Assembly: GCA_009692115.1 (NCBI GenBank)
Contig: SHZU01000004.1
Span: forward strand, 1-64,000
Direction: 5' to 3'
From: Gemmatimonadota bacterium
Lineage (GTDB): Bacteria > Gemmatimonadota > Gemmatimonadetes > Gemmatimonadales > GWC2-71-9
DNA length: 64,000 nucleotides
A program made the translations under genes and the position numbers. Positions 1 through 64,000 of the stretch are shown in pieces. Every line of letters begins with the position of its first letter. Positions within the stretch are counted from its first letter, which is position 1. The notes below the pieces were generated by a model. It had not been told where the DNA came from and did not search any database. It saw nothing but the letters and a program-made list of their open reading frames with translations.

Positions 1-5
1 GATGG

Positions 6-1391
6 TCATCGGTTGTCCTTTCGCGACGTCGCGGGCCGGGCGAGGATCTCGAGTGCCGCCTCGAGGGCTCCGTCCCGGCCGCTGAGTTGGTCGGATTCTG
101 GGAAAACCGGCACCATCCGGTCGGGTGGAATACCGGCTCCCTCGAAGTTGGTCCCGTCGGGCGCGAGGTAGCGCTCGCTGGAGAGCTGAAACCGCCAACC
201 GTTGGGCAACTGGCGGACTAACTCGTCCGCGAAGATCCCCTGTGTCGACTCACCCACCCGGACAATCCGGGGCCGGCGGCCGATCAGCGCGAGCGTCAGG
301 ACTTCGCCGGCGCTCAGCGTCCATGGGCCGGTGAGCAGCACCGCCGGCCCCTCGAACCGGGCCCCCCGAGCCGGGCTGACTCGGACCCGTTCGAGCGGCG
401 TAAACCGTTCGGGATGCTCGGGGTCGGACCGCGCCTGCTTGGCGAACGCCGGGTAGGAGACCTTCGTTAAGCGGGACACGATCATCATCGCGATCGCGTC
501 GGCGCCTCCGCCGTTCAGGCGAAGATCGATCACCAGCGCCCGCCGCCGGGCGACTCGGGGCATGATACTGTCGAGCGCCGCCGTAAGCGCCAGCGAGTCG
601 TCTTCGAACCGGCCGCTCGGCGTGTACGAGTACTCTCGCATGATCCGCAGATACGCGACGGAGTCGGCCAACTCGCCGTACTGAATCCAGTCTTGGCACC
701 ACGATTCCAGCCCGCCGGTGAGGTAGCGCCGCGGGGGCGCCGCGAGCAGGGCCCGATACCGGACCGGATCGATGACGCCGCCGGACCGACGGAAGTGCCG
801 GGCTCGGAGGTTGAGATCGGTGGCGGTCACGTCGGTGTGGAGGTCCTCGAGCGGGGCAACCATCTGCTCCAACGCCTGATAGAGGTCTTGCGGGGACGGC
901 GCCCCAGCCAGGCGGCGCCGGGCCTCGGCAACCTGCCCGTCCCAATCCAACCGGCGGAGGCCGAAGAACGCATAGTGCTCCCGGAGCGTGCGCTCGAAGA
1001 CCGCAAAGTTTCCTTCGGTCGTGTTGGCCGTCGGTGCCCGGCAGACGGCAGGCAGGGCGGACACCTGGCGAAACCGGATGCCCGACATCGTTCCAGGAGC
1101 GTGGGCCACGAGCCCGGTGGCCTTCCCTGCGGGTCGGACGATCCACGCGGTGGCGGACCCATCGAAGAAAGCTGCGGCGGCTCCCGGTGGCGGCGGACCT
1201 TTCGCGAACCGCGCCGTTCGCACGCAGGTCATGGTCGTGACCTCCCACGTCTGGAGGCCATCGGCCTGGAACTCCCAGACCATACCGTAGCCTTCGGATT
1301 GCCAGATCCCGGTTGGCGGCGCCCCGGACGTCTGGAACGGCGAGCCGAGGAGCAGGAGGGTCAGCGCGGAGAACGCCGGGGGGATGGTCAC
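6..1391 (-). CDS. S41-family serine peptidase-like protein, secreted
   Basis: A 461-residue protein starting at GTG with a hydrophobic N-terminus (about residues 5-22) that reads as a Sec signal peptide. The C-terminal half carries the S41/tail-specific protease core: DLRLNGGG at about 289-296, the putative nucleophile in TLSAGE (Ser about 360) and a GEST turn near 380. The family cleaves peptides, and some members (IRBP-like) bind lipophilic ligands instead. No PDZ domain is obvious. The middle section (about 130-270) resembles the helical N-terminal part of this family. A TATACT hexamer lies 5 nt upstream of the start codon. The gene is transcribed away from hom. Whether it is an active peptidase is not settled by sequence alone. 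Confidence 0.8.
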   Translation of the reverse strand: MTIPPAFSALTLLLLGSPFQTSGAPPTGIWQSEGYGMVWEFQADGLQTWEVTTMTCVRTARFAKGPPPPGAAAAFFDGSATAWIVRPAGKATGLVAHAPGTMSGIRFRQVSALPAVCRAPTANTTEGNFAVFERTLREHYAFFGLRRLDWDGQVAEARRRLAGAPSPQDLYQALEQMVAPLEDLHTDVTATDLNLRARHFRRSGGVIDPVRYRALLAAPPRRYLTGGLESWCQDWIQYGELADSVAYLRIMREYSYTPSGRFEDDSLALTAALDSIMPRVARRRALVIDLRLNGGGADAIAMMIVSRLTKVSYPAFAKQARSDPEHPERFTPLERVRVSPARGARFEGPAVLLTGPWTLSAGEVLTLALIGRRPRIVRVGESTQGIFADELVRQLPNGWRFQLSSERYLAPDGTNFEGAGIPPDRMVPVFPESDQLSGRDGALEAALEILARPATSRKDNR

Positions 1392-1396
1392 GTCCG

Positions 1397-1402
1397 AGTA
1401 TA
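1397..1402 (-). promoter_or_regulatory. Candidate -10 element of the S41 gene
   Basis: TATACT on the minus strand ends 5 nt before the GTG start at 1391. It is close to the 6-nt spacing seen at nine other genes here, which would start the mRNA at or beside the start codon. Confidence 0.4.
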
Positions 1403-1455
1403 CGCGGAAGATTCGGAGTCTGCCAATCGTTTCATCCGGCCGGCGGGTGGCCCTT

Positions 1456-1471
1456 GTGCCAGGCCTGGCAC
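1456..1471. promoter_or_regulatory. 16-bp perfect palindrome upstream of hom
   Basis: GTGCCAGGCCTGGCAC is a perfect inverted repeat lying 47 bp before the homoserine dehydrogenase start and 65 bp before the divergent S41 start. Its place in a divergent promoter region suggests a dimeric repressor operator. This is inference; no regulator is encoded nearby. Confidence 0.35.
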
Positions 1472-1517
1472 GGCCTGATCTTCGCCACCGAGTGCCGAGC
1501 CTTCACCGGAGGTCATC

Positions 1518-2555
1518 CTGAAAACGATTCGCGTGGTTCTGACCGGGCTCGGCAACGTCGGCCGGGGTTTGCTGTCGATCTTGGTAAGCCAGGAGGCAAT
1601 CCTTCGCGAGCAGTACGGACTCGAGGTCCTCGTGGTCGGGGGAACCGATTCGGGTGGGGCCGCGATCGATCCTTCGGGTCTCGATCTCGGCGAAGTGCTC
1701 TCCTGCAAGGCGGCGGGCCGTTCGGTGGCGAACTTGCCTTCAGTCGGCCGGCCCGGGATGAACGGCCTCGCGATGCTCGAGGCCGTGACCGCCGAGGTCC
1801 TGTTCGAAGCCACGCCGGTGAACTTGCGAGACGGCCAACCCGGCCTTGACCTCGTTCGTTCGGCTCTGGGCCGTGGCATGGCTTCGGTGCTCGCCAACAA
1901 GGGGCCGCTGGCGCTCGCGTATCAGGAGCTGGCTGCCCAGAGCGATCTCGCGGAACCGGGCCGGCCGGCGCTTCGGTTCTCGGCCTGCGTCGGCGGGGCG
2001 TTGCCGACCATCAACCTCGGCCGGCGCGATCTGGCCGGGGCGCGGATCCTCGAGGTCGAGTGCATTCTCAACGGAACCAGCCAAGGCATCCTTCGGGCGA
2101 TGGAGTCCGGCCAGAGTTTTGAATCCGCGCTCGCCGAGATGCAGCGACGGGGCGTGGCGGAAGCCGATCCGAGTCTCGATGTCGACGGCTGGGATCAGGC
2201 GGTCAAACTGGTGATTCTCGCCAACGCCGTGCTTCGGCGGCCGACCGTCCTCGGCGATCTCTCGGTGCGGGGAATCCGGAACGTGACGGTGACGGAGTTG
2301 CGCGCCGCGACGGACCGGGGGGAGCGGTTGGTGCTCCTGGGTCGCGCGGTCCGGAGCGACGCAACCGGCGACTGGCGGCTCACCGTGGCGCCGACGTCGC
2401 TCCCGCTCGAGCATCCGTTGGCGCGGATGGGCGCGGATGAGATGGGGATCGTGTATCGCACCGACATCAGCGGGATTCTCCATGCGACGTCGGAAGAAGT
2501 CGACGCCGTACCCACCGCGGCGGCCATGTTGCGCGATTTGATCGGATTGGTCTGA
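1518..2555 (+). CDS. hom: Homoserine dehydrogenase
   Basis: Reduces aspartate semialdehyde to homoserine in the threonine/methionine branch of aspartate metabolism, in the cytoplasm. The N-terminus has the dinucleotide-binding GLGNVGRG. The catalytic domain has the family signature CILNGTSQGIL and the later VDGWDQAVKL segment that supplies the catalytic acid and lysine. At about 345 residues there is no C-terminal ACT domain, so threonine feedback through ACT is not expected. I chose CTG at 1518: it gives the usual N-terminus (M)KTIRVVLTG and has GGAGG at 1508-1512. The first ordinary start, GTG at 1533, would cut into the first beta strand. It is monocistronic here. Aspartokinase and homoserine kinase are not in the window. 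Confidence 0.9.
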   Translation: MKTIRVVLTGLGNVGRGLLSILVSQEAILREQYGLEVLVVGGTDSGGAAIDPSGLDLGEVLSCKAAGRSVANLPSVGRPGMNGLAMLEAVTAEVLFEATPVNLRDGQPGLDLVRSALGRGMASVLANKGPLALAYQELAAQSDLAEPGRPALRFSACVGGALPTINLGRRDLAGARILEVECILNGTSQGILRAMESGQSFESALAEMQRRGVAEADPSLDVDGWDQAVKLVILANAVLRRPTVLGDLSVRGIRNVTVTELRAATDRGERLVLLGRAVRSDATGDWRLTVAPTSLPLEHPLARMGADEMGIVYRTDISGILHATSEEVDAVPTAAAMLRDLIGLV

Positions 2556-2566
2556 CGGCGCGGAGC

Positions 2567-2587
2567 GGCGCTGTCAGCCGCAGCGCC
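2567..2587 (+). terminator. Hairpin after hom, possible weak terminator
   Basis: GGCGCTG and CAGCGCC form a 7-bp perfect stem with a 7-nt loop, 12 nt after the hom stop codon. No U-tract follows, so it is at best a weak or factor-assisted terminator. Confidence 0.3.
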
Positions 2588-2792
2588 CTCGTCGGGTCCG
2601 CCAGGGGGCCCGAAAACTGCCGGCCAGCGTCGGGCGGTCGGAGAACTCGAGTCGAAGCCGTTCCGCGATCACGGAGTCCGGCCCGAGAAGCAGGGTGAGC
2701 CCCGGTCCGATTCGGAGGTCATCGCAGGTCAGGACCGGCGCGTCGCGGTGGTATCTGAAGCCCACCCCCGCCAGCACGTATCCGCCGCTCAT
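2574..2792 (-). pseudogene. Truncated ABC-transporter ATP-binding protein
   Basis: The first 40 residues (MSGGYVLAGVGFRYHRDAP followed by a strand reading TLLLGPDS) match the start of an ABC ATPase up to the P-loop. Where GPNGAGKST is expected the sequence reads GPDSVIAERL and then loses all similarity. Walker A, the Q-loop, the signature and Walker B are missing. The ATG overlaps the original stop codon of the upstream membrane protein (ATGA at 2789-2792), showing the two were once a translationally coupled pair. Only 72 codons remain. I call it a remnant with a 3' deletion, not a functional small protein. Confidence 0.7.
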
Positions 2793-3501
2793 CGGGCGTC
2801 ACCGGCCAATGAATCCCCGCCGGCCTGATGGTGGAGCGCCTGCCACTGCGTCACGACCAGCCGGCGGTCGGCCTAGGCGGCATGCCACCACAACAACGGA
2901 ACGGAGCCGACGGCCACGAGCGCGAGGGCCGGCCGCCACGCCACCGCGAGCGCGAGACTCGACCCCGTGATCAGGTACTCGCCGCTGGCCCGGGAGAGCC
3001 GTCCCCCCGCCCGGCGCATCGCCCCAACGGCGAGCAGCGTCGCCACGCTGACCGACAGTGCCTGCCAGTCCAGTGCCAGCGCAAAGACGAGGGTCGGCGC
3101 CGCCGGCACCGCGAGGGCGATCACATCATCGAGAACCCGGATCCGCGCGCCGACCGGAAGGGATCGGGCCCAGGGCCACGGGGGCCGGCGGAGGACCAAG
3201 AGATCGGCCAGTCCGGCGAAGGTGATCACGAGCGCGATCACGATGACCGCCCGGGTCACCCCACTCGCCGCCTCGACGGTGAGCCGGTTGTTGATTCGAT
3301 AGAGGAGCGCCGCGCCGGTCCGGCTTGGGAGGCCAGCGTGAGTCCGAGGAATCCAAACCCGAGCGCCGCCGTCGCGGTGCGGTCGGGGCCCACCAAGGCA
3401 AGGACGTTGGCGCGAAGGAACAGCGGGACGCTCGGAATCGGTACCACCACCAGGGCGAGCACCAGCGCGGCGAAGAGAATGATCCCGTTCCGCAGCGCCA
3501 C
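2789..3501 (-). pseudogene. Decayed polytopic membrane protein, partner of the ABC ATPase remnant
   Basis: Two reading frames must be joined to recover one hydrophobic protein with several membrane segments. The first frame (from GTG 3501) encodes about 60 residues including two likely helices, ending near LTLASQ. A 1-nt deletion near 3323 moves the protein into the second frame (TGAALLYRINN onward), which runs to an in-frame TAG at 2873-2875. Past the TAG the same frame stays open for 27 codons and ends in a TGA that overlaps the ATG of the ATPase remnant. The TAG is therefore a premature stop. The true start may lie further upstream, inside the 3' end of the FMN oxidase gene. Most likely an ABC-2-like permease, but the exact family is not recognised. 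Confidence 0.65.
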
Positions 3502-3539
3502 CGAGGCGGCGCCGGCGGCGAAGAACCGAATGACGCCGG

Positions 3540-4691
3540 TCAGAGCGGCCCGACCCGCCTAACGTGGCCGGTGCCGATCTCGGCGATCGTCCGGCATCCG
3601 AGCAGCGCCATGCTCCGTTCGAGTTCGGACTTGAGCATCCCGAGGGCCCGCTCGACGCCGGCCTGGCCGCCCGATGCGAGGCCATAGAGGTAGGGCCGGC
3701 CGATCGACACCGCGTTGGCGCCGAGGGCCAGGGCCTTGAGGACGTGGGTGCCGCGCCGGACGCCGCCGTCGACGATCAGCTCGAGCCGGTCGCCGACCGC
3801 GTCCCGGATGGCCGCGACGCAATCGATCGGGGCCGGGGCGGCGTCGAGTTGGCGGCCCCCGTGATTCGAAATCATGATGGCAGTGGCCCCGACGTCGACG
3901 GCGCGCTTGGCGTCGGCCGGCGACTGAATCCCTTTGAGGACGAAGGGGCCGCCCCACTGCTTGACCAACCAGGCGACGTCGTCCCAGGTCACGGTCCGGT
4001 CGAACTGGCCGTTGACGTAGTCGATCAGCGAGACGGTGCCGAGCTTGCCGACCCGATGGACCACGTTGGCAATCTGGAAGTCGGGGTTCTTGAGGAGGTG
4101 AAACGCCCACCGTGGGTGGGCCGCGAAGCTGGCGAAGCTCTTCAGCGAGAACCTCGGCGGCAACACCATCCCGGTGACCCGGTCGCGCTCCCGGTTGCCG
4201 GCGAGCGCCGTGTCGACCGTAAGGCAGAGCGCTTGATACTTCGCGGCCTTGCAGCGCTCCACGAACTCCGTCGTGAGCGCCCGGTCTTTGAGGATGTAGA
4301 TCTGGAACATCCACGGCCCTGGGCCCTGGTCGGCGATCTCCTCGATCCGGGTCGTGCCCATCGTGGAGAGGGTATAGAACGTGCCGGATTTCTGGGCCGC
4401 CCGGGCCACCGCCGGCTCGGCCTCGTGGTGAAAGAGCCGGGACATCCCGGTCGGCGCGAGAAACACCGGCCAGCTGATCTTTTGGCCGAGCAGAGTGGTA
4501 CTGGTGTCGATGGCGCTGATGTCCCGGAGGTAGTTGGGAAGCAGTTCGTAGTCGTCAAAGGCCGTGGTGTTCCGCCGGAGGCTCCATTCATCGTCGGAGC
4601 CCCCGTCGATGTAGTGAAACATCGGGGCGGGGAGGCGTTGCTTCGCCATCCGGCGGAGGTCGGCAATGTTGTTGCAGCGGTCAAGTTGCAT
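3540..4691 (-). CDS. FMN-dependent alpha-hydroxy-acid oxidase/dehydrogenase (L-lactate dehydrogenase family)
   Basis: A 383-residue TIM-barrel flavoenzyme of the LldD/glycolate oxidase family, oxidising L-2-hydroxyacids such as lactate to 2-ketoacids. Visible landmarks are the N-terminal ADLRRMAKQRLP helix, LAPTGMSRLFH and FQIYILKDR in the barrel, the catalytic-base motif SNHGGRQLD, and the phosphate-binding DGGVRRGTHVLKALALGA and IGRPYLYGLA. Length is normal. It lacks the long C-terminus of membrane-bound LldD variants, so membrane attachment is uncertain. It was probably the first gene of an operon with the decayed transporter at 2574-3501. The substrate cannot be told from sequence alone. 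Confidence 0.88.
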   Translation of the reverse strand: MQLDRCNNIADLRRMAKQRLPAPMFHYIDGGSDDEWSLRRNTTAFDDYELLPNYLRDISAIDTSTTLLGQKISWPVFLAPTGMSRLFHHEAEPAVARAAQKSGTFYTLSTMGTTRIEEIADQGPGPWMFQIYILKDRALTTEFVERCKAAKYQALCLTVDTALAGNRERDRVTGMVLPPRFSLKSFASFAAHPRWAFHLLKNPDFQIANVVHRVGKLGTVSLIDYVNGQFDRTVTWDDVAWLVKQWGGPFVLKGIQSPADAKRAVDVGATAIMISNHGGRQLDAAPAPIDCVAAIRDAVGDRLELIVDGGVRRGTHVLKALALGANAVSIGRPYLYGLASGGQAGVERALGMLKSELERSMALLGCRTIAEIGTGHVRRVGPL

Positions 4692-4736
4692 GGCTGGCTT
4701 CGATCTGTCGGCTTAGATTGGTCGTTGAACCTATCG

Positions 4737-4755
4737 TGCCGGCGGAGCGCCGGCA
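4737..4755. promoter_or_regulatory. Hairpin in the intergenic region upstream of the CPBP gene
   Basis: TGCCGGC and GCCGGCA form a perfect 7-bp stem around the loop GGAGC, between the divergent oxidase (start 4691) and CPBP (start 4779) genes. It could be an operator or a 5' leader structure; nothing more can be said. Confidence 0.3.
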
Positions 4756-4778
4756 ACGAGTCCCCGAGGAGCCAGCCA

Positions 4779-5570
4779 ATGCGGGCCCGTCCCCTCTTGA
4801 CGTATTTCCTGCTGGCCTTCGCGATTACCTGGTCGGCGGCCGGGATGGCCATCCTGGCTCCCGCCTGGTTCAGCCGGACGTTCGGCCAACTCGACGCCAG
4901 CAACCCGGTGTTCTTCGTCGCGGTCTACGCGCCCACCGGGCTCGCGATCGGGTTGACCGCGCTGTTCGAGGGCCGAGCCGGCCTCAGGGCGCTCCTGGCT
5001 CGGCTCGACCCGCGGCGCTGTCACCCGATCTGGTATCTGGTGGTGGTCGGAGGGTTCCTCGCGCTGACCGGATTGGCCGGTTGGATCGGCTCGGTGGCCG
5101 GTGGCCCGGCCCCGGTGTGGAAGCTTTCGGCGTTGGGTGGCTTGGCCGGAAGCCTGCTGAGTGACCCCGGGCCGTTAGGTGAGGAACTCGGCTGGCGGGG
5201 TTTTGCCTTGCCCCGGATGCTCCGCCGGTGGAAGCCGGCCATCGCTGCGGTGATTCTCGGCGTCATCTGGGGGCTCTGGCACCTCCCGGCCTTCTACGTG
5301 TCGACGCTCGGCCAAAGCCAGTTGTCGCTGCCGGTGTTCCTGCTCGGCGCCACCTCGTTGTCGGTGGTGACCTGCTGGCTCTTTCTCAAATCGAAGGGCA
5401 GCGTGCTGATCGCGATTCTGGCGCACCTGATGGCCAATCATGCGGGTGACGTGACCGGGGCTTCGTTCAACCAGATGACTTATGGACTGGCCTTGGTCGC
5501 CGCCGTCCTGGTGGCGACCAGGCAACTCACGCCAGAACCGGCCGCCGAGCACCAGTCGCCTGGGAATTAG
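4779..5570 (+). CDS. CPBP-family intramembrane metalloprotease (ABI/Rce1-like)
   Basis: A 263-residue membrane protein with about seven hydrophobic segments. The CPBP signature is present: GEELGWRGFALP near residues 130-141 (glutamates plus arginine), GLWHLPAF (conserved His) and HLMANHAGD (later His/Asn motif). Bacterial members are thought to cleave or process membrane-embedded substrates, often for bacteriocin immunity or prenyl-protein-like processing; the substrate here is unknown. The start was set at the ATG at 4779 because GAGGAG sits at 4765-4770 and the protein begins with a membrane helix there; the frame is open much further upstream but is antisense to the oxidase. It converges on the small gene remnant at 5567-5939. 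Confidence 0.85.
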   Translation: MRARPLLTYFLLAFAITWSAAGMAILAPAWFSRTFGQLDASNPVFFVAVYAPTGLAIGLTALFEGRAGLRALLARLDPRRCHPIWYLVVVGGFLALTGLAGWIGSVAGGPAPVWKLSALGGLAGSLLSDPGPLGEELGWRGFALPRMLRRWKPAIAAVILGVIWGLWHLPAFYVSTLGQSQLSLPVFLLGATSLSVVTCWLFLKSKGSVLIAILAHLMANHAGDVTGASFNQMTYGLALVAAVLVATRQLTPEPAAEHQSPGN

Positions 5571-5939
5571 CCCTTCGCGACCACCAACGTGTGGAGCCGC
5601 GCCCGGGAGGTGGTCCCGGTTCCCCAGGCCGGGCTCGGGGATGATGGTCGGCGCGGCCTCCTTATCCTGGCTCTTCAGGAATTCGACGGTGATCTTCTGG
5701 GTCGCTTCCGCGGCCGACTTGAATTCAAGGACCGAGATGATGAAGGCGTGCGCCTTGCCCATGAACGTACAACTGGTCTGAATAGCGCCGGTGTCCTCGT
5801 CGGGCTCCGCGGGCTCTTTCGAAGTGCCGGTGATGGGTTCTCCGATCAGGCCTTGGGCCTCGGCTTTGGTGATCATGGCGCAGGGGTCGGGAATCGGGGT
5901 CGCGGCGAGCAGGGTGAGCCAGAAGAGCGGGATCCTCGT
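5567..5939 (-). pseudogene. Small secreted protein remnant (DUF3558-like), frameshifted
   Basis: The frame reads RIPLFWLTLLAATPIPDPCA and then MITKAEAQGLIGEP, an exported protein of the type beginning 'PCxLITKAEAxxxLG'. No good start codon exists: with SD-like GGAGGA just upstream, the expected ATG position reads ACG (5937-5939). Near the C-terminus the conserved PEPGLG is followed by unrelated sequence. A +1 shift there restores a plausible ending (TTSRARLHTLVVAKG) that stops at 5567-5569, abutting the convergent CPBP stop. The combination of lost start and frameshift makes a pseudogene more likely than an unusual gene. A shorter functional protein from ATG 5876 cannot be excluded. Confidence 0.5.
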
Positions 5940-6049
5940 TTCCTCCCAAGGTGTGGGATCGGCCGGCCTCTGAAGCTAGGAGGTCGGCCGAGTCGGCGAT
6001 ACCCGGGTAGCTTCCAACGGTCGCCCCGATGGGGCTGGCGGATACCGGG

Positions 6050-6449
6050 CCCCGAACATTCGCCGGCATAATGGCGGGGTGGGGCGTCCGTCAGGCTCTC
6101 GGCGAAGTCCCGGTGTTCGCGGCGATCGATTCGGCCGGGCTCACGTTCGAGCGGCTCTACATCGCGGCTGGGCGGGCGAATCCGACACTCCGGTTGGCCC
6201 AGATCAACCAGGATCACGATGCCGTCCAGCTCCAGTTTTTGGCAATCCTGGGGATTACTGGGAAGCCGCTGGCGCCTCTGCTCCAGGCCCACCTGGATGA
6301 CATCCAAGCGGCCCTCCCGACCTTCCGGCGCTATTTGATTCCGAGCGAGGAGCACACCATCCTGACCCGGCCGACCTTACTACACCACGGTGGTCGACGG
6401 GGTCCCGCTGCCGGACTGGGTTGCGGCAACCATCGACGGCAAGCGGTAG
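6050..6449 (+). pseudogene. C-terminal remnant of a pectinacetylesterase/Notum-like hydrolase
   Basis: The translated segment contains FAAIDSAGLTFERLY, AQINQDHDAVQLQFL and SEEHTILTRP. After a frameshift near 6380 it continues YYTTVVDGVPLPDWVA and ends at TAG 6447-6449. This run matches the C-terminal third of bacterial pectinacetylesterase/Notum-type alpha/beta hydrolases, including the late catalytic-His region (EEHTIL). The N-terminal two thirds with the nucleophile serine are absent, and no start codon or SD precedes it. I assign the family from remembered motif patterns only, so the family name is tentative; its broken state is clearer. Confidence 0.5.
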
Positions 6450-6464
6450 GACGCCGTTAGGCGT

Positions 6465-6470
6465 TATCCT
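6465..6470 (+). promoter_or_regulatory. -10 element giving a leaderless M55 mRNA
   Basis: TATCCT ends exactly 6 nt before the ATG at 6477, which puts the predicted transcription start on the A of the start codon. No Shine-Dalgarno sequence is present. Confidence 0.5.
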
Positions 6471-6476
6471 CAAACC

Positions 6477-7601
6477 ATGCGACTATCTCTGCTCGTTTCC
6501 GTGGCTCTGCTCGCCGCCTGCGCGCCGGCCAAGCCGACCGATTCCACTCCCGCGGCGCCTTCGGAGCCGTGGGCGCTCGAGGCCGTCAAGGCCGACACCG
6601 CCAACGGGATCCGGATCCTGATCGTCCACGACATGGAAGGCCTGTCGGGACAGGACAACCCGCAGAGCTTCGATTTCGGGTCTCCGGTCTACCCGAAGGG
6701 CCAGGAACTTCTGGCGGCGGACATCAACGCCGTGGTCGAGGGTCTCTACGCCGGCGGGGCAACCGAGGTCCATGTGGCCGATGGGCACGGCAGCGGGAAC
6801 CCGGACCCTGATGTTCGCCGCGATCTGCTGGATCCCCGGGCCACTCAAGTGCTTCGCGACCAAGAATTCGACACCTACTTCGGGCTGACGACGCCGGGTG
6901 CCTACGATGCCGTGGCTGTCGTCGGGATGCACGCCAAAACCGGCAGCCGGGGCTTTGCCTCGCACACGTTAACCCTCGGGATCGGGGTCGTTATCAATGG
7001 CCGCGAAATTACCGAAACCGAGCTGATGGGCCTGTCCTGGGGACGGCACACCGTTCCGATCATCTTCGCTTCTGGCGACGACCGGCTCGCGGCCGATCTG
7101 GCTGAAATGGATTGGCTGGAGTATGTCACGGTTAAGAAAGCGACCGCCGCCGACAGTGCCGAGTTGCGTCCGGTCGCGGAAACCCGGGCCGAGCTGACCG
7201 CCAAGGCCCAGAAGGCGGTGGAGAATCTTCGCGCGGGGCTAACGAAGTCGATGCGGGTGTCGATGCCGCTGGTTGCCGGGCTCAAGGCGGTGCCGCCGGC
7301 CAGCCTCGCCATGTTGGAAGGGATTCCCGGCGTCGCGTACGCCGACAGCGTCTTGAGTTTCCCGGCCGATTCCATCAAGCACGCCTATGACGTCCTCGAG
7401 AAACTGGTCGGAGCCGCCACCGGGGGCTACATGTCGGTGCTCCGCCGCGGTCTCCGGGGCAACCCGGCGGCGCCGGCGATCATGGCCAAGTTTCGGACCG
7501 ATCTCGGGCAGGCGTGGTTCGACCAGGAATCAGGCCGTCGCCAACCCGCGCCTCCCGCCCCGGCGCCGGCCGGACCGCGGAAGTACCACGGGTATCAGTA
7601 G
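6477..7601 (+). CDS. M55-family (DppA-like) metallopeptidase, lipoprotein
   Basis: A 374-residue predicted lipoprotein: the signal peptide ends in the lipobox LLAAC (Cys about 15). The mature part is a D-aminopeptidase DppA-type enzyme that hydrolyses D-amino-acid peptides or related amides. Metal-site landmarks are HDMEGLSG (about 51-58), ADGHGSG (about 101-107) and GMHAKTG (about 150-156), fitting the Asp/Glu/His ligand set of the family. Its location outside the cytoplasm suggests a role in peptidoglycan-derived or environmental peptide turnover. The gene has a leaderless-type promoter and overlaps the 3' end of the convergent dehydrogenase by 7 bp. Confidence 0.88.
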   Translation: MRLSLLVSVALLAACAPAKPTDSTPAAPSEPWALEAVKADTANGIRILIVHDMEGLSGQDNPQSFDFGSPVYPKGQELLAADINAVVEGLYAGGATEVHVADGHGSGNPDPDVRRDLLDPRATQVLRDQEFDTYFGLTTPGAYDAVAVVGMHAKTGSRGFASHTLTLGIGVVINGREITETELMGLSWGRHTVPIIFASGDDRLAADLAEMDWLEYVTVKKATAADSAELRPVAETRAELTAKAQKAVENLRAGLTKSMRVSMPLVAGLKAVPPASLAMLEGIPGVAYADSVLSFPADSIKHAYDVLEKLVGAATGGYMSVLRRGLRGNPAAPAIMAKFRTDLGQAWFDQESGRRQPAPPAPAPAGPRKYHGYQ

Positions 7602-8443
7602 GCAGCCCCCTTAGCCAGGACGCCCACATCCAGTGCGCCGTAGCCCTCGGCGATGAGTGCATCCATCCGAGCGGCGAGGCCCGGCAGCATCGCCAGGGGC
7701 GAGGTTGCCGCCGTTTCGATCATCAGCCGGACGTCCTTCCGCGCCATCGTGAGCTCGAAGCTCGGAGTGAAGTTGCCCGCCGCCATATTTTTGCCCCGGC
7801 CGGCCACGACAGCGGCAAGGTTGAGGATTTCGAGCGGCTTGAGGGTGTCGAGCGGATCGAGCCCCGCCCCGCGTCCGATCGCGAAAACGTCGGCGACGAG
7901 CGCGGCAACGCCCAGCAGAAATGCGTTTCCGCAGAGCTTCTGAACTGCCGCCAAGTCGGGCCGCTCGCCCAGGTACTCGACTCGGGCGGCTTGCAGTTGG
8001 AGCGCGTCTTTGACCAAGTCGAACAGCGCGGCGGGTCCGGAGGCGAGAATAGTTCCTTGGGCCTTTCGGGCCATGGCCGGACCGATGAAGACGGGGCAGT
8101 GGAGGAACCGCACCCCTTCCGTGTTCAGCCGACGAACCCGCTCGGCGGTCAAGGCCGGCTGGGTGGTGGTATGATCGATGACGATTGCCTGAGCCCCAAG
8201 GCCGGGCCGCAACTGTTCGACGATCTGGTCGACGACGCCATCGTCCTTGAGGACCAGGTGGACCCGATCAGCGCCACGGACCGCGTCGGCGGGCGTGGCG
8301 GCCACCCGGGCGCCGAAGGCCTCGAGGGCCCGCGCCTTGCCCGGGGTGCGATTCCAGGCGGTGACCTGGTCGCCGCGTTGCAAGGCCGCCTCGACGAAGG
8401 CGCTCCCGAGCAGGCCGGTGCCGAGGAATGCGACGGCGGTCAT
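7595..8443 (-). CDS. NAD(P)-dependent beta-hydroxyacid dehydrogenase/imine reductase-like protein
   Basis: A 282-residue member of the 3-hydroxyisobutyrate dehydrogenase superfamily. It has the N-terminal Rossmann motif FLGTGLLGSA, AWNRTPGKA (Arg after beta-2, which favours NADPH), and the substrate-binding region with the conserved lysine in AVQKLCGN, followed by the all-helical C-terminal domain. The usual GPVSGG-type loop reads FIGPAMA. These enzymes reduce 2-ketoacid/semialdehyde or cyclic imine substrates. It is the last gene of an M14-SDR-dehydrogenase operon; its ATG overlaps the SDR stop (ATGA, 8440-8443). The substrate is unknown, but the peptidase context hints at amino-acid derivatives. 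Confidence 0.82.
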   Translation of the reverse strand: MTAVAFLGTGLLGSAFVEAALQRGDQVTAWNRTPGKARALEAFGARVAATPADAVRGADRVHLVLKDDGVVDQIVEQLRPGLGAQAIVIDHTTTQPALTAERVRRLNTEGVRFLHCPVFIGPAMARKAQGTILASGPAALFDLVKDALQLQAARVEYLGERPDLAAVQKLCGNAFLLGVAALVADVFAIGRGAGLDPLDTLKPLEILNLAAVVAGRGKNMAAGNFTPSFELTMARKDVRLMIETAATSPLAMLPGLAARMDALIAEGYGALDVGVLAKGAAY

Positions 8444-9324
8444 CGGAGGCCGGTCAACTGTTCGCTGACGCTCTTGAGTTTGGCCCGCGCCTCGGCGTCA
8501 TAGGCTTGTTGGTGCGCTTGACCCGGCGTCAGGCCGATAAAGAACTGTCCGGTACGGAGGTTCGGGGCCAGCACCAACTGAAGCACGGCCTTGGCCCCTT
8601 CGTCGATCGTGGATCGGGGCGGGTAGCCGGCTTTGGCGACCATCCCGGTCGGCATCAGGGTGGCCGGATGGAGCGCATTGACCGTCACCCCTTTTCCCTT
8701 GAGTTCCTCGGCCAAGTCGATCGTGTACATCACTTGGGCCAGCTTGCTCTGGCCGTAGGCCCGCATCGGGCTGAAGCTCTTGGCGATCATCACGTCATCG
8801 AAGTCGACCGGGCTCGCCGAGAGCGAGGAGACGTTGATGACGCGGGAGGGCGCGCTCGCCAGGAGGCGAGGCAGCAGCAACCGAGTGAGGAGGAACCCGG
8901 AGAGATAGTTCACCTGGAACCGGATTTCATACCCTTCGCCCGTGAGCTCGCGATCCACCGGTACGGTCCCGATGCCGGCATTGTTGACGAGCACGTCCAA
9001 CCGGCTGTAGTCCCGAAGGATGGTCTCGGCGAATTGCCGGATCTGGGCTGGCGAGGCGAAGTCCGCCGCATAGAACCGGGCGCTGCCCTGGCCGGCCTGC
9101 TCGATTTCCCGGAGCACTTCGGCCCCTCGGGCCGAATCACGGCCGTGGAGGATGACATGGGCGCCGCCGGCCGCGAGCCGGATCGCTACCTCACGGCCGA
9201 GTCCGTTGGTCGCGCCGGTCACGAGCATGATAGGCTGGCCGGGCCGGGGCCGGGCCGGGGTTTGGGCGTGGGCGATCGATCCGACCAGACTCGCGGCGGC
9301 GATCAACCAAAGTCTTGGCGTCAT
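8440..9324 (-). CDS. Short-chain dehydrogenase/reductase with a predicted signal peptide
   Basis: A 294-residue classical SDR: TGATNGLG cofactor motif, NNAGIG, active-site YGQSK, with a C-terminal extension typical of retinol dehydrogenase/WW-oxidoreductase-like members. The start at 9324 overlaps the stop of the upstream M14 gene (ATGA at 9321-9324). From that start the protein begins MTPRLWLIAAASLVGSIAHA, a convincing Sec signal peptide with an AHA cleavage site, ahead of the Rossmann fold. Export of an NAD(P)-dependent SDR is unusual, because free cofactor is scarce outside the cytoplasm; the hydrophobic stretch could instead be a membrane anchor. It forms an operon with the following dehydrogenase. 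Confidence 0.85.
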   Translation of the reverse strand: MTPRLWLIAAASLVGSIAHAQTPARPRPGQPIMLVTGATNGLGREVAIRLAAGGAHVILHGRDSARGAEVLREIEQAGQGSARFYAADFASPAQIRQFAETILRDYSRLDVLVNNAGIGTVPVDRELTGEGYEIRFQVNYLSGFLLTRLLLPRLLASAPSRVINVSSLSASPVDFDDVMIAKSFSPMRAYGQSKLAQVMYTIDLAEELKGKGVTVNALHPATLMPTGMVAKAGYPPRSTIDEGAKAVLQLVLAPNLRTGQFFIGLTPGQAHQQAYDAEARAKLKSVSEQLTGLR

Positions 9325-12200
9325 TCCGGCTTCCTCACGATGTCGTTCCAATTGAGCAGCGAGTTGAAGATCATGCTGAATTCCCCATGGTTCTGCCACC
9401 GGTAAATCGGATTGTTCGAGAACAGGATCACTCGTCCGAACCCATGGTAGGCCCGTGGAATGTCGACCGCAAACGGCCGCTGCTTCAGTGAGTCGGCCCC
9501 GACCATGAGGCCAGACAGCACCGAGGCGTTCCCGCCCACGTACCGCGCCAACACATTGTCCTCATCGGCCACGCCGACCCGGAACGGCTGGCCGCCGACG
9601 TACTTGATCGGGATCGTCTTGCCGGCGTAGCCGTAGAACACCGGATGCTCGGGCCGGACGATCTCGCCTTGGACCAACGGCCGCTGGGCTCGGAGGCCGT
9701 TCACATTGGCTTTTTCGACCGTACCGGCCCAGCCGAATTCGATCGGCAACCGGGCGGCGTCCCCCACCGCGATCAGCGTCCCTCCGGCCTCGAGGAAACT
9801 CCCGAAAGCATCGACGCCCTTTTGCCGAAAACCACCGGTAATGTCGGCGCTCTCGCCGTACATGCCGAGGAATTGGTATTTGTCGCTCTTCTGATAGGAT
9901 ACGACTCGCTCGCCGGGGGGCTGGAGCACGGTTTGCCGGCTGAGATTTTGCTCGGCGGTCAAGATCACGTCGTACCGGGCCCGGAGGTTCCCCGGTTCGA
10001 CCTGTTCCTTGTAGATCAGGTCGAACGGAATCCCAAACTTGTCGAACGTGAGGCGGTACCAGCCCAGGTTCTGGGTGTTGGTCCACTGCGAATAGATCGC
10101 GATCCGGGGCAACTCGGCGTCGTGCATCGGCACGGCTGGGAGCGAGTCGAGGGCGGCCCCGGTGAGTCCGAATTCCTCGGTCGCCGCGCGCACGGCCGGG
10201 GCCGCCGTCATGTCGCCGATGACGAACGAGCCGGCCGGAAACTCGGTGCCCCCGCTCTTGAAGCTCTTCTCGGCGATCTTCATCGGAATCTGCTTCAGCC
10301 GGTACCGGAAGCTGATCATGTTGTTGGAGCCGAGATGGGCAACGGCCATCCCGGCGGTGCCTTTCCCGGTCGTCGTGCCCTTCGGCGTGGTGACCGTGAC
10401 TGGCGTGACCGGGACTTTGAGAATCGACGAATCGGCGACTTCGACCACGTCGACATTCATGGCGAGCCCCATGGTCCAGCCACTGTCGTCGTAGGTGTTG
10501 AGCCGGGCGTCCGGATAGAGCTGTTTCTCGAGCAGGTTTTTGGCCAGCCGGCCGTATGGCTGATCGCGCTTGATGACGTACGACCCCGCGGGATAGGTGA
10601 CGGTGTCGATCTTGAACGCTTGTTTGGCCTGCCCGATCTCGATCCGTTGAATCCGGAGGATGTTGACGAGCTCGGCCGCCCTCGTCATGTCCCGTTGGAC
10701 CGGAATGACGTATCCGTACGGGGCCTTCGTCTTACCCTCCTCGATCGAGTTTCGGGTCTTGACGTAGAAGTTCTCGAGTACGGTGGCGGGGAACATCGAC
10801 GCGAGCTGGAGTGCCGAGAGCACGCCGGTCTGCATGTAGTTGGCGTTGGCCCGCCGGGTGAACTTGGCGGAGTCCTCGATTCCGATCGGGATGCCGCGAT
10901 ACCACTCCCGAGCCTGGGCTCCGCCGACCCCGTTCGGCGCCAGGCCGCCCGACGGGGGAATCGGGGCCGCCGGCTGGGGCTTCTTCGTCGAATCGGCTTT
11001 AGCCTTGGTCGAGTCCTTCTTGGCCGGGGTGGTGGCGGCAGTATCGAGATCCCGCCCCGACTGGGTCTCATACATCTTCATGAGCCCGTTGTGATTGTAC
11101 GCCACCGATCCCAGGTACCCCGGCGACCACCCGTCCATAAACGCATGGGTGTAGACCCCCGGCATCCCGTACTTCGTCATCTGGGCCAATTCCCAATTGG
11201 CAAACCACGGGAGTTCGGCAAAGAGCAGCGGATCGAGATTGGGGTTCTGGGGCGCGGCGCCGCTGTAGGTGTAGAGCAGCGGCAGCGTCTCGTGGAGGTC
11301 GTGCATGATCGGCGGGTAGGCCGTGAAGTACCAATCCGCGATGGCCCGCATCTGGACCAATACCAGGTTGATGTCCCGGTTGTTGTCGTGATAGGCGTAG
11401 CGGCCCCAATACGGCACGCTGGGCACCAGGCGGCTTGGCGCCGGGGTGGTCGAGGCGGCCGCGGCCGCGCGGGCGGCGCTATCGAGAGGCGGCAACGGCT
11501 TCGAAAGCCCGTTCTCCAAGTTCCGGAAGAACCAGTCGACGTTCCGGTCCCGGCCGTCGGCGTCGGCCACCGGGGTGATGGAGACGTAGAGGTTGTTCCG
11601 GATTTGGGCAATGACCGGCGAGGTTTCCGTGGTCAGCCGGTAGACCAGCTCCATCAGCATTTCCGAGGGCCCGGTTTCGCCGCTGTGGAGCCCGCCCATG
11701 AAGTGGTAGTGGGGCTTGGTGGTCCGGATCAGGTCGGCGATGTCGGCCTCGCTCCGGCCCCGTGGATCAGCGATTTTGGCCAGGTTCTGCCGGTTGGCCG
11801 CCATCGCGGCCATGTTGGCGTCGGACGACACCCACACCACGACCAACTCCCGGCCTTCGTCGGAACGGCCGATCGTTTCGACCCTGACCCGCGGCGTCGC
11901 AGCGGCGAGGGCCCGGTAGTACCGGAGCTGGTCGGCGTAGTAGGTGAGTTGTTTCGGGGCTCCGACATGGTAACCGAGGATGTCCTTCGGTGTCGGAATC
12001 CCGGCTACCAAGGGCAAGTGATCGACCAAGGGGCTCCCGAGCTTGAGGTTCGGCAGCCACTCCCGGTAGCTCTTGGTGAAAGACGGGTCCTGTTTCTGGC
12101 TGGGATCACGGGTTTCCGTGGTGACCTGCTGCCCGGCCGCGGAACCAGCCGCGATGAATCCGGTGCTCAACACGAAGAGCACGACCGATCTGAGGTGCAT
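9321..12200 (-). CDS. M14-family zinc carboxypeptidase, secreted
   Basis: A 959-residue exported enzyme: signal peptide about residues 1-23 (FIAAGSAAGQQ cleavage region), then a carboxypeptidase A-like domain with the Zn motif GGLHSGETGPSEM (His about 172, Glu about 175) and the later IMHDLHE histidine. A long C-terminal region (about 600-959) follows that resembles a ThuA/glutamine-amidotransferase-like fold, as in many large bacterial M14 proteins. It releases C-terminal residues from peptides outside the cytoplasm. The start at 12200 was chosen because the signal peptide begins there; the upstream in-frame extension is arginine-rich and unlikely. First gene of a three-gene coupled operon. 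Confidence 0.88.
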   Translation of the reverse strand: MHLRSVVLFVLSTGFIAAGSAAGQQVTTETRDPSQKQDPSFTKSYREWLPNLKLGSPLVDHLPLVAGIPTPKDILGYHVGAPKQLTYYADQLRYYRALAAATPRVRVETIGRSDEGRELVVVWVSSDANMAAMAANRQNLAKIADPRGRSEADIADLIRTTKPHYHFMGGLHSGETGPSEMLMELVYRLTTETSPVIAQIRNNLYVSITPVADADGRDRNVDWFFRNLENGLSKPLPPLDSAARAAAAASTTPAPSRLVPSVPYWGRYAYHDNNRDINLVLVQMRAIADWYFTAYPPIMHDLHETLPLLYTYSGAAPQNPNLDPLLFAELPWFANWELAQMTKYGMPGVYTHAFMDGWSPGYLGSVAYNHNGLMKMYETQSGRDLDTAATTPAKKDSTKAKADSTKKPQPAAPIPPSGGLAPNGVGGAQAREWYRGIPIGIEDSAKFTRRANANYMQTGVLSALQLASMFPATVLENFYVKTRNSIEEGKTKAPYGYVIPVQRDMTRAAELVNILRIQRIEIGQAKQAFKIDTVTYPAGSYVIKRDQPYGRLAKNLLEKQLYPDARLNTYDDSGWTMGLAMNVDVVEVADSSILKVPVTPVTVTTPKGTTTGKGTAGMAVAHLGSNNMISFRYRLKQIPMKIAEKSFKSGGTEFPAGSFVIGDMTAAPAVRAATEEFGLTGAALDSLPAVPMHDAELPRIAIYSQWTNTQNLGWYRLTFDKFGIPFDLIYKEQVEPGNLRARYDVILTAEQNLSRQTVLQPPGERVVSYQKSDKYQFLGMYGESADITGGFRQKGVDAFGSFLEAGGTLIAVGDAARLPIEFGWAGTVEKANVNGLRAQRPLVQGEIVRPEHPVFYGYAGKTIPIKYVGGQPFRVGVADEDNVLARYVGGNASVLSGLMVGADSLKQRPFAVDIPRAYHGFGRVILFSNNPIYRWQNHGEFSMIFNSLLNWNDIVRKPE

Positions 12201-12538
12201 TGCTTGAATCCTTGAGAATAGTCGAACGGAAGACCGGAATATACGTCCGATCCGAGTCGGGGGCCGGGGCAGGGAGCCCGCTGGATCTCGACCCGGACGG
12301 AGGTCCCGACCCGACCCTGACCTCATCGGATCGTTGCTCGACGCGTCGATGATCCTGATCGCGGCCTGGCTGTGGCTTGGAGCGATTATGGGTACCAGGC
12401 GCGACGTCCTGCCCCTCCTCCTCGGGCGGCCGGATGAGCGCTTCCACCTGAGAGCGGACCGAAGCTCTTTGTGCCAGGTGGCGTCAGTGTGTTGGGTCGG
12501 CTGGTGGAACAGCGGTCGGCTCGCTCCCGGGTAACAAG
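12201..12538. other. 338-bp intergenic stretch without a supported gene
   Basis: Contains the promoter region of the M14 gene: TATTCT on the minus strand, about 14 nt before its ATG. The plus strand has a short hydrophobic frame (about 12334-12534, reading LIAAWLWLGAIMG and then LLLGRPDERF) that could be the relic of a small membrane protein, but it has no recognisable end and no SD. I see no RNA gene or repeat. Confidence 0.4.
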
Positions 12539-12938
12539 ATGATGACCAAGAAGACCGATTTCGCTATCTCAACTAGGGTTGTGGAGCGCAAGCTTCTCCT
12601 CCTCCGAGGCGAGCGAGTCTTTGCTCGATCGTGATCTTGCGGCGCTCTACCAAGTGAAGCCGATCGCGCTTCGCCAGGCGGTAACCCGAAACAAGAGCAG
12701 GTTTCCCCCTGACTTTCATTTCCAGCTCGCCAACGGGGAGGCCAAGGTTCTGCTATCACAACCTGTGATACCTTCTCAGCCGAGTCTCGGCGGGCACCTC
12801 CCGTACGTCGAAATCATGCGGACTTTGGTCCGGTCGCAGGAGATGCTCTCGGCCAACACCGATCGAGCCAGGAAGCTGACCCAACTCGAGGCCAAATACG
12901 ACGCCCAGTTCAAAGTGGTTTTCGACGCGATCCGCTAG
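12539..12938 (+). pseudogene. ORF6N-domain protein remnant (phage-associated DNA-binding family)
   Basis: Starts MMTKKTDFAISTRVVERKLL and LLRGERV, the usual N-terminus of ORF6N/KilA-N-type proteins. A single extra T near 12621-12624 then shifts the frame, after which LLDRDLAALYQVKPIALRQA and RFPPDFHFQL follow correctly. About 25 residues are missing between LGGHLPY and EIMRTLVRSQEML (the conserved AFTEQGVAMLSSVL block). The C-terminal coiled coil ending QLEAKYDAQFKVVFDAIR is normal. Frameshift plus internal deletion means no functional protein. Such genes are common in prophages and as stand-alone chromosomal genes; no other phage genes are adjacent. Confidence 0.75.
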
Positions 12939-13116
12939 CTGAGGGCTCCACTACCACCGGAGCCACTGCGCAGGGAGATTGGCTTCGAGGCGGACTAGGT
13001 GCCCCTCGGCGGAGGCGGCACCAGACCAAGTAAGAGCGGTGCACTGAGCAGCCGCGTCGCGGCCTGACAACTTCACTCACGAACGCGAGGGCATTAGAAT
13101 CGGTGTGAAGCCGATC
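12939..13116. other. Intergenic stretch before the esterase gene
   Basis: No gene is visible. It contains the short palindrome GCCGCGTCGCGGC (near 13052) and a TAGAAT hexamer (13095-13100), neither clearly tied to a function. Confidence 0.3.
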
Positions 13117-13122
13117 TATCCT
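13117..13122 (+). promoter_or_regulatory. -10 element giving a leaderless esterase mRNA
   Basis: TATCCT ends exactly 6 nt before the ATG at 13129, so transcription should begin at that ATG. This argues for 13129 over GTG 13105 or ATG 13144 as the start. Confidence 0.5.
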
Positions 13123-13128
13123 TTCTCC

Positions 13129-14343
13129 ATGGTGTCACCCCCTATGCGTATCCCCGCGGCGCTCCTTCTGATCGGGTTACTGCCAAGCCTTGCCCAATCG
13201 CAACATCGTTTTGCCGAAGCCGTCACTATCGGCAAGGTCGACTCGGTGTGGTCCGCCACGTTGAAAGAGAACCGGCCCTATCTCGTCTATACGCCTCCGT
13301 CCTATGACGATACGACCAACACGCCGCAGAAGTACCCGGTGCTCTACATCCTCGACGGCGACGCGCACTTTCACTCGGTCACCGGCCTGCTCCAGATCCT
13401 CGGCAGCGGCGTCAACGGCACCTTCGTGTTGCCGCCGATGATCGTCGTGGCGATCCCGAACACCAATCGGACCCGGGACATGACGCCGACCCACGTCGAG
13501 ACCGGCTTCGATGGCAAGCCCCAGCCGTTTCTGAAGACCAGCGGGGGGATGGCGAACTTCCTGTCCTTCATCACGACCGAGCTGATCCCCAAGATCGGGT
13601 CCGGGTACCGGACCTCGGGTTACCGGGTGTTCGTCGGCCATTCGCTCGGCGGGATTACGACGATCAATGCCCTCTACACCGTGCCCGACGCCTTCAACGC
13701 CTACGTGGCCATCGATCCGAGCCTGTGGTGGGACAAGCAGACGTTGCTCTGGAAGGCGAAGAGCTATTTCAGCACGGCCAAGCTCAACGGCAAAGCCCTC
13801 TACGTCGCCCAGGCCAATACCATCAATCCCGATGACACCACCGGTAACATGCACTTCGGGTCGATCGTCCAGTTCAACGGCGTCCTCGAGACGTACAACA
13901 AGACCGGGCTCCGATATGGGTACAAGTATTACGGGAATGACAGTCATGGATCGGTGCCGATGATCGCCGAGTATGATGCGCTCCGATTCATCTTCGACGG
14001 ATACAATGTCGACTTGGGCCGGGTGCTGGCCACGCCGAGCCTCTTGACCGAGCACTTCCGGGCCGTTTCCGCCAAGTTGGGCGCCACGTTCACCCCGTCG
14101 GAAGGGATGATCGCCCAGCTGGGCCAGTTCGCCATGACCCAAGACACCGCCAAAGCCATCGAACTCTATCAGATCGGCCTCGGCCTCTACCCCGACAGCT
14201 ACCGGATGTATGATCGGCTGGGCAACGCCTGGATGGCCAAAGGCGATCAGAAGAAGGCCCGGGAGTTTTTCGAGCAATCGCTCGCGAAGAACCCGAACAA
14301 CCAGAGCGTCAAGGACAAGCTCAAGACGATGACGCCCGAATGA
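13129..14343 (+). CDS. Secreted esterase (Fes/IroE-type alpha/beta hydrolase) with C-terminal TPR repeat
   Basis: A 404-residue exported protein: signal peptide [18 protein letters not shown] ending near LAQSQ, then a putative-esterase domain like siderophore esterase IroE or esterase D. Landmarks are [13 protein letters not shown], the nucleophile elbow GHSLGG (Ser about 170) and the late NDSHGSVP histidine. Residues about 325-400 form one or two tetratricopeptide repeats ([34 protein letters not shown]). The start at 13129 is supported by a leaderless-type promoter; 13105 and 13144 are alternatives. Its stop overlaps the pyrC start (ATGA at 14340-14343), an odd pairing of an exported esterase with a pyrimidine-biosynthesis enzyme. 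Confidence 0.85.
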
Positions 14344-15371
14344 GGCTCGTCATCCGCCGGCCCGACGACTGGCACGTTCATCTCCGGGACGGGCCGATGC
14401 TCGCGGAGGTGCTCGACTACACCGCGCGCCAGTTTGCCAGGGCCATCGTGATGCCCAATCTCGATCCGCCGGTGACCACCATGGCGGAGGCCGTGGCCTA
14501 CCGGCTGCGGATCCAAAGCCAGGTCCGGGCGGGGCGGAGCTTCGCGCCGCTGATGACGGCGTATCTGACCGACAGCACCGACGCGGGGGACCTCGCCGCC
14601 GGCTTCGAGCAGGGGGTGTTCACGGCCGCCAAGTTGTACCCAGCCCACGCGACGACGAATTCGGCCAAGGGCGTGACCGAGGTCGGCCGGATCCACGGTG
14701 TGTTGGAGACGATGCAACGGATCGGGATGCCGCTTCTCGTCCACGGCGAAGTGACTAACCCCGATGTCGATATCTTCGATCGCGAGGCGGTCTTCGTCGA
14801 ACGGATTCTGGCACCGGTGGTCCACGACTTTCCCGGGCTCAAGGTGGTCTGCGAGCACATCACGACCGAAGAAGCCGCCGGGTTCGTGCTGGGGTCGTCG
14901 GCTGCGGTCGCGGCCACGATCACGCCGCATCATCTCCAGTGCAATCGGAACGCCATGTTCCAGGGCGGGATTCGTCCCCATCTCTATTGCTTGCCGGTGC
15001 TCAAACGCGAGAAGCACCGACTCGCGCTCCGAAAGGCTGCGACCTCGGGCAGCCCGAAGTTTTTTCTCGGGACCGATTCCGCGCCGCACGCGGTGGGCGC
15101 CAAGGAGTCGGCCTGCGGGTGCGCCGGGGTGTTCAACGCGCCGGTGGCGCTTGAGGCCTACGCCACCGTCTTCGAGGAGGAGAACGCCCTCGACCGGTTC
15201 GAGGCCTTTGCTTCCGAGCACGGAGCCAGGTTTTACGGCTTGCCGCTGAACGAAGGCCGCGTTACCCTGACTCGAGCGCCAAGTCTGGTGCCCGAGCGGA
15301 TCCAGTCGAATACCACCACGATCATCCCCTATCACGCCGGTACGACGCTGGCGTGGCGGTTCGAGGGATGA
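14340..15371 (+). CDS. pyrC: Dihydroorotase, class II (PyrC type)
   Basis: Catalyses the reversible cyclisation of carbamoyl-aspartate to dihydroorotate in de novo pyrimidine synthesis. The 343-residue length fits the E. coli-type enzyme. Metal-site residues are visible: WHVHLRDG (His about 12 and 14), the carboxylated lysine in TAAKLYPA (about 98), LVHGEVT (His about 135), CEHITT, and the active-site aspartate in GTDSAPH. The flexible substrate loop region near CGCAGVFN is also conserved. The gene is translationally coupled to the upstream esterase and not clustered with other pyr genes. Confidence 0.95.
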
Positions 15372-15435
15372 CCGTTCACCTCACCGGCGTCCGCTGTGGA
15401 GTAAGTAGCCGACCAACCCCCGCCCCGAGGCTGCC

Positions 15436-15731
15436 ATGCCCGATGCCGAAAAGCTGATTGACCTCTACGAGGGGAGAGCCTTCGTCGTGGGCGCCGGTGG
15501 GATGATCGGCGCGGTGCTCGGGCCCGCCCCGACCCAATGACGAGGCGGCCGTGAAAGAGGCGGTCAGAATCCTCTATGCGGTCTATTCCGAGGGCCGAGA
15601 CCCGCAGAAGTACCGATCGCTCCTGACGGAGGACTACCTTCTGCTCGAGAATGGCCGTTCTCCGGCGCGTTGGCGGCGGGTGGCGGGTGGCGCTGCTGCA
15701 CTCGACCGTGGTGGTGAAAGCTGGAGGGTGA
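15436..15731 (+). pseudogene. Remnant of an NTF2-like/DUF4440 (SnoaL-like) protein
   Basis: A frame opening at ATG 15436 ends ...GPAPTQ at a TGA (15538-15540). Removing one T there lets it continue DEAAVKEAVRILYAVYSEGR and LLTEDYLLLENG, the N-terminal half of a DUF4440/SnoaL-like domain. The middle of the domain is then missing. A third frame supplies the typical last strand GWRVALLHSTVVVK before a TGA at 15729-15731. So one insertion and one internal deletion have destroyed a roughly 140-residue protein. Such domains act as small ketosteroid-isomerase-like enzymes or ligand-binding proteins. The first 15 codons (MPDAEKLIDLYEGRA) may come from a different gene. Confidence 0.6.
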
Positions 15732-15753
15732 CTTTTCCAGCCTGGAGGGCTCG

Positions 15754-16203
15754 ATGAGGGTTCTGGGGGGTGCGTTGCTCATTGGCGTGGCACTGTTCCT
15801 GGCGATCGGGTTCGCCGTGTCCGACGCGACCCGGAGTCTGGGCACGACCATCGCGACGCTCCTGATTGTGGTCGGGATTCCAGCTGGGGCGGGGTTGGCC
15901 CTCATTCAGAGCCACTACCGGACCCGACGGCTGCTGACGGCCGATCGCGCGGAGTTGCGGCTCCAGACCTGGGAATCTGAACTGGTGAGGCTCGCGACCG
16001 AGCGGGGCGGGAAGCTCACTGTCGTGGAGGCGGTTGCCGCCACCGGGCTCCGCGCCCCGCAAGTCGACGAGGCGTTTCGCTCGCTGACGCTGCAAGGCGT
16101 GGCCGACATCGATGTGACCGACTCCGGGATGCTGGTCTACCGGTTCCCGGACGTCCAACTGCTGGAGGAAAAAGGTGGCAGCAAACCGATCCTCGATTCC
16201 TGA
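15754..16203 (+). CDS. Small membrane protein with cytoplasmic winged-helix-like domain
   Basis: 149 residues. Two hydrophobic helices (about 5-23 and 31-52) form a hairpin, followed by a soluble domain (about 65-135) reading RLATERGGKLTVVEAVAATG and LRAPQVDEAFRSLTLQGVAD. This has the helix-turn-helix rhythm of a small winged-helix domain of the 'PCI/regulatory' sort. The family is not recognised. GGAGGG lies just before the start. The 3' end overlaps the next gene, a zinc-ribbon protein, by 29 bp, so the two are probably co-translated and may act together. Confidence 0.7.
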   Translation: MRVLGGALLIGVALFLAIGFAVSDATRSLGTTIATLLIVVGIPAGAGLALIQSHYRTRRLLTADRAELRLQTWESELVRLATERGGKLTVVEAVAATGLRAPQVDEAFRSLTLQGVADIDVTDSGMLVYRFPDVQLLEEKGGSKPILDS

Positions 16204-16861
16204 GCCGGAAACCCGCCGGCTCTGCCCCGTATGTCCGGGATTGCCGATGCGGAAGGTCGAAGTCGGCACCGGCGCCGGCCGGACGATGCTCGACGAATGC
16301 GGGCGGTGCGGCGGGATCTGGTTCGATGCTGGCGAGGTCGACCGCCTGCGCCACCTTGGCGCCCGGGCCATTGAGCGGCACGTCACGCTCACACAAGAGG
16401 CCTATCGCAAGCGGTGCGGCAGCTGCGACGCGTCCTACCTCCGGAACGCCGACCGCTGTCCCGCCTGCAAGGCGCCGAATCTGCTCCGCTGCCCAGGCTG
16501 TACCGAGTTGCTGGAGCCGGCGCGGGTTGGTGAGACGAAGCTTGACGCGTGCCGGAGCTGCCGCGGGGTGTGGTTCGACAGTGTCGAGCTCAAGGAAATC
16601 TGGAACACCGCCCTGGTGCAGCATCGGGGGATGAGGCCGACGACGACGGCCGATGTGGCCGCGAACTCGATGGACACGTTTCTCCTGGCCAGTTTGCTGA
16701 TGCCCGGCCCGTCGATGGGCGGTGGGGGGCTCACGGACCTGGCCGGCGGCGCGGCGGCGGTCGGTGCCGAGGCCGGCTCCGGCGTGCTCGAGTCCGCCGG
16801 CGATATGGCGGGCTCGGTGTTCGACGCGATCGCGAACCTGATCGCGGGCATCTTCGAGTAG
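16175..16861 (+). CDS. Double zinc-ribbon (zf-TFIIB type) protein
   Basis: 228 residues with two TFIIB-like zinc ribbons: CPVC...CGRCGGIWFDAGEVD (about 18-55) and CPGCTELL...CRSCRGVWFDSVEL (about 108-145). Between them lies an extra CxxC pair set (CGSCDASYLRNADRCPAC). The C-terminus (about 165-228) is glycine/alanine rich with a hydrophobic end that could touch the membrane. These proteins are widespread and their function is not established; metal-dependent protein or nucleic-acid binding is assumed. The start is GTG at 16175, preceded by GGAGGAAAAAG, inside the end of the upstream membrane-protein gene. Confidence 0.8.
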   Translation: MAANRSSIPEPETRRLCPVCPGLPMRKVEVGTGAGRTMLDECGRCGGIWFDAGEVDRLRHLGARAIERHVTLTQEAYRKRCGSCDASYLRNADRCPACKAPNLLRCPGCTELLEPARVGETKLDACRSCRGVWFDSVELKEIWNTALVQHRGMRPTTTADVAANSMDTFLLASLLMPGPSMGGGGLTDLAGGAAAVGAEAGSGVLESAGDMAGSVFDAIANLIAGIFE

Positions 16862-16961
16862 CCATTCCCTCGAGGTCAAGGGTTTGGTAGCCGGCGAATG
16901 GCCCCCTCGGAAAACAATCGCCGAGCCCGGTATGACCAACTGACCACCGAACGACTGACGA

Positions 16962-19500
16962 ATGCTCCGATCGATGCTGGCCCGGCTTTGGGCCCTGCTG
17001 CTCCGGACCCGGCACGAGGCTGAACTGGAAGAAGAACTGCGGTACCTCCACGACCGGGAAATCGCGCGCAACGTCGCGGCGGGGATGTCGGCGCCGGAGG
17101 CCCGGGCCGCCGCCCGCGAGGCGTGGCGCTGGCGTTGGCTCGACGAAATCCGCCAAGACATCCTCTTCGCGCTTCGAGGCTATCGTCGCGAACCCTCGCT
17201 CGTGCTCACCGTCATGCTGACCATTGGGCTCGGCGTCGGTCTCAATGCCGCGGCCTTCACGCTCTTCAATGCCTATGTCCTCAGGCCTGCGCCGGTCCGT
17301 GATCCCGCGTCATTGCAGGAGATCGTGTGGAACAGCAAAGGCAAGCTGGCCCACCGGTTCAGCTGGGATCAGTACGGTGAGCTCGCCACCCTTCCGGTCG
17401 TCGCCGAGGCGCTGGGCTACCGCGATATCTCCACCCGGTTCGAGCGCCGGCAGGTGGCCGGCCAATTCGTCACCGGCAATTACTTCTCGATGCTCGGCGT
17501 CGGTCCGATCCTTGGACGGGTGCTCCAGGGCGACGATGCCGCATCGCCAGGCTCGGCGCCGGTGGCGGTGCTGAATCACCGGTTCTGGGTGTCCTCGTTT
17601 GGGGCCGATTCGAGTGTTGTCGGCCGGATCTTGTGAATCCGCGGGGTCAGCCTCGCCATCATCGGCGTTGCCCCTAAGGATTTCGACGGATTGGAGGCTA
17701 CGCCCCCCGACTTCTGGGTCCCGATCACGATGGCCCCGATCGTCGAGAACCGAACCGATCTGTTCACCCCCAATCAAGCTGACATGGCCTCGGTGGTCGC
17801 CCGGTTCCGGCCCGGGGTCAGTCTCACGCAAGCGGGCAAGGCGCTCGAACAGTGGCTCCGCCAAACCACCGCTGACCGGCCCGAGGCCGACCGGGTGACC
17901 GGCGTCCAGCTCGAGTCGCGGGCCACCCCGAATCCATTTTCGGCAGGGACGAACCTGGCGCTGATGCCGATCGTCGTGGCGTTTGTGATGGTCTTGCTCA
18001 CCGCCTGCGCCAACGTGGCCAGCATGATGGTGGCCCGAGGCGTGGCCCGGCAGAGAGAAATCGGAATTCGGTTGGCCATCGGTGCCGGGCGCCGGCGCCT
18101 GATCCGATAGTTGCTCACCGAGAGTTTGGTCCTTGCGGTGCCGGCGGCCGTGGCTGGATTGCTGATCTCCCGCCTGATCGTGGGCGGATCCCTCGCCGTC
18201 CTGTTCGCGACCATACCGGAGATGTTCGTGGGCCAGCTCCGGGTGACCTCGCTCGAATCCGACGTCAGGGTCTACCTCTTCATGGTGACGGCGTCGGCTG
18301 GGGCGGCGGTGATTTTCGGCCTGATCCCCGCGTTTCAGGCGACCCGGCCCGTGGCCCGGGAGACGCGGGGATCATCCCGGGTCCGGCGGACCTTGGTCGT
18401 GGGCCAGATCGCGGTGGCGGCGTTACTGCTGATCACGACCGGCGTTCTCCTCCGCGGATCCAAGCGGGCGGAGCGGCTGGACCTCGGATTCAAGACCGAG
18501 GGGGTCTTGGTTCTCGATCTCAATCCGACCGTCCGAGGCCGGGTGACCGAACGCCTCCGCCAGCTTCCCGAGGTCCGGATCATCGCCGCGACCAATACCG
18601 TTCCGTTGGTGAGTGGGCTCCGGAGCGTCGGAATCCAACCGGTGCCAGGCGGCCCGGTGCAGAGTGCGGTTTCGTTGTCGGTATCGGCCGGCTTCTTCGA
18701 TCTCCTGCAGATCGCCCTGATCCGGGGCCGCGGGTTCGGCGACGACGAAGGCCAAGCCGGTGCCGCGGTGGCGGTCGCCAACGAGATGTTGGCCCGCCAG
18801 CTTTGGAATGGGCTGGCGCCGATCGACCAAACATTTCTGGTGATCGAAGGGACGGCACCTCCGCGGGCGGTTCGGGTGGTCGGTGTGGTGCCTGACATGG
18901 TGATCGGTTGGGTCGGTGAGCGGGCCCGCCCAACCGCCTTTTTTTCCGACGTCCCTGTCCGCGCCTGGTACCAGCGTCTTGATGCGGGTCGACGACGATT
19001 CACCCGCAGCTCAGCTGGCCCTCGAGGAAACCCTCACCCAAGTCGATCCGGCCTCGACCGAGAACCTCTTCTCGATGGCCGATGTCATGGCGGTGTCGAG
19101 CTATCCGTACCGGCTCGCCTATTGGATCGGTGCCTCGATCGGGCTGGTCGCCCTGTTGCTCGCGCTGACCGGCGTCTACGGGATGATGGCGTTCGTGGTC
19201 GCGGAACGGACCCGGGAAATCGGGGTTCGGCTCGCGCTGGACTCGAGTCGGACCCGGGTGGTCCGATTGATCATGGGCGAGAGCGCCCGGTTGTTCGCGA
19301 TCGGGATGGGGATCGCGATCCCGCTGGCCATCGGTGCCGCGGCTGCGGTGGCGAGCGCTCTTGAGGTCATGGATGTCTTCGACCCCGTTGGGTACGTCGG
19401 CGGTGCGGCCGTCGTCCTGCTGGCGTGCGCGACCGGGGCCTTGATTCCGTCCCGGCGGGCGGCCCAAGTCGAACCGCTCGAGGCGATCCGGGCCGACTGA
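16962..19500 (+). pseudogene. MacB/FtsX-like ABC permease (ADOP family), broken at three points
   Basis: Joined frames give a full-length permease of about 845 residues: an N-terminal RHEAELEEELRYLHDRE segment as in the acidobacterial duplicated-permease family, then two MacB periplasmic-core plus FtsX-domain units (ANVASMMVARGVARQREIGI and VVAERTREIGVRLAL). Breaks: TGA at 17634-17636 where CGA (Arg) is expected; TAG at 18108-18110 where CAG (Gln) is expected; and a run of seven T near 18939-18947 where six would keep the frame (TAFFPTSLSAPG). Both stops are C-to-T changes. The frames stay open elsewhere, so decay is recent, or one break could be a sequencing error; two nonsense codons make real inactivation likely. 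Confidence 0.85.
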
Positions 19501-19510
19501 TCGGGCCGGG

Positions 19511-20533
19511 CTAGTGAACCGGCGGGGCCGGAACCGGGTTCTGCACCAGGCCCACCACTCGGCGGACCGCGGCGATGACGATGTCGGGCCGGTCGTACTG
19601 GATATAGTGGGTGGCATCCGGCACCAGAACGTGCTCGCTCTGGGTCGACCACGAGGCTTCTTCCTCGTGCATCGTTTTCCAGGCCGCCTGAAACCGCACA
19701 CTTTCCTCCTGGCTCATTTTCAGTGCCTTCAGCTGATTCGTGTCGGTCGGTGCCATGGCGGTCAGCACCACCAGCGGCCGATTCCCCAACTCACGAAACG
19801 TTCCCGCCTGGGCCATGCTCGACTCGAGCGCGTCCATCTCCTCGAGCATTGGCCCAATAGAGGTCGGCGCGTAGGCCGCCTTGGCTTGACCCACGGAGTC
19901 CGCCGCCGCCGCGCCGGGCATGGCGACCCGGACGACGCCGGCCCACGCGAACGCCGCCGCCGCCCGAAGCGGCCCAACCGGCGGTTCGAGCTTCCGGCCC
20001 AGCACGTCGTTGAATCGTTGGAATTGCTCAGGGTGTGAGGCGTCGACAAACACCAATCCCGCCACCTCGGCCGGATGGAGTTTGGTGAAGGTCATAATGT
20101 ACGGCCCGCCCAGTGAGTGGCCGACCATGACGTAGGGCGGCTTTTCTCCGGCCGTCGTCAGTACGGCATGGAGGTCGGCGGCGACGGTCGTGGCATCTTG
20201 CTGATTCGGGTTGTCGTCGCTCCACATCATTCCGGCCCGGCTATAGGCGCAGGTGCGAGTGGTGACCGCGATCGAATCGTGGACCTTGGCCCACGCGAGC
20301 GACCCGTTCATGTCGAGGCCCGCTTCCAGGACCACGATGGGCAGGCCGCTGCCGCGGCAGTCGAGGTGAATCCTCCGCCCGCCGATGTCGACCAGTTGTC
20401 CCGGAGCCGGGTGGTTGGCGGCCGCTTGGCGCCGCATCCTGGCTTCGTAACCCGCACCGATCACGATCGCGGCCGCGAGCAGCGCCAGCGCGCCGAGCCC
20501 GAGGCGTTTGCCCCATCGTTTGAATGTTGTCAT
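19511..20533 (-). CDS. Alpha/beta hydrolase, membrane-anchored or secreted
   Basis: 340 residues with one N-terminal hydrophobic helix (about 12-28) and then a classical hydrolase fold: VVLEAGLDMNGSLAW (oxyanion strand), GHSLGG nucleophile elbow (Ser about 140), the acid in VFVDASHPEQF, and a late DATHYIQ histidine. Similar proteins are annotated as haloalkane-dehalogenase- or proline-iminopeptidase-like esterases; the substrate is not identifiable. Its ATG overlaps the stop of the upstream M28 peptidase (ATGA, 20530-20533), forming a two-gene hydrolase operon. Confidence 0.85.
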   Translation of the reverse strand: MTTFKRWGKRLGLGALALLAAAIVIGAGYEARMRRQAAANHPAPGQLVDIGGRRIHLDCRGSGLPIVVLEAGLDMNGSLAWAKVHDSIAVTTRTCAYSRAGMMWSDDNPNQQDATTVAADLHAVLTTAGEKPPYVMVGHSLGGPYIMTFTKLHPAEVAGLVFVDASHPEQFQRFNDVLGRKLEPPVGPLRAAAAFAWAGVVRVAMPGAAAADSVGQAKAAYAPTSIGPMLEEMDALESSMAQAGTFRELGNRPLVVLTAMAPTDTNQLKALKMSQEESVRFQAAWKTMHEEEASWSTQSEHVLVPDATHYIQYDRPDIVIAAVRRVVGLVQNPVPAPPVH

Positions 20534-21855
20534 CGGGTCCCTCCAGAAGTTGGAAACGTCACCAGCGATTCGTTCCCGTCGGGGCCGACACTGGCCACAC
20601 CAAAGAGATGATCATCGATCAGAATACCGTCGAGCGTGAACTGCGTCACCGCCCCAATGTAGCGCGACTGGCTCCAGATCGGATCGGTGGTGTCCCGCCA
20701 GTAGATCCTGTAGCCGGTCGCGCCTGGCGCGGCCTGCCAACTCAGGGCGGTCGACGCGCTGACCCCGCCCCGAAGCCTGACGGCCGTCGGCGGCGGTGGG
20801 GCCGAGGCCAACGCGGCGAGTGCCGCGACGTTCACGCCAGCGATCCGGGCCGCATAGGGGAAGTCGGCCCTCTCGGGCACGTCGCCATACGCGATGCCGC
20901 CCTCGGTCCGGATATTCTGATGCTGGCGGTTGTAGTTCTCGTACGCTTCGGTAATCCGGACGGCCGCGAAGCCGGCATCGTTGAAAGCCCGGTGATCGCC
21001 GCCCCGTCCGAACCGATCGAGGCGGTACACCAACTTCGGCCGCATCATCGGCAAGACCTGCCGGGCGATCGCGTGGACGTAGCGGGCCAATTGGCGCGAC
21101 GGGCCGTCGATCTCTCCACCGGTTACCCGGCGTCCGCGCCGTTCGTCCTCGGGTTCGGTGGCAGCGGTCGGCTCCGAGAAGATCCGGAAGGTGAGGTTGT
21201 CCACCTGGCCTCCAATGCCCTCGCTGTTGCCCACAATGTCGTTGTTCAGCACGCCTTCGATCTGCCAGCCTTGGCTTTTGGCGTACCTGGCGAGTTGTTG
21301 CCCGCCGAGCAGGCCCTGCTCTTCGCCGGCCAGGGCGCCATAAACGATGGTCTTGGCGAACTTCTGCTTCGACAGGAGCCGGGCCGCCTCGATGACCGCC
21401 GCCGTCCCGCTCGCGTCATCGACCGCGCCCGGGGCATCCGAGGTCGCGTCGTTAGGGTCGGAGGCCCGCGAGTCGTAGTGGCCGGTGATCAGCACGTAGC
21501 GATCGGGGGAGGTCTGCCCCCGTTGGATCGCGATGACGTTGACGAGTTCCACGTCCTTGGTAATCCGGTTCTCGGGGCCGGCCTTGAGGAAGCCGCGGTC
21601 GTACCGGACCTCGAGGCATCCGCCGCATTCCCCGGCGATTCGGTCGAACTCGGACTTGATCCACCGCCGGGCGGCGCCGATCCCGCGGGTGGCCGAGACG
21701 GTATCGGAGAGGGTGTGACGGGTGCCGAAGCCCACCAACTTCCGGACCGTGGCTTCGGTCGCGGCGGCGGAAATGCCGCGAGCCAGATCGTAGAGGCGGG
21801 GGTCGTGGCTCGCCGGCGTCTGGGCGGCCAGGAGCGCGAGGAGGAGAATTGGCAT
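20530..21855 (-). CDS. M28-family zinc aminopeptidase with C-terminal fibronectin-like domain
   Basis: 441 residues: a short signal peptide (MPILLLALLAAQTPA), then a peptidase M28 domain with the two-zinc site residues in ITGHYDSRA, VDDASGT, GEEQGLLG, NNDIVG and the last His region (GGDHRAFND). Residues about 345-430 (PTAVRLRG onward, with LSWQAAPGATGYRIYWRD) form a fibronectin type III-like module, probably for binding. It removes N-terminal residues from extracellular peptides. A TAGATT hexamer ends 6 nt before the ATG, indicating a leaderless mRNA. The promoter region is shared back-to-back with the Rieske oxygenase gene. Confidence 0.9.
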   Translation of the reverse strand: MPILLLALLAAQTPASHDPRLYDLARGISAAATEATVRKLVGFGTRHTLSDTVSATRGIGAARRWIKSEFDRIAGECGGCLEVRYDRGFLKAGPENRITKDVELVNVIAIQRGQTSPDRYVLITGHYDSRASDPNDATSDAPGAVDDASGTAAVIEAARLLSKQKFAKTIVYGALAGEEQGLLGGQQLARYAKSQGWQIEGVLNNDIVGNSEGIGGQVDNLTFRIFSEPTAATEPEDERRGRRVTGGEIDGPSRQLARYVHAIARQVLPMMRPKLVYRLDRFGRGGDHRAFNDAGFAAVRITEAYENYNRQHQNIRTEGGIAYGDVPERADFPYAARIAGVNVAALAALASAPPPPTAVRLRGGVSASTALSWQAAPGATGYRIYWRDTTDPIWSQSRYIGAVTQFTLDGILIDDHLFGVASVGPDGNESLVTFPTSGGTR

Positions 21856-21861
21856 GGCGGA

Positions 21862-21867
21862 AATCTA
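21862..21867 (-). promoter_or_regulatory. -10 element giving a leaderless M28 mRNA
   Basis: TAGATT on the minus strand ends exactly 6 nt before the ATG at 21855. Confidence 0.5.
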
Positions 21868-21909
21868 TCGATTCTTTCGGATCGAGTAACCGGCCCGGTC
21901 GGATTCGCC

Positions 21910-21915
21910 TATCTT
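21910..21915 (+). promoter_or_regulatory. -10 element giving a leaderless Rieske oxygenase mRNA
   Basis: TATCTT ends exactly 6 nt before the ATG at 21922. No SD is present. Confidence 0.5.
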
Positions 21916-21921
21916 TGCGCG

Positions 21922-23040
21922 ATGAACGGAAGTCCGCCTGAAACGCTCCCCGACCTTGCCGATGCCGACCTGGCGATCGTTCCGGTGGAGCGCTCCGACA
22001 CGGCGCCATCCACCTGGTACGTCGACCCCCGCTGGCACGCCGTCGATCGCGACGCGGTCCTCGCGACCACATGGCAGGGGGTTGGTCACGTCTCAATGGT
22101 CGAGGGTCCGGGGGCCTACTTCCTGGCCACGGTCGCGGACAATCCGATTCTGGTCATCCGCGACAAGGACGGAATCCTCCGCGCGTTTTACAACGTGTGC
22201 CGTCATCGGGGCGGGCCGCTGGCCCTCGAACCCGCCGGCTGCGTCAAGGCGTTGACCTGCAAATACCACGGCTGGACCTATCAGTTGGATGGTGCGCTCC
22301 GCGGCGTGCCCCAGTTCGATCGGACCGAGTTGTTCGACAAGAAGGACTTCGGGCTGGTGCCCGTCGCGGTCGATGTCTGGGAAGGCTTCGTGTTCGTGTG
22401 CCTCGAACCAGCGCACGCGCCCCCGCTGGCCGAGGTCTTTGGGGGGATTGCCGAGCGGATTCGGCCTAACCGCCTGACGACCAAGCGGCTGGTTCGCCGG
22501 GTCGACTACGACGTCGAGGCCAACTGGAAGGTGTATGTCGACAACTTCCTCGAAGGCTATCACATTCCCCACGTCCATCCGGAACTCAACAAGGCCCTCG
22601 ACTACCTCGCCTACCGGACGGAGCTCGGCCCCTGGTACAACCTCCAGCACAGTCCACTCAAGGACGACAACGTCTACACCAAGGACGCCGGTGGCGAGGC
22701 GTTCTACTATTGGGTCTATCCGAACTTCATGCTCAATATTCTGCCCCATCGAGTCCAAACAAACCTGGTGCTGCCGAATGGACCCGACCGGTGCAAGGTT
22801 ATTTTCTGGTACTATTACGACGAGCCCGATGCCCCGGGCCGGGCCGAGCAGATCGCCGCCGACGTCGAGTACAGCGACATGGTGCAGGCCGAAGACCGGG
22901 AGATTTGCCATCAGGTCCATCGCGGCCTCGGGTCCCGAGGGTATCACCGGGGCCGTCTCTCTCCGGACATGGAGTCCGGGGTCTATCATTTCCAGTGTCT
23001 GCTGAAGCAGTCCTACCGCCGGTGGCGCGATAACCGATAA
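21922..23040 (+). CDS. Rieske non-heme iron oxygenase, alpha-subunit type
   Basis: 372 residues. The Rieske [2Fe-2S] motif is intact: NVCRHRGG (Cys about 93, His 95) and CKYHGW (Cys about 113, His 116). The mononuclear iron site is in DNFLEGYHIPHVHPEL (His about 214 and 219, bridging acid nearby). Overall it resembles choline monooxygenase/carnitine or aromatic-ring-hydroxylating oxygenases. No reductase or ferredoxin gene is adjacent, so electron donors must be encoded elsewhere. It is followed after 13 bp by an amino-acid permease, which favours a quaternary amine or amino-acid-like substrate over an aromatic one; this is inference. Confidence 0.9.
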   Translation: MNGSPPETLPDLADADLAIVPVERSDTAPSTWYVDPRWHAVDRDAVLATTWQGVGHVSMVEGPGAYFLATVADNPILVIRDKDGILRAFYNVCRHRGGPLALEPAGCVKALTCKYHGWTYQLDGALRGVPQFDRTELFDKKDFGLVPVAVDVWEGFVFVCLEPAHAPPLAEVFGGIAERIRPNRLTTKRLVRRVDYDVEANWKVYVDNFLEGYHIPHVHPELNKALDYLAYRTELGPWYNLQHSPLKDDNVYTKDAGGEAFYYWVYPNFMLNILPHRVQTNLVLPNGPDRCKVIFWYYYDEPDAPGRAEQIAADVEYSDMVQAEDREICHQVHRGLGSRGYHRGRLSPDMESGVYHFQCLLKQSYRRWRDNR

Positions 23041-23053
23041 CCTACGAGGCCCA

Positions 23054-24397
23054 TTGTCCGACGAACTCAAGCCAGAGCTGGGCCTTCTCGACGCGACGAT
23101 GATCAACGTCGGCACCATGATCGCGTCGTCGATCTTCTTGGTGCCGGCTTCGATCGCGGCCTATTTCAGCGGCGTGTTCCCGACGATGTTGGTGTGGGTC
23201 GTCGGGGCGGTGGTGTCGCTCTGTGGGGCGCTTTGTGTGGCCGAGCTCGGCGCCGCGATGCCGAGAGCCGGCGGGCAGTTCGCTTGGCTGAAGCGGATCT
23301 ACGGGCCCGTCTGGGGTTATCTGTACGGCTGGGCCGGTTCGGTCATCATCAATCCCGGCTCGGTGGCGGCGGTGGCGGTCGGGTTCGCGACCTACCTGGC
23401 GTATTTCATCCCCATGGGGGCCGTCGGTGTCAAAGTGGTGGCGGTCGCCTCGATCATGGGGCTCACCGTCCTCAACTGCTTTGGATTGAAGCTCGGTGCC
23501 CTGATCCAGAACATCTTTACCATCGTAAAGATCGCGGCCGTGATGGGGTTCATCGCCGCTTGCTTCTTGATTCCGGGCGGGTCGGCGGCCAACCTGCAGC
23601 CATTCTGGACATCCGAACCGATCGGAAGTCTGGCGGCCCCATTCGGCGCGGCCATGGTGCTGGTGCTCTACGCCTACGACGGATGGATCGAGATCACGTA
23701 CGTCGGTAGTGAAATGCGGCGGCCTGATCGTGATATGCCGCTCTCGATCATTCTGTCGACCGTCCTGGTGTCCGTGCTCTACATCGGCGCGGCCGTGGCG
23801 TTCACCTACGTGTTGGGTCATACCGCGGTCGGCCGGTCGCCCCGGGTCGCCGCCGACGCGATGACGGTTGTGCTGGGAACGGCCGGCGCGGCGTTGATTA
23901 CGACGGCGGTCCTGATGTCGACGTTAGGCGCGAATAACGGGATCATCCTTACCTCGGCCCGGATTCCGTTCGCCATGGCCAAGGACGGCCAGTTCTTTCA
24001 ATGGGCCGGGCAGGTAAGTCCGACGTACGCCGTGCCGGTGAAGGCGCTCGTGGCGCAAGGGGTGTGGAGTTCGCTTTTGGCCGTAAGCGGCACCTACAAT
24101 CAATTGGCCACCTACGTGGTGTTCGTGAGCTTCCTGTTCTACGGGATGTCCGCGGCGGGGGTGATCCTCCTCCGGAGGCGGGAACCGAATCTTCCCAGGC
24201 CGTACCGGGCCTGGGGGTATCCGCTCACGCCGATCGTGTTCGTGGTGTTTGCGGGCTATCTGATTTGGGACACCATCAAGCAGCAGCCCGTGGATTCGGC
24301 CATCGGGCTCGGCCTGCTCGGCGTGGGCCTGGTGTTCTACTACGCTCTGGGCTGGAACCGGGCCCCGGTTACGGAGTCGTCCCCATCAACGCCTTGA
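23054..24397 (+). CDS. APC-superfamily amino-acid permease
   Basis: 447 residues with about twelve membrane helices. The N-terminus (LGLLDATMINVGTMIASSIFL) holds the APC substrate/sodium-site motif on helix 1, and the YAYDGWIEITYVGSEMRRPD segment is typical of LAT/basic amino-acid antiporter-like members. It probably imports or exchanges an amino acid or amine. The start is TTG at 23054 with GAGG a few bases upstream. It lies 13 bp after the Rieske oxygenase and is likely co-transcribed with it. The 3' end overlaps the convergent DUF2231 gene by 29 bp. Confidence 0.87.
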   Translation: MSDELKPELGLLDATMINVGTMIASSIFLVPASIAAYFSGVFPTMLVWVVGAVVSLCGALCVAELGAAMPRAGGQFAWLKRIYGPVWGYLYGWAGSVIINPGSVAAVAVGFATYLAYFIPMGAVGVKVVAVASIMGLTVLNCFGLKLGALIQNIFTIVKIAAVMGFIAACFLIPGGSAANLQPFWTSEPIGSLAAPFGAAMVLVLYAYDGWIEITYVGSEMRRPDRDMPLSIILSTVLVSVLYIGAAVAFTYVLGHTAVGRSPRVAADAMTVVLGTAGAALITTAVLMSTLGANNGIILTSARIPFAMAKDGQFFQWAGQVSPTYAVPVKALVAQGVWSSLLAVSGTYNQLATYVVFVSFLFYGMSAAGVILLRRREPNLPRPYRAWGYPLTPIVFVVFAGYLIWDTIKQQPVDSAIGLGLLGVGLVFYYALGWNRAPVTESSPSTP

Positions 24398-25211
24398 TGG
24401 CTTGGTCAATCCGCTCGGCCGCCGTGGGGTTGGCGGCCTTGAAGGCTTCAAGCACCGCCCGGGCCGAGTCGACAGAACCGGACGCCTTGTAGGCGTCGGC
24501 GAGCAGGAAGACCTTCCGGAACTGGCTCCGCCGGTCGTCGCCCGGGTCAAAGGCATGGAGGGCCACCAGCGCGCCCGCGGCATCCTGCCGGTCTTTGATC
24601 TGCGACTCGATGACGGTGAGTTTCACGGTCAGGTCGTTAGGCATCCGGCGGGCCAACTCGTCGATCAGGCGCGCGGCCCCGTCTGCGTCACCGGCGGCCC
24701 GATCGGCCATGGCCCGGTTGTAGAGCCCCGCCACCAGCAAACGGGTCACGTCGGTCGTGTCGCCGGAGCGAAGCCCCGGGCCCCCCGCGTAGCTGTAGAC
24801 CAGCTCGCCCCCATGTTCTCCGGCCTCGTAGAGCGCGAACACCGCCCCGATGCCGGCCAAACCAGAAACTAGCCGGAGTGCCGCAGCCGACTTGTGCTTC
24901 CTGAACGCCAATCCGATCAGTTCGATTGCCCCGACGAGGAGCAGCATGTTGCGGGCCCGGTTGCCCCATTCCTCGTGCTCTTGGACTGCTTTGACCGCTC
25001 CGGGGATTCTCTCAACCGGTCCATGGGCTTGGTCACCCGATTCGGCCGTGGCATATCCGACGGCTCCGGCCGCGATGAGCATGGCCGCGGCCGCGGAGTT
25101 GGTCCAGCCGGCCTTGCCCGTGAGCGAAATCAGCCGGAACAACACGCCGACGATCCCGAGCACCATGGCAAAATGAACCAGTTGCGGATGAAAGACAGCA
25201 ATATCAGGCAT
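24369..25211 (-). CDS. DUF2231-type membrane protein with TPR-like C-terminus
   Basis: 280 residues. The first half has four hydrophobic helices beginning FHPQLVHFAMVLGIVG, the histidine-bearing motif (HPxxVHF) of DUF2231 proteins, which are thought to be haem-linked membrane proteins. The second half (about 150-280) is soluble, helical and TPR-like (LLVAGLYNRAMADRAAGDAD, AYKASGSVDSARAVLEAFKA). The fusion of the two is the odd point; it may scaffold a periplasmic complex. It starts 26 bp before the stop of the TonB-dependent receptor (25237) and is read in the same direction, so it probably belongs to that transcript. Confidence 0.75.
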   Translation of the reverse strand: MPDIAVFHPQLVHFAMVLGIVGVLFRLISLTGKAGWTNSAAAAMLIAAGAVGYATAESGDQAHGPVERIPGAVKAVQEHEEWGNRARNMLLLVGAIELIGLAFRKHKSAAALRLVSGLAGIGAVFALYEAGEHGGELVYSYAGGPGLRSGDTTDVTRLLVAGLYNRAMADRAAGDADGAARLIDELARRMPNDLTVKLTVIESQIKDRQDAAGALVALHAFDPGDDRRSQFRKVFLLADAYKASGSVDSARAVLEAFKAANPTAAERIDQAIKALMGTTP

Positions 25212-25236
25212 GGCGAGGTTCCTATTTTTCAGACTG

Positions 25237-28200
25237 TTACTGCGGCGGTCCGCCCGGGTCCCGCCGCTGCCGTTGCGGCGCCTTGATCCGGTCCGGCACT
25301 CGGTTCCATTGGTCGGTAGTCAAGATACCCTGAATCGCCTTGAGCGCCCAAGCGCTGTTGGCGCGGACCGATTCCAGCACCGGACGCATCGACGCGAGCA
25401 TCGACCCGGGATCGGGATTCGGCCCCGCCTTGGCAAGTTCCTTCTGAGCCCGGTCGGCCACGGCTTTGGTGAGCGCCCTGAGCGAGTCCGCGGTGGCTTC
25501 GAGCCGTGTGACCTGGTCGTCCGTGAGATTCAAAGCGATCCGGATTGCGATGACGTCTGCGGCCGGGTTCGGCAACGTGCTGGTCAACCGGGCTACCATG
25601 TCGGCCCCACCGCCGGCCCCGCCCCGCAGCGCGAATTGACCCGGTCCACCGCCGCCCCCCCGCTGGCCGCCCCCGCTGAACTGGCCGCGAAACTGCGCCA
25701 TCAGGTCCGGCCCAATCGTGTACCGAAGCTGAATCCCGACCTGAAAGGGCTGCCGGATCCCGATCGTGTTGGTGCCGTTGGCCCCGAACCGCTCGTTGAC
25801 CGCGTAGGTAAACGACTGGGTGGCCGGGTTGAAGCCCTGTACCACCAGCAAGGTCGGGTCCGGCCGCACCGCCTGACCCCACCCCTTGAGGTTGTCCTGG
25901 CCATGGAACAGTTGATCGACGCCGATCAGGAAATTGGTGGTAACGAGCGACATCGTGAGCCGGCGGTCGAGTCCGAGAACGGCCGGCCGGAAGTTGAGCT
26001 GAAAGTCCACCGAGGTCTGCCACGGTCCCTGGCAACTGTTGCGGTCCGCAATCCGGCCCAGCTGCCTGTTGAGACAGGCGACCGCTCCGCCCGAGGTGGC
26101 ACCCAAGAGCCGGGCCATCCCGGCCGCTACCGCGGGGTCGGCAGCCGAAGCGCCATAGACGAAGGCCCGGTCGTTCCGGAGTCCGTCCCCGTTCACGTCC
26201 GATCCGACCACCGGAGTGTAAGGCGATCCCGAAGTGAAGCGGGTAATCGTCGTCAACTCGAGGCTCCGGGACACCGGATAGGTCATGGTCAAGAGGAGCG
26301 AGTGCTTCCGCTGGAAATCGGAGGTGGCCCACTCGCGGACGTTCGGGTCGCCCGCCGTGGTGGCCCCGCTCAAGCCCCGCTGGGCGCCGCCGAACGCGAA
26401 GGATGATTGATCCCGCGACCGATTGAACGTGTAGGACGCATTGAAGAACGCCCCGTTCCGGGTCACGCCGTTGGCTGAGAGCGTCAGCTGAGTCGACCGC
26501 GACCGGAGCTCGGAGTCGAAGACGAGGACGTTGCCGTACTCAACCACCCTGCGAGAGGCAGCCAGCGGAATCGATCCGGTTCGGGGGTCAATGGCCGGGA
26601 TCGGCACGAACACCGGCCGCTGCTCCGCAACCAAGGTGAATTGGGCGGCGCCGAGATTGAGATCCCGGACTCCGAATTGGCTCCGGCCTAACGCGTGGCT
26701 CAACTCCGCGCCGTAGGTAATCAGGCCGAACCGGCGCTGCACGCCGAGCGAGGTTCGGACCGCTCGTGGGGCGGTGAAATCGGGGTCGAACCCGGTGATC
26801 GACGGACTCCGACTCGGGACGCTCGGCCCGGGCCCGCCGCCCACGCAGGAGGTGGGTATCGACGCCGGATCGGCCCGATAGGCGTGCCAGTCGGGGGGCG
26901 GCGCGTTGGCGCCGATGCAGACCAATTGTGCCTCCGAGCCCGCGAAGCCCGACGCCGCCTGGGCCGACGAGAACAGACTGCCGGGGGCGGGGCTTCGGAA
27001 CTCGCCGATCCCGCCTCGGACCACCAGTTTCGGCGGCCCGTCCTCCGAGCGAATGAACCAGGTGAAGCCGATCCGGGGGCTCACTCGCCACTCCGTTGGC
27101 CACCGGTCGGTCCGGATTCCGAAGAGCGACTCGGCCGCCGGATTCCGGGCTGGGGCGCCGCCGTAGACGGCCCCTTCGAACCGGGCGCCGTAGGTGAACT
27201 GGAGTGCATCGGACAGCTGCCAGGTGTCGGCGGCGTACAGCGCCATTGCCGTTTGATCGGTGGCCCGGATCGTCGGCGCCAGGGTCCGGGTATAGCTCGC
27301 CGGCCGGCCCGCTTCGAGGTCGGCCAGCGAACTATAGGTGTAGGTCCCGAATCGATTCTGGGTGGCGTCGGTTTCGCTGCTGGCCCGGTTGAACAAGCCA
27401 CCGAGCTTGATCCGATGGGCCCCGTTGCCGGAGATCAGGCTCAGTTCATTGGTGGCTTCGAACCCGGAGCCGCTCGATCGTTGCGGCAATCCGGGCAAGC
27501 CCCCGAAGGTCAGGTTGGTGGCCCCGCGGACGTCGTCGAGATCGGACACCACCTGGACTCGGCCGGCCGGCAACGCGGTTTCCAGCGGGGAGTTGGAGGT
27601 CGAGGACGATCGATAGGCCCGGAACTCGTTGATGACCGTGGCGCCGAACCGGGAGTTGGCGGTCAGCATCACGCCGCCGCTCTTCTGCGAGGAGCGGGTG
27701 TCGAACGCCGGCACCGACAGTTGGCCGAACCGGGTCGGCTCCTGCCGGTTGCCGCGATAGTCGCCGCGGAGCGTAATGGTATGACCTTGGGTGACGATCC
27801 AGTCGAGCCGGAGCAAGGACGAGACGTCGTCAGTGTGGCGACTGCCCTTGGCCAAATCGCTGTTGACCGGTACGCCGAGGGTGCCGAGCAGCCCCAACAA
27901 CCGGTCGGCGGAATCCGGCGCGACCCCGAACCGCTGCAGCGTGGCCGGGGCGGCCGACAAGAGGGTCTGCAATTCGTCGCCCCGGAACCGGCCGAGCCCG
28001 GAGCCGAAGGCAAAGAGCTTGTTCTTGATCAGCGGGCCGCCGAAACCGAACGACACTTGGTGCTGGTTGAAGCCGGTGGCGAACGCGTCGTCACCCGACT
28101 CCACCGTCAGGTCCTGGTCCCGGAGGCCGTAGTTGATGGTACCCTGGGTTTGGTTGTTGCCCGAACGCGTGGTGCTCGCCACCAACCCGCCGCTGAATTG

Positions 28201-28875
28201 GCCCCGGGCGGGGTCATAGCTCGACGTAATGACCCGGGTATTGCGGACCGCATCCTGGGGAACCGAGGCGCCGCCGAAGGTCAGACCATCGAGCGTGACA
28301 GCGTTGGAGGTGGGCCGCTGGCCCGCCACCGAGAAGCCGCCCGGGGTCGAGTCATTGCCGGTAATCGAAACGACCCCCGGCACCAGCGTGGCGAGGAGCG
28401 TCAAGTCGCTGGCGTCGATCGGGAGCCGCTGGACCTGGTCGGTGGTGAGGTTCCGTTCAGTGGCGCCCGGGCTTGGCGCCTGGTTGCCGGGACCCTGAGG
28501 GCGCCGGGCGGCCACCCGAAGCTCCTCGAGCTGGACCGGGGTCGAGCTCAGCTTGACGTTGGCGACGATCCGGTCCTCGTCGGCCTGGCGGACAATCGTT
28601 CGCTGGACGGGTACCATCCCGATGAAGCGGACCGTGAGCCGGTACTGGCCGCTCCCGTCAGGAAACAGAATCGTGTAGCGCCCCCGGGCATTGGTCTTGG
28701 TGGAGCGGGTGATCTGGGTTTCAATGGAGAGAATGGTGACGACGGCATCGGCCAGGGGGTGGCCCGATTCGTTGGTGACGATGCCGGTGATGATGTCGGT
28801 CGAGGAGGCCGCCTGGGCCGCAAGGGGGGCACCGAAGGCCAGGGACACGAGCCAGCAATAGATCAATCTCGACAT
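25237..28875 (-). CDS. TonB-dependent receptor with N-terminal carboxypeptidase-regulatory domain and C-terminal LTxxQ helical domain
   Basis: About 1212 residues: signal peptide (SRLIYCWLVSLAFGAPLAAQA), a CarboxypepD_reg-like beta-sandwich (about 28-105: IITGIVTNESGHPLADAVVT), a plug domain (about 140-240, with VTLDGLTFGG), and an outer-membrane beta-barrel ending near PFQVGIQLRYTIG (about residue 1075). A glycine-rich linker follows, then about 105 residues with LNLTDDQVTRLE and ILTTDQWNRVPDRI, two LTxxQ motifs as in Spy/CpxP periplasmic chaperones. The start was set at ATG 28875 for the signal peptide; 28905 and 28896 are alternatives. Imports an unknown ligand; the DUF2231 gene lies downstream. 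Confidence 0.85.
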   Translation of the reverse strand: MSRLIYCWLVSLAFGAPLAAQAASSTDIITGIVTNESGHPLADAVVTILSIETQITRSTKTNARGRYTILFPDGSGQYRLTVRFIGMVPVQRTIVRQADEDRIVANVKLSSTPVQLEELRVAARRPQGPGNQAPSPGATERNLTTDQVQRLPIDASDLTLLATLVPGVVSITGNDSTPGGFSVAGQRPTSNAVTLDGLTFGGASVPQDAVRNTRVITSSYDPARGQFSGGLVASTTRSGNNQTQGTINYGLRDQDLTVESGDDAFATGFNQHQVSFGFGGPLIKNKLFAFGSGLGRFRGDELQTLLSAAPATLQRFGVAPDSADRLLGLLGTLGVPVNSDLAKGSRHTDDVSSLLRLDWIVTQGHTITLRGDYRGNRQEPTRFGQLSVPAFDTRSSQKSGGVMLTANSRFGATVINEFRAYRSSSTSNSPLETALPAGRVQVVSDLDDVRGATNLTFGGLPGLPQRSSGSGFEATNELSLISGNGAHRIKLGGLFNRASSETDATQNRFGTYTYSSLADLEAGRPASYTRTLAPTIRATDQTAMALYAADTWQLSDALQFTYGARFEGAVYGGAPARNPAAESLFGIRTDRWPTEWRVSPRIGFTWFIRSEDGPPKLVVRGGIGEFRSPAPGSLFSSAQAASGFAGSEAQLVCIGANAPPPDWHAYRADPASIPTSCVGGGPGPSVPSRSPSITGFDPDFTAPRAVRTSLGVQRRFGLITYGAELSHALGRSQFGVRDLNLGAAQFTLVAEQRPVFVPIPAIDPRTGSIPLAASRRVVEYGNVLVFDSELRSRSTQLTLSANGVTRNGAFFNASYTFNRSRDQSSFAFGGAQRGLSGATTAGDPNVREWATSDFQRKHSLLLTMTYPVSRSLELTTITRFTSGSPYTPVVGSDVNGDGLRNDRAFVYGASAADPAVAAGMARLLGATSGGAVACLNRQLGRIADRNSCQGPWQTSVDFQLNFRPAVLGLDRRLTMSLVTTNFLIGVDQLFHGQDNLKGWGQAVRPDPTLLVVQGFNPATQSFTYAVNERFGANGTNTIGIRQPFQVGIQLRYTIGPDLMAQFRGQFSGGGQRGGGGGPGQFALRGGAGGGADMVARLTSTLPNPAADVIAIRIALNLTDDQVTRLEATADSLRALTKAVADRAQKELAKAGPNPDPGSMLASMRPVLESVRANSAWALKAIQGILTTDQWNRVPDRIKAPQRQRRDPGGPPQ

Positions 28876-28960
28876 GTGCTTGCTAGTACGAGGCATGGGG
28901 GCCATTCGTTGACGAGTGTCCTTGACGGGCCGGGGGCGGCGGCCTCTAATTCCCCCGCGA

Positions 28961-29895
<935 letters not shown>

Positions 29896-29899
<4 letters not shown>

Positions 29900-31134
29900 C
29901 TCGGGTGGTCCTCTGGATCATGGCCCGCGGGTTCCTGCGCGACCGGGGGGCCCTGCTGATGAGCGTGGTGCTCCCGGTGGCCGTCTTCCTGGTGTTTGCC
30001 GCGATCTTTGCCGGCGCGTCCGGCGAACAACTCCAGATCAACGTCGCGGTGGCCGACGAGCAGCACACCGAGGAGTCGGCCCGCCTGATGGCGGCGCTGA
30101 CCCGTGACTCGGCGCTGGTCGTGACGGTCGTGACGTCGGCCGATTCGGTCCGGGAGCGGGTCCGGGCCGGTGCCGCCGACGCGGGGCTGGTGGTCCGCGG
30201 GGCCGGTCGCCCGCTCACGGACCTGACCGGGGATGGCGAGGCTCCGATCCTGGTCGTAGCCGATCCGGTTCGCGCGGTGGCCGCGAAGATCCTGATGGGA
30301 CAGACGCAACGGGCCTACTTCACCGCCTTGCCGGATGTGGCCCTTCGAAGCACGGCGACGCTTATCGGCGAGGCGTTCATCACCTACACCGAGGCTCAGC
30401 GCGACAGTCTCGAAAGCCGGTTTGCCGAACTTCGGCAAGATCTCAAGGAGTCGGATCCCAGCTCCTCGGCCGATCCGGGGCCGTTCGACGGGCTGATGCT
30501 GCAGTCCACCGTCGGCGCCGCGTCACTCGGGGCCAGTCACGTCGCCTACTACGCCGGCGCGGTCGCGATGCTGTTCCTGTTCTTTTCGGCGGTCCATGGC
30601 GCCTTGACGCTGGTCGAGGAGCGGGACGCCGGTCTCCTCGACCGGTTGCTGGCGGGGCCGGGGGGAATGACCGCGGTGCTCGGCGGCAAGTTCCTGTTCC
30701 TGGTGGTGCAGGGGGTGTTGCAGGTGACCGTGATCTTCATCGTGGCATGGCTTCTCTACGACGTCGACCTGCCGGGCCGATGGCTCCCGTTCATGGTCAT
30801 CACCGGGGCGGCCTCGATGGCGGCCGCGGGTCTGGCCTTGGCCTTGACGGCCGCCAGCCGGACCAAGCGGCAGGCCCAGACCATGGCCAATATCGTGATC
30901 CTGATCATTTCGGCAGTGGGCGGGTCGATGGTTCCCCGGTTTCTGATGCCGCCGTTGATCAAGTCGTTAGGCTGGCTGACCCCGACGACCTGGGCGGTCG
31001 AGGCCTACAGCGGTCTATTCTGGCGGAACGATCCCCTGGCCGACTTGGTGTTGCCGGTGGCCCTGTTGCTGGGGGCCGGACTGGGCGGCCTCGTCCTGGC
31101 CCGGGTGTTTGCGCGGCGGCTCGAGCGGGTCTAG
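29896..31134 (+). CDS. ABC-2 type permease
   Basis: 412 residues. One N-terminal membrane helix (about 22-44) is followed by a large extracytoplasmic domain (about 48-220), then five C-terminal helices with the ABC-2 signature ERDAGLLDRLLAGP and the late LTPTTWAVEAYSGLFWRND. This is the YhgE/NatB-like layout of exporters for lipids, drugs or sodium. It pairs with the upstream ATPase by a 4-bp overlap. Its stop codon is part of the TAGAAT hexamer that serves as candidate -10 element for crtZ, so the exporter and the carotenoid gene abut directly. A link between the exporter and carotenoids is possible but unproven. Confidence 0.9.
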
Positions 31135-31137
31135 AAT
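31132..31137 (+). promoter_or_regulatory. -10 element giving a leaderless crtZ mRNA
   Basis: TAGAAT overlaps the permease stop codon and ends exactly 6 nt before GTG 31144. TTGCGC at 31109-31114 is a possible -35 with a 17-nt spacer. Confidence 0.45.
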
Positions 31138-31143
31138 TGCTTC

Positions 31144-31596
31144 GTGATGCTCTGGATTCTGGTGTTCGTGGCCACGCTGGTGGCGATGGAAGGTTTTGCC
31201 CACCTGATGCACAAGTACGTGATGCACGGTCCATTATGGATCCTTCATAAATCACATCACGAACCCAAACACGACCGGCTCGAGCTGAACGATCTCTTCG
31301 GGATCGTCTTCGCCATTCCCTCGATCCTGCTGATCTGGTTCGGCACGAGCGGCTCTCCGCTGTTGTTGCCGATCGGGGTCGGGATGGCCGGCTACGGCGT
31401 GGTGTATTGGGGTTTCCACGACGTCTTGGTCCATCGCCGGATTCCCCATGCGTGGTTGCCGAAGGGCGGGTATCTCCGGCGGATCGTCCAGGCCCACCAC
31501 ATCCATCATGCCACCCGAACCAAGGACGGCGCCGAGTCGTTCGGCTTCCTTTACACCTCGGATTTCAGCCGAAAAGACCGGTCCGTCAGCGAGTAA
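31144..31596 (+). CDS. crtZ: Beta-carotene 3-hydroxylase
   Basis: A 150-residue membrane di-iron hydroxylase that converts beta-carotene to zeaxanthin. The histidine boxes are complete: HLMHKYVMH, HKSHH, HDVLVH and HHIHH. Four hydrophobic helices match the CrtZ/fatty-acid hydroxylase fold, and the length is typical of bacterial CrtZ. The start is GTG 31144 (ATG 31147 is the alternative); the spacing to the TAGAAT hexamer favours 31144. It converges on crtB, overlapping its 3' end by 11 bp, next to crtI and crtY, which supports the carotenoid assignment over a generic sterol desaturase. Confidence 0.9.
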   Translation: MMLWILVFVATLVAMEGFAHLMHKYVMHGPLWILHKSHHEPKHDRLELNDLFGIVFAIPSILLIWFGTSGSPLLLPIGVGMAGYGVVYWGFHDVLVHRRIPHAWLPKGGYLRRIVQAHHIHHATRTKDGAESFGFLYTSDFSRKDRSVSE

Positions 31597-32473
31597 TCCG
31601 CCGGATGGCGGTTTCGAGCAAGCTCCGGCTCATCAAAAACACCTTCCGCCCTCCCGACACCATCGCGCGCCGGTCCCACGCTTCAGTGCCCCGGCTCCGG
31701 ATCACGGCGCCGATATCCGAGTAGATCCCGCGGGCCGCCGTAATCGACCAGGCGCACCGAAACGGGAGATGATCGATACCGTCGTCCCCGCTCCGGTAGT
31801 AATGCTCCGCCTCATCGAGCAGCCGGCGGACGATGGCGGCCACCGCTCCGCGGTGCTCCGGCCGGCCGACATCGGCGGCGGCCAGGCCGGCTTCCCGGAG
31901 CCAGCCTAACGGCAGGTACACCCGGCCGATCCGAGCGTCATCGATCACGTCGCGCGAAATGTTGGTGAATTGCATGGCCGTGCCGAGGTCCTCCGCGCGC
32001 TGGAGCGTGGCCTCGTCGCGAACGCCCATGATCCGGGCCATCATCCCCCCGACCACGCCGGCTACATGGTAGCAGTACACCCGGAGCTGCTCGAGGGTCT
32101 CATACTGGCGCCCCTCGATGTCCATGCCCATGCCCCGAAGCAACTCGAACGGTAAATCCGGCGGAATCCCGTGCTGGCGGACCACCCGCGCGATGCCTTG
32201 AAAAACCAGGTCGGACGTCGGCTCGCCGCGATAGGCGGCTTCGGTCTCGGACCAGAGGATCGTGAGCTGCTTCTGCTGCTCGGCGGGATCGATGATCTGC
32301 TGGCCGTGGCCCATGGTCTGGCCGTCGATTACGTCGTCACAGTACCGGCACCAAGCGTAGAGTTGGTACGATCCGGCCCGAATCGTCGGGTCGAGCAGGC
32401 TCGCGGCCTTCGCAAAACTCCGGGAGCCTTGCTTGAGAATGACCCGGCAGTGCTCGATGACGGGATCGGTCAT
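31586..32473 (-). CDS. crtB: Phytoene synthase
   Basis: 295 residues of the squalene/phytoene synthase family. It condenses two geranylgeranyl diphosphates to phytoene. The two aspartate-rich Mg-binding motifs are seen as CRYCDDVID and NISRDVIDD (with QFTN before it), and YLPLGWL matches the conserved tail motif. The start at 32473 overlaps the crtI stop (ATGA, 32470-32473). It is the last gene of the crtY-crtI-crtB operon. No GGPP synthase gene (crtE) is in the window, so the substrate must come from another locus. Confidence 0.93.
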   Translation of the reverse strand: MTDPVIEHCRVILKQGSRSFAKAASLLDPTIRAGSYQLYAWCRYCDDVIDGQTMGHGQQIIDPAEQQKQLTILWSETEAAYRGEPTSDLVFQGIARVVRQHGIPPDLPFELLRGMGMDIEGRQYETLEQLRVYCYHVAGVVGGMMARIMGVRDEATLQRAEDLGTAMQFTNISRDVIDDARIGRVYLPLGWLREAGLAAADVGRPEHRGAVAAIVRRLLDEAEHYYRSGDDGIDHLPFRCAWSITAARGIYSDIGAVIRSRGTEAWDRRAMVSGGRKVFLMSRSLLETAIRRITR

Positions 32474-33969
32474 GGTGCCCCCTCGAAAACATCGTCCAGC
32501 ACCAATGACGCGGTGGCTTTGGCCGAGTTCACGACGCCGGGCAATCCCGCTCCGGGATGGGTTCCCGCGCCGACGAAATAGAGTCCCCCGATGTCCGGGT
32601 CCCGGTTGTGAACCCGGAAGTACGCGCTTTGCCACAAGACCGGCTCCAACGAAAAGGCCGATCCGACGTGGGCGTTCAATTCGGTCTTGAAATCTGCCGG
32701 CGTGAACAAGCGTTGGGTGACGATCTCGCTCCGAAGCCCGGGCAGCAGCTTCTGTTCGAGGTACTGGTAGATCCGATCGGCGTACCGGGGTCCGACCGTG
32801 GCCCAGTCGAGATCGGCCCGCCCGAGGTGGGGCACCGGAGAGAGCACGTAGAACGCCTCGCAGCCTGGTGGCGCCAGACTCGGATCGGTCGTGGTCGGCG
32901 CGTGGAGGTAGAGCGAAAAATCATCGGCCAACTTGCCGGTGGAGAAGATGTCATCGAGCAGCCCCCGGTACCGGGGCCCGAACAACACCGTGTGATGCGC
33001 GACATCGGGGTACTTCCGCTTGGTGCCGAAGTAGGCCACGAAGAGCGACATACTGTGCCGCATCCCGGCCAGTCGCTCCCCGCGCTTCGCGGCGATCCGG
33101 CTCCCCTTGAGCAGCGACTGGTAGGTGTGCACCACGTCCGCGTTGCTGACCACCGCGTCCGCCGGCAATCGTTCGCCTCCCTTGCTGACAACGCCGGCGG
33201 CCCGGCCGCCGGTCAGGTCGATCCGGTCGACATCGAAATTCATCCGAATGGTGCCGCCCAAGTCTTCGAACAGACGGATCAGACCCTGGACCAAAGCACT
33301 GGTCCCCCCGCGGGGAAAGAACACCCCCCCGTTCCGCTCGAGGTAGTGGATCAGGGTGTAAATCGAGGAAGCCGCAAAGGGATTGCCGCCCACCAGCAGC
33401 GAATGAAAGCTGAACGCCTCTCGGAGGTGCGGATCCTGAATGTACTTGCTGACCATGCTGTAGACGGTCCGATAGGCCTCGAGCTTGATCAGCTGCGGCG
33501 CGACCCTGATCATGTCGCGAAAGTTGAGGAACGGCACGTGGGCCAGCTTGGTGTAGCCGGCATCGAACACTTCGGCCGTGTAGTCGAGAAACCGCCGGTA
33601 GCCGGCCTCATCGGCAGGGCACTTGGCCCGGATCTGGGCCAAGGTGGCTTCGAGGTCGTTGTTGTACTCGAACTGGAAGCCGTCGTCCCAGAGCAGCCGG
33701 TAGAATGGGTCGATCGGGATCAGGTCGACGTAGTCGGCGAGTGAGCGCCCCGAGAGCGCGAACAACTCGGCCAAGCACTCGGGCGCGGTGATGACCGTGG
33801 GTCCGGCGTCGAACGTGAACCCCTGGTCGTGGTAGACGTACGCCCGGCCGCCGGGCCGGTCACGCCGCTCGACGACGGTGGTCAGGATCCCGGCTTGCTG
33901 GAGCCGGATCGCCGCGGCCAGGCCGCCGAACCCGCTTCCGATGACGACCGCCCGCTTCGGTTCGGTCAC
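32470..33969 (-). CDS. crtI: Phytoene desaturase
   Basis: 499 residues, a CrtI-type FAD desaturase converting phytoene to lycopene by four steps. The N-terminal FAD motif GSGFGGLAAAIRLQQAG and the following ERRDRPGGRAYVYHDQGF are complete, as are the FDAGPTVITAP segment and the C-terminal bacterial-type phytoene dehydrogenase signature (FVGAGTHPGAGLPGV). Length is normal. It is translationally coupled on both sides, to crtY (stop/start overlap 33966-33969) and crtB. The gene order supports lycopene formation followed by cyclisation. Confidence 0.95.
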   Translation of the reverse strand: MTEPKRAVVIGSGFGGLAAAIRLQQAGILTTVVERRDRPGGRAYVYHDQGFTFDAGPTVITAPECLAELFALSGRSLADYVDLIPIDPFYRLLWDDGFQFEYNNDLEATLAQIRAKCPADEAGYRRFLDYTAEVFDAGYTKLAHVPFLNFRDMIRVAPQLIKLEAYRTVYSMVSKYIQDPHLREAFSFHSLLVGGNPFAASSIYTLIHYLERNGGVFFPRGGTSALVQGLIRLFEDLGGTIRMNFDVDRIDLTGGRAAGVVSKGGERLPADAVVSNADVVHTYQSLLKGSRIAAKRGERLAGMRHSMSLFVAYFGTKRKYPDVAHHTVLFGPRYRGLLDDIFSTGKLADDFSLYLHAPTTTDPSLAPPGCEAFYVLSPVPHLGRADLDWATVGPRYADRIYQYLEQKLLPGLRSEIVTQRLFTPADFKTELNAHVGSAFSLEPVLWQSAYFRVHNRDPDIGGLYFVGAGTHPGAGLPGVVNSAKATASLVLDDVFEGAP

Positions 33970-35117
33970 GATTCGATCCGTTCGGGCAGGCAGGCCAGAG
34001 CTCGGCGGATCGGGACCGGTGGGCGGCCGGTCAGCAGGCGGATCTTGTCCAAGGTCGTTAATCGATCGGCGTAGAATCGGGCGATGGTCGGTTCCGGCAA
34101 TCGATAGAATTTCTGGAGCACCCGATACCGGTCAGCCGGTTCGGCGGCCCGAAACAATAGTCGGTTGAGCATCCGGAGGAACCATTGCCGCTCGAACGTG
34201 GCCCGAGCCAGCGCCGTCAGGGGGCCAGTCAACGCCTCCGAGGTCAGCGTCGGGGCCGTGGCGATCAAGTCGGCTGTCCGGACCGCGTACGGCAGCGAAT
34301 ACCCCGTCGTCGAGTGGATCAGCCCGGCCCGGATCCCGATCGTCGGCACCCCGGGCTCCTGGATGGCGGTGATGTCCTGGTACCGTCCGGCCAACGGAAT
34401 CGGGAGTGCGCCGCGCTCCTGACGGAGTTCCTCGGCAACGGTCCAACCCCGGGTGGCGAGGTATCGTTCGATCACCCGCCGCGACAGTCTCTCGTCATGC
34501 GCCGGTTGGTTGCCGTAGACCGTGTCTTCGACGAGGACCACGTCGGGGCCGAAGGGCAGCACGTAGATGAACCGGTACCCGTCCTCCTGGGCCACGGTGG
34601 CGTCCATCAAGAGGGGCGCGGTCAAACCATGAGGGGCGGTCAGCCGCAACTCGAGGCCGAGGAACCGCTGATAGCCGAGCGCCAGCCGGACGCGCCGGTC
34701 AAAACCCCGGCCGTCGACGACGGCTCCTGCCGTCAGCACGGTTCCATCGTCGAGCTCAACGGTTGACGGGGTAATCCGCCGGGCCGCGGTCTTGACTCGA
34801 ATCCGGTCCCCGAAGCGGGCTGTGGCGCGGGCGGCAATATCGGCCGAGTCGAGGCTGTGATAGGAGCCGGCCAACCGCCGGGAGTACAGCGGGAACCGGA
34901 CGTCGGATGACGGCCAAGAGGCCCGCGCCAATTGGCCGACCCAATCGCGGGCTTCCGGCTCCAGATCGGTGCCGTGGTAGGACCAGGTGTGGTTCCCGCC
35001 AACGACCGGCCCCTGTTCGATGATTAGGAACGTGGTGTCCGGCCGGAGGTCAGCGATCCGCCAGGCCAGAAGTAAATTGGCGAGGCCACCGCCCACGAGT
35101 ACGAGGTCGACCGTCAC
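33966..35117 (-). CDS. crtY: Lycopene beta-cyclase
   Basis: 383 residues, CrtY-type flavoprotein that closes both ends of lycopene to beta-carotene. The N-terminal dinucleotide motif is VLVGGGLANLLLAWRI, followed by NHTWSYH and the PLYSRRLAGSYHSL and AAVVDGRGF-like segments of the family; the later GLIHSTTGYSLPYAVR is the second conserved block. The start is GTG 35117. It is the first gene of the crtYIB operon. With crtZ it predicts zeaxanthin as the end product. Confidence 0.93.
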   Translation of the reverse strand: MTVDLVLVGGGLANLLLAWRIADLRPDTTFLIIEQGPVVGGNHTWSYHGTDLEPEARDWVGQLARASWPSSDVRFPLYSRRLAGSYHSLDSADIAARATARFGDRIRVKTAARRITPSTVELDDGTVLTAGAVVDGRGFDRRVRLALGYQRFLGLELRLTAPHGLTAPLLMDATVAQEDGYRFIYVLPFGPDVVLVEDTVYGNQPAHDERLSRRVIERYLATRGWTVAEELRQERGALPIPLAGRYQDITAIQEPGVPTIGIRAGLIHSTTGYSLPYAVRTADLIATAPTLTSEALTGPLTALARATFERQWFLRMLNRLLFRAAEPADRYRVLQKFYRLPEPTIARFYADRLTTLDKIRLLTGRPPVPIRRALACLPERIES

Positions 35118-35156
35118 AATCAGGTGAGGCTCGCGAGCGGGTGGGTCATTTCAGGG

Positions 35157-35166
35157 TATTATCCAG
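35157..35166 (-). promoter_or_regulatory. Candidate -10 region of the crtYIB operon
   Basis: Reads GGATAATACC on the minus strand, with the TATAAT-like ATAATA, about 40 nt before the crtY GTG. It would give a short leader, unlike the leaderless genes nearby. Confidence 0.35.
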
Positions 35167-35299
35167 CCAGATGATGGGGGCGTGAGGCCCCTAAAGTATC
35201 CCTGCAATGTAAGCCGATTGCGAACCGGGGCTTATTGGAGGATTGGACGTGGGTCGGCGGCGGTTTGACCGGGACGGTCACGGCATGTTTCGGTGGTGC

Positions 35300-35445
35300 T
35301 ACGGGAGGACCGGAAGGCCGAGTTGCTCAGCATTGGCACGGATCCGACGATCCAGCGTCAATACCTGGAGCCGAGGCTCCGCGGCGCGGAGTTCGAGGGC
35401 CTGGCGCTCGACTCGGCGGAGAGGATCGTCGCTCGTCGCTCGTCG
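35300..35445 (-). pseudogene. C-terminal remnant of a PIN-domain toxin
   Basis: Read in the frame next to the antitoxin, the sequence gives RRVERQALELRAAEPRLQ and then VLTLDRRIRANAEQLGLPVLP before TAG (35300-35302). This is the usual end of a VapC-type PIN ribonuclease, including the strand LQVLTLDRRIRANA with its conserved aspartate. The first hundred or so residues, with the catalytic acidic cluster, are missing; the fragment follows directly on the antitoxin's last conserved residues. A 7-bp tandem repeat (35426-35446) sits at the junction, so slippage or repeat-mediated deletion may have caused the loss. Confidence 0.6.
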
Positions 35446-35726
35446 CGGAGCTCGCCGAGCACCCGGACCGCGGTGCCGTCCGGGACGCGCCGCGGTTGGG
35501 CCGGATAGGCCTCGGCGCTATTCGGCAAACCAACCTCGATGGTCCGTTCTCGCACCATCGACGCCAGGGCCGGGGCAAGACCGCCCTGGTCCGAGTAGGC
35601 GGTCGGTTGGCGCAGTTCGGCGATAACTTGGCCCCGGTCGGTAATGAGGATCTGCTCGCCCTGCTTGACCGCCCGGAGGTGTTCACTCAGGCGGTTCTTG
35701 AGTTCTCGAACGCCGACGGCTCTCAT
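35358..35726 (-). CDS. Phd/YefM-type antitoxin, read-through version
   Basis: Begins MRAVGVRELKNRLSEHLRAV followed by GEQILITDRGQVIAELRQP, the complete DNA-binding domain of Phd/YefM antitoxins. Residues 1-90 look normal. The natural end around DGTAVRVLGELRDER has lost its stop, and translation runs on through the toxin remnant in a non-native frame to give 122 residues. Without a toxin partner the product may be an orphan repressor or simply decaying. TACAAT ends exactly 6 nt before the ATG, a leaderless arrangement, so expression may persist. Confidence 0.65.
   Translation of the reverse strand: MRAVGVRELKNRLSEHLRAVKQGEQILITDRGQVIAELRQPTAYSDQGGLAPALASMVRERTIEVGLPNSAEAYPAQPRRVPDGTAVRVLGELRDERRATILSAESSARPSNSAPRSLGSRY
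35426..35446. repeat. Three tandem copies of TCGTCGC
   Basis: A 7-bp unit repeated three times exactly at the join between antitoxin and toxin remnant. Confidence 0.8.
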
Positions 35727-35732
35727 CCAGCC

Positions 35733-35738
35733 ATTGTA
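35733..35738 (-). promoter_or_regulatory. -10 element giving a leaderless antitoxin mRNA
   Basis: TACAAT on the minus strand ends exactly 6 nt before the ATG at 35726. Confidence 0.45.
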
Positions 35739-35749
35739 CCTACGTGAGG

Positions 35750-38185
35750 CTACAACGGCAAGAACGGGCTCACGCGCTGGAGTGCCCTGGCAAACTGGCC
35801 TTCCAGGTTCGGGATCGGGGTGCCCTGATAGGCGGTCCGAAGCCGCCCGAGCGACACCTCGAGCGCTCGTTTGAGGTCCGCGGCGGCGGCCTGCTTCGTG
35901 GCCGGCGTGGTGCTCCCTCGTTCGCCGATCCAGATTGGCGCGGTGTGGGCAAAGGCGTAGCTGTCCATGGCGGGCCAGGATGTCGTCGTGCCGCCTAACG
36001 CCCGGGCCGCCACCCATCCGCCGGTCGGGAGTTTGATCCTGCCCTCGTAGTGCTTGGAACCCGGCGCGTTGATCCCCGCGTGGGTCGCCACCACCGCTCC
36101 ATTCACGACGATTTGGACGGAATCGACCCCGACCGCGCTATGGAGGTCGAGCGCCCAGGCCACCTCCCGCTTGGTGCGGGTCAGGATCTCGCCCGGGCCC
36201 TGTCCTTGAATGGTGAGATCGAGCATTGGGCCGGTGGTGACGAACGAGCGGCCGGATTTGAGCCCCGCCAAATAGCCTCGGTAGCCGAGTGCCGGATCGC
36301 TCTTCACGTAGACCCGTGTCGTACCGACGGCCATGGTCCGGTAGAAGTTATTCATCACATCGGTGCCCGCCGACGGCGTAATGACCGACCCGAAATTGAG
36401 CAGCCGATACCACATGGCCATCGAGCCGATTTCATCGCTCCAGAGGCAGGCCAACTCGATGGTGTCGAACTCGCCCAGAATCCCGTCGGCCACCATCTCG
36501 ACCGGGATCCGCGCCATGCCAGCCTCGGAGAACGGGTCCTGCCCGACGATCGGATGGACGTAACTGCTGATCCCCCCTTGCCGGCGGGTATGGGCCAGTA
36601 CCTCCTGATTGGCTCGGTCATCCCGCCCGTGGACCTGGTATCCGGGTCCCCAGATCCAGGGCCAGAACAACTCGTCCGTGCCGACCAACCCGAGATGGCC
36701 GAGGAAATGGGACCGGACCTCTTGTCCCCAGGCGATGAACGGGGGCTTGGCGGTGGATCGCCAGGCAAACCGGCCTTGGTCCTCAAACCTGGTGTGCAGG
36801 TTGGCCAGCAACGGCGTCAGGACATCCAGGGCTTCGGCCCGGGCCATGGGCTCGAGCACATTGGGCTCTAGCCAGTAGGGGCCACCGTAGTTGAGATGGA
36901 AGTGATGGTCGCCGCTCATCCAACCGTTGGCGCGGGCATCCCAGACCGGGGCCAGCGTGAGTTCCACGGTGCCGCCGGCCGGTGCGATTCGGGCCGAGGC
37001 CTCGGCGGTGGGCGTGGCCAAGCCTTGAACCGCCTTCACGGAGACTTGACCGACCGGCGCGGAAATCAAGACGCTGCCCTCGCTGTAGAAGAAGGCCAAT
37101 CCGTTTTGGCCGTCGAACCGGGGCTGGCCCTCGTCAGGGAGGAGCGGGTGGCCGTTGGCGTCCGCGACATGCAGCCGGGCCGCCGCGGCGCCGGCGCCGA
37201 TGAGCTTGGTGTCGATTCGAAGTTGGCCCATCGGAGCGCCCCAGTTCCAGCTCTGCACCACCACGGGCGATCGCGGTCCGCCATCGGCCGGCATTCGGTA
37301 TAGCCTCATCCGTTGGGCGTCATCGGCCTCGGCGAAATAGACCGATTTTCCGTCCGGAGCCCACGCCGGCGTCAGCGGCATCCCGCCCGCCAGCTTGATC
37401 GAGTAGGGCGAGCCGTCAATCGCAATCAACCGGAGTTCCCAGCTCTGCTCGTCGCTGCCCGGCCAGGTGAGCGCCACCGTCCGTCCGTCAGGGCCTAACG
37501 CCATTCGGAGCATCGACAGGATCGGACCGGAGAGCAGGGTCCGCTCCTCGCCCGAGTCGAGGGTCCGAAGCCGGAGGTCGTCACCGGTGCCCTTGGCGAT
37601 GTAGAGAATCCGCTTGCCGTCCGGTAACGGAATCGGCTGGAGCTCCTGGCCCGTCGCCGTGGTGACTCGGCTCTTGGTACCCGACGTCAGGTCGATCGTC
37701 CAGATGTCGAGGTCACCGGCCACGGCGGAGCTGTAGTAGAGGGTCCGGCCGTCCGCCGTGTAGCTCGGGTCGAGTTCGATGCCGACCTCGGCCGCGAGGA
37801 CGCGCTCCCGTCCCGACGCTAAGTCGCGTTCGACGATTGAGGTTTCGCGGGTATCGTCGCGGACGAACGCGAGGGCGCGACCGTCGGGCCGCCAGGCCGG
37901 CCTCGAATCTATGCCGCCCCCCGTGGTGATCCTGGTTGCGGCTCCGCTTGCCAGGTCCATGGTCCAGAGCCAGCCGCGACTCGCGAACGCCAGTCGGGTT
38001 CCGTCCGGCGACACGGCGGGGTCGATCGGACCGATCGTCAGGGACGGAAGCTCGAACCCCTCCAAGTACACGTGATGGCTCATGCCGGCAATCTTGGGGT
38101 ACCGGTTGGTCCATTGGGCGCCGAGCAGAGCCGGGCCGCCTACCGTGATCAGAGCCGCCGTCGCGAGCGAGTGTCGGATTGTCAT
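35750..38185 (-). CDS. Secreted TolB-propeller plus CehA/McbA-type metallohydrolase (copy 1)
   Basis: 811 residues: signal peptide (about 1-23), a TolB/WD40-like beta-propeller (about 45-370) with repeated PDG-W/L motifs such as AVSPDGTRLAFAS and AWRPDGRALAFVRD, then a PHP-like hydrolase domain of the CehA/McbA family (about 440-760) with the metal motif DHHFHLNYGG, YVHPIVGQDP and the glutamate/aspartate-rich EFDTIELACLWSDE. CehA hydrolyses the carbamate carbaryl and McbA an amide, so an amide- or carbamate-cleaving role is plausible. It lies 3 bp after a 2-hydroxyacid dehydrogenase and is probably co-transcribed. A paralogue lies at 54367-56889. Confidence 0.82.
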   Translation of the reverse strand: MTIRHSLATAALITVGGPALLGAQWTNRYPKIAGMSHHVYLEGFELPSLTIGPIDPAVSPDGTRLAFASRGWLWTMDLASGAATRITTGGGIDSRPAWRPDGRALAFVRDDTRETSIVERDLASGRERVLAAEVGIELDPSYTADGRTLYYSSAVAGDLDIWTIDLTSGTKSRVTTATGQELQPIPLPDGKRILYIAKGTGDDLRLRTLDSGEERTLLSGPILSMLRMALGPDGRTVALTWPGSDEQSWELRLIAIDGSPYSIKLAGGMPLTPAWAPDGKSVYFAEADDAQRMRLYRMPADGGPRSPVVVQSWNWGAPMGQLRIDTKLIGAGAAAARLHVADANGHPLLPDEGQPRFDGQNGLAFFYSEGSVLISAPVGQVSVKAVQGLATPTAEASARIAPAGGTVELTLAPVWDARANGWMSGDHHFHLNYGGPYWLEPNVLEPMARAEALDVLTPLLANLHTRFEDQGRFAWRSTAKPPFIAWGQEVRSHFLGHLGLVGTDELFWPWIWGPGYQVHGRDDRANQEVLAHTRRQGGISSYVHPIVGQDPFSEAGMARIPVEMVADGILGEFDTIELACLWSDEIGSMAMWYRLLNFGSVITPSAGTDVMNNFYRTMAVGTTRVYVKSDPALGYRGYLAGLKSGRSFVTTGPMLDLTIQGQGPGEILTRTKREVAWALDLHSAVGVDSVQIVVNGAVVATHAGINAPGSKHYEGRIKLPTGGWVAARALGGTTTSWPAMDSYAFAHTAPIWIGERGSTTPATKQAAAADLKRALEVSLGRLRTAYQGTPIPNLEGQFARALQRVSPFLPL

Positions 38186-38188
38186 AGG

Positions 38189-39130
38189 TCAGTAGCCAGT
38201 GGTCGGATCGACCAGGGTTCGGGGTGATTCGCCGTGTTCGACGCTTTGGAGACTGGCCAGAAAACCATCGGCCGTGGCTTGGATGGTGCTCGGGCCGCTG
38301 TTATGGGGCGAGACGACGATCTTGGGATGATCCCAGAGCGGTGAATCGGCCGGCAACGGCTCAGTGACAAAGACGTCGAGCGCCGCGCCCCGGATCCAGC
38401 CGCGATCGAGGGCATCCGGAATGGCAGCCTCGTCGATCACCGCCCCGCGGCCCACGTTCATCAGGTAAGCACCACCACACTCGGCCAGTCGGTCGCGGTT
38501 GAGAAACCGGATCGAGTTCTCGGTGAGGGGTACGGCCAGGATGATCCAGTGCGCGCCCCGGACGGCGGTGGCGAAGTCCGCGGTCTTCGAGACCGTGTCG
38601 AAATCGGGCCGCGGCGCGCCACTCCGGGAGATCCCGGACACCGGGCAGCCCAAGCCGCGAAACGCCCGGGCAATGCCGCTCCCGACGTCGCCGGTGCCGA
38701 CCACCACCACCCGTTGCCCGCGGAGCACCACGGGCTCCGTGCTTCGGTCCCAGACATGGTTCAACTGATCGGCCGCCAAATCGACCAACCGCTGATTGGC
38801 CGCGAGCGCCCGGCAGACGCACCACTCCGCGATGGCGGGTCCGAAGTCCTCGCCGCTCTTGGTGAGCATGATGCCTGGAGGCAGCGGCCTTCGAAACACC
38901 AGCCCGTCGACCCCGGCGCCGATCGAATGAATCCACCGGACGTTGCCCCAGGAGTCGACGGCCGGCTTTCGAAACCCGACATAGACTTCGGCCCAGTCGA
39001 GGTCGGCGGCGTTGATGTCGCCCGGCCGCTTCATCCTAAGCGTCAGGTCGGGGCGGGCGGCGGCAATGAGATCCCGGATCTCGGCGACATGCTCGCCGGC
39101 GATGAGGATCCGTACCGGTTTCAAGGTCAT
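38189..39130 (-). CDS. D-isomer-specific 2-hydroxyacid dehydrogenase
   Basis: 313 residues with the NAD-binding core VVVVGTGDVGSGIARAFRGLG and the catalytic set: Arg in VGRGAVID, Glu in VTEPLPADSPLW, and His in SPHNSG. These reduce 2-ketoacids to D-2-hydroxyacids or the reverse; GhrA-like glyoxylate/hydroxypyruvate reductases are the closest type by length and motif. It is the first gene of a two-gene unit with the TolB/CehA hydrolase (3-bp gap). Its upstream region overlaps the promoter-like repeat at 39141-39190 that drives the divergent MFS gene. Confidence 0.88.
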   Translation of the reverse strand: MTLKPVRILIAGEHVAEIRDLIAAARPDLTLRMKRPGDINAADLDWAEVYVGFRKPAVDSWGNVRWIHSIGAGVDGLVFRRPLPPGIMLTKSGEDFGPAIAEWCVCRALAANQRLVDLAADQLNHVWDRSTEPVVLRGQRVVVVGTGDVGSGIARAFRGLGCPVSGISRSGAPRPDFDTVSKTADFATAVRGAHWIILAVPLTENSIRFLNRDRLAECGGAYLMNVGRGAVIDEAAIPDALDRGWIRGAALDVFVTEPLPADSPLWDHPKIVVSPHNSGPSTIQATADGFLASLQSVEHGESPRTLVDPTTGY

Positions 39131-39147
39131 TCAGGGTTCGCGATGGC

Positions 39148-39176
39148 TGGAACGGGAATGTAACCGGCGATAGCTT
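39148..39176 (+). promoter_or_regulatory. Promoter of the MFS gene (shared-repeat type)
   Basis: TGGAAC (39148-39153) and TAGCTT (39171-39176) are separated by exactly 17 nt. The surrounding 50 bp are about 76% identical to 44801-44850, which has the same boxes and spacing. Confidence 0.5.
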
Positions 39177-39201
39177 ACCGGCTACTCCGAAAGGTATCCT
39201 G

Positions 39202-40539
39202 GTGGCATCGATTTCTGGAACGGCCCCGCGCCGGGACATTCCCGTTACCAAGCGGGAGATCTTCGGATGGGCGATGTTCGATTTCGCCAATTCCTCCTAC
39301 ACCACGGTGGTCATCACCGCGGTCTATAGTGCCTTCTTCGTCGGCTACATCGTCCCGAAGGATTCGGTCGTCCGCGATTCCTACTGGTCGATCGCGATCC
39401 TGCTGTCGATGGTGGTGGCCTTGGTCCTCTCGCCGCTGGCCGGTGCGATCCTCGACTACAGCGGCAAGAAGAAGACCTATCTCCTGGCCAGTTGCATCCT
39501 CTGTTCGCTCGGCACCGCCGGCCTCTATTTCGTGAGCCCGGGTCAGGTGTGGCTCGCCATCCTCCTGGTGGTCATCGGCAACGTGGGATTCATGCTGAGC
39601 GAGTCGTTTTGCTCGAGCTTCCTGCCGGAATTGGCGACAACGGAAAACATGGGCCGGATTTCGGGGCTTGGCTGGGGCATCGGCTACCTCGGCGGCCTGG
39701 TGAGTGTCTTCCTGGCCTCCAAGCTGATCATCCTGAGTGACCCGAGCACCGATCTCGCCCGCTATGTCCACGAGAACCAACTGGCGATGCTCGCGATGGG
39801 CGCCTTCTTCATCATCGCGGCCATGCCGACATTTGCCTTGGTCAGGAGCCGGTCGCTTCCGGCCCCGGGATACGAGAACGCCCCGCTTAGCAAGCTGATT
39901 CGGGCCGGCCTCGCCGAGTTTCAGCAGACCTTCGTCACGGCGCGGCAGCACCGGATTCTGTTTCAGTTCCTGATGGCGTTCATGGTGTACATGGCGGGGC
40001 TCGATGCGATCGTGAAGTTCGTCGGGATCTACGCCCGCGAAGAAATTCACCTGTCGGGGGGTGAGTTCGTCTTGTTGTTTCTTGCCCTCCAGCTCTCCGC
40101 CGTGGCCGGGGCGCTCGGGTTCGGGTTTCTCGAAGGCAAACTCGGACCCAAGAAGACTGTGATGATGACGCTCGTGTGGTGGATCATCGGGATCTTAGGC
40201 ATCTATTTTCTCGATGCCATGAGTGCGGCAACCGGCGTCGGTCCGAAACAGCTGTTCTACGGTCTGGGCCTGTTTGCCGGCGCCGGGATCGGGGCTACCC
40301 AGGCGTCGAGCCGGACGGTGGTTGGCCTGCTCGCACCCGTCGGCCGAAGCGCCCAGATGTTCGGCTTCTGGGGCATGTTTTCGAGGTTCGGTAGCATCCT
40401 GGGTGTGGGCTTCGGGTTCGTAGCGGACGCGTTCGGTTCGAGACGGGCCGGGATCCTTCTGGTCCTGGTGTTCTTCGTGACGGGTGCGCTCCTGTTGTCT
40501 CGGGTCGATATCGATCGGGGGATTCGGGAGGCACGATAG
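39202..40539 (+). CDS. MFS transporter of the UMF1/Atg22 type
   Basis: 445 residues with about twelve membrane helices. The N-terminus (REIFGWAMFDFANSSYTTVV) and the LSESFCSSFLPELAT segment are typical of the UMF1 branch of the major facilitator superfamily, related to the yeast vacuolar amino-acid exporter Atg22. It probably exports or imports small solutes; the substrate is unknown. The start is GTG 39202, with AAAGG 7 nt upstream. It stands alone, with a conserved-looking promoter shared with the propeller gene at 44865. Confidence 0.87.
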   Translation: MASISGTAPRRDIPVTKREIFGWAMFDFANSSYTTVVITAVYSAFFVGYIVPKDSVVRDSYWSIAILLSMVVALVLSPLAGAILDYSGKKKTYLLASCILCSLGTAGLYFVSPGQVWLAILLVVIGNVGFMLSESFCSSFLPELATTENMGRISGLGWGIGYLGGLVSVFLASKLIILSDPSTDLARYVHENQLAMLAMGAFFIIAAMPTFALVRSRSLPAPGYENAPLSKLIRAGLAEFQQTFVTARQHRILFQFLMAFMVYMAGLDAIVKFVGIYAREEIHLSGGEFVLLFLALQLSAVAGALGFGFLEGKLGPKKTVMMTLVWWIIGILGIYFLDAMSAATGVGPKQLFYGLGLFAGAGIGATQASSRTVVGLLAPVGRSAQMFGFWGMFSRFGSILGVGFGFVADAFGSRRAGILLVLVFFVTGALLLSRVDIDRGIREAR

Positions 40540-40544
40540 GGCTC

Positions 40545-40565
40545 ACTCGGCACTCGGTGCTCGGC
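40545..40565. repeat. Three degenerate tandem copies of RCTCGGY
   Basis: Units ACTCGGC, ACTCGGT and GCTCGGC lie between the convergent MFS and small-protein genes. The same unit forms a five-copy array at 50151-50185. Confidence 0.7.
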
Positions 40566-40819
40566 TAGTCTTTGGGTTTGGCGAGGAGGCGTTCGGTGAA
40601 GTCGAGGCGTTCTTGCACTTCGCCGAGTTCTTGGCGGAGGGCGGCGACCTCGTCTTCGAGGGCCGCCATCCGGGCGTCGGTTTCGGGGTTCGACATCGAT
40701 CCGTGCGCGGCGTCGGCTTTGAACTTCTGCATCTTCACCAGGTTCGTCATCACGATCGCTACGACCGGAATCGACAAGGCCAGGATTGGGATCAGCATGG
40801 CCAACGCCTGTTTGTCCAT
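40565..40819 (-). CDS. Small membrane protein with coiled coil (PspB-like layout)
   Basis: 84 residues: one membrane helix (about 6-28, MLIPILALSIPVVAIVMTNL) followed by a charged region and a coiled coil (about 48-80, MAALEDEVAALRQELGEVQE). The layout resembles the phage-shock protein PspB family, but no pspA or pspC is nearby, so the link is only structural. The start ATG is preceded by the SD-like GGGGG. It overlaps the edge of the 7-bp repeat array at its 3' end, and lies 11 bp downstream of the M29-type peptidase on the same strand. Confidence 0.7.
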   Translation of the reverse strand: MDKQALAMLIPILALSIPVVAIVMTNLVKMQKFKADAAHGSMSNPETDARMAALEDEVAALRQELGEVQERLDFTERLLAKPKD

Positions 40820-40830
40820 TGGAGTGCCCC

Positions 40831-41982
40831 CTATTTGCCGACCATGAGTTGCCCGTCCTTCACGACCACCCGGCCGTTGGCCGTGACGGTGGCGTTCGGG
40901 ATGAAGAGCAAGACTTCGCCGTTGCTCGACCGATTCTTGCCGCCCGATTCCCAGTTGTCGCCCACCGCGAGCCGGACTACGCCGGCGCCGTAGCCGTAGT
41001 AGGGCATGAACCCGGACGGCATGACGCTCTTCAGTGCCGGGTTGGTGCCGATCACCAGTTCCCCCGGCACGGTCTTGTCACCGGTGGCCTTTTGCCAGGT
41101 CGAGACGATGGCCTCGGCGCCCCGGCTGCTTTCGAACGTGGTGACCCGGCCCTTGGCGAACGTGACCTTGAGGATCGGGGACCGGGTGTCGAAGCTCGAG
41201 TAGCCGATGTAGGTGCCCTCGACGGCCGTGATGTCGGTCGTACGGAAAACGCTGGCCGGAAGTTCCTCTTGCCGGTCCCGGACCGACCGGGCGTCGGCCA
41301 CCTTGGCCCGGCTGGCGTCGCCGGTGTTGCGGTGGATCCAGGCATTGGGCAGCACCTTGAGGGTCAGGTTGGTCCCGTTAGACGCGGTGATGGTGACTGT
41401 GGCGCCCCGCACCGCGGTCTCGACGGCCTCGATCCGGTTTCGGAGCCGGTCGGGGGCAACGCTCACGGCCGCGGCATACATCGCCTCGATCGCCGGCACA
41501 TCGGCGGTGTCCGGAGGCAAGAACCAATGAAAGTGGATCGACCGGACCTTCGACCGCTCGACCAGCCGTTCGAACGGCCGCTCGGTGACAGGCGCCAGGC
41601 CGGTCGGGAGCCAGATGGCGGCGTCGGCGCCGGCAAACGCCACGGACCAGATCGAGTCGCGCCGAGCCTTTTGGAGCGCCTGGGCCGCCGGGGGCAGGCG
41701 GCGGGCTGCTTCGAGCTCCAGCGGACCGGGCGGGGAGATTTCGGCGGCGATGACGCCGCCCGCGGCGGTGATCGCCGAGCGGAGCGCCGGTGCGGTGCCG
41801 CGATCGGCACCCTGGTCCCAGAACAGAACCACTCGTTCGCCGGGGGCGAGTTTCAGATTGCGGTTGACGATCAGATCGGCGATTCGGGGCCAGTCGACCC
41901 GGCTGGCGGAGCCGGTTTGGGAGGACACCGGCTGTGAGGCGGTGGCCGCAAGGGCCAGCGGAAGGATCCAAGAACGGAGCAT
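40831..41982 (-). CDS. M29-like (thermophilic) aminopeptidase family protein, secreted
   Basis: 383 residues with a signal peptide (about 1-20, ending ASQPVSSQ). The body resembles the M29 metallo-aminopeptidase family: an N-terminal domain with LAPGERVVLFWDQ, then TVEG-type metal ligands in TAVEGTYIGYSSFD, and late NPALKSVMPSGFMPYYGYGAG and GDNWESGGKNRSSN segments where M29 enzymes carry GTN/ALG and His/Asp ligands. Several canonical ligands look altered, so activity is uncertain. TAGCTT ends exactly 6 nt before the ATG, indicating a leaderless mRNA. It shares a divergent promoter region of 34 bp with the uracil-DNA glycosylase gene. Confidence 0.7.
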   Translation of the reverse strand: MLRSWILPLALAATASQPVSSQTGSASRVDWPRIADLIVNRNLKLAPGERVVLFWDQGADRGTAPALRSAITAAGGVIAAEISPPGPLELEAARRLPPAAQALQKARRDSIWSVAFAGADAAIWLPTGLAPVTERPFERLVERSKVRSIHFHWFLPPDTADVPAIEAMYAAAVSVAPDRLRNRIEAVETAVRGATVTITASNGTNLTLKVLPNAWIHRNTGDASRAKVADARSVRDRQEELPASVFRTTDITAVEGTYIGYSSFDTRSPILKVTFAKGRVTTFESSRGAEAIVSTWQKATGDKTVPGELVIGTNPALKSVMPSGFMPYYGYGAGVVRLAVGDNWESGGKNRSSNGEVLLFIPNATVTANGRVVVKDGQLMVGK

Positions 41983-41988
41983 GATACT

Positions 41989-41994
41989 AAGCTA
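41989..41994 (-). promoter_or_regulatory. -10 element giving a leaderless M29-type peptidase mRNA
   Basis: TAGCTT on the minus strand ends exactly 6 nt before the ATG at 41982. Confidence 0.5.
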
Positions 41995-42004
41995 GAGGAC
42001 CCAC

Positions 42005-42010
42005 TAGAAT
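42005..42010 (+). promoter_or_regulatory. -10 element giving a leaderless uracil-DNA glycosylase mRNA
   Basis: TAGAAT ends exactly 6 nt before the ATG at 42017. Confidence 0.5.
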
Positions 42011-42016
42011 TCCGCG

Positions 42017-42736
42017 ATGTCTCCCATCGGCCCGCTGCCCATGACTCTCCGGAGCTTGACCGCCGTTTCCCGGGCCATCGTTGCGTGCCGCCGCTGCCCC
42101 CGATTGCGGGCCCATTGCCGGTCGGTGGCGACCGACAAGACCGCGCGGTATCGGGATCAGGCGTACTGGGGCAAACCGGTGCCCGGCTTCGGTGATGCCC
42201 GGGCCCGGCTGCTGGTGGTCGGGTTGGCGCCGGGAGCCCACGGCGCCAACCGGACCGGCCGGCTCTTTACCGGTGATTCGAGCGGCGACTGGCTCTACGA
42301 AGCCCTCCACCGCTTCGGGTTCGCCAACCAGGCCGAGTCGGTGTCGCGGACCGACGGCTTGGTGCTGTCGGATTGCTTCATTTCCGCCGCCGGCCGGTGC
42401 GCTCCGCCGGGCAACAAACCGACCTCGGACGAGTTGACCGCGTGTCGCGACTATCTCGAGGCGGAAACCCGGCTGCTTCGGCACGTCCGGGTGGTGGTGA
42501 CGTTAGGCGGTATCGCCCACGAACGGTGGCTCAAAGCGTCGGGCTGGTGGGAGCGGCTCGGCCCCGGGGGCCGGCCGGGGTTCGGGCCCGGCGTGGCGAG
42601 TCGGCTGCCATCGGGGATCGTGCTGGTGAGTTCCTATCACCCGAGCCGGCAGAACACCCACACCGGCCGGTTGACCAGGCCGATGTGGCATGCGGTGTTT
42701 CGGGAGGCCCGGCGCCTCGTCGAGGCGACGCCGTAG
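42017..42736 (+). CDS. Family 5 (UdgB-type) uracil-DNA glycosylase
   Basis: 239 residues. It removes uracil and related deaminated bases from DNA in base-excision repair. Motif 1 reads GLAPGAHGANRTGRLFTGD and motif 2 HPSRQNTHTGRLT; family 5 enzymes lack the usual catalytic Asp/Asn in motif 1, as here. Cysteines that bind the 4Fe-4S cluster are visible in CRRCPRLRAHC near the N-terminus and later around DCFISAAGRC and TACRDYL. Length is normal. ATG 42041 is a possible alternative start, but the leaderless promoter spacing favours 42017. Confidence 0.92.
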   Translation: MSPIGPLPMTLRSLTAVSRAIVACRRCPRLRAHCRSVATDKTARYRDQAYWGKPVPGFGDARARLLVVGLAPGAHGANRTGRLFTGDSSGDWLYEALHRFGFANQAESVSRTDGLVLSDCFISAAGRCAPPGNKPTSDELTACRDYLEAETRLLRHVRVVVTLGGIAHERWLKASGWWERLGPGGRPGFGPGVASRLPSGIVLVSSYHPSRQNTHTGRLTRPMWHAVFREARRLVEATP

Positions 42737-42742
42737 CCGGGC

Positions 42743-43207
42743 TTAGGCTCTGTGCTCCGCGAAGACGGTCGGAGTGCCCTTGAGATCGAACGACAGCACG
42801 GTGTAAGCGACGAAGGGTTTCCCATCCATCCCGGGCGCGCTGGCGGGCATGCCGGGGATGGTGAGACCCACGACGCCTTTCGGCTTGGCGGCGAGCAGCT
42901 TCTTGATGTCCGAGGCCGGCACGTGACCCTCGATGGCATACCCCCCGACCACCGCCGTGTGGCAGCTCCGAAGTTCCGGCCCGATGTGATACTTCTCTTT
43001 GATCGGCTCGATGTCGGTGGTTTCCTTGACCGAGGCCATGAACCCGTTGGCCTGGAGATGATCCACCCACTTCGAGCAGCACCCACAATTGGGGTCTTTG
43101 TAGACTACGATGGCCACTTTGGCCTGGGCCTCGAGGATCCGGGGCAACACCACGGCCGCGCCGGCCACGGCGCCGAGCCGGATCACGGCCTCGCGTCGAT
43201 TCATCAT
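42743..43207 (-). CDS. DUF411 metal-binding protein with Tat-like signal
   Basis: 154 residues. The N-terminus NRREAVIRLGAVAGAAVVLP has a twin arginine and a hydrophobic stretch, suggesting Tat export. The mature part is a DUF411 domain: VYKDPNCGCCSKWVDHL (CxCC metal site), SCHTAVVGGYAIEGHVPA (Cys-His pair) and GLTIPGMPASAPGM. DUF411 proteins are often found near copper-resistance genes and are presumed metal handlers. Its start overlaps the stop of the upstream secreted-protein gene (ATGA at 43204-43207), so the two are co-translated. Confidence 0.88.
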   Translation of the reverse strand: MMNRREAVIRLGAVAGAAVVLPRILEAQAKVAIVVYKDPNCGCCSKWVDHLQANGFMASVKETTDIEPIKEKYHIGPELRSCHTAVVGGYAIEGHVPASDIKKLLAAKPKGVVGLTIPGMPASAPGMDGKPFVAYTVLSFDLKGTPTVFAEHRA

Positions 43208-43779
43208 GGTTTCACAGCTAATCGGAGTTGAACGGCTTTGGCGATCTTTTCTTCCAGGCGTCCGGATGTGGTACAAAACATCACGTCGTTTCGGCCATTC
43301 GGCAGGTCGATCGCGTGGGCAGTCACCAGGGTGGCCACGGTGACCTCGTTGTTGGCGGCGGCTTTCACGAATCCCGCGATCGAGAAATAGACGACGTACG
43401 AATCAGCGTTGGGCCCCGTCAACCCTTCACCGCACCGAAGGTACTGGGACAGTGGTTGCTTGCCGAGCCGACGCATCATCTTGGCTTTGATCGTCCCGAC
43501 CTCGCCGGCGGCTTGATCGCTGTAGCTCATCGGAATATCAAAGGACTTGAACACCTCGGTCAGGGCCAGCCAGGCCGCGTCGCGCCCAGCTGCGACCGTA
43601 ACACTCGAGGGCAGTTCGGACGGCCGTTCCATCATCCGGGACATCAACTCCGGCGGAATGAACCGGGACGAGATCGCCCCCGTCGATCCACTCGGCACCG
43701 TGGTGGGATTCTGGGCCATCACCCCGCCGCTCACCCCGACCACTAGCGTCGCCAACGCCGATCCGATTCTATGGTTCAT
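43204..43779 (-). CDS. Secreted protein of unknown function
   Basis: 191 residues with a signal peptide (about 1-22, ending VSGGVMAQN). The mature protein has VTVAAGRDAAWLALTEVFKS, FDIPMSYSDQAAGEVGT and RRLGKQPLSQYLRCGEG, a layout like small periplasmic lipoproteins of the 'NlpC/BamC-like' fold in which a two-layer sandwich measures a structural difference; this is only a resemblance. I do not recognise the family. The start ATG has GGAGG five nt upstream. It is the first gene of a coupled pair with DUF411. Confidence 0.7.
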   Translation of the reverse strand: MNHRIGSALATLVVGVSGGVMAQNPTTVPSGSTGAISSRFIPPELMSRMMERPSELPSSVTVAAGRDAAWLALTEVFKSFDIPMSYSDQAAGEVGTIKAKMMRRLGKQPLSQYLRCGEGLTGPNADSYVVYFSIAGFVKAAANNEVTVATLVTAHAIDLPNGRNDVMFCTTSGRLEEKIAKAVQLRLAVKP

Positions 43780-43832
43780 TCAACCCTCCGTGGTGTCCGT
43801 GAAAAGTAACTCGGAATCCGGTGATTTGGGGC

Positions 43833-43838
43833 TATCTT
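43833..43838 (+). promoter_or_regulatory. -10 element giving a leaderless mmuM mRNA
   Basis: TATCTT ends exactly 6 nt before the ATG at 43845; TCGGAA at 43811-43816 is a possible -35 (16-nt spacer). Confidence 0.5.
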
Positions 43839-43844
43839 GCCCGC

Positions 43845-44786
43845 ATGACCGGATTCCAGTCGCCCCTGACCCCGTTTCTGGCCCAGCAGCGCTTTACGGT
43901 CCTGGACGGCGGCTTGGCAACCGAACTCGAACGCCGGGGCCATGATCTCAACGACCGCCTCTGGTCGGCCCGCCTCTTGATCGAGCGCCCGGACGCTATT
44001 CGGGCCGTCCATCTCGACTACTTCCGGGCCGGCGCCGACATCGCGGTCACCGCCAGTTACCAAGCCTCGTTCGAAGGCCTGGCCGCCCGGGGTCTTTCGG
44101 GCGCCAAGGCCGAAGCCGTTTTGACTCGGAGCGTGACCCTGGCCCGGGAGGCCCGGGACGAATTTCAATCCGAGTCTGACGACCCGCGCCGGTTGCCGCC
44201 GCTGGTCGCGGCGTCGATCGGCGCGTACGGCGCCACCCTGGGCGACGGATCGGAGTACACCGGCGTCTATCCCGCAACCGACCGCCAGCTCCGGGCCTTC
44301 CACGCGGCCCGGCTCGACGTCCTGACAGCGGCCGGGCCCGATCTGCTCGCCTGCGAAACGATCCCGTCGCGCCGGGAAGCCGAAGTGCTGGCCGATCTGC
44401 TCGAAGAACGATCCGGGCTGCCCGGCTGGATCTCCTTCACCGGAAAAGACACCAAGCACGTTGCCGACGGTACCCCGTTCGCCGAATTGGTCCGGAGTCT
44501 TGGTCAGGCTCGGTCGGTGGTGGCCCTGGGTCTCAATTGCACGCCGCCGCACTTGATCGCTCCGCTGCTCGAATCCGCAGGTGACTCCGGCGAAAAACCG
44601 TTCGTCGTGTACCCGAATGCCGGGTCGAGCTGGGACGCCAAGGCAAAGCAATGGAACGGCGAGGAAGCGGGCGAGTCGATTCCCCGGTTGGTCGATCGGT
44701 GGTGCGATCTCGGGGCCCGGGTGATCGGTGGTTGTTGCCGCACCACCCCGGACACGATCCGGGGGATTCGAGAACGTCTCCATTGA
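43845..44786 (+). CDS. mmuM: Homocysteine S-methyltransferase
   Basis: 313 residues, a betaine/S-methylmethionine-type homocysteine methyltransferase. It makes methionine from homocysteine using S-methylmethionine or a similar donor. The zinc-binding cysteines are present in LGLNCTPP and IGGCCRTTP. Other family landmarks are LDGGLATELERRG, VTASYQASFEGL and SIGAYGATLGDGSEYTG. No B12 domain is present, and the length fits MmuM. The start at 43845 is chosen on the leaderless promoter spacing; ATG 43821 upstream has no SD and lies before the hexamer. Confidence 0.93.
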   Translation: MTGFQSPLTPFLAQQRFTVLDGGLATELERRGHDLNDRLWSARLLIERPDAIRAVHLDYFRAGADIAVTASYQASFEGLAARGLSGAKAEAVLTRSVTLAREARDEFQSESDDPRRLPPLVAASIGAYGATLGDGSEYTGVYPATDRQLRAFHAARLDVLTAAGPDLLACETIPSRREAEVLADLLEERSGLPGWISFTGKDTKHVADGTPFAELVRSLGQARSVVALGLNCTPPHLIAPLLESAGDSGEKPFVVYPNAGSSWDAKAKQWNGEEAGESIPRLVDRWCDLGARVIGGCCRTTPDTIRGIRERLH

Positions 44787-44807
44787 GCTAGACAGCGGCA
44801 CGATGGC

Positions 44808-44836
44808 TGGAACGAGACGATGTTCCGCGATAGCTT
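44808..44836 (+). promoter_or_regulatory. Promoter of the first propeller gene (shared-repeat type)
   Basis: TGGAAC (44808-44813) and TAGCTT (44831-44836), 17 nt apart, inside a 50-bp block that matches 39141-39190. Confidence 0.5.
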
Positions 44837-44864
44837 ACCCGTCACTTCGAACTCCGAGACCATC

Positions 44865-47800
44865 ATGATGAGAACCCTCTCGCTTGTCGGCGCCGGCCTA
44901 CTGCTGGCGACGTCGGTGGGCCAGACGCAGACCGTTGATTCCAGCTATTTCCAGGGGAAATCGTGGCGCAACATCGGCCCCAATCGCGGGGGCCGGTCAA
45001 TCGCCGGATCGGGAAGTCCGAGCCGGCCGAACGAGTACTACTTCGGCGCGGTGGGCGGCGGCCTCTGGAAAACCACGGACGGCGGTCTGTCCTGGCGGCC
45101 GGTGACCGACGGCCAGATCAAGAGTTCGTCGGTGGGCGGCGTGGCGGTTTCGGAGTCGAACCCCGACGTCGTCTATATCGGCATGGGCGAGACGGAGTTT
45201 CGCGGCAACATCATGCAGGGCGATGGCGTGTACAAGAGCCTGGACGGGGGCAAGACCTGGAAACCCGCGGGGCTCGGCGGCGTCCAAGCGATTGCGAGGG
45301 TCCGGGTCGATCCGATGAATCCGGACCTGGTGTACGTGGCCGCGTTCGGGAAGCCGTATGCGCCGAGTAGCGAGCGAGGTGTTTTCCGGTCGAAGGACGG
45401 CGGGAAGCATTGGGAGCGGGTTCTGTTCCGGAACGATTCCACCGCGGCGGTCGATCTGACCATCGACCCCCGGAATCCGAATGTGCTGTATGCCTCGCTC
45501 TGGCAGGCGTACCGGACCCCGTGGAAGAGTTCGAGCGGCGGGGTGGGTAGCGGCTTGTTCAAATCCACTGACGGCGGCGACACGTGGACTGAACTGACCC
45601 GGAATCCGGGCATGCCGAAGGGGCTGATCGGCAAGATCGGCGTGACGGCGTCGGGGGCGGCGCCGAATCGGGTCTGGGCCATCATCGAGAACGATTCGGG
45701 CGGGGTTTTCCGGTCGGACGACGCGGGGGCCACCTGGAAGCGGGTCAACCAGGAGCGAAAACTCCGCCAGCGGGCGTTCTACTACTCCCGGATCTACGCC
45801 GACCCCAAGCTCAAAGACCGGGTCTACGTGCTCAACGTCGATTTCCATCGATCCGATGACGGCGGGGTCACGTTCAAGAACTATGACGCCCCGCACGGTG
45901 ATTACCACGATCTCTGGATCGACCCGAACAACAACCAGCGGATCTTGAATTCGAGCGATGGCGGCGGTTCGGTGACCGTCAACGGCGGCGCCACCTGGAC
46001 CTCGCTGGCGTATCCGACGGCCCAGGCCTATCGGGTGGCCACGACCAAGGATTTTCCCTATCACGTCTGCGGGGCGCAGCAGGACAACAGCACCTTCTGC
46101 GTGGCGCCGGCCGGATGGGACCATCTGACCGGCCTGATGGCGCCCGGCGATTTCATGTATGACGTGGGCGGTGGCGAAAGCGGGTACATCGCGCCGGATC
46201 CGAGAAACTCGAACGTGTTCTTTGCGGGAAGCCAAGGCGCGTTGTTGACCCGGTACGACCGGAGTAATGGCCAGATCCGGGATGTGCAGGTGTATCCCCG
46301 GTTCTTCTCGGGCGAACCGGCCAGCGCCTTGCCGGAACGGTGGCAGTGGACCTATCCGATTGTCTTCTCGCCGATTGATCCGAACGTCATCTACACCTCC
46401 TCCCAACACCTTTGGAAGACCGTCAACGACGGTCAATCGTGGGACCGGATCAGCCCCGACCTGACCCGGGCCGATCCGAATACGTTAGGCCTTTCCGGCG
46501 GCCCGATTACCCATGACATGAACGGGCCCGAGATCTATGGGACGATTTTCTCCATCGCGCCGTCGTTCCACGACATCAACACGATTTGGACCGGGTCGGA
46601 CGACGGCTTGGTGCAGATTACCCGTGACGGCGGCACGACTTGGAAGAACATTACGCCGAAGGACCTGCCGGCCTTTGCCCGGATCAGCTTGATCGAAGCG
46701 TCGCGTCACCAGCCCGGCACCGCCTACGTGGCGGCCAAACGCTACCAGCTCGACGACCGGGCGCCCTACGTCTTCAAGACCACCGACTACGGAACTACCT
46801 GGACCAAAACCGTCGACGGGATCCGCGCCGATGCGTACGTCCACGCGGTGCGCGAAGATCCCAAGCGGCCGGGCCTCCTCTATGCCGGCACCGAGCACGG
46901 GATCTACGTGTCGTGGGATGCGGGCACCCGGTGGCAGTCGTTGTCGCTCAACTTGCCGGACGTTCAGATTCCCGATCTCGTGGTCGAGGAGAACGATCTG
47001 GTCATTGCCACCCACGGCCGGTCGATGTGGCTGCTCGAAGACATCGGCTTCCTCCGTGAGCTTGGACCAGGCATTGCGAAACAGGCCGTTGCCCTGTTCG
47101 GGCCCCGGACCGCGGTTCGGGGGGTGTACCCCGCCTCGGTTCACTACTATCTCGAACGCCCCGCCGACACCGTGCGGCTCGAGGTGCTCGATCAGTCCGG
47201 TGCGGTCATCCGAAGTTTTGTTGGGCTCGCCAAAGTGGACAGCACGCAGTTCCGGGCCGATTCGGCGGCGTTGGACCGGATGGGGTGCGACGTCCGGCCC
47301 CGGCCCCAGCCGATGCCGCCGGGCAAAGCCGGCCTCAATCGATTTGTCTGGGACGGCCGGTACGAGGGGTCGGCGGAGTTTCTCTGCATGATCATGTGGG
47401 GCGCCCGTCCGGAGGCCGGCCCGGTGGCTCCTCCGGGTACCTACCAGATTCGGCTCACCGCGGCAGGGGTTACCAAAACGACCCCGTTCGAGGTCCGGCG
47501 GGATCCCCGGCTGATCGGGGTCACCGATGACGATCTCAAAGCCCAGTTCCGATTGGCCTCGAGCATCCGGGATCAGGAAGACAGCGCCATTCGCGCGGTG
47601 ATCCGGATCCGGGCCATCAAGGATGCCATCGACGACCGGGTTGCCAAGGCGCCGGCCTTGGCAACCGCCGCGGCCGGCCTCAAGCAGAAGTTGACCGCCA
47701 TCGAGGACGAGCTCTATCAAGGGCGAAGCCGATCCAGTCAGGATTTGCTCAACTTCCCGATCCGGCTCAGCAATCGGATGGCCGCGCTGCGCCGAAGTAT

Positions 47801-47963
47801 CGAGAGCGGCGACGCGAAGCCGACCGATGGTGCGTTGGTGGTGTTCAAGGAACTGGCGACCGATCTGGGACGCCACCTGACGGCCCTCGGCGCGTTGATG
47901 GCCGCCGATCTCGAAGGATTCAACCGGCAGCTGGCCGGGCGGAAGCTCGAGCCGGTTACTTGA
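44865..47963 (+). CDS. Large secreted sortilin/VPS10-like beta-propeller protein (BNR-repeat)
   Basis: About 1032 residues: signal peptide (MRTLSLVGAGLLLATSVGQT), then a propeller built from Asp-box (BNR) repeats such as WKTTDGGLSW, YKSLDGGKTW, FKSTDGGDTW, FRSDDAGATW and ITRDGGTTW over residues about 30-740. A C-terminal region (about 760-1030) starts with a beta-rich part (PPGTYQIRLTAAGVTKT) and ends helical. Such proteins are often annotated 'glycosyl hydrolase', but no catalytic residues of a glycosidase are evident; they are abundant in Gemmatimonadota and Acidobacteriota and probably bind or degrade extracellular polymers. A second copy begins at 63539. The gene overlaps the convergent amidohydrolase by 8 bp. 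Confidence 0.85.
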   Translation: MMRTLSLVGAGLLLATSVGQTQTVDSSYFQGKSWRNIGPNRGGRSIAGSGSPSRPNEYYFGAVGGGLWKTTDGGLSWRPVTDGQIKSSSVGGVAVSESNPDVVYIGMGETEFRGNIMQGDGVYKSLDGGKTWKPAGLGGVQAIARVRVDPMNPDLVYVAAFGKPYAPSSERGVFRSKDGGKHWERVLFRNDSTAAVDLTIDPRNPNVLYASLWQAYRTPWKSSSGGVGSGLFKSTDGGDTWTELTRNPGMPKGLIGKIGVTASGAAPNRVWAIIENDSGGVFRSDDAGATWKRVNQERKLRQRAFYYSRIYADPKLKDRVYVLNVDFHRSDDGGVTFKNYDAPHGDYHDLWIDPNNNQRILNSSDGGGSVTVNGGATWTSLAYPTAQAYRVATTKDFPYHVCGAQQDNSTFCVAPAGWDHLTGLMAPGDFMYDVGGGESGYIAPDPRNSNVFFAGSQGALLTRYDRSNGQIRDVQVYPRFFSGEPASALPERWQWTYPIVFSPIDPNVIYTSSQHLWKTVNDGQSWDRISPDLTRADPNTLGLSGGPITHDMNGPEIYGTIFSIAPSFHDINTIWTGSDDGLVQITRDGGTTWKNITPKDLPAFARISLIEASRHQPGTAYVAAKRYQLDDRAPYVFKTTDYGTTWTKTVDGIRADAYVHAVREDPKRPGLLYAGTEHGIYVSWDAGTRWQSLSLNLPDVQIPDLVVEENDLVIATHGRSMWLLEDIGFLRELGPGIAKQAVALFGPRTAVRGVYPASVHYYLERPADTVRLEVLDQSGAVIRSFVGLAKVDSTQFRADSAALDRMGCDVRPRPQPMPPGKAGLNRFVWDGRYEGSAEFLCMIMWGARPEAGPVAPPGTYQIRLTAAGVTKTTPFEVRRDPRLIGVTDDDLKAQFRLASSIRDQEDSAIRAVIRIRAIKDAIDDRVAKAPALATAAAGLKQKLTAIEDELYQGRSRSSQDLLNFPIRLSNRMAALRRSIESGDAKPTDGALVVFKELATDLGRHLTALGALMAADLEGFNRQLAGRKLEPVT

Positions 47964-49638
47964 GCGCCTTGTCGGTGTACACCGTCTTGCCGTCCATGAT
48001 CGTGAGCAGCACCCGGGCTTTGTGGATGTCGGTGACGGGAATGCGGTAGAGATCCCGGTCCAGGACGATCAGGTCCGCTGCCCGGCCCACCTCGAGCGTG
48101 CCGTTGGTCTTGTCATCGAATCCGGCAAAGGCCGCGCCCGTGGTGTAGGACTTGAGCATGGTCGTCAGGTCTACCACTTCCTCGGGAATCCAGGCCGGCC
48201 CCGCCGAATCGGTCGGACCCCGGCGGGTAATCGCCACCTGAATCGCCTCGAGCGGGTTGAGCGACGACACGGTCCAGTCGCTGCCGCTGGCCAGAACGGC
48301 GCCGCTCTTCGCCACCGAGGCGATCGGGTAGAGCCAACGGGAGCGCTCCGGCCCGAGGATCGGAATGGTCAGGTCGGTGATGTACTTGTCGGCAAAGGCC
48401 CAGAGCGGCTGAAAGCTCGCAATGACGCCTAACGCGTTGAACCGGGGAATGTCGGCCGGATCGAAGAGCTGGATGTGGGCGATGATCGGGCGGGCGTCGC
48501 GAGGTCCGTTGGCTTGGCGGGTCCGTTCATACGCGTCGAGCCCCATCCGGATGCCGCGGTCGCCGATGGCATGGACGTGGATCTGAATCCCGGCCTTGTC
48601 GACGGCCATCATCAACGAATCGAGCTGGCCCTGGCGAAAGTTGGCGACGCCCCGGTTGTCACCGCTATTGAGATACGGCGCCAGGGTCGCCGCCGTCTTG
48701 GCTTCGATGACGCCGTCGGCAAAAAACTTGGCGGCATCGGGCCGGTAATATTTGGAACTCTTGAACCGCTGGCGCCAGGCCACCAGGGAGTCGACCTGCG
48801 AGACGGGTTTCTCCGGATCAACGTACTGCGCGGCAATGACCCGGCTGGTCAGGTTGCCCTCCAAGTCCAGAGCCGCGTAGGCCTCGAGCGCCTCGGGGCC
48901 CGCCGAGGCGTCGTGGACGGTGGTGATGCCCAACTCGTTGGCCAGCCGGAGCCCCCGCACTAGCCCCGCCTTCCGTTCCTCCAGGCTGTACGGTGGAAGA
49001 AACTTGGCGACCAGGTCATTGGCGTTCTCGCGGAGCGTGCCCGACGGATTGCCGGCCCCGTCGCGTTCGATCCGGCCGTTGACGGGATCCGGGGTTGCCT
49101 TGGTAACGCCGGCCAGTTCGAGGGCCTTGGAGTTGACCCAGGCGGAGTGGCCATCGGCCGCGGTGAGGTACACCGGGTTGTCCGGCGCCACTTGGTCCAG
49201 CAGAGCCTTGTTCGGGTTGCCGTTCGGGAAAACCGGTAGAGCCCACCCGCGGCCCCGCACCCAGGCCCCCGGCTTGGCCCCCGCCACACACCGTGCCACC
49301 GAGTCCACTACCGCTTTGGCGGTTTCGAGCCCTTCGAAATGGCAATCGGACAACCCGATCCCCGATTGCGGGTGGACGTGAACGTCCCGGAAGCCCGGCA
49401 TCACCATCCGCCCGCCCAAGTCGAACACTTCCGTCGAGTCGCCGACGAATCCGTCAACCGCCGCGTTGGTGCCGACGAATACGATCTTGTCGCCCCGGAT
49501 CGCAATGGCCTCGGCCGGGTCGGGGCTGGCCATGGTGTAGACGGCAGTGTTCTTCAGCACCACATCGGCGGGCGGGGTCGGACGGCAACCCTGGAGGATG
49601 AACGCGGCGCCGAGGATCGAGAGTCGAGTCGACATCAT
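47956..49638 (-). CDS. YtcJ-type amidohydrolase (amidohydrolase 3 family), lipoprotein
   Basis: 560 residues. The start at 49638 gives a lipoprotein signal (MSTRLSILGAAFILQGC). The metal-site motifs of the family are seen: VMPGFRDVHVHPQ (HxH), ADGHSAW, IHVHAIGDRGIR and ASGSDWTVSSLNPLEAI, with the lysine/acid region between. These enzymes hydrolyse N-acyl or N-formyl amides; the exact substrate is unknown. The ATG overlaps the stop of the upstream CocE-type hydrolase (ATGA, 49635-49638), making an exported two-hydrolase operon. Confidence 0.88.
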   Translation of the reverse strand: MMSTRLSILGAAFILQGCRPTPPADVVLKNTAVYTMASPDPAEAIAIRGDKIVFVGTNAAVDGFVGDSTEVFDLGGRMVMPGFRDVHVHPQSGIGLSDCHFEGLETAKAVVDSVARCVAGAKPGAWVRGRGWALPVFPNGNPNKALLDQVAPDNPVYLTAADGHSAWVNSKALELAGVTKATPDPVNGRIERDGAGNPSGTLRENANDLVAKFLPPYSLEERKAGLVRGLRLANELGITTVHDASAGPEALEAYAALDLEGNLTSRVIAAQYVDPEKPVSQVDSLVAWRQRFKSSKYYRPDAAKFFADGVIEAKTAATLAPYLNSGDNRGVANFRQGQLDSLMMAVDKAGIQIHVHAIGDRGIRMGLDAYERTRQANGPRDARPIIAHIQLFDPADIPRFNALGVIASFQPLWAFADKYITDLTIPILGPERSRWLYPIASVAKSGAVLASGSDWTVSSLNPLEAIQVAITRRGPTDSAGPAWIPEEVVDLTTMLKSYTTGAAFAGFDDKTNGTLEVGRAADLIVLDRDLYRIPVTDIHKARVLLTIMDGKTVYTDKALK

Positions 49639-51350
49639 GGGAGGACCGGAAGGATGATGTGAGAAGGATAGTCCCGCCCGAAATGGAGCGTGACGGTGGC
49701 CGGCCGAAACACGGCCGACTCGGTTTCGGAACGGCCGGTGTTGAGGTTCCGGCTGAAGTACGGCATGAAACTGGTGGAGAACACGACTCGGAGCTTGTGG
49801 CCCCGCTTGAACTGATTGCCGGTGATGAGGTCGGTCAGCTCGACCTTGACTGGTTGGCCTGGAACCAACGGCGTGGCACCAGGCCGGGTTGACAGGCGGC
49901 GGACGTCGAGACCCGGGCTCATCAGATTCCAGGCGGTGCCGTCGGGGCCCACGTCGAAGAGTCGAAGCCACACGTCGGCGTCGGGAGCGTCGGTACTGAC
50001 ATAGAGGGTTGCCGTAATGTTGCCGGCCACCCGAAGATCGGCCTCGAACGGGGCGGTGTCGAAGACCAGGACGTCGGGATGCCCGGCCAGCGTGCGGTAG
50101 TCGTGGGCGCCGCTCTTTCCGGCGTACGGGTCCCTGACTGGGGTTGGGTTGCTCGGGACTCGGCGCTCGGCACTCGGCGCTCGGCGTTCCGACAGGGCCC
50201 CGGGGGTGAGGTTGAGGCGGAGGGGGGTGGTGCCTGGAATCGGCCAGGTGTTGCTGGTGATCCAAGTGTTCTCGCCCATGATGAAGAGGCGGAACCTCGG
50301 GGTCTGGTCGGCGCCGTTGGCGATGCCGCGGAGATAGCGGTCCATGAATCGGAGGATTTCATCGTCGTAGTCGATGCCGGCCGTGGCGCCAAATACCCGT
50401 TCGCCGGACTTGGCTTGGGCGGTGCGATTGGTCATGCCGGCCACGCCGTGGACCCAGGGGCCCAGGATCAGTTGGGTTCGAGGGTCGGGTGCGCCGGCCC
50501 GAGCGGCAAGGAGGCCCCGATGATTGGTGAGGGCGCCTTCGGGACCGTAATTGTCATCATGCCACCCGCTGATGTTGAGCACCGCGGCCGTGACCGTACC
50601 GTACTTGGTGGTCAGGTCGGTCCAGTCCCACCACGGATCGTTCGGGGGATGGGCCAGCCATTCCAGGTACCACGGCGCCACCTGGGCCAACTCAGGCACG
50701 TTGGTCAGCGGGAGCCGGTTGACGAGCGAGTCGCCGAGGAGCTTCCAGGTCGAGTCGGCCTCCCGGGAGGTGCGGGGGCCGGGCAGGTTGTTCCGGCGCC
50801 GCACGTCGGGGGCGATGTTGAACCAGATCCAGGACGGCCACGACAGGTCGGGGAGCCCGCCGGCGTACCAGAAATTCCGGGCGCTCGAGTACGTCATGGC
50901 CGGGACCATGGCCTTCAAGTGGGGCGGGTGCTCGATGGCGGCCAGCCACTGGACCGCGCCCGGATAGGACAGGCCGAACGTCCCGACGTTGCCGTCCGAC
51001 CACGGCTCTGTCCCGGCCCATTCGATGGTGTCGTACCCGTCGTGGCGTTCCTGGCGGTAAGGGTCGAACTCGCCGTCCGAGCGGTACCGGCCCCGGACGT
51101 CCTGGGCCACCACCGCGTAGCCCCGCTCAACAGCCCGCCGAAAGATCGAATACGTAGTGACGGCGGACGCGGCCCCATAGGGCGTTCGGTAGACCAGGAC
51201 CGGGAAGCGTCCGACCCGGGCCGGCTTGATGATCGTGGCCCGGAGGATCACGCCGTCCCGCATCGGGATGGCAACAGCGGAGTCGACCACTTGTCCAAAA
51301 AGTGATCGGGCCATCAAAGTAACGGCGGTCAATAATCCGACAATTCGCAT
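49635..51350 (-). CDS. CocE/NonD-family hydrolase (X-Pro dipeptidyl-peptidase S15 type), secreted
   Basis: 571 residues with a signal peptide (about 1-20). The alpha/beta hydrolase core has RTPYGAASAV, DVRGRYRSDGEFDPY and the nucleophile motif GTFGLSYPGAVQW (Ser about 133). The C-terminal jelly-roll region (about 400-570) matches the PepX C-terminal domain (VAGNITATLYVSTDAPDADV). It cleaves acyl esters or X-Pro dipeptides. Around residues 390-405 the sequence SERRAPSAERRVPS is encoded by a 7-bp tandem repeat (50151-50185) that appears inserted between barrel and jelly-roll domains. It is the first gene of a coupled pair with the YtcJ-type amidohydrolase. Confidence 0.88.
   Translation of the reverse strand: MRIVGLLTAVTLMARSLFGQVVDSAVAIPMRDGVILRATIIKPARVGRFPVLVYRTPYGAASAVTTYSIFRRAVERGYAVVAQDVRGRYRSDGEFDPYRQERHDGYDTIEWAGTEPWSDGNVGTFGLSYPGAVQWLAAIEHPPHLKAMVPAMTYSSARNFWYAGGLPDLSWPSWIWFNIAPDVRRRNNLPGPRTSREADSTWKLLGDSLVNRLPLTNVPELAQVAPWYLEWLAHPPNDPWWDWTDLTTKYGTVTAAVLNISGWHDDNYGPEGALTNHRGLLAARAGAPDPRTQLILGPWVHGVAGMTNRTAQAKSGERVFGATAGIDYDDEILRFMDRYLRGIANGADQTPRFRLFIMGENTWITSNTWPIPGTTPLRLNLTPGALSERRAPSAERRVPSNPTPVRDPYAGKSGAHDYRTLAGHPDVLVFDTAPFEADLRVAGNITATLYVSTDAPDADVWLRLFDVGPDGTAWNLMSPGLDVRRLSTRPGATPLVPGQPVKVELTDLITGNQFKRGHKLRVVFSTSFMPYFSRNLNTGRSETESAVFRPATVTLHFGRDYPSHIILPVLP
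50151..50185. repeat. Five tandem copies of RCTCGGS inside the CocE gene
   Basis: Units GCTCGGG, ACTCGGC, GCTCGGC, ACTCGGC and GCTCGGC, 35 bp in all, encode an arginine-rich linker in the hydrolase. The same unit recurs at 40545-40565. Confidence 0.8.
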
Positions 51351-51435
51351 TGGGATCTTTGCCTCGATGCGAGCCGAAGGCCGGCCGGGTTCGGTTGTAC
51401 GAACGGGGATTTCGGGGTTAAGCTATGGCCATCCT

Positions 51436-52776
51436 ATGGCATACCGCTACCCCGACACCTCCGTGATCTACCGGAAGCTCGACCGTCCCTTCCTGAAAGT
51501 GGTTCGGGGCGAGGGCTCTCGGCTGTTTGACGAGTCCGGCAAGGACTATCTCGACGGGTCGGGTGGCGCCTATGTGGCCAATCTGGGTCACGGGGTGGCC
51601 GAAATCGTCGACCAAGTGGCCGAGCAGATTCGGAAGGTTGCCTACGTCAACGGGATGGCGTTTACCAACGACGCCGTCGAAGACTTGGCCGCGGAGCTCA
51701 AGACTCTCTCGGTCGGCGATCTCGACAAATTCTATTTCCTGACCAGCGGTTCCGATGCGGTGGAGGCGGCCCTCAAGCTGGCCCGGCAGTATTGGGTGGA
51801 GACCGGGAAGCCCGGTAAGCACAAGATCATTGCTCTCTCGCCGGGGTATCACGGGAACACCATGCTGGCGTTGTCGGCGTCGGCCCGCCAGCACTACAAG
51901 GTCATGTTCAAGGAGTGGCTGATCCCGGTGGTGCCGGTGCCGGCGCCCTACGCCTATCGGTGCGATTGTGCCGGGGCTCCCGACTGTTCGCGCTGCACCG
52001 GACAGCTCGTGGAGGCGGCCATCCTGGCCGAGGGTCCCGAGACGGTGGCGGCGTTCATCGGCGAGACGGTCGGTGGATCGTCCACCGGCGCCTCGGTGCC
52101 GCGTCCCGAGTACTGGCGGGCCATTCGGGAGGCGTGCTCGAAGCATGGCGTGCTCTGGATTGCCGACGAAGTGTTGTGCGGGGCGGGGCGGACCGGCACC
52201 TGGACGGCGGTCGAGCAGTACGGCGTGGTGCCGGATCTGATGACGATGGGCAAAGGCATCAGCGGCGGGTACGCGGCCCTGTCTGCGGTGGTGGCCTCGG
52301 AGCGGATTCTCGATCCGATTGCCAGGAGTTCCGGGTCGGTCATTCATGCCCAGACCTTCACCCATACGCCGATGATGTGCGCGGCCGGCCTGGCCGCGGT
52401 CCGCTACATCAAGAAACACGACTTGATCGCCCGAAGTCGCACCATGGGCAGCCGGTTGCACCAACTGCTCGAGCCAATTCGCCGACATCCACTCGTCGGT
52501 GATGTCCGGGGCCGGGGGTTGTTGGCCGGAATCGAATTCGTGGCCGATCGGGGCACCAAGGCACCGTACCCCCGGAAGGCCAAGATCGCCGAGCGAGTGA
52601 CCGATGCGGCGCTCGACGCCGGGCTGATCGTCTGGCCCAACGTGGGGCAGGCCGACGGCACGGCCGGCGATCTGGTCTGCCTGGCGCCGCCGTTCGTGGT
52701 GACGGACGCCGAGATGGATGAAATGATCGCCCGGTTCGGCCGGGCGCTCGACGTTGTGTCTCAGTCCTTGAGTTAG
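51436..52776 (+). CDS. Class III pyridoxal-phosphate aminotransferase
   Basis: 446 residues of the omega-amino-acid/acetylornithine aminotransferase fold. Landmarks are SGSDAVEAALKLARQYW, GYHGNTMLALSASA, WIADEVLCGAGRTGTW (cofactor aspartate) and the Schiff-base lysine in TMGKGISGGY. A cysteine-rich stretch YRCDCAGAPDCSRC (about 175-190) is unusual and might bind a metal or form a disulfide. It is followed after 10 bp by a semialdehyde-type dehydrogenase, which suggests catabolism of a diamine or omega-amino acid. TATGGC ends 6 nt before the ATG and may be a weak -10 element. Confidence 0.9.
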   Translation: MAYRYPDTSVIYRKLDRPFLKVVRGEGSRLFDESGKDYLDGSGGAYVANLGHGVAEIVDQVAEQIRKVAYVNGMAFTNDAVEDLAAELKTLSVGDLDKFYFLTSGSDAVEAALKLARQYWVETGKPGKHKIIALSPGYHGNTMLALSASARQHYKVMFKEWLIPVVPVPAPYAYRCDCAGAPDCSRCTGQLVEAAILAEGPETVAAFIGETVGGSSTGASVPRPEYWRAIREACSKHGVLWIADEVLCGAGRTGTWTAVEQYGVVPDLMTMGKGISGGYAALSAVVASERILDPIARSSGSVIHAQTFTHTPMMCAAGLAAVRYIKKHDLIARSRTMGSRLHQLLEPIRRHPLVGDVRGRGLLAGIEFVADRGTKAPYPRKAKIAERVTDAALDAGLIVWPNVGQADGTAGDLVCLAPPFVVTDAEMDEMIARFGRALDVVSQSLS

Positions 52777-52786
52777 GGAGCGCGGG

Positions 52787-54370
52787 ATGACGACGGCCAT
52801 CGGCAAGATCACCTACACGACCACCAACGTCGACATGGAGGCGTTCCACCGCGAATTCGACCGAGCGCTCGGGACGATCCGGAGCCAGTTCGGCGGGTTC
52901 TATCCCTTGGTCATCGGCGGCGACCGGATCGAGGTTCGGCAGAACGCCATCGTCGATACCAGCCCGATCGATACCCGGACCGTGCTGGCGACGTTTTCCG
53001 CGGGAACGGCTGAGCACGTCGACCAAGCGGTGGCCAGCGCTAAACGGGCCCAGGTGGCGTGGGGCCGGATGCCCTGGCGCGACCGCCTGGTCATCATGCG
53101 CCGGGCCGCGGCGTTGATCCGGGAGCGCCGGTTTGCCTTGGCGGCCTTGATGAGCATCGAGGTCGGCAAGAACCGGATGGAATCGATCGGCGACGCCGAG
53201 GAAGGGGCGGATCTGATCGACTATTACGCCGATCAGATGGAGCAGGCCAACGGATTCGTCCGGCCGATGCACAATCTGACGCCGATCGAGCACAACACCG
53301 ACGTCCAGCGGCCGTATGGCGTGTTTGCCTGTATCGCGCCGTTCAATTTTCCGCTGGCCCTGTCCGCCGGGATGTCGGGCGCGGCGCTGATGGCCGGCAA
53401 TGCGGTGATCTTCAAGCCCGCCGAGGACACCTGCTGGACCGGCTATCAGTTGTACGAGATCTATCGCGATGCCGGCGTTCCCTCGGGGGTGATCAACTTC
53501 CTCACCGGCCACCGGGAAGACATCGGGGACGGGCTCTGGCAGCACCCGGGTGTGGACGGCGTGGTGTTCACCGGGTCGAAGCAAGTCGGGATGCGGATCT
53601 TCCACGGCCTGTCGAAGGACTTCGTCAAGCCGTGCTTGATGGAGCTCGGCGGCAAGAACGCCACCATCGTCATGCCTTCGGCCGATCTCGACGCGGCCGC
53701 CGAAGGGGCGATGAAGTCGGCCTTTGGACTCCAAGGGCAGAAGTGCAGCGCCACCTCCCGGGTGTATGTCCACCGCGAGGTGGCCGCGGCGTTCCTGGAA
53801 CGACTGGTGGCCCGGACGGAGCAAATCGTCATCGGCGATCCGACTGAGCGGCAGAACTGGTATGGCCCGGTCATCAACCCCCGGGGTTTGGAGCGGTACC
53901 TGGCCGTCGTCGCCGAGGCGCGGGCCACCGGTACCGTCTTGCTGGGCGGCAAACGGTTGACCGGCCCCGGGTTCGACCATGGGTACTACGTGGCCCCGAC
54001 CATCGCCACGCTGCCGCTCGAGAGCCGGCTCTTCTTCGACGAGTTTTTCCTGCCGTTCTTGGCGGTCGGCGAGGTCGACTCGCTTGAGCAGGCGGTGGCG
54101 GAGGCCAACGCGGCCGAGTATGGCCTGACGGCGGGGTTCTTCTCGAAAGAACCGGCGGAGGTCGAGCGGTTCCTCGACACGATCGAGGCCGGTGTCTGCT
54201 ACATCAACAAACGATCGGGTGCCACCACCGGGGCGTGGCCGGGGTCGCAGCCCTTTACCGGCTGGAAGGGGAGCGGGTCGTCCGGCAAAGGCGGCTGCGG
54301 GCCCTACTATCTCCAGCAGTTCATGCGGGAACAAAGTCGGACCATCATCGTCGAGCCGGCATCGGCGTGA
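52787..54370 (+). CDS. Aldehyde dehydrogenase (PruA/glutamate-semialdehyde dehydrogenase type)
   Basis: 527 residues. It oxidises an aldehyde with NAD(P). The catalytic glutamate is in MELGGKNATIV and the catalytic cysteine in GLQGQKCSAT; FNFPLALSAGMSGAALMAGN is the cofactor-adjacent segment typical of 1-pyrroline-5-carboxylate dehydrogenases. It sits between an aminotransferase and a TolB/CehA hydrolase, whose GTG overlaps its stop (54367-54370). The three genes could form a pathway: hydrolase releases an amine or amino acid, aminotransferase makes a semialdehyde, and this enzyme oxidises it. The pathway is inference. Confidence 0.9.
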   Translation: MTTAIGKITYTTTNVDMEAFHREFDRALGTIRSQFGGFYPLVIGGDRIEVRQNAIVDTSPIDTRTVLATFSAGTAEHVDQAVASAKRAQVAWGRMPWRDRLVIMRRAAALIRERRFALAALMSIEVGKNRMESIGDAEEGADLIDYYADQMEQANGFVRPMHNLTPIEHNTDVQRPYGVFACIAPFNFPLALSAGMSGAALMAGNAVIFKPAEDTCWTGYQLYEIYRDAGVPSGVINFLTGHREDIGDGLWQHPGVDGVVFTGSKQVGMRIFHGLSKDFVKPCLMELGGKNATIVMPSADLDAAAEGAMKSAFGLQGQKCSATSRVYVHREVAAAFLERLVARTEQIVIGDPTERQNWYGPVINPRGLERYLAVVAEARATGTVLLGGKRLTGPGFDHGYYVAPTIATLPLESRLFFDEFFLPFLAVGEVDSLEQAVAEANAAEYGLTAGFFSKEPAEVERFLDTIEAGVCYINKRSGATTGAWPGSQPFTGWKGSGSSGKGGCGPYYLQQFMREQSRTIIVEPASA

Positions 54371-56889
54371 CGACCCGCGCCCTGCTGATCGGGATCGTGG
54401 CGGGTGCAGCGGTGACGCCGCTCGCGGCCCAGCGTGAGACGGTCCTCAAACAAATCGCGGTTCCCCACAGCTATTACTTCCGCGAGATGTATCTCCCCCA
54501 GGTCACCACCGGCCCCGGGTGGGCGGCCTGGATGCCGGATGGCCGGTCGGTGGTCTACTCGATGGCCGGGACGCTCTGGCGGCAGACGTTAGGCAGCGAG
54601 ACCGCCACCCAGCTGACGGATGGACCGGGCTATGACTACCAGCCCGACGTCTCGCCCGACGGCCGCCGGGTGGTCTATTCGTCGTATCGGAACGATCAAG
54701 TGGAACTCCGGGTCCTCGACCTGACCACGGGGGCGGAGTCGCCGTTGGTCAGCAATCAGGCCGTCAACGTCGAACCCCGATGGTCGCCGGACGGATCGAA
54801 GGTGGTCTTCGTGTCGACCGCATTCGAAGGCCGCTGGCACGTCTTTACGCTGGAGGACGGCGCCGGGCGGGTGCCGGTCCGGATCACGACCGATCACGAC
54901 AGCGGACTCCCGCGGTACTACTACGGCCCGTTCGATCACTTCATCAGCCCGACTTGGTCGCCGGACGGGCGCGAACTCATTTTGGTTTCGAACGCGGGCC
55001 GGATCTGGGGTAGCGGCGGATTCTGGCGGATGGATGCCCGGCCCGGTGCCGTGCCCCGGCCGATCTGGTTCGAAGAAACCACCTGGAAGGGCCGGCCCGA
55101 TTGGTCCCGTGACGGGAAGCGGGTCGTCTACAGTTCCTATCTCGGCCGCCAGTGGAATCAGCTCTGGCTGATGACCGGCGAAGGCGGCGATCCATTTCAG
55201 TTGACGTACGGAAGCTTCGACGTCACCAATCCGCGCTGGTCGCCTGATGGGACCAAGATCGCGTTCATCAGCAACCGCACGGGAAATACGGCGCTCCAGG
55301 TGATCTCGGTGCCGGGCGGCGACATTACGACCGTGGCGGCCCGGATTCGGCGCTATCGGACCAATGCCGTGCCGCTCACGATTTCGGTCGTGGACAGAAC
55401 CGGCCGGCCGATAGCGGCCCGGGTTTCGGTCACCGGTCCGGACGGCCGGGGCCATTTTCCCGAGGATGCCTGGGCCCACGCCGACGACGGCTTCGACCGG
55501 GCCGATCGCCGGTTCGAGTTCACCTATTTCCATAGTGCCGGTTCCAGCCGACTCGATCTGCCTGCGGGCCGGTACATCGTGGAGACGACCAAGGGGCTCG
55601 AGTACGCTCGCGAGGTGGACACCGTCACGGTCACCGGCCGGCCCGCCGCTCATCGAGTCCGGCTCCGGCGGCTGATCGATTTCCCGGCTCAGGGATGGTA
55701 CAGCGGCGATCTCCACGCCCACATGAATTACGGCGGCCACTACCGGAACACGCCGGCGCGACTCCGATTCCAGGCCGAGGCCGAGGATCTGCACGTGGTA
55801 GAGAATCTGGTGGTGAACAAGGAGGCCCGGGTTCCGGACATCGAGTACTTCGGGGCCGCGCTTGATCCGGTGTCGACGGCCACCACCCTGATCAAGCACG
55901 ATCAGGAATACCACACCAGCTATTGGGGCCACTCCAGTCTGCTCGGCTTGACCCGGCATTTCGTGATGCCGGCCTATGCCGGCTATACCAATACCGCGGC
56001 CGCCAGCCTGTTTCCGCATAACACCAAGGTGTTCGAGGTGGCCCGATCCCAGGGCGGTATCACCGGCTACGTCCATCCGTTCGAATCGGTCCCCGACTTT
56101 TCCAAGGGTGAGATCACCACGATCGGATTTCCGGTCGATGCGGCGTTAGGTAAAATCGACTACCTCGAAATCGTCGGCTTCAGCGATCACTTGGCAACCG
56201 CCGAGATCTGGTACCGGCTGCTCAATACCGGGATCAAGCTTCCGGCGGGGGCCGGGACCGATGCGATGGCCAACTACGCGTCCCTCCGCGGCCCCGTCGG
56301 CATGGGGCGGGTGTTCGTCCAAAGCGGAACCCTCGACTACCGGCGCTGGCTTGCGGCCTTGAAGGCTGGCCGGACCATGGTCAGCAACGGCCCGCTGCTC
56401 ACCTTTACGCTGGGCGGACAGGCAATCGGGAGCACGTTTAAGCTGCCCGCGGGCCGCCACCGGCTCGTGGCCAGGTTGGCGCTCCGGTCGATCGTCGAGG
56501 TCGACTCCCTCCAGGTGATTCAAAACGGGCGGGTGGTGCACTCGGTCGATCTCGGTGCCTCCCGCACCTCCGCCGACGCCACCGTGAGCCTGACCGTGGA
56601 GCAGAGCAGTTGGTTCTCGGTCCGGGCGTTCTCGCGCCGGGCCCGCCATCCCACGCTCGACATCTATCCGTTCGGAACCACCAGCCCGATCTACGTCGAA
56701 GTGGGCGGGACCCCGATCTGGTCGGCGGCCGACGCCGGATACTTCCTCCAGTGGCTCGATCAGTTGGTTCCGCAAGTCGAGCGTCACCCCGGCTGGAATT
56801 CCGCAGCCGAACGAGATGAGGTCCTGGCCGACATCGCGCGGGCCCGGGCGGTCTTCAGTTCCCCTCCGGGCGGCGCCCGACGACCGTGA
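54367..56889 (+). CDS. Secreted TolB-propeller plus CehA/McbA-type metallohydrolase (copy 2)
   Basis: 840 residues: signal peptide from the GTG at 54367 (TTRALLIGIVAGAAVTPLAAQ), TolB-like propeller (about 45-320) with DVSPDGRRVVYSSYR, RWSPDGSKVVFVS and RWSPDGTKIAFISN, a small carboxypeptidase-regulatory-like sandwich (about 335-430, LTISVVDRTGRPIAARVSV), then the hydrolase domain with GDLHAHMNYGGHY, GYVHPFES and GTDAMANY. The extra sandwich domain is not seen in the copy at 35750-38185. The start overlaps the aldehyde dehydrogenase stop, and its own stop overlaps the next GTG (56886-56889). Confidence 0.83.
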   Translation: MTTRALLIGIVAGAAVTPLAAQRETVLKQIAVPHSYYFREMYLPQVTTGPGWAAWMPDGRSVVYSMAGTLWRQTLGSETATQLTDGPGYDYQPDVSPDGRRVVYSSYRNDQVELRVLDLTTGAESPLVSNQAVNVEPRWSPDGSKVVFVSTAFEGRWHVFTLEDGAGRVPVRITTDHDSGLPRYYYGPFDHFISPTWSPDGRELILVSNAGRIWGSGGFWRMDARPGAVPRPIWFEETTWKGRPDWSRDGKRVVYSSYLGRQWNQLWLMTGEGGDPFQLTYGSFDVTNPRWSPDGTKIAFISNRTGNTALQVISVPGGDITTVAARIRRYRTNAVPLTISVVDRTGRPIAARVSVTGPDGRGHFPEDAWAHADDGFDRADRRFEFTYFHSAGSSRLDLPAGRYIVETTKGLEYAREVDTVTVTGRPAAHRVRLRRLIDFPAQGWYSGDLHAHMNYGGHYRNTPARLRFQAEAEDLHVVENLVVNKEARVPDIEYFGAALDPVSTATTLIKHDQEYHTSYWGHSSLLGLTRHFVMPAYAGYTNTAAASLFPHNTKVFEVARSQGGITGYVHPFESVPDFSKGEITTIGFPVDAALGKIDYLEIVGFSDHLATAEIWYRLLNTGIKLPAGAGTDAMANYASLRGPVGMGRVFVQSGTLDYRRWLAALKAGRTMVSNGPLLTFTLGGQAIGSTFKLPAGRHRLVARLALRSIVEVDSLQVIQNGRVVHSVDLGASRTSADATVSLTVEQSSWFSVRAFSRRARHPTLDIYPFGTTSPIYVEVGGTPIWSAADAGYFLQWLDQLVPQVERHPGWNSAAERDEVLADIARARAVFSSPPGGARRP

Positions 56890-57653
56890 CGGTAGGCACG
56901 GTCAGCATCGCTCGCGGGCTGTCCAAGCTCGGGGTGTGCTCGCGTGCCGAGGGCGAACGATTGGTGGAGGCCGGGCGCGTCACCGTGGGCGGCCGGGTCG
57001 TTCGGGAGATCGGGCACCGGGTCCGGCCCGAAACCGACGTGATTGCCATCGATGGGGTGCGGGTCGGCCGGGTTGACCGGGTCTATCTGGCGCTCAACAA
57101 GCCTCGGGGATTGGTCACCACTCGCGACGACCCGGGAGGCCGCCCCACCATCTACCAGTGCCTGACCGACAACTCACTGCCGTTCGTCGGTCCGGTCGGC
57201 CGGCTCGATAAAGCCAGCGAGGGCCTCTTGCTGTTGACCAACGACACCCGGTGGTCGGCCCGGCTCCTCGATCCGGTCTCCCATGTCGACAAGACTTACC
57301 ACGTGCAAGTGCGCGGCCTGATCGATGAGACCGTGGTTGCGGCCGTGGCGGCGGGTGTCGTCGAGCGGGCCTCCGGCGAACGGCTCAGCGTGAAACAGGT
57401 CACGCTGCTTCGGGTTGGTTCGCGAAGCAGCGCTTGGCTCGAGATCGTTCTCGATGAAGGAAAGAACCGCCACATCCGGCGCCTGGTGACCGAGCTCGGG
57501 TTGGAAGTGCTTCGGTTGGTCCGGGTGGCGATCGGCCCCTTGGCGTTAGGCGCTTTGGCCAAGGGGGCCTGGCGGATGCTGACGACCGATGAAGTGCGGA
57601 GTCTCGCCGAGGCGGGTAGCGGCGTCAGCCCGCCACGACCCCCTGTTCGATAA
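56886..57653 (+). CDS. Pseudouridine synthase of the RsuA/RluB/RluE family
   Basis: 255 residues: N-terminal S4 RNA-binding domain (about 8-60: RGLSKLGVCSRAEGERLVEA) and a catalytic domain with the active-site aspartate in GPVGRLDKASEGLLLLTND (Asp about 103), and the late EGKNRHIRRL motif. It isomerises a specific uridine in rRNA to pseudouridine; which of the 16S or 23S targets cannot be told. The start is GTG 56886, overlapping the stop of the TolB/CehA gene, an unexpected housekeeping partner for a catabolic operon. It converges on the CoA-transferase gene with a 29-bp overlap. Confidence 0.93.
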   Translation: MTVGTVSIARGLSKLGVCSRAEGERLVEAGRVTVGGRVVREIGHRVRPETDVIAIDGVRVGRVDRVYLALNKPRGLVTTRDDPGGRPTIYQCLTDNSLPFVGPVGRLDKASEGLLLLTNDTRWSARLLDPVSHVDKTYHVQVRGLIDETVVAAVAAGVVERASGERLSVKQVTLLRVGSRSSAWLEIVLDEGKNRHIRRLVTELGLEVLRLVRVAIGPLALGALAKGAWRMLTTDEVRSLAEAGSGVSPPRPPVR

Positions 57654-58830
57654 GCCGGTCGATGTCGGCGCTGGACCGGCCGAGGAGTTCATGAAGGATG
57701 TCGCGGGTGTGTTGCCGGTGGAGTGGGGCGGGGGAACCCACCCGTCCGCTGGTTTCGCTGAACTTGATCGGCGCGCCGGTCACTTTGGTTGGGCCGGCGA
57801 CCGGATGGTCGACCGTGGGAAACATGTCCCGCTCGGCCGGCTGGGGATCAGCCGCCACCTCCGCCAAGGTGTTGACCAACGTGCATGGTACGCCGTGGCG
57901 GTCGAGGATCTCGAGCCACTCGGCGGCCGGCCGGCGCCGAAAAATCTCGGTGATCAGAGACTCCAGGACCGACCGGTTCTCGATCCGGAGCGCGTTGGTG
58001 CGAAACCGGGGATCGTCCGTGAGATCGGGGCGTCCGAGCGCCGGACCGAATGCCTGCCAGAGTTTCTCGCTCGCGACCGCGATGCCGATGGAGCGGTCCT
58101 GAGTCGGAAAGCAGGCGTAGGGAACAATGGTGCCGAAGGCGGTGCCCCTGGGGATTGGCGAGACTCCTGACCCGAACAGATTCGCGAATGACGACGCCAT
58201 CGCGGAGATCATCCCGTCGAGCATCGCGACGTCCACCTGTTGTCCCCGCCCGGTCTGGTCCCGGGTTCGAAGCGCCATCAGAACCCCGATCAACGCGAAC
58301 ATCCCAGCCGTCACGTCAGCCACCGAATGCCCGCAGCGTACCAAATCGCCGGCTTCGGTTCCGGTCATGCTGATCAGCCCCGAGGCGGCTTGGAGGATCA
58401 GGTCCATGGCCGGTCCGTCCCGCCGGGGCCCGGTCTGGCCGTAACCCGAGATCGAACAGTAGATCAGCCGCGGATTGATGATCCGGGCCGTATCGTAGCC
58501 GAGCCCGAAGCGGTCCATCGTGCCGGGCCGGAAGTTCTCGATCAGGATGTCGGCCTTAGCGATCAACTCGCGGCAGAGCTCGACGCCCCGGGGATCTTTG
58601 AGGTCGATCGCAATGGCCTCTTTCCCGGTGTTGATGCCCAGAAAAAACGACGCGTCGGCGCCGCTGAACGGAGGGCCCCAGGTCCGTCCCATGTCGGTGG
58701 TGTCGGTGCCTTCGACCTTGATGACCCGGGCGCCGTAGGTGGCCATCAGCATGGTGCAATACGGGCCGGCCAGAGCGTGACTCAGGTCGAGGACGAGCAG
58801 CCCGTCGAGGGGAAGCGGTGGCATGATCAC
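57625..58830 (-). CDS. Family III CoA transferase (CaiB/BaiF type)
   Basis: About 400 residues. It moves CoA between carboxylic acids; the family includes formyl-CoA, carnitine and succinyl-CoA-dependent members. The catalytic aspartate is in RRDGPAMDLILQA (about residue 142), with VLDLSHALAGPYCTMLMATY and NFRPGTMDRFGLGYD as the other conserved blocks. The start is either GTG 58830 or ATG 58824. TATCTT ends 8 nt before ATG 58824, so transcription probably begins within a base or two of the start codon. No partner thiolase or dehydrogenase is adjacent, so the acid substrate is unknown. Confidence 0.9.
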   Translation of the reverse strand: MIMPPLPLDGLLVLDLSHALAGPYCTMLMATYGARVIKVEGTDTTDMGRTWGPPFSGADASFFLGINTGKEAIAIDLKDPRGVELCRELIAKADILIENFRPGTMDRFGLGYDTARIINPRLIYCSISGYGQTGPRRDGPAMDLILQAASGLISMTGTEAGDLVRCGHSVADVTAGMFALIGVLMALRTRDQTGRGQQVDVAMLDGMISAMASSFANLFGSGVSPIPRGTAFGTIVPYACFPTQDRSIGIAVASEKLWQAFGPALGRPDLTDDPRFRTNALRIENRSVLESLITEIFRRRPAAEWLEILDRHGVPCTLVNTLAEVAADPQPAERDMFPTVDHPVAGPTKVTGAPIKFSETSGRVGSPAPLHRQHTRDILHELLGRSSADIDRLIEQGVVAG

Positions 58831-58832
58831 CT

Positions 58833-58838
58833 AAGATA
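58833..58838 (-). promoter_or_regulatory. Candidate -10 element of the CoA transferase gene
   Basis: TATCTT on the minus strand, 8 nt before ATG 58824 and 2 nt before GTG 58830. Confidence 0.4.
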
Positions 58839-58911
58839 CCGTTCGTCGCTTCAGCCGGGGAATCCCCGCCGGGGATGGTAGATTACCCGGTCCTTATTAT
58901 TCGGAGTTGCC

Positions 58912-60111
58912 ATGATCCGTCCCGGTGTTTCGATTGCCACCTTCGTTCTGGCCGGCTCGGCGCTCGCCGCCCAGCCGGGGTCCGGGAACCGGAGCGTGAC
59001 GATTCAGCCGGGTGAATCCTGCCCGCCGGGCATGACGGAGATCAGGCCGCGCAATTGTCAGGCTCCGACCCTCCCGTTGCCGAGCATCTTGGACTACCGG
59101 CCCCGGTCGACGTTGAAAGCGCCGGCGCACTCGGTTCCGAAGGCCAAGTATCCGGCCATCGACTTCCACGGCCACCCCACCAGCCAGCTCGGCAGCGCCG
59201 AGGAGCTCGTTCAGCTGGGGGCGGCGCTCGATGAGATCAACGTCCGGCTGATCGTGGCGGCCAATAACGTGACCGGCGAGAGTCTCAAGAAACAGGTCGC
59301 ACTGGTTCAGGCGTCGGCGGCGATGAAAGACCGGGTTCGTTTTCTGACTGGAATCGACCTCAGGAATGTTGGGCCGGGGTGGGCCGAGCGGGCGGTGGGG
59401 CAGCTCGAAGCGGACGTGGCCGCGGGTGCGGTGGGCATCGGTGAGGTTGGCAAGGGCTTCGGCCTCTCGTCCAAGAAGGCCGACGGGTCCCGTCTTGCCC
59501 TCAACGACTCGGCGCTCGATCCGATCTTTGAGACCGCGGCCCGGCTCAAGCTGCCGGTGTTCATTCACACCGCCGACCCAGAGGAGTTCTGGCAGCCCAT
59601 CGATTACCAGAACGAGCGCTGGCTCGAGCTCGCGTTGTTCTCGAGCCGTCGCTATTCGCCGGACGAGTTTCCGGCGTTCGAGCAACTGATGACGGAACGC
59701 GACAATCTGCTCCGGCGGCATCCGAAGACGACCTTCGTCATCGCCCATATGGGCTGGCATGCCAACGACCTTGGCCGGCTCGGGAAACTGATGGAGGAGC
59801 TCCCGAACGTGCACACCGAGGTCGGTGCGGTGCTCTACGACATCGGCCGACAGCCCCGGGCGGCCCACGACTTCTTCGTCAAGTTCCAGGATCGGATCTT
59901 GTTCGGCAAGGACAGTTTCCAACCCGAGGAGTATCCGTACTACTGGCGCGTCTTCGAAACCCGGGACGACTACTTCGACTACTATCGGCCGTACCACGCG
60001 ACTTGGAAACTCTACGGCATCGATCTGCCGGACGCCGTCTTGAAGAAAGTGTACTTTGCCAACGCGCTCCGGATCACCTCCCGGTTGCCACAGTCGGGTT
60101 GGCCGAAGTAA
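58912..60111 (+). CDS. Secreted amidohydrolase-2 family protein
   Basis: 399 residues with a signal peptide (about 1-20, FVLAGSALAAQP). The TIM-barrel metal motifs are AIDFHGHPTSQ (HxH), VFIHTADPEEF, FVIAHMGWHANDLG and a late FGKDSF aspartate. This is the metal-dependent hydrolase/decarboxylase branch (amidohydrolase 2). A short cysteine-containing segment (ESCPPGMTEIRPRNCQAP) precedes the barrel and may form a disulfide. GGAG lies 6 nt upstream of the start. Its TAA shares one base with the ATG of the next gene (60111), a D-aminoacylase-like lipoprotein, so the two are coupled. Confidence 0.87.
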   Translation: MIRPGVSIATFVLAGSALAAQPGSGNRSVTIQPGESCPPGMTEIRPRNCQAPTLPLPSILDYRPRSTLKAPAHSVPKAKYPAIDFHGHPTSQLGSAEELVQLGAALDEINVRLIVAANNVTGESLKKQVALVQASAAMKDRVRFLTGIDLRNVGPGWAERAVGQLEADVAAGAVGIGEVGKGFGLSSKKADGSRLALNDSALDPIFETAARLKLPVFIHTADPEEFWQPIDYQNERWLELALFSSRRYSPDEFPAFEQLMTERDNLLRRHPKTTFVIAHMGWHANDLGRLGKLMEELPNVHTEVGAVLYDIGRQPRAAHDFFVKFQDRILFGKDSFQPEEYPYYWRVFETRDDYFDYYRPYHATWKLYGIDLPDAVLKKVYFANALRITSRLPQSGWPK

Positions 60112-61574
60112 TGCGGGCCCCGAGTCCGGTCGGCCTATTACTGGCGGTGCTCGGGCTCAGCGGCTGCGTCCCGGAGCCCACCTATGACTTGGTGCTCGCC
60201 GGGGGCCGGGTCATGGATCCCGCGTCCGGCCTCGACTCGGTGCGCCACGTTGGAATCCTCGGCGACAGCATCGCCGCCATCTCAGCGAACCCGCTTCGGG
60301 GCACCCAGGTTGTCGATGTGGCCGGCTTGGTCGTCGCCCCCGGGTTCATCGACCTCCACGCCCACGGCCAGACCCAGGGCGACATGGAGATCCAGGCCCG
60401 GGACGGCGTCACCACGGCGCTCGACATGGAAGCGGGGGTCTTTCCGGTGGCCAAGTGGTATGCCTCCCGGGAGGGCAAGTCGCCCCTCAACTACGGAGCG
60501 ACGGTCGGGCACCGGGCCGTGCGGGTCTTCGTCTTTCACAACGGCCTCGAAGTGGGCCACGGCCCCACGAATCCCGGCGCCACCGCCGGCCTCGGCCCGC
60601 TCCCCGCCGGCGCCAACCAGCCGGCCACCGACGCAGAGATCGTGGCCCTCGAAGCCGCCCTCGGCCGGGGCCTTGACGAGGGAGCGTTAGGTGTCGGCTT
60701 TGGGGTCAATTACTCGCCGGGTGCCACCGCCGAGGAAATCGAGCGATCGTTCAAAGTGGCCGCGGATCGGGGGGCGGCGGTCTTCGTTCACACCCGGGCC
60801 TTTGGCATCGGGGCCATCCGCGAGGCCATCGGGGCCGCCCGGGCCGCGGGCGCCGGTCTCCACCTGGCTCACATCGGCAGCAGTTCGCTCGGCGATATCT
60901 CCGAGGCTCTCGCGCTGCTCGACTCGGTCCGCGTCGCCGGCCAGGATGTGACCACCGAGGTTTATCCCTACACCGCCGGGTCGACGCGGCTCGAGTCCGC
61001 GATGTTCAATCCCGGCTGGCAGAGCAACCTCCGGCTCGACTACGGCGATCTGGCCTGGCCGCTGACCGGGGAACGGCTGACCGCCGCGAGCTTCGAACGG
61101 TACCGCCGCCAAGGCGGCTGGGTCGTGATCCACATGATGAAGGAAGCAAACGTCGCGAAGGCCATCGCCCATCCGGGAATCATGATCGCGAGTGACGGGG
61201 TGCCGTTCGTGAACGAAACCGGCCATCCCCGCGGGGCCGGGACCTATGCCAGGATCCTCGGCCGGTACGTCCGGGAAAACCAAGCGCTCACCTTGATGGA
61301 TGCGCTGGCCCGGATGACCATCCTTCCCGCCCGCCGGCTCGAGGTCCGGGTGCCCGCCATGGCGCGGAAAGGCCGGCTGGCGGTCGGCGCCGATGCCGAC
61401 ATCACGATCTTCGACCCCGCCACCGTCGCCGACCGGGCCACCTTCGCCGAGCCGACCCTCCGTTCCGCCGGGATTCCGCATGTCCTGGTCAACGGTACTT
61501 TCGTGGTTCGCGACGGCCAGCTCGTAGCGAAGGCCATTCCGGGACGGCCGGTCCGAGCGCCACTCAAGCCCTAA
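60111..61574 (+). CDS. D-aminoacylase/dihydroorotase-like amidohydrolase, lipoprotein
   Basis: 487 residues. The start at 60111 gives a lipoprotein signal (SPVGLLLAVLGLSGC). The amidohydrolase core shows APGFIDLHAHGQTQ (HxH metal pair), AVFVHTRA, LHLAHIGSSS, and IASDGVPF (late aspartate), as in N-acyl-D-amino-acid deacylases. It would release D- or N-acyl-amino acids outside the cytoplasm, which suits the M55 and DDAH-like enzymes nearby. It is coupled to the upstream amidohydrolase and immediately followed by the truncated amidohydrolase remnant. Confidence 0.88.
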   Translation: MRAPSPVGLLLAVLGLSGCVPEPTYDLVLAGGRVMDPASGLDSVRHVGILGDSIAAISANPLRGTQVVDVAGLVVAPGFIDLHAHGQTQGDMEIQARDGVTTALDMEAGVFPVAKWYASREGKSPLNYGATVGHRAVRVFVFHNGLEVGHGPTNPGATAGLGPLPAGANQPATDAEIVALEAALGRGLDEGALGVGFGVNYSPGATAEEIERSFKVAADRGAAVFVHTRAFGIGAIREAIGAARAAGAGLHLAHIGSSSLGDISEALALLDSVRVAGQDVTTEVYPYTAGSTRLESAMFNPGWQSNLRLDYGDLAWPLTGERLTAASFERYRRQGGWVVIHMMKEANVAKAIAHPGIMIASDGVPFVNETGHPRGAGTYARILGRYVRENQALTLMDALARMTILPARRLEVRVPAMARKGRLAVGADADITIFDPATVADRATFAEPTLRSAGIPHVLVNGTFVVRDGQLVAKAIPGRPVRAPLKP

Positions 61575-61575
61575 G

Positions 61576-62470
61576 GTGGCCAATGCCGGGGCCACGCTCC
61601 GGGCTGGCTTCACGACCGTTCGCGATGTCGGGACCTACCGGGGCGGCATCGACGTCTCACTCTGGAATGCCATCGACCAGGGGCAGGTGCCGGGGCCGCG
61701 CATGGCGGTGGCCGGCCCCTGCGTGACCAAGCCCGGCGGCGGCGGGGAGGTGACCGGACCTCCGAACGGGGCTTTTGCCCCGCCGGAGTTCCGGCTCGGC
61801 GCGGCGGCAAGCCCCGAAGAGGTTCGGGCTCCGGTGGCCGAGATTCTGGGTCGGGGAGCCAATTTTATCAAGGTGATCGCCACCGGAGCCGTCCTGACGG
61901 TGGGCACCGATGTCGGCGCCATGGAGTGCTCCGAAGCCGCGCTCCGAGCCGGGGTCCGCTCGATCGAGCATGGATCGCTGCTCGATGACGAGGGCATTGC
62001 CCTGATGGCCGAGCGGGGCACCTGGTTGGTGGCCGACATTTACAACGGTGACTATATCAAGGTCATCGGCCGGCGGGACCATTGGCCCGAGGAAACCCTC
62101 CGGAAGAACGACGAAACCACGGAGACCCAGCGGGCCACCTCCCGGAAAGCGGTAGCGGCGGGCGTCAGAATCGGGTATGATGCCGACGTCGGCGGATATC
62201 CTCACGGGGAGAACGCCAAACAATTCCAGTACATGGTACGCTACGGCATGACTCCAATGCAGGCCATCCAGTCCGCGACCATCGAGGCCGCGCGACCGAT
62301 GGGGTGGGAGGAACGGGTCGGGTCGATGGCCGTCGGCAAGTGGGCCGATCTTGTTGCAGTCCGCGGGCATCCTATTCAAGACATTTCGATTCAAGACATT
62401 TCGACTCTCGAGCAGGTCGATATCGTCATCAAGGGTCGGTCAATCCCTCGAAACGGGGAAACAAGCGATG
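61576..62470 (+). pseudogene. Truncated imidazolonepropionase-like amidohydrolase with internal deletion
   Basis: The frame opens 2 bp after the preceding stop with GATLRAGFTTVRDVGTYRGG, the part of an Xaa-Pro dipeptidase/imidazolonepropionase-like protein that normally follows the N-terminal HxH metal motif; that first part is gone. Between IATGAVLTVGTDVGAMECSE and AALRAGVRSIEHGSLLDD about 25 residues, including the conserved AHAHG metal histidines, are missing. A 15-bp tandem duplication (62374-62403) repeats QDISI near the end. The late part (GIRIGYDADV-type and GKWADLVAVRG) is intact. Three separate losses of essential parts make it non-functional as an enzyme. Confidence 0.75.
62374..62403. 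repeat. 15-bp tandem duplication in the amidohydrolase remnant
   Basis: ATTCAAGACATTTCG occurs twice head to tail, duplicating five codons. Confidence 0.9.
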
Positions 62471-62641
62471 AGCAGTGCACGGCGAGTATTCGGTCTGGCG
62501 GCGGGGTTGTGGCTTAGCTTGGCGTCGGGTGCGGTGGCGCAGGCGGGTCTGATTCGCGGCAAGGTGGTCGACTCGGTCGGCGCCAGCGTGAGCGGCGTGA
62601 TCATCTCGGACGTCCGCGCCGAAGTGCTGCTCGGCCGGTAG
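62468..62641 (+). pseudogene. N-terminal fragment of a secreted carboxypeptidase-regulatory-domain protein
   Basis: 57 residues: a clean signal peptide (SSARRVFGLAAGLWLSLASG, cleavage near AVAQA), then LIRGKVVDSVGASVSGVIIS, the first strands of a CarboxypepD_reg-like sandwich, which stops abruptly at LLGR and a TAG. Full-length relatives continue for at least 60 more residues, usually into a TonB receptor or surface protein. I read it as a truncated gene. A short secreted protein is the alternative. It ends 2 bp before the DDAH-like gene. Confidence 0.55.
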
Positions 62642-62643
62642 CA

Positions 62644-63507
62644 ATGCCCAAGTCGTTTGGGGGCCAGACCATGTGGGGCCCCCTCAAGCGAGTCGTCGTC
62701 AGACGGCCGGATCAGGCGTTCGGCAACGCCGATCCGGCCCGATGGCATTACACCGCCCGCCCGGAGATGGTGGCGGCCTGCGCCGAACATCAGGCGTTCG
62801 TTGAGACGCTGATGCGAAGCGGCGCCGAGATCATCTGGCACGATGAACCGCTGGCCGATCACGCCGATGCCATCTTCTGCCACGACCCGGTGCTGGTGGC
62901 GGATGTGGGCGCCATCCAGCTCCGGATGGGCAAGCCGCTCCGCCGCGGCGAAGAAGCGGCCCTCGGGCTGACCCTCAAGAAAGCCGGCGTTCCGACGGTG
63001 GCCCGGCTCGAGGGCGATGCCCTGGCCGAGTCGGGCGATTTGATGTGGATCGACGAGAAAACCCTGGCGGTCGGCATCGGATACCGGACCAACTACGCCG
63101 GAGTGGCCGCGCTCCGGCACGCGCTCGGTGCTGGGGTCGCCATCATAAACGTCGAGCTGCCCTACTACACCGGGCCGGATGCCTGCCTCCACTTGATGTC
63201 GATGATCAGCATGGTCGACCGCGACTTGGCAGTGGCCTATCCGGGTCTCTTGCCGGTCTCGTTTGTTCAAATACTCGAACGCCGGAACATCCGGCTGGTC
63301 GAAGTGCCCGACTCCGAGTTTCGGACCATGGGCACCAATGTGCTGGCGCTGGCCCCTCGCCAGTGCCTGATGCTCGAAGACAATCCGGTCACTAAGAACC
63401 GGCTCGAAGCCGCAGGGTGCACGGTGTCGACCTATCGCGGCCGTGAGTTGTCTCTGAAGGCCGAGGGAGGCGCTACCTGTCTTACCCGGCCGTTGTTGCG
63501 GCTCTAG
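62644..63507 (+). CDS. Dimethylarginine dimethylaminohydrolase-like amidinohydrolase
   Basis: 287 residues of the guanidine-modifying (pentein) superfamily. The catalytic triad is recognisable: Asp in FCHDPVLV (about 81), His in DACLHLMSMIS (about 183) and Cys in GGATCLTRP (about 279). It hydrolyses methylated arginine or a related guanidino compound to citrulline and an amine. No signal peptide, so it acts in the cytoplasm. It is preceded at 2 bp by the truncated sandwich fragment and followed by the second propeller gene. Confidence 0.9.
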   Translation: MPKSFGGQTMWGPLKRVVVRRPDQAFGNADPARWHYTARPEMVAACAEHQAFVETLMRSGAEIIWHDEPLADHADAIFCHDPVLVADVGAIQLRMGKPLRRGEEAALGLTLKKAGVPTVARLEGDALAESGDLMWIDEKTLAVGIGYRTNYAGVAALRHALGAGVAIINVELPYYTGPDACLHLMSMISMVDRDLAVAYPGLLPVSFVQILERRNIRLVEVPDSEFRTMGTNVLALAPRQCLMLEDNPVTKNRLEAAGCTVSTYRGRELSLKAEGGATCLTRPLLRL

Positions 63508-63538
63508 TTGCCCGATGAACCTCCTCCAGGGTAATTCG

Positions 63539-64000
63539 ATGGACCTCATCCGCACGATCCCAGTCCTGTTGGTTGCCCTCGCTCCCCTGACCGTGTCGGC
63601 CCAAGCCCGCCGGGCTCCCGTGCCGCCGCCAGTACCGGCACCGCTCGAGCAACCGGCGGCGTTCAAGGCCCTCAAGTTTCGGTCGGTGGGCCCCTTCGAC
63701 GGCGGGCGGGCATCGCGGGCCGTCGGTGTCCCGGACGATCCGACGACGTACTACATGGCCACCGCGTCGGGCGGCGTGTGGAAGTCGGTCGATGGCGGCA
63801 TCAGCTGGGCGCCGATCTTCGACGATCAATCGACGGCGTCGATCGGGTCGATCTCCGTGGCGCCGAGCGATCGGAACGTCGTCTATGTCGGGTCGGGTGA
63901 GGCCAATGTTCGGGGCAACACCACCCCGGGTAACGGGATCTACAAGTCGACGGATGCCGGCAAGACTTGGAGCCACGTGTGGAAGCAGGAGGGCCAGATC
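63539..64000 (+). CDS. Sortilin/VPS10-like beta-propeller protein, 5' part (runs off the window)
   Basis: The first 154 residues of a second large propeller: signal peptide (LIRTIPVLLVALAPLTVSAQA), a proline-rich spacer, then KFRSVGPFDGGRASRAVGVP and the BNR blades WKSVDGGISW and YKSTDAGKTW, as in the gene at 44865. The start is set at ATG 63539, with AGGG about 8 nt upstream; ATG 63515 in the same frame has no SD. The gene continues beyond base 64000, so the rest cannot be judged. Confidence 0.85.
   Translation, partial: MDLIRTIPVLLVALAPLTVSAQARRAPVPPPVPAPLEQPAAFKALKFRSVGPFDGGRASRAVGVPDDPTTYYMATASGGVWKSVDGGISWAPIFDDQSTASIGSISVAPSDRNVVYVGSGEANVRGNTTPGNGIYKSTDAGKTWSHVWKQEGQI

Follow-up and report, generated by a model that had tools for sequence, protein, structure and literature searches.

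An Oar-like TonB-dependent transporter of Gemmatimonadota with a predicted C-terminal LTXXQ (Spy/CpxP-type) domain

The window (the whole stretch of 64,000 nucleotides that was analysed) contains on its minus strand an open reading frame (ORF) for a protein of 1222 aa, an Oar-like TonB-dependent transporter (TBDT) of a soil bacterium. The initial annotation began the gene at 28875, which is the Met at residue 11 of this frame, and its 1212 aa correspond to residues 11–1222. The features of the locus, with residues counted along the 1222-aa frame, are as follows:

25237..28905, minus strand: ORF of the TonB-dependent transporter, 1222 aa, translation probably starting from 28875 (residue 11), with matches to TBDT structures
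28810..28875, minus strand: putative signal peptide, residues 11–32, MSRLIYCWLVSLAFGAPLAAQA, judged by eye
28549..28791, minus strand: carboxypeptidase regulatory-like N-terminal domain (PF13620), residues 39–119, E 3.1e-15
28507..28530, minus strand: TonB-box-like strand LEELRVAA, residues 126–133, inferred from the alignment and from its place behind the N-terminal domain
25996..27840, minus strand: beta barrel (PF25183, OMP_b-brl_4), residues 356–970, E 6.1e-49 and also 3.4e-44
25711..25749, minus strand: last barrel strand PFQVGIQLRYTIG, residues 1053–1065 (strand E1029–1038 of the mature model)
25609..25710, minus strand: short helix and glycine-rich flexible linker, residues 1066–1099 (pLDDT below 50 at mature residues 1046–1073)
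25261..25608, minus strand: LTXXQ (Spy/CpxP-type) helical domain, residues 1100–1215, from sequence profiles and the predicted model
25513..25527, minus strand: first motif LTDDQ, residues 1127–1131
25294..25323, minus strand: second motif LTTDQWNRVP, residues 1195–1204 (LTTDQ at 1195–1199), with W and P near-invariant in fused tails
24369..25211, minus strand: next gene, a DUF2231 membrane protein with a TPR-like part (PF09990, E 2.6e-6)

The ORF encodes an Oar-like TBDT by its PF25183 barrel (above the Pfam cut-off), its PF13620 N-terminal domain (56.7 bits against a cut-off of 32.3) and its TBDT fold, the full-length predicted model matching TBDT structures over nearly its whole length (best Foldseek E 2.4e-29). 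The plug family PF07715 reached 15.0 bits, under its cut-off of 23.9, and a search of solved structures with the profile of the whole receptor gave no match.

What sets this receptor apart is its C-terminus. As the initial annotation had described, the last barrel strand is followed by a glycine-rich linker and a helical region with LTDDQ and LTTDQ, all of which we located in the ORF; the region comprises about 115 mostly helical residues. The tail after the barrel was correctly recognized, but the break with the usual signal for outer-membrane biogenesis was overstated, as the beta-signal-like stretch QVGIQLRY lies inside the last barrel strand, ahead of the tail. The consensus of the beta-signal is known, and OmpA provides a precedent for an outer-membrane protein with a periplasmic C-terminal domain. 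Because the tail comes after the last barrel strand, we infer a periplasmic location for it, below the barrel. The structure prediction that had been proposed as a check (AlphaFold2) places the helical part at pLDDT values of mostly 83–98, and the domain is accordingly predicted to be folded, as a set of helices on a disordered glycine leash; the refuting case of a disordered tail is not borne out by this confident helical prediction.

The two LTxxQ motifs are separated by 68 residues in the window tail, by 73 in Spy and CpxP, and by 60–82 (mostly 70–76) in 18 standalone members of the family. The plug region of the same receptor has a third LTTDQ (residue 153), which indicates that a single LTxxQ motif can arise by chance. 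The tail itself scores 15.0 bits (E 0.041) against PF07813, under the Pfam cut-off of 24.3. PF07813 was found in the tails of 48 of 68 relatives at E 0.01 or better and in 19 of 21 tails at E 1 or better, and several matches inside receptor frames of ~1,200–1,400 aa exceed the curated cut-off (e.g. E 1.8e-8 in genome G003). A profile of the tails compared with one of the 18 standalone LTXXQ proteins gave a probability of 98.5% (E 2.9e-15, 98 columns) with both motifs in register, while the best of 30 column-shuffled controls reached 1.1% and the reversed control 0.9%. Comparisons of the tail with single sequences from E. coli gave probabilities too weak to decide (Spy 4.3%, CpxP 2.1%, ZraP 2.2%, with unrelated proteins at 0.7% or less and shuffles at 1.3% or less). 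Taken through the tails of the relatives and their profiles, these similarities show that the tail belongs to the LTXXQ (Spy/CpxP, PF07813) family, in agreement with the initial annotation of a TBDT fused to a Spy/CpxP-like domain. The fused tails differ from the standalone proteins in a W behind the second motif, present in 66 of 68 and 0 of 18, respectively, and in their mean charge, slightly basic at +1.3 versus +4.8.

Comparisons of the predicted fold were less specific. Foldseek returned no match to the tail below E 1, and a search of solved structures with the tail sequence gave helical matches only, none of them convincing. VIA-align ranked a designed bundle first (Z 11.2) and listed CnrX chains at Z 7.7–8.2 (rmsd 2.9–3.3 over ~100 residues; 7.4–8.2 for CnrX and NccX together), but according to the tool's own warning a Z of ~8 is common for helical bundles. 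Spy and CpxP were absent among the matches listed by Foldseek and VIA-align for the tail, which is uninformative either way.

A search for other receptors with the same C-terminal domain, also suggested at annotation, showed an in-frame tail for 74 of the 77 complete Gemmatimonadota relatives whose end could be read; the fetching of this set was biased towards tails, and the contig scan retained the best 80 of 188 relatives. Full-length orthologues carrying the tail share 44–70% identity. Twenty relatives align in frame with the window tail (30–58% identity), with the L, Q, W and P of the second motif region invariant, and among 68 tails the Q of the first motif is conserved in 97%, and the Q, W and P of the second in 100%, 97% and 100%, respectively. 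For the window and L003, its nearest relative, the tail gives a dN/dS of 0.24, with a similar value in the receptor part, and 10 of 10 pairs give 0.09–0.44 for the tail, which points to purifying selection on the tail. Two tandem tail domains are present in L096, L106, L151 and L153. The tail is shortened or lost in L060, L023, L092 and L109; the relatives without it (L024, L092, L103 and L109) possess barrels that match in kind and size, from which it follows that the transporter can do without the tail. The tree suggests that the tail is ancestral within the sampled set and was later lost at least once, and the sequences portray the fusion as an old and widespread feature of this Gemmatimonadota receptor family. 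Among 72,556 plasmid records searched by tblastn with the tail, Gemmatirosa alone gave matches; the receptor of Gemmatirosa kalamazoonensis KBS708 is encoded on a plasmid and carries the tail. Three candidates for standalone tails (L148, L149 and L156) were rejected, their short open frames ending at contig ends, and in L158 an ORF in divergent position matches LTXXQ weakly (E 0.0017).

We also found a signal-peptide protein, reported here for the first time, that consists of the N-terminal domain of the receptor, the TonB-box-like strand and the tail, without plug or barrel. Within one genus, 8 of 19 genomes encode it, and all 28 pairs compared give a dN/dS of 0.10–0.22. Both of its halves match tailed receptors, but as to the source of the gene they point to no one receptor clade as clearly the closest. 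Since such a selected barrel-less protein exists, its sequences suggest that the two periplasmic ends of the receptor can work without the barrel. The age and spread of the fusion and this barrel-less version had escaped the initial annotation.

Clustering of neighbouring ORFs at 81 loci revealed no recurrent partner gene beside the receptor, and we therefore reject an operon partner: leaving aside the receptor cluster and the opposite-strand shadow ORFs of the receptor, the largest clusters cover at most 15 of the 81 loci. The DUF2231 gene begins 25 bases past the receptor stop codon and is possibly co-transcribed with it, but it adjoins the receptor in just one other genome (G003, 66% identity) and is probably not part of the receptor system. 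A sigma-factor-like cluster (its example judged by eye) occurs at 7 of the 81 loci. An Rfam scan of the window gave no matches.

With Spy, which holds and protects outer-membrane proteins (PMC8546600), as one precedent, we tentatively favour, at somewhat less than even odds, a tail that would hold polypeptides or bind a partner on the periplasmic side of the receptor mouth. Both ends of the receptor would hang in the periplasm, the N-terminal domain with the TonB box and the C-terminal LTXXQ domain on its glycine leash, and the tail would be a tethered polypeptide-binding module next to the plug that acts together with the N-terminal domain. It may hold an unfolded or partly folded chain, or a periplasmic partner, while TonB opens the plug; such a chain could be an incoming peptide or protein, or an outgoing one as proposed for Oar. 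The tailed orthologues, the selection on the tail, the family profiles, the tandem domains and the barrel-less protein speak for this reading; the sub-threshold PF07813 score of the window tail, the weak single-sequence and fold comparisons, the absence of a recurrent neighbour gene at the 81 loci, the tail-less relatives and the low mean charge speak against it. A bolder and rather doubtful extension is that the N-terminal domain with the TonB box and the LTXXQ tail form one periplasmic unit of Oar-type receptors, a TonB-linked holdase that passes polypeptide chains to the plug or takes them from it, and that some Gemmatimonadota would have freed from the barrel as a soluble competitor for TonB or a carrier of the same client.

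Four other functions were considered for the tail. It might be a regulatory end, as in CpxP or CnrX, binding an inner-membrane sensor, an anti-sigma factor or a Ton component and thereby reporting or tuning receptor activity, with the barrel-less protein as a soluble competitor or regulator. The barrel-less protein does retain exactly the periplasm-facing parts of the receptor, TonB-box-like strand included, and CnrX chains are among the structural matches; yet their Z values are of the common kind described above, below that of the designed bundle, and no sensor, sigma or anti-sigma gene is widely recurrent beside the receptor at the 81 loci, and we regard such a role as possible but somewhat unlikely. 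That the tail serves to guard the very large barrel of its own receptor en route to BAM, with no role in transport, appears unlikely: its position at the C-terminal end of a barrel protein of ~1,050 residues and the protection of outer-membrane proteins by Spy (PMC8546600) would fit, but the barrel-less protein has no barrel to fold and its tail is nevertheless under purifying selection, and tail-less relatives have barrels equal in kind and size. A passive spacer or cell-wall tether devoid of specific binding is improbable, for although the glycine-rich leash and the shortenings and losses in several relatives would suit it, dN/dS is well below 1 in every pair tested, the Q, W and P positions are near-invariant, and tandem copies and a barrel-less protein exist. 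The metal-sensing module at the receptor exit that the initial annotation had envisaged is very improbable. Metals are handled by ZraP, among LTXXQ relatives, and by CnrX, which is similar in structure, but the 68 tails show no conserved column of His, Cys or Met (at best 7%, 3% and 21%, respectively), and the tail core contains no His in 36 and no Cys in 66 of the 68 rows, which argues against a metal sensor, and we reject it. An artefact, be it a frameshift (as raised initially), a misassembly or the translation of a non-coding tail, is almost certainly the wrong explanation and is ruled out by the in-frame alignment, by a frame and architecture shared among dozens of genomes that were assembled independently and by the selection on the tail (dN/dS as above), with nothing found in its favour.

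The signalling TBDTs FecA, FpvA and FoxA likewise carry an extra periplasmic domain, which in FpvA is an N-terminal signalling domain. The same holds for FecA and FoxA (PMC11658791), whereas in the window receptor the extra domain is C-terminal and helical. Spy and CpxP share the two LTxxQ motifs with the tail, the profile link running through standalone Gemmatimonadota LTXXQ proteins, but, unlike the tethered tail, they are free in solution and each have a signal peptide of their own, and the near-invariant W after the second motif sets the fused tails further apart from the standalone proteins. CnrX and NccX possibly have a helical arrangement similar to that of the tail, in which no metal ligands are conserved. 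SusC-type receptors such as Bt1763 possess an N-terminal domain of the same kind (PF13715 in SusC) ahead of the TonB box, deletion of which has a dominant-negative effect on growth in Bt1763 (PMC7782687). SusC pairs with SusD lids; the window protein falls short of the SusC family TIGR04056 (26.3 bits versus 368). Oar from Myxococcus xanthus shares with the window receptor the carboxypeptidase-regulatory-like N-terminal extension and the large barrel, and probably also the TonB box and the plug; it is required for secretion of the protease PopC (PMC6434023). The available part of that study, which includes a survey of 34,893 TBDTs in five N-terminal architectures, the Oar type among them, describes extra domains at the N-terminus only and no C-terminal LTXXQ domain (PMC6434023).

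A TBDT with an LTXXQ tail was not found described in the titles and abstract openings of the open-licence literature. Extra domains of TBDTs are known at the N-terminus, and a chaperone-type domain that is conserved, predicted to fold, placed C-terminally in the periplasm and of old standing in a whole bacterial lineage is apparently undescribed. The barrel-less protein, which couples the N-terminal domain to the tail, offers a handle on the role of the widespread carboxypeptidase-like domain, whose function is called unknown in PMC7782687. A fused polypeptide-binding module, if true, would fit the idea that Oar-type receptors move proteins.

The tail of the receptor is a conserved LTXXQ domain, folded according to prediction and flexibly leashed to the C-terminal end of an Oar-like TonB-dependent transporter (TBDT) with the following layout.

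25237-28905, minus strand: receptor ORF (1222 aa)
receptor residues 39-119: carboxypeptidase-regulatory-like domain (Pfam)

Translation likely starts at residue 11 (28875), which gives the 1212 aa of the initial annotation. Pfam also detects the PF25183 barrel, and the plug domain gives a weak match under the cut-off. Our full-length model of the mature receptor (1196 aa, 48 sequences; pLDDT 81.8, pTM 0.77) is a TBDT-like barrel, matched by Foldseek to the TBDTs YddB (2.4e-29) and FusA (3.8e-28). Its last strand (mature residues 1029-1038) is followed by a leash with pLDDT <50 (1046-1073) and then by helices. N-terminal to the tail lies the stretch QVGIQLRY, which resembles a beta-signal. The second PF25183 receptor of this genome is tail-less and ends in ...GAKYLF, with the usual terminal aromatic residue. 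A DUF2231 membrane protein with a TPR-like part (24369-25211, minus strand) begins 25 bases past the receptor stop codon, and genome G003 has the same pair.

The initial annotation, which described the tail as a Spy/CpxP-like LTxxQ domain, is borne out by profile comparison: the tail profile aligns with a profile of standalone LTXXQ proteins at 98.5% probability (E 2.9e-15, 98 columns, both motifs in register), versus at most 1.1% for 30 column-shuffled versions and 0.9% for the reversed one. The standalone profile comprises 18 Gemmatimonadota proteins from 22 frames (L186, L188, L190 and L206 excluded), trimmed around the motif pair. The Pfam LTXXQ family PF07813 matches 19 of the 21 tails in alignment A1 (E 1 or better) and 48 of the 68 in A3 (E 0.01 or better); the window's own tail stays under the cut-off (E 0.041 at best). 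Against single E. coli sequences the probability is only 2-4%. The window genome's free LTXXQ protein (L142, 172-aa frame, G000:C3:91467-91748) is not among the E 1e-3 matches of the fused-tail profile. Immediately upstream of a tailed receptor, and divergent from it, L158:2094-2741 (minus strand) encodes a protein with a signal-peptide-like start and a weak match to LTXXQ (E 0.0017).

Structure prediction yields a folded tail, with pLDDT mostly 83-98 in the helical part of the tail-only model (68 sequences), which has two long helices (77-108 and 114-142, model numbering) and LTxxQ motifs at 75 and 143. A Foldseek search with the tail returned nothing below E 1; a second structural comparison found CnrX chains (Z 7.7-8.2, rmsd 2.9-3.3, ~100 residues) and, higher, a designed bundle (Z 11.2). 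Among the 68 tails the motif glutamines are conserved at 97% and 100%, a Trp at 97% and a Pro at 100%, with no conserved His, Cys or Met; the Trp occurs in none of the 18 standalone proteins. Receptor residue 1123 (25537-25539) is Ile in the window and Asp in 94% of relatives; the nearby relatives L003 and L005 also have Ile instead of this Asp, before the first motif.

A search with the whole protein in 61 genomes (its own and 60 relatives) gave many best matches that extend to the query's end at 44-70% identity, and in a PF07813 search of 61 genomes fused receptors exceed the cut-off in G003 (1.8e-8), G055, G059, G056, G045, G047 and G051. In 239 of 395 genomes from the phylum, all belonging to one class, the A1 profile has a match at E 1e-3 or better. 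This count may include free LTXXQ proteins among the weak matches; the best listed matches lie mostly within open frames of about 1,200-1,400 aa. The same C-terminal domain is present in 74 of 81 complete receptors (identical and incomplete barrels removed; L060 and L023 counted as single shortened tails), a share overstated by the use of tail-including queries for fetching. Three others are cut by a contig end, and the tail-less ones are the Bacteroidota outgroup L161 and three Gemmatimonadota frames (L024, L092, L109) that stop 5-19 residues past the barrel match; another tail-less frame, L103, has an incomplete barrel. Because the tail-less receptors are nested among tailed ones on the FastTree tree (three changes including the outgroup), the tail is ancestral in the sampled family and was lost later once or twice, with the root depending on a single long-branched outgroup. 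Tail dN/dS (NG86) is 0.09-0.44 across 10 pairs, some with dS near saturation and one (L020-L066) with very small dS; for the window and L003 it is 0.24, equal to that of the receptor part. Two tandem LTXXQ domains follow the barrel in L096:306-4385, L106, L151:1348-5535 and L153:633-5060. In L094:1514-4650 receptor and tail occupy two frames that overlap; the probable cause is a frameshift in the assembly, as for the split frames of L038, L043, L051 and L082.

A short-frame match, L147, consists of the receptor N-terminal domain and the tail with a short stretch between them, behind a signal peptide recognised by eye; five further fetched loci share this layout. These barrel-less twins, about 250 aa long, lack plug and barrel.

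L147:3651-4412, plus strand: twin gene
L163:3144-3917, plus strand: twin gene
L164:2633-3391, plus strand: twin gene
L165:2652-3410, plus strand: twin gene
L166:3648-4421, minus strand: twin gene
L168-L175: twin genes

When 288 genomes from the order were searched with the twin alignment, full-length twins turned up in 8, all of genus g35 (represented by 19 genomes in that list), and a fragment in G093. The order includes Gemmatirosa kalamazoonensis, a stretch of G110 being contained in NZ_CP007129, which supports the phylum assignment. Seven of the eight frames are intact; that of G387 (L170) stops about 30 codons early, and its sister species have intact copies. Judged from sequence, the twin is under purifying selection (dN/dS 0.10-0.215 in 28 of 28 pairs). 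PF13620, the carboxypeptidase-regulatory-like domain, matches five of five twins (best 8.3e-15), PF07813 only one (E 0.046), and the tail profile gives E 1e-17 to 1e-27. The TonB-box-like strand is preserved in the alignment (LxxVxVRx in the receptor, LSxVEIxG in the twin), and the tail starts some 20-25 residues beyond it. Plug and barrel aside, the twin is predicted to retain everything that the receptor exposes on its periplasmic side. Adjoining ORFs look housekeeping-like by eye and include no receptor.

TBDT topology would place the tail in the periplasm, where, by analogy with the LTXXQ family, it may bind polypeptide. Our tentative preference is that it would act as a tethered holding or partner-binding module, since Spy binds and protects outer-membrane proteins (PMC8546600) and PopC secretion needs Oar, without a demonstration that PopC crosses the barrel (PMC6434023). 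That the tail is a regulatory end seems unlikely. Slightly less likely still is a self-chaperone of the receptor's own barrel, a purely own-barrel role being argued against by the barrel-less twin, which would instead speak for a joint role of both receptor ends.

TBDTs with extra N-terminal domains are well known (PMC6434023, PMC11658791), and searches of open-licence papers brought up none on a TBDT with an LTXXQ tail; we regard the LTXXQ-tailed TBDT as new as a variant. The tail-less L024, L092, L103 and L109, close relatives whose frames end soon after the last strand, are natural controls.
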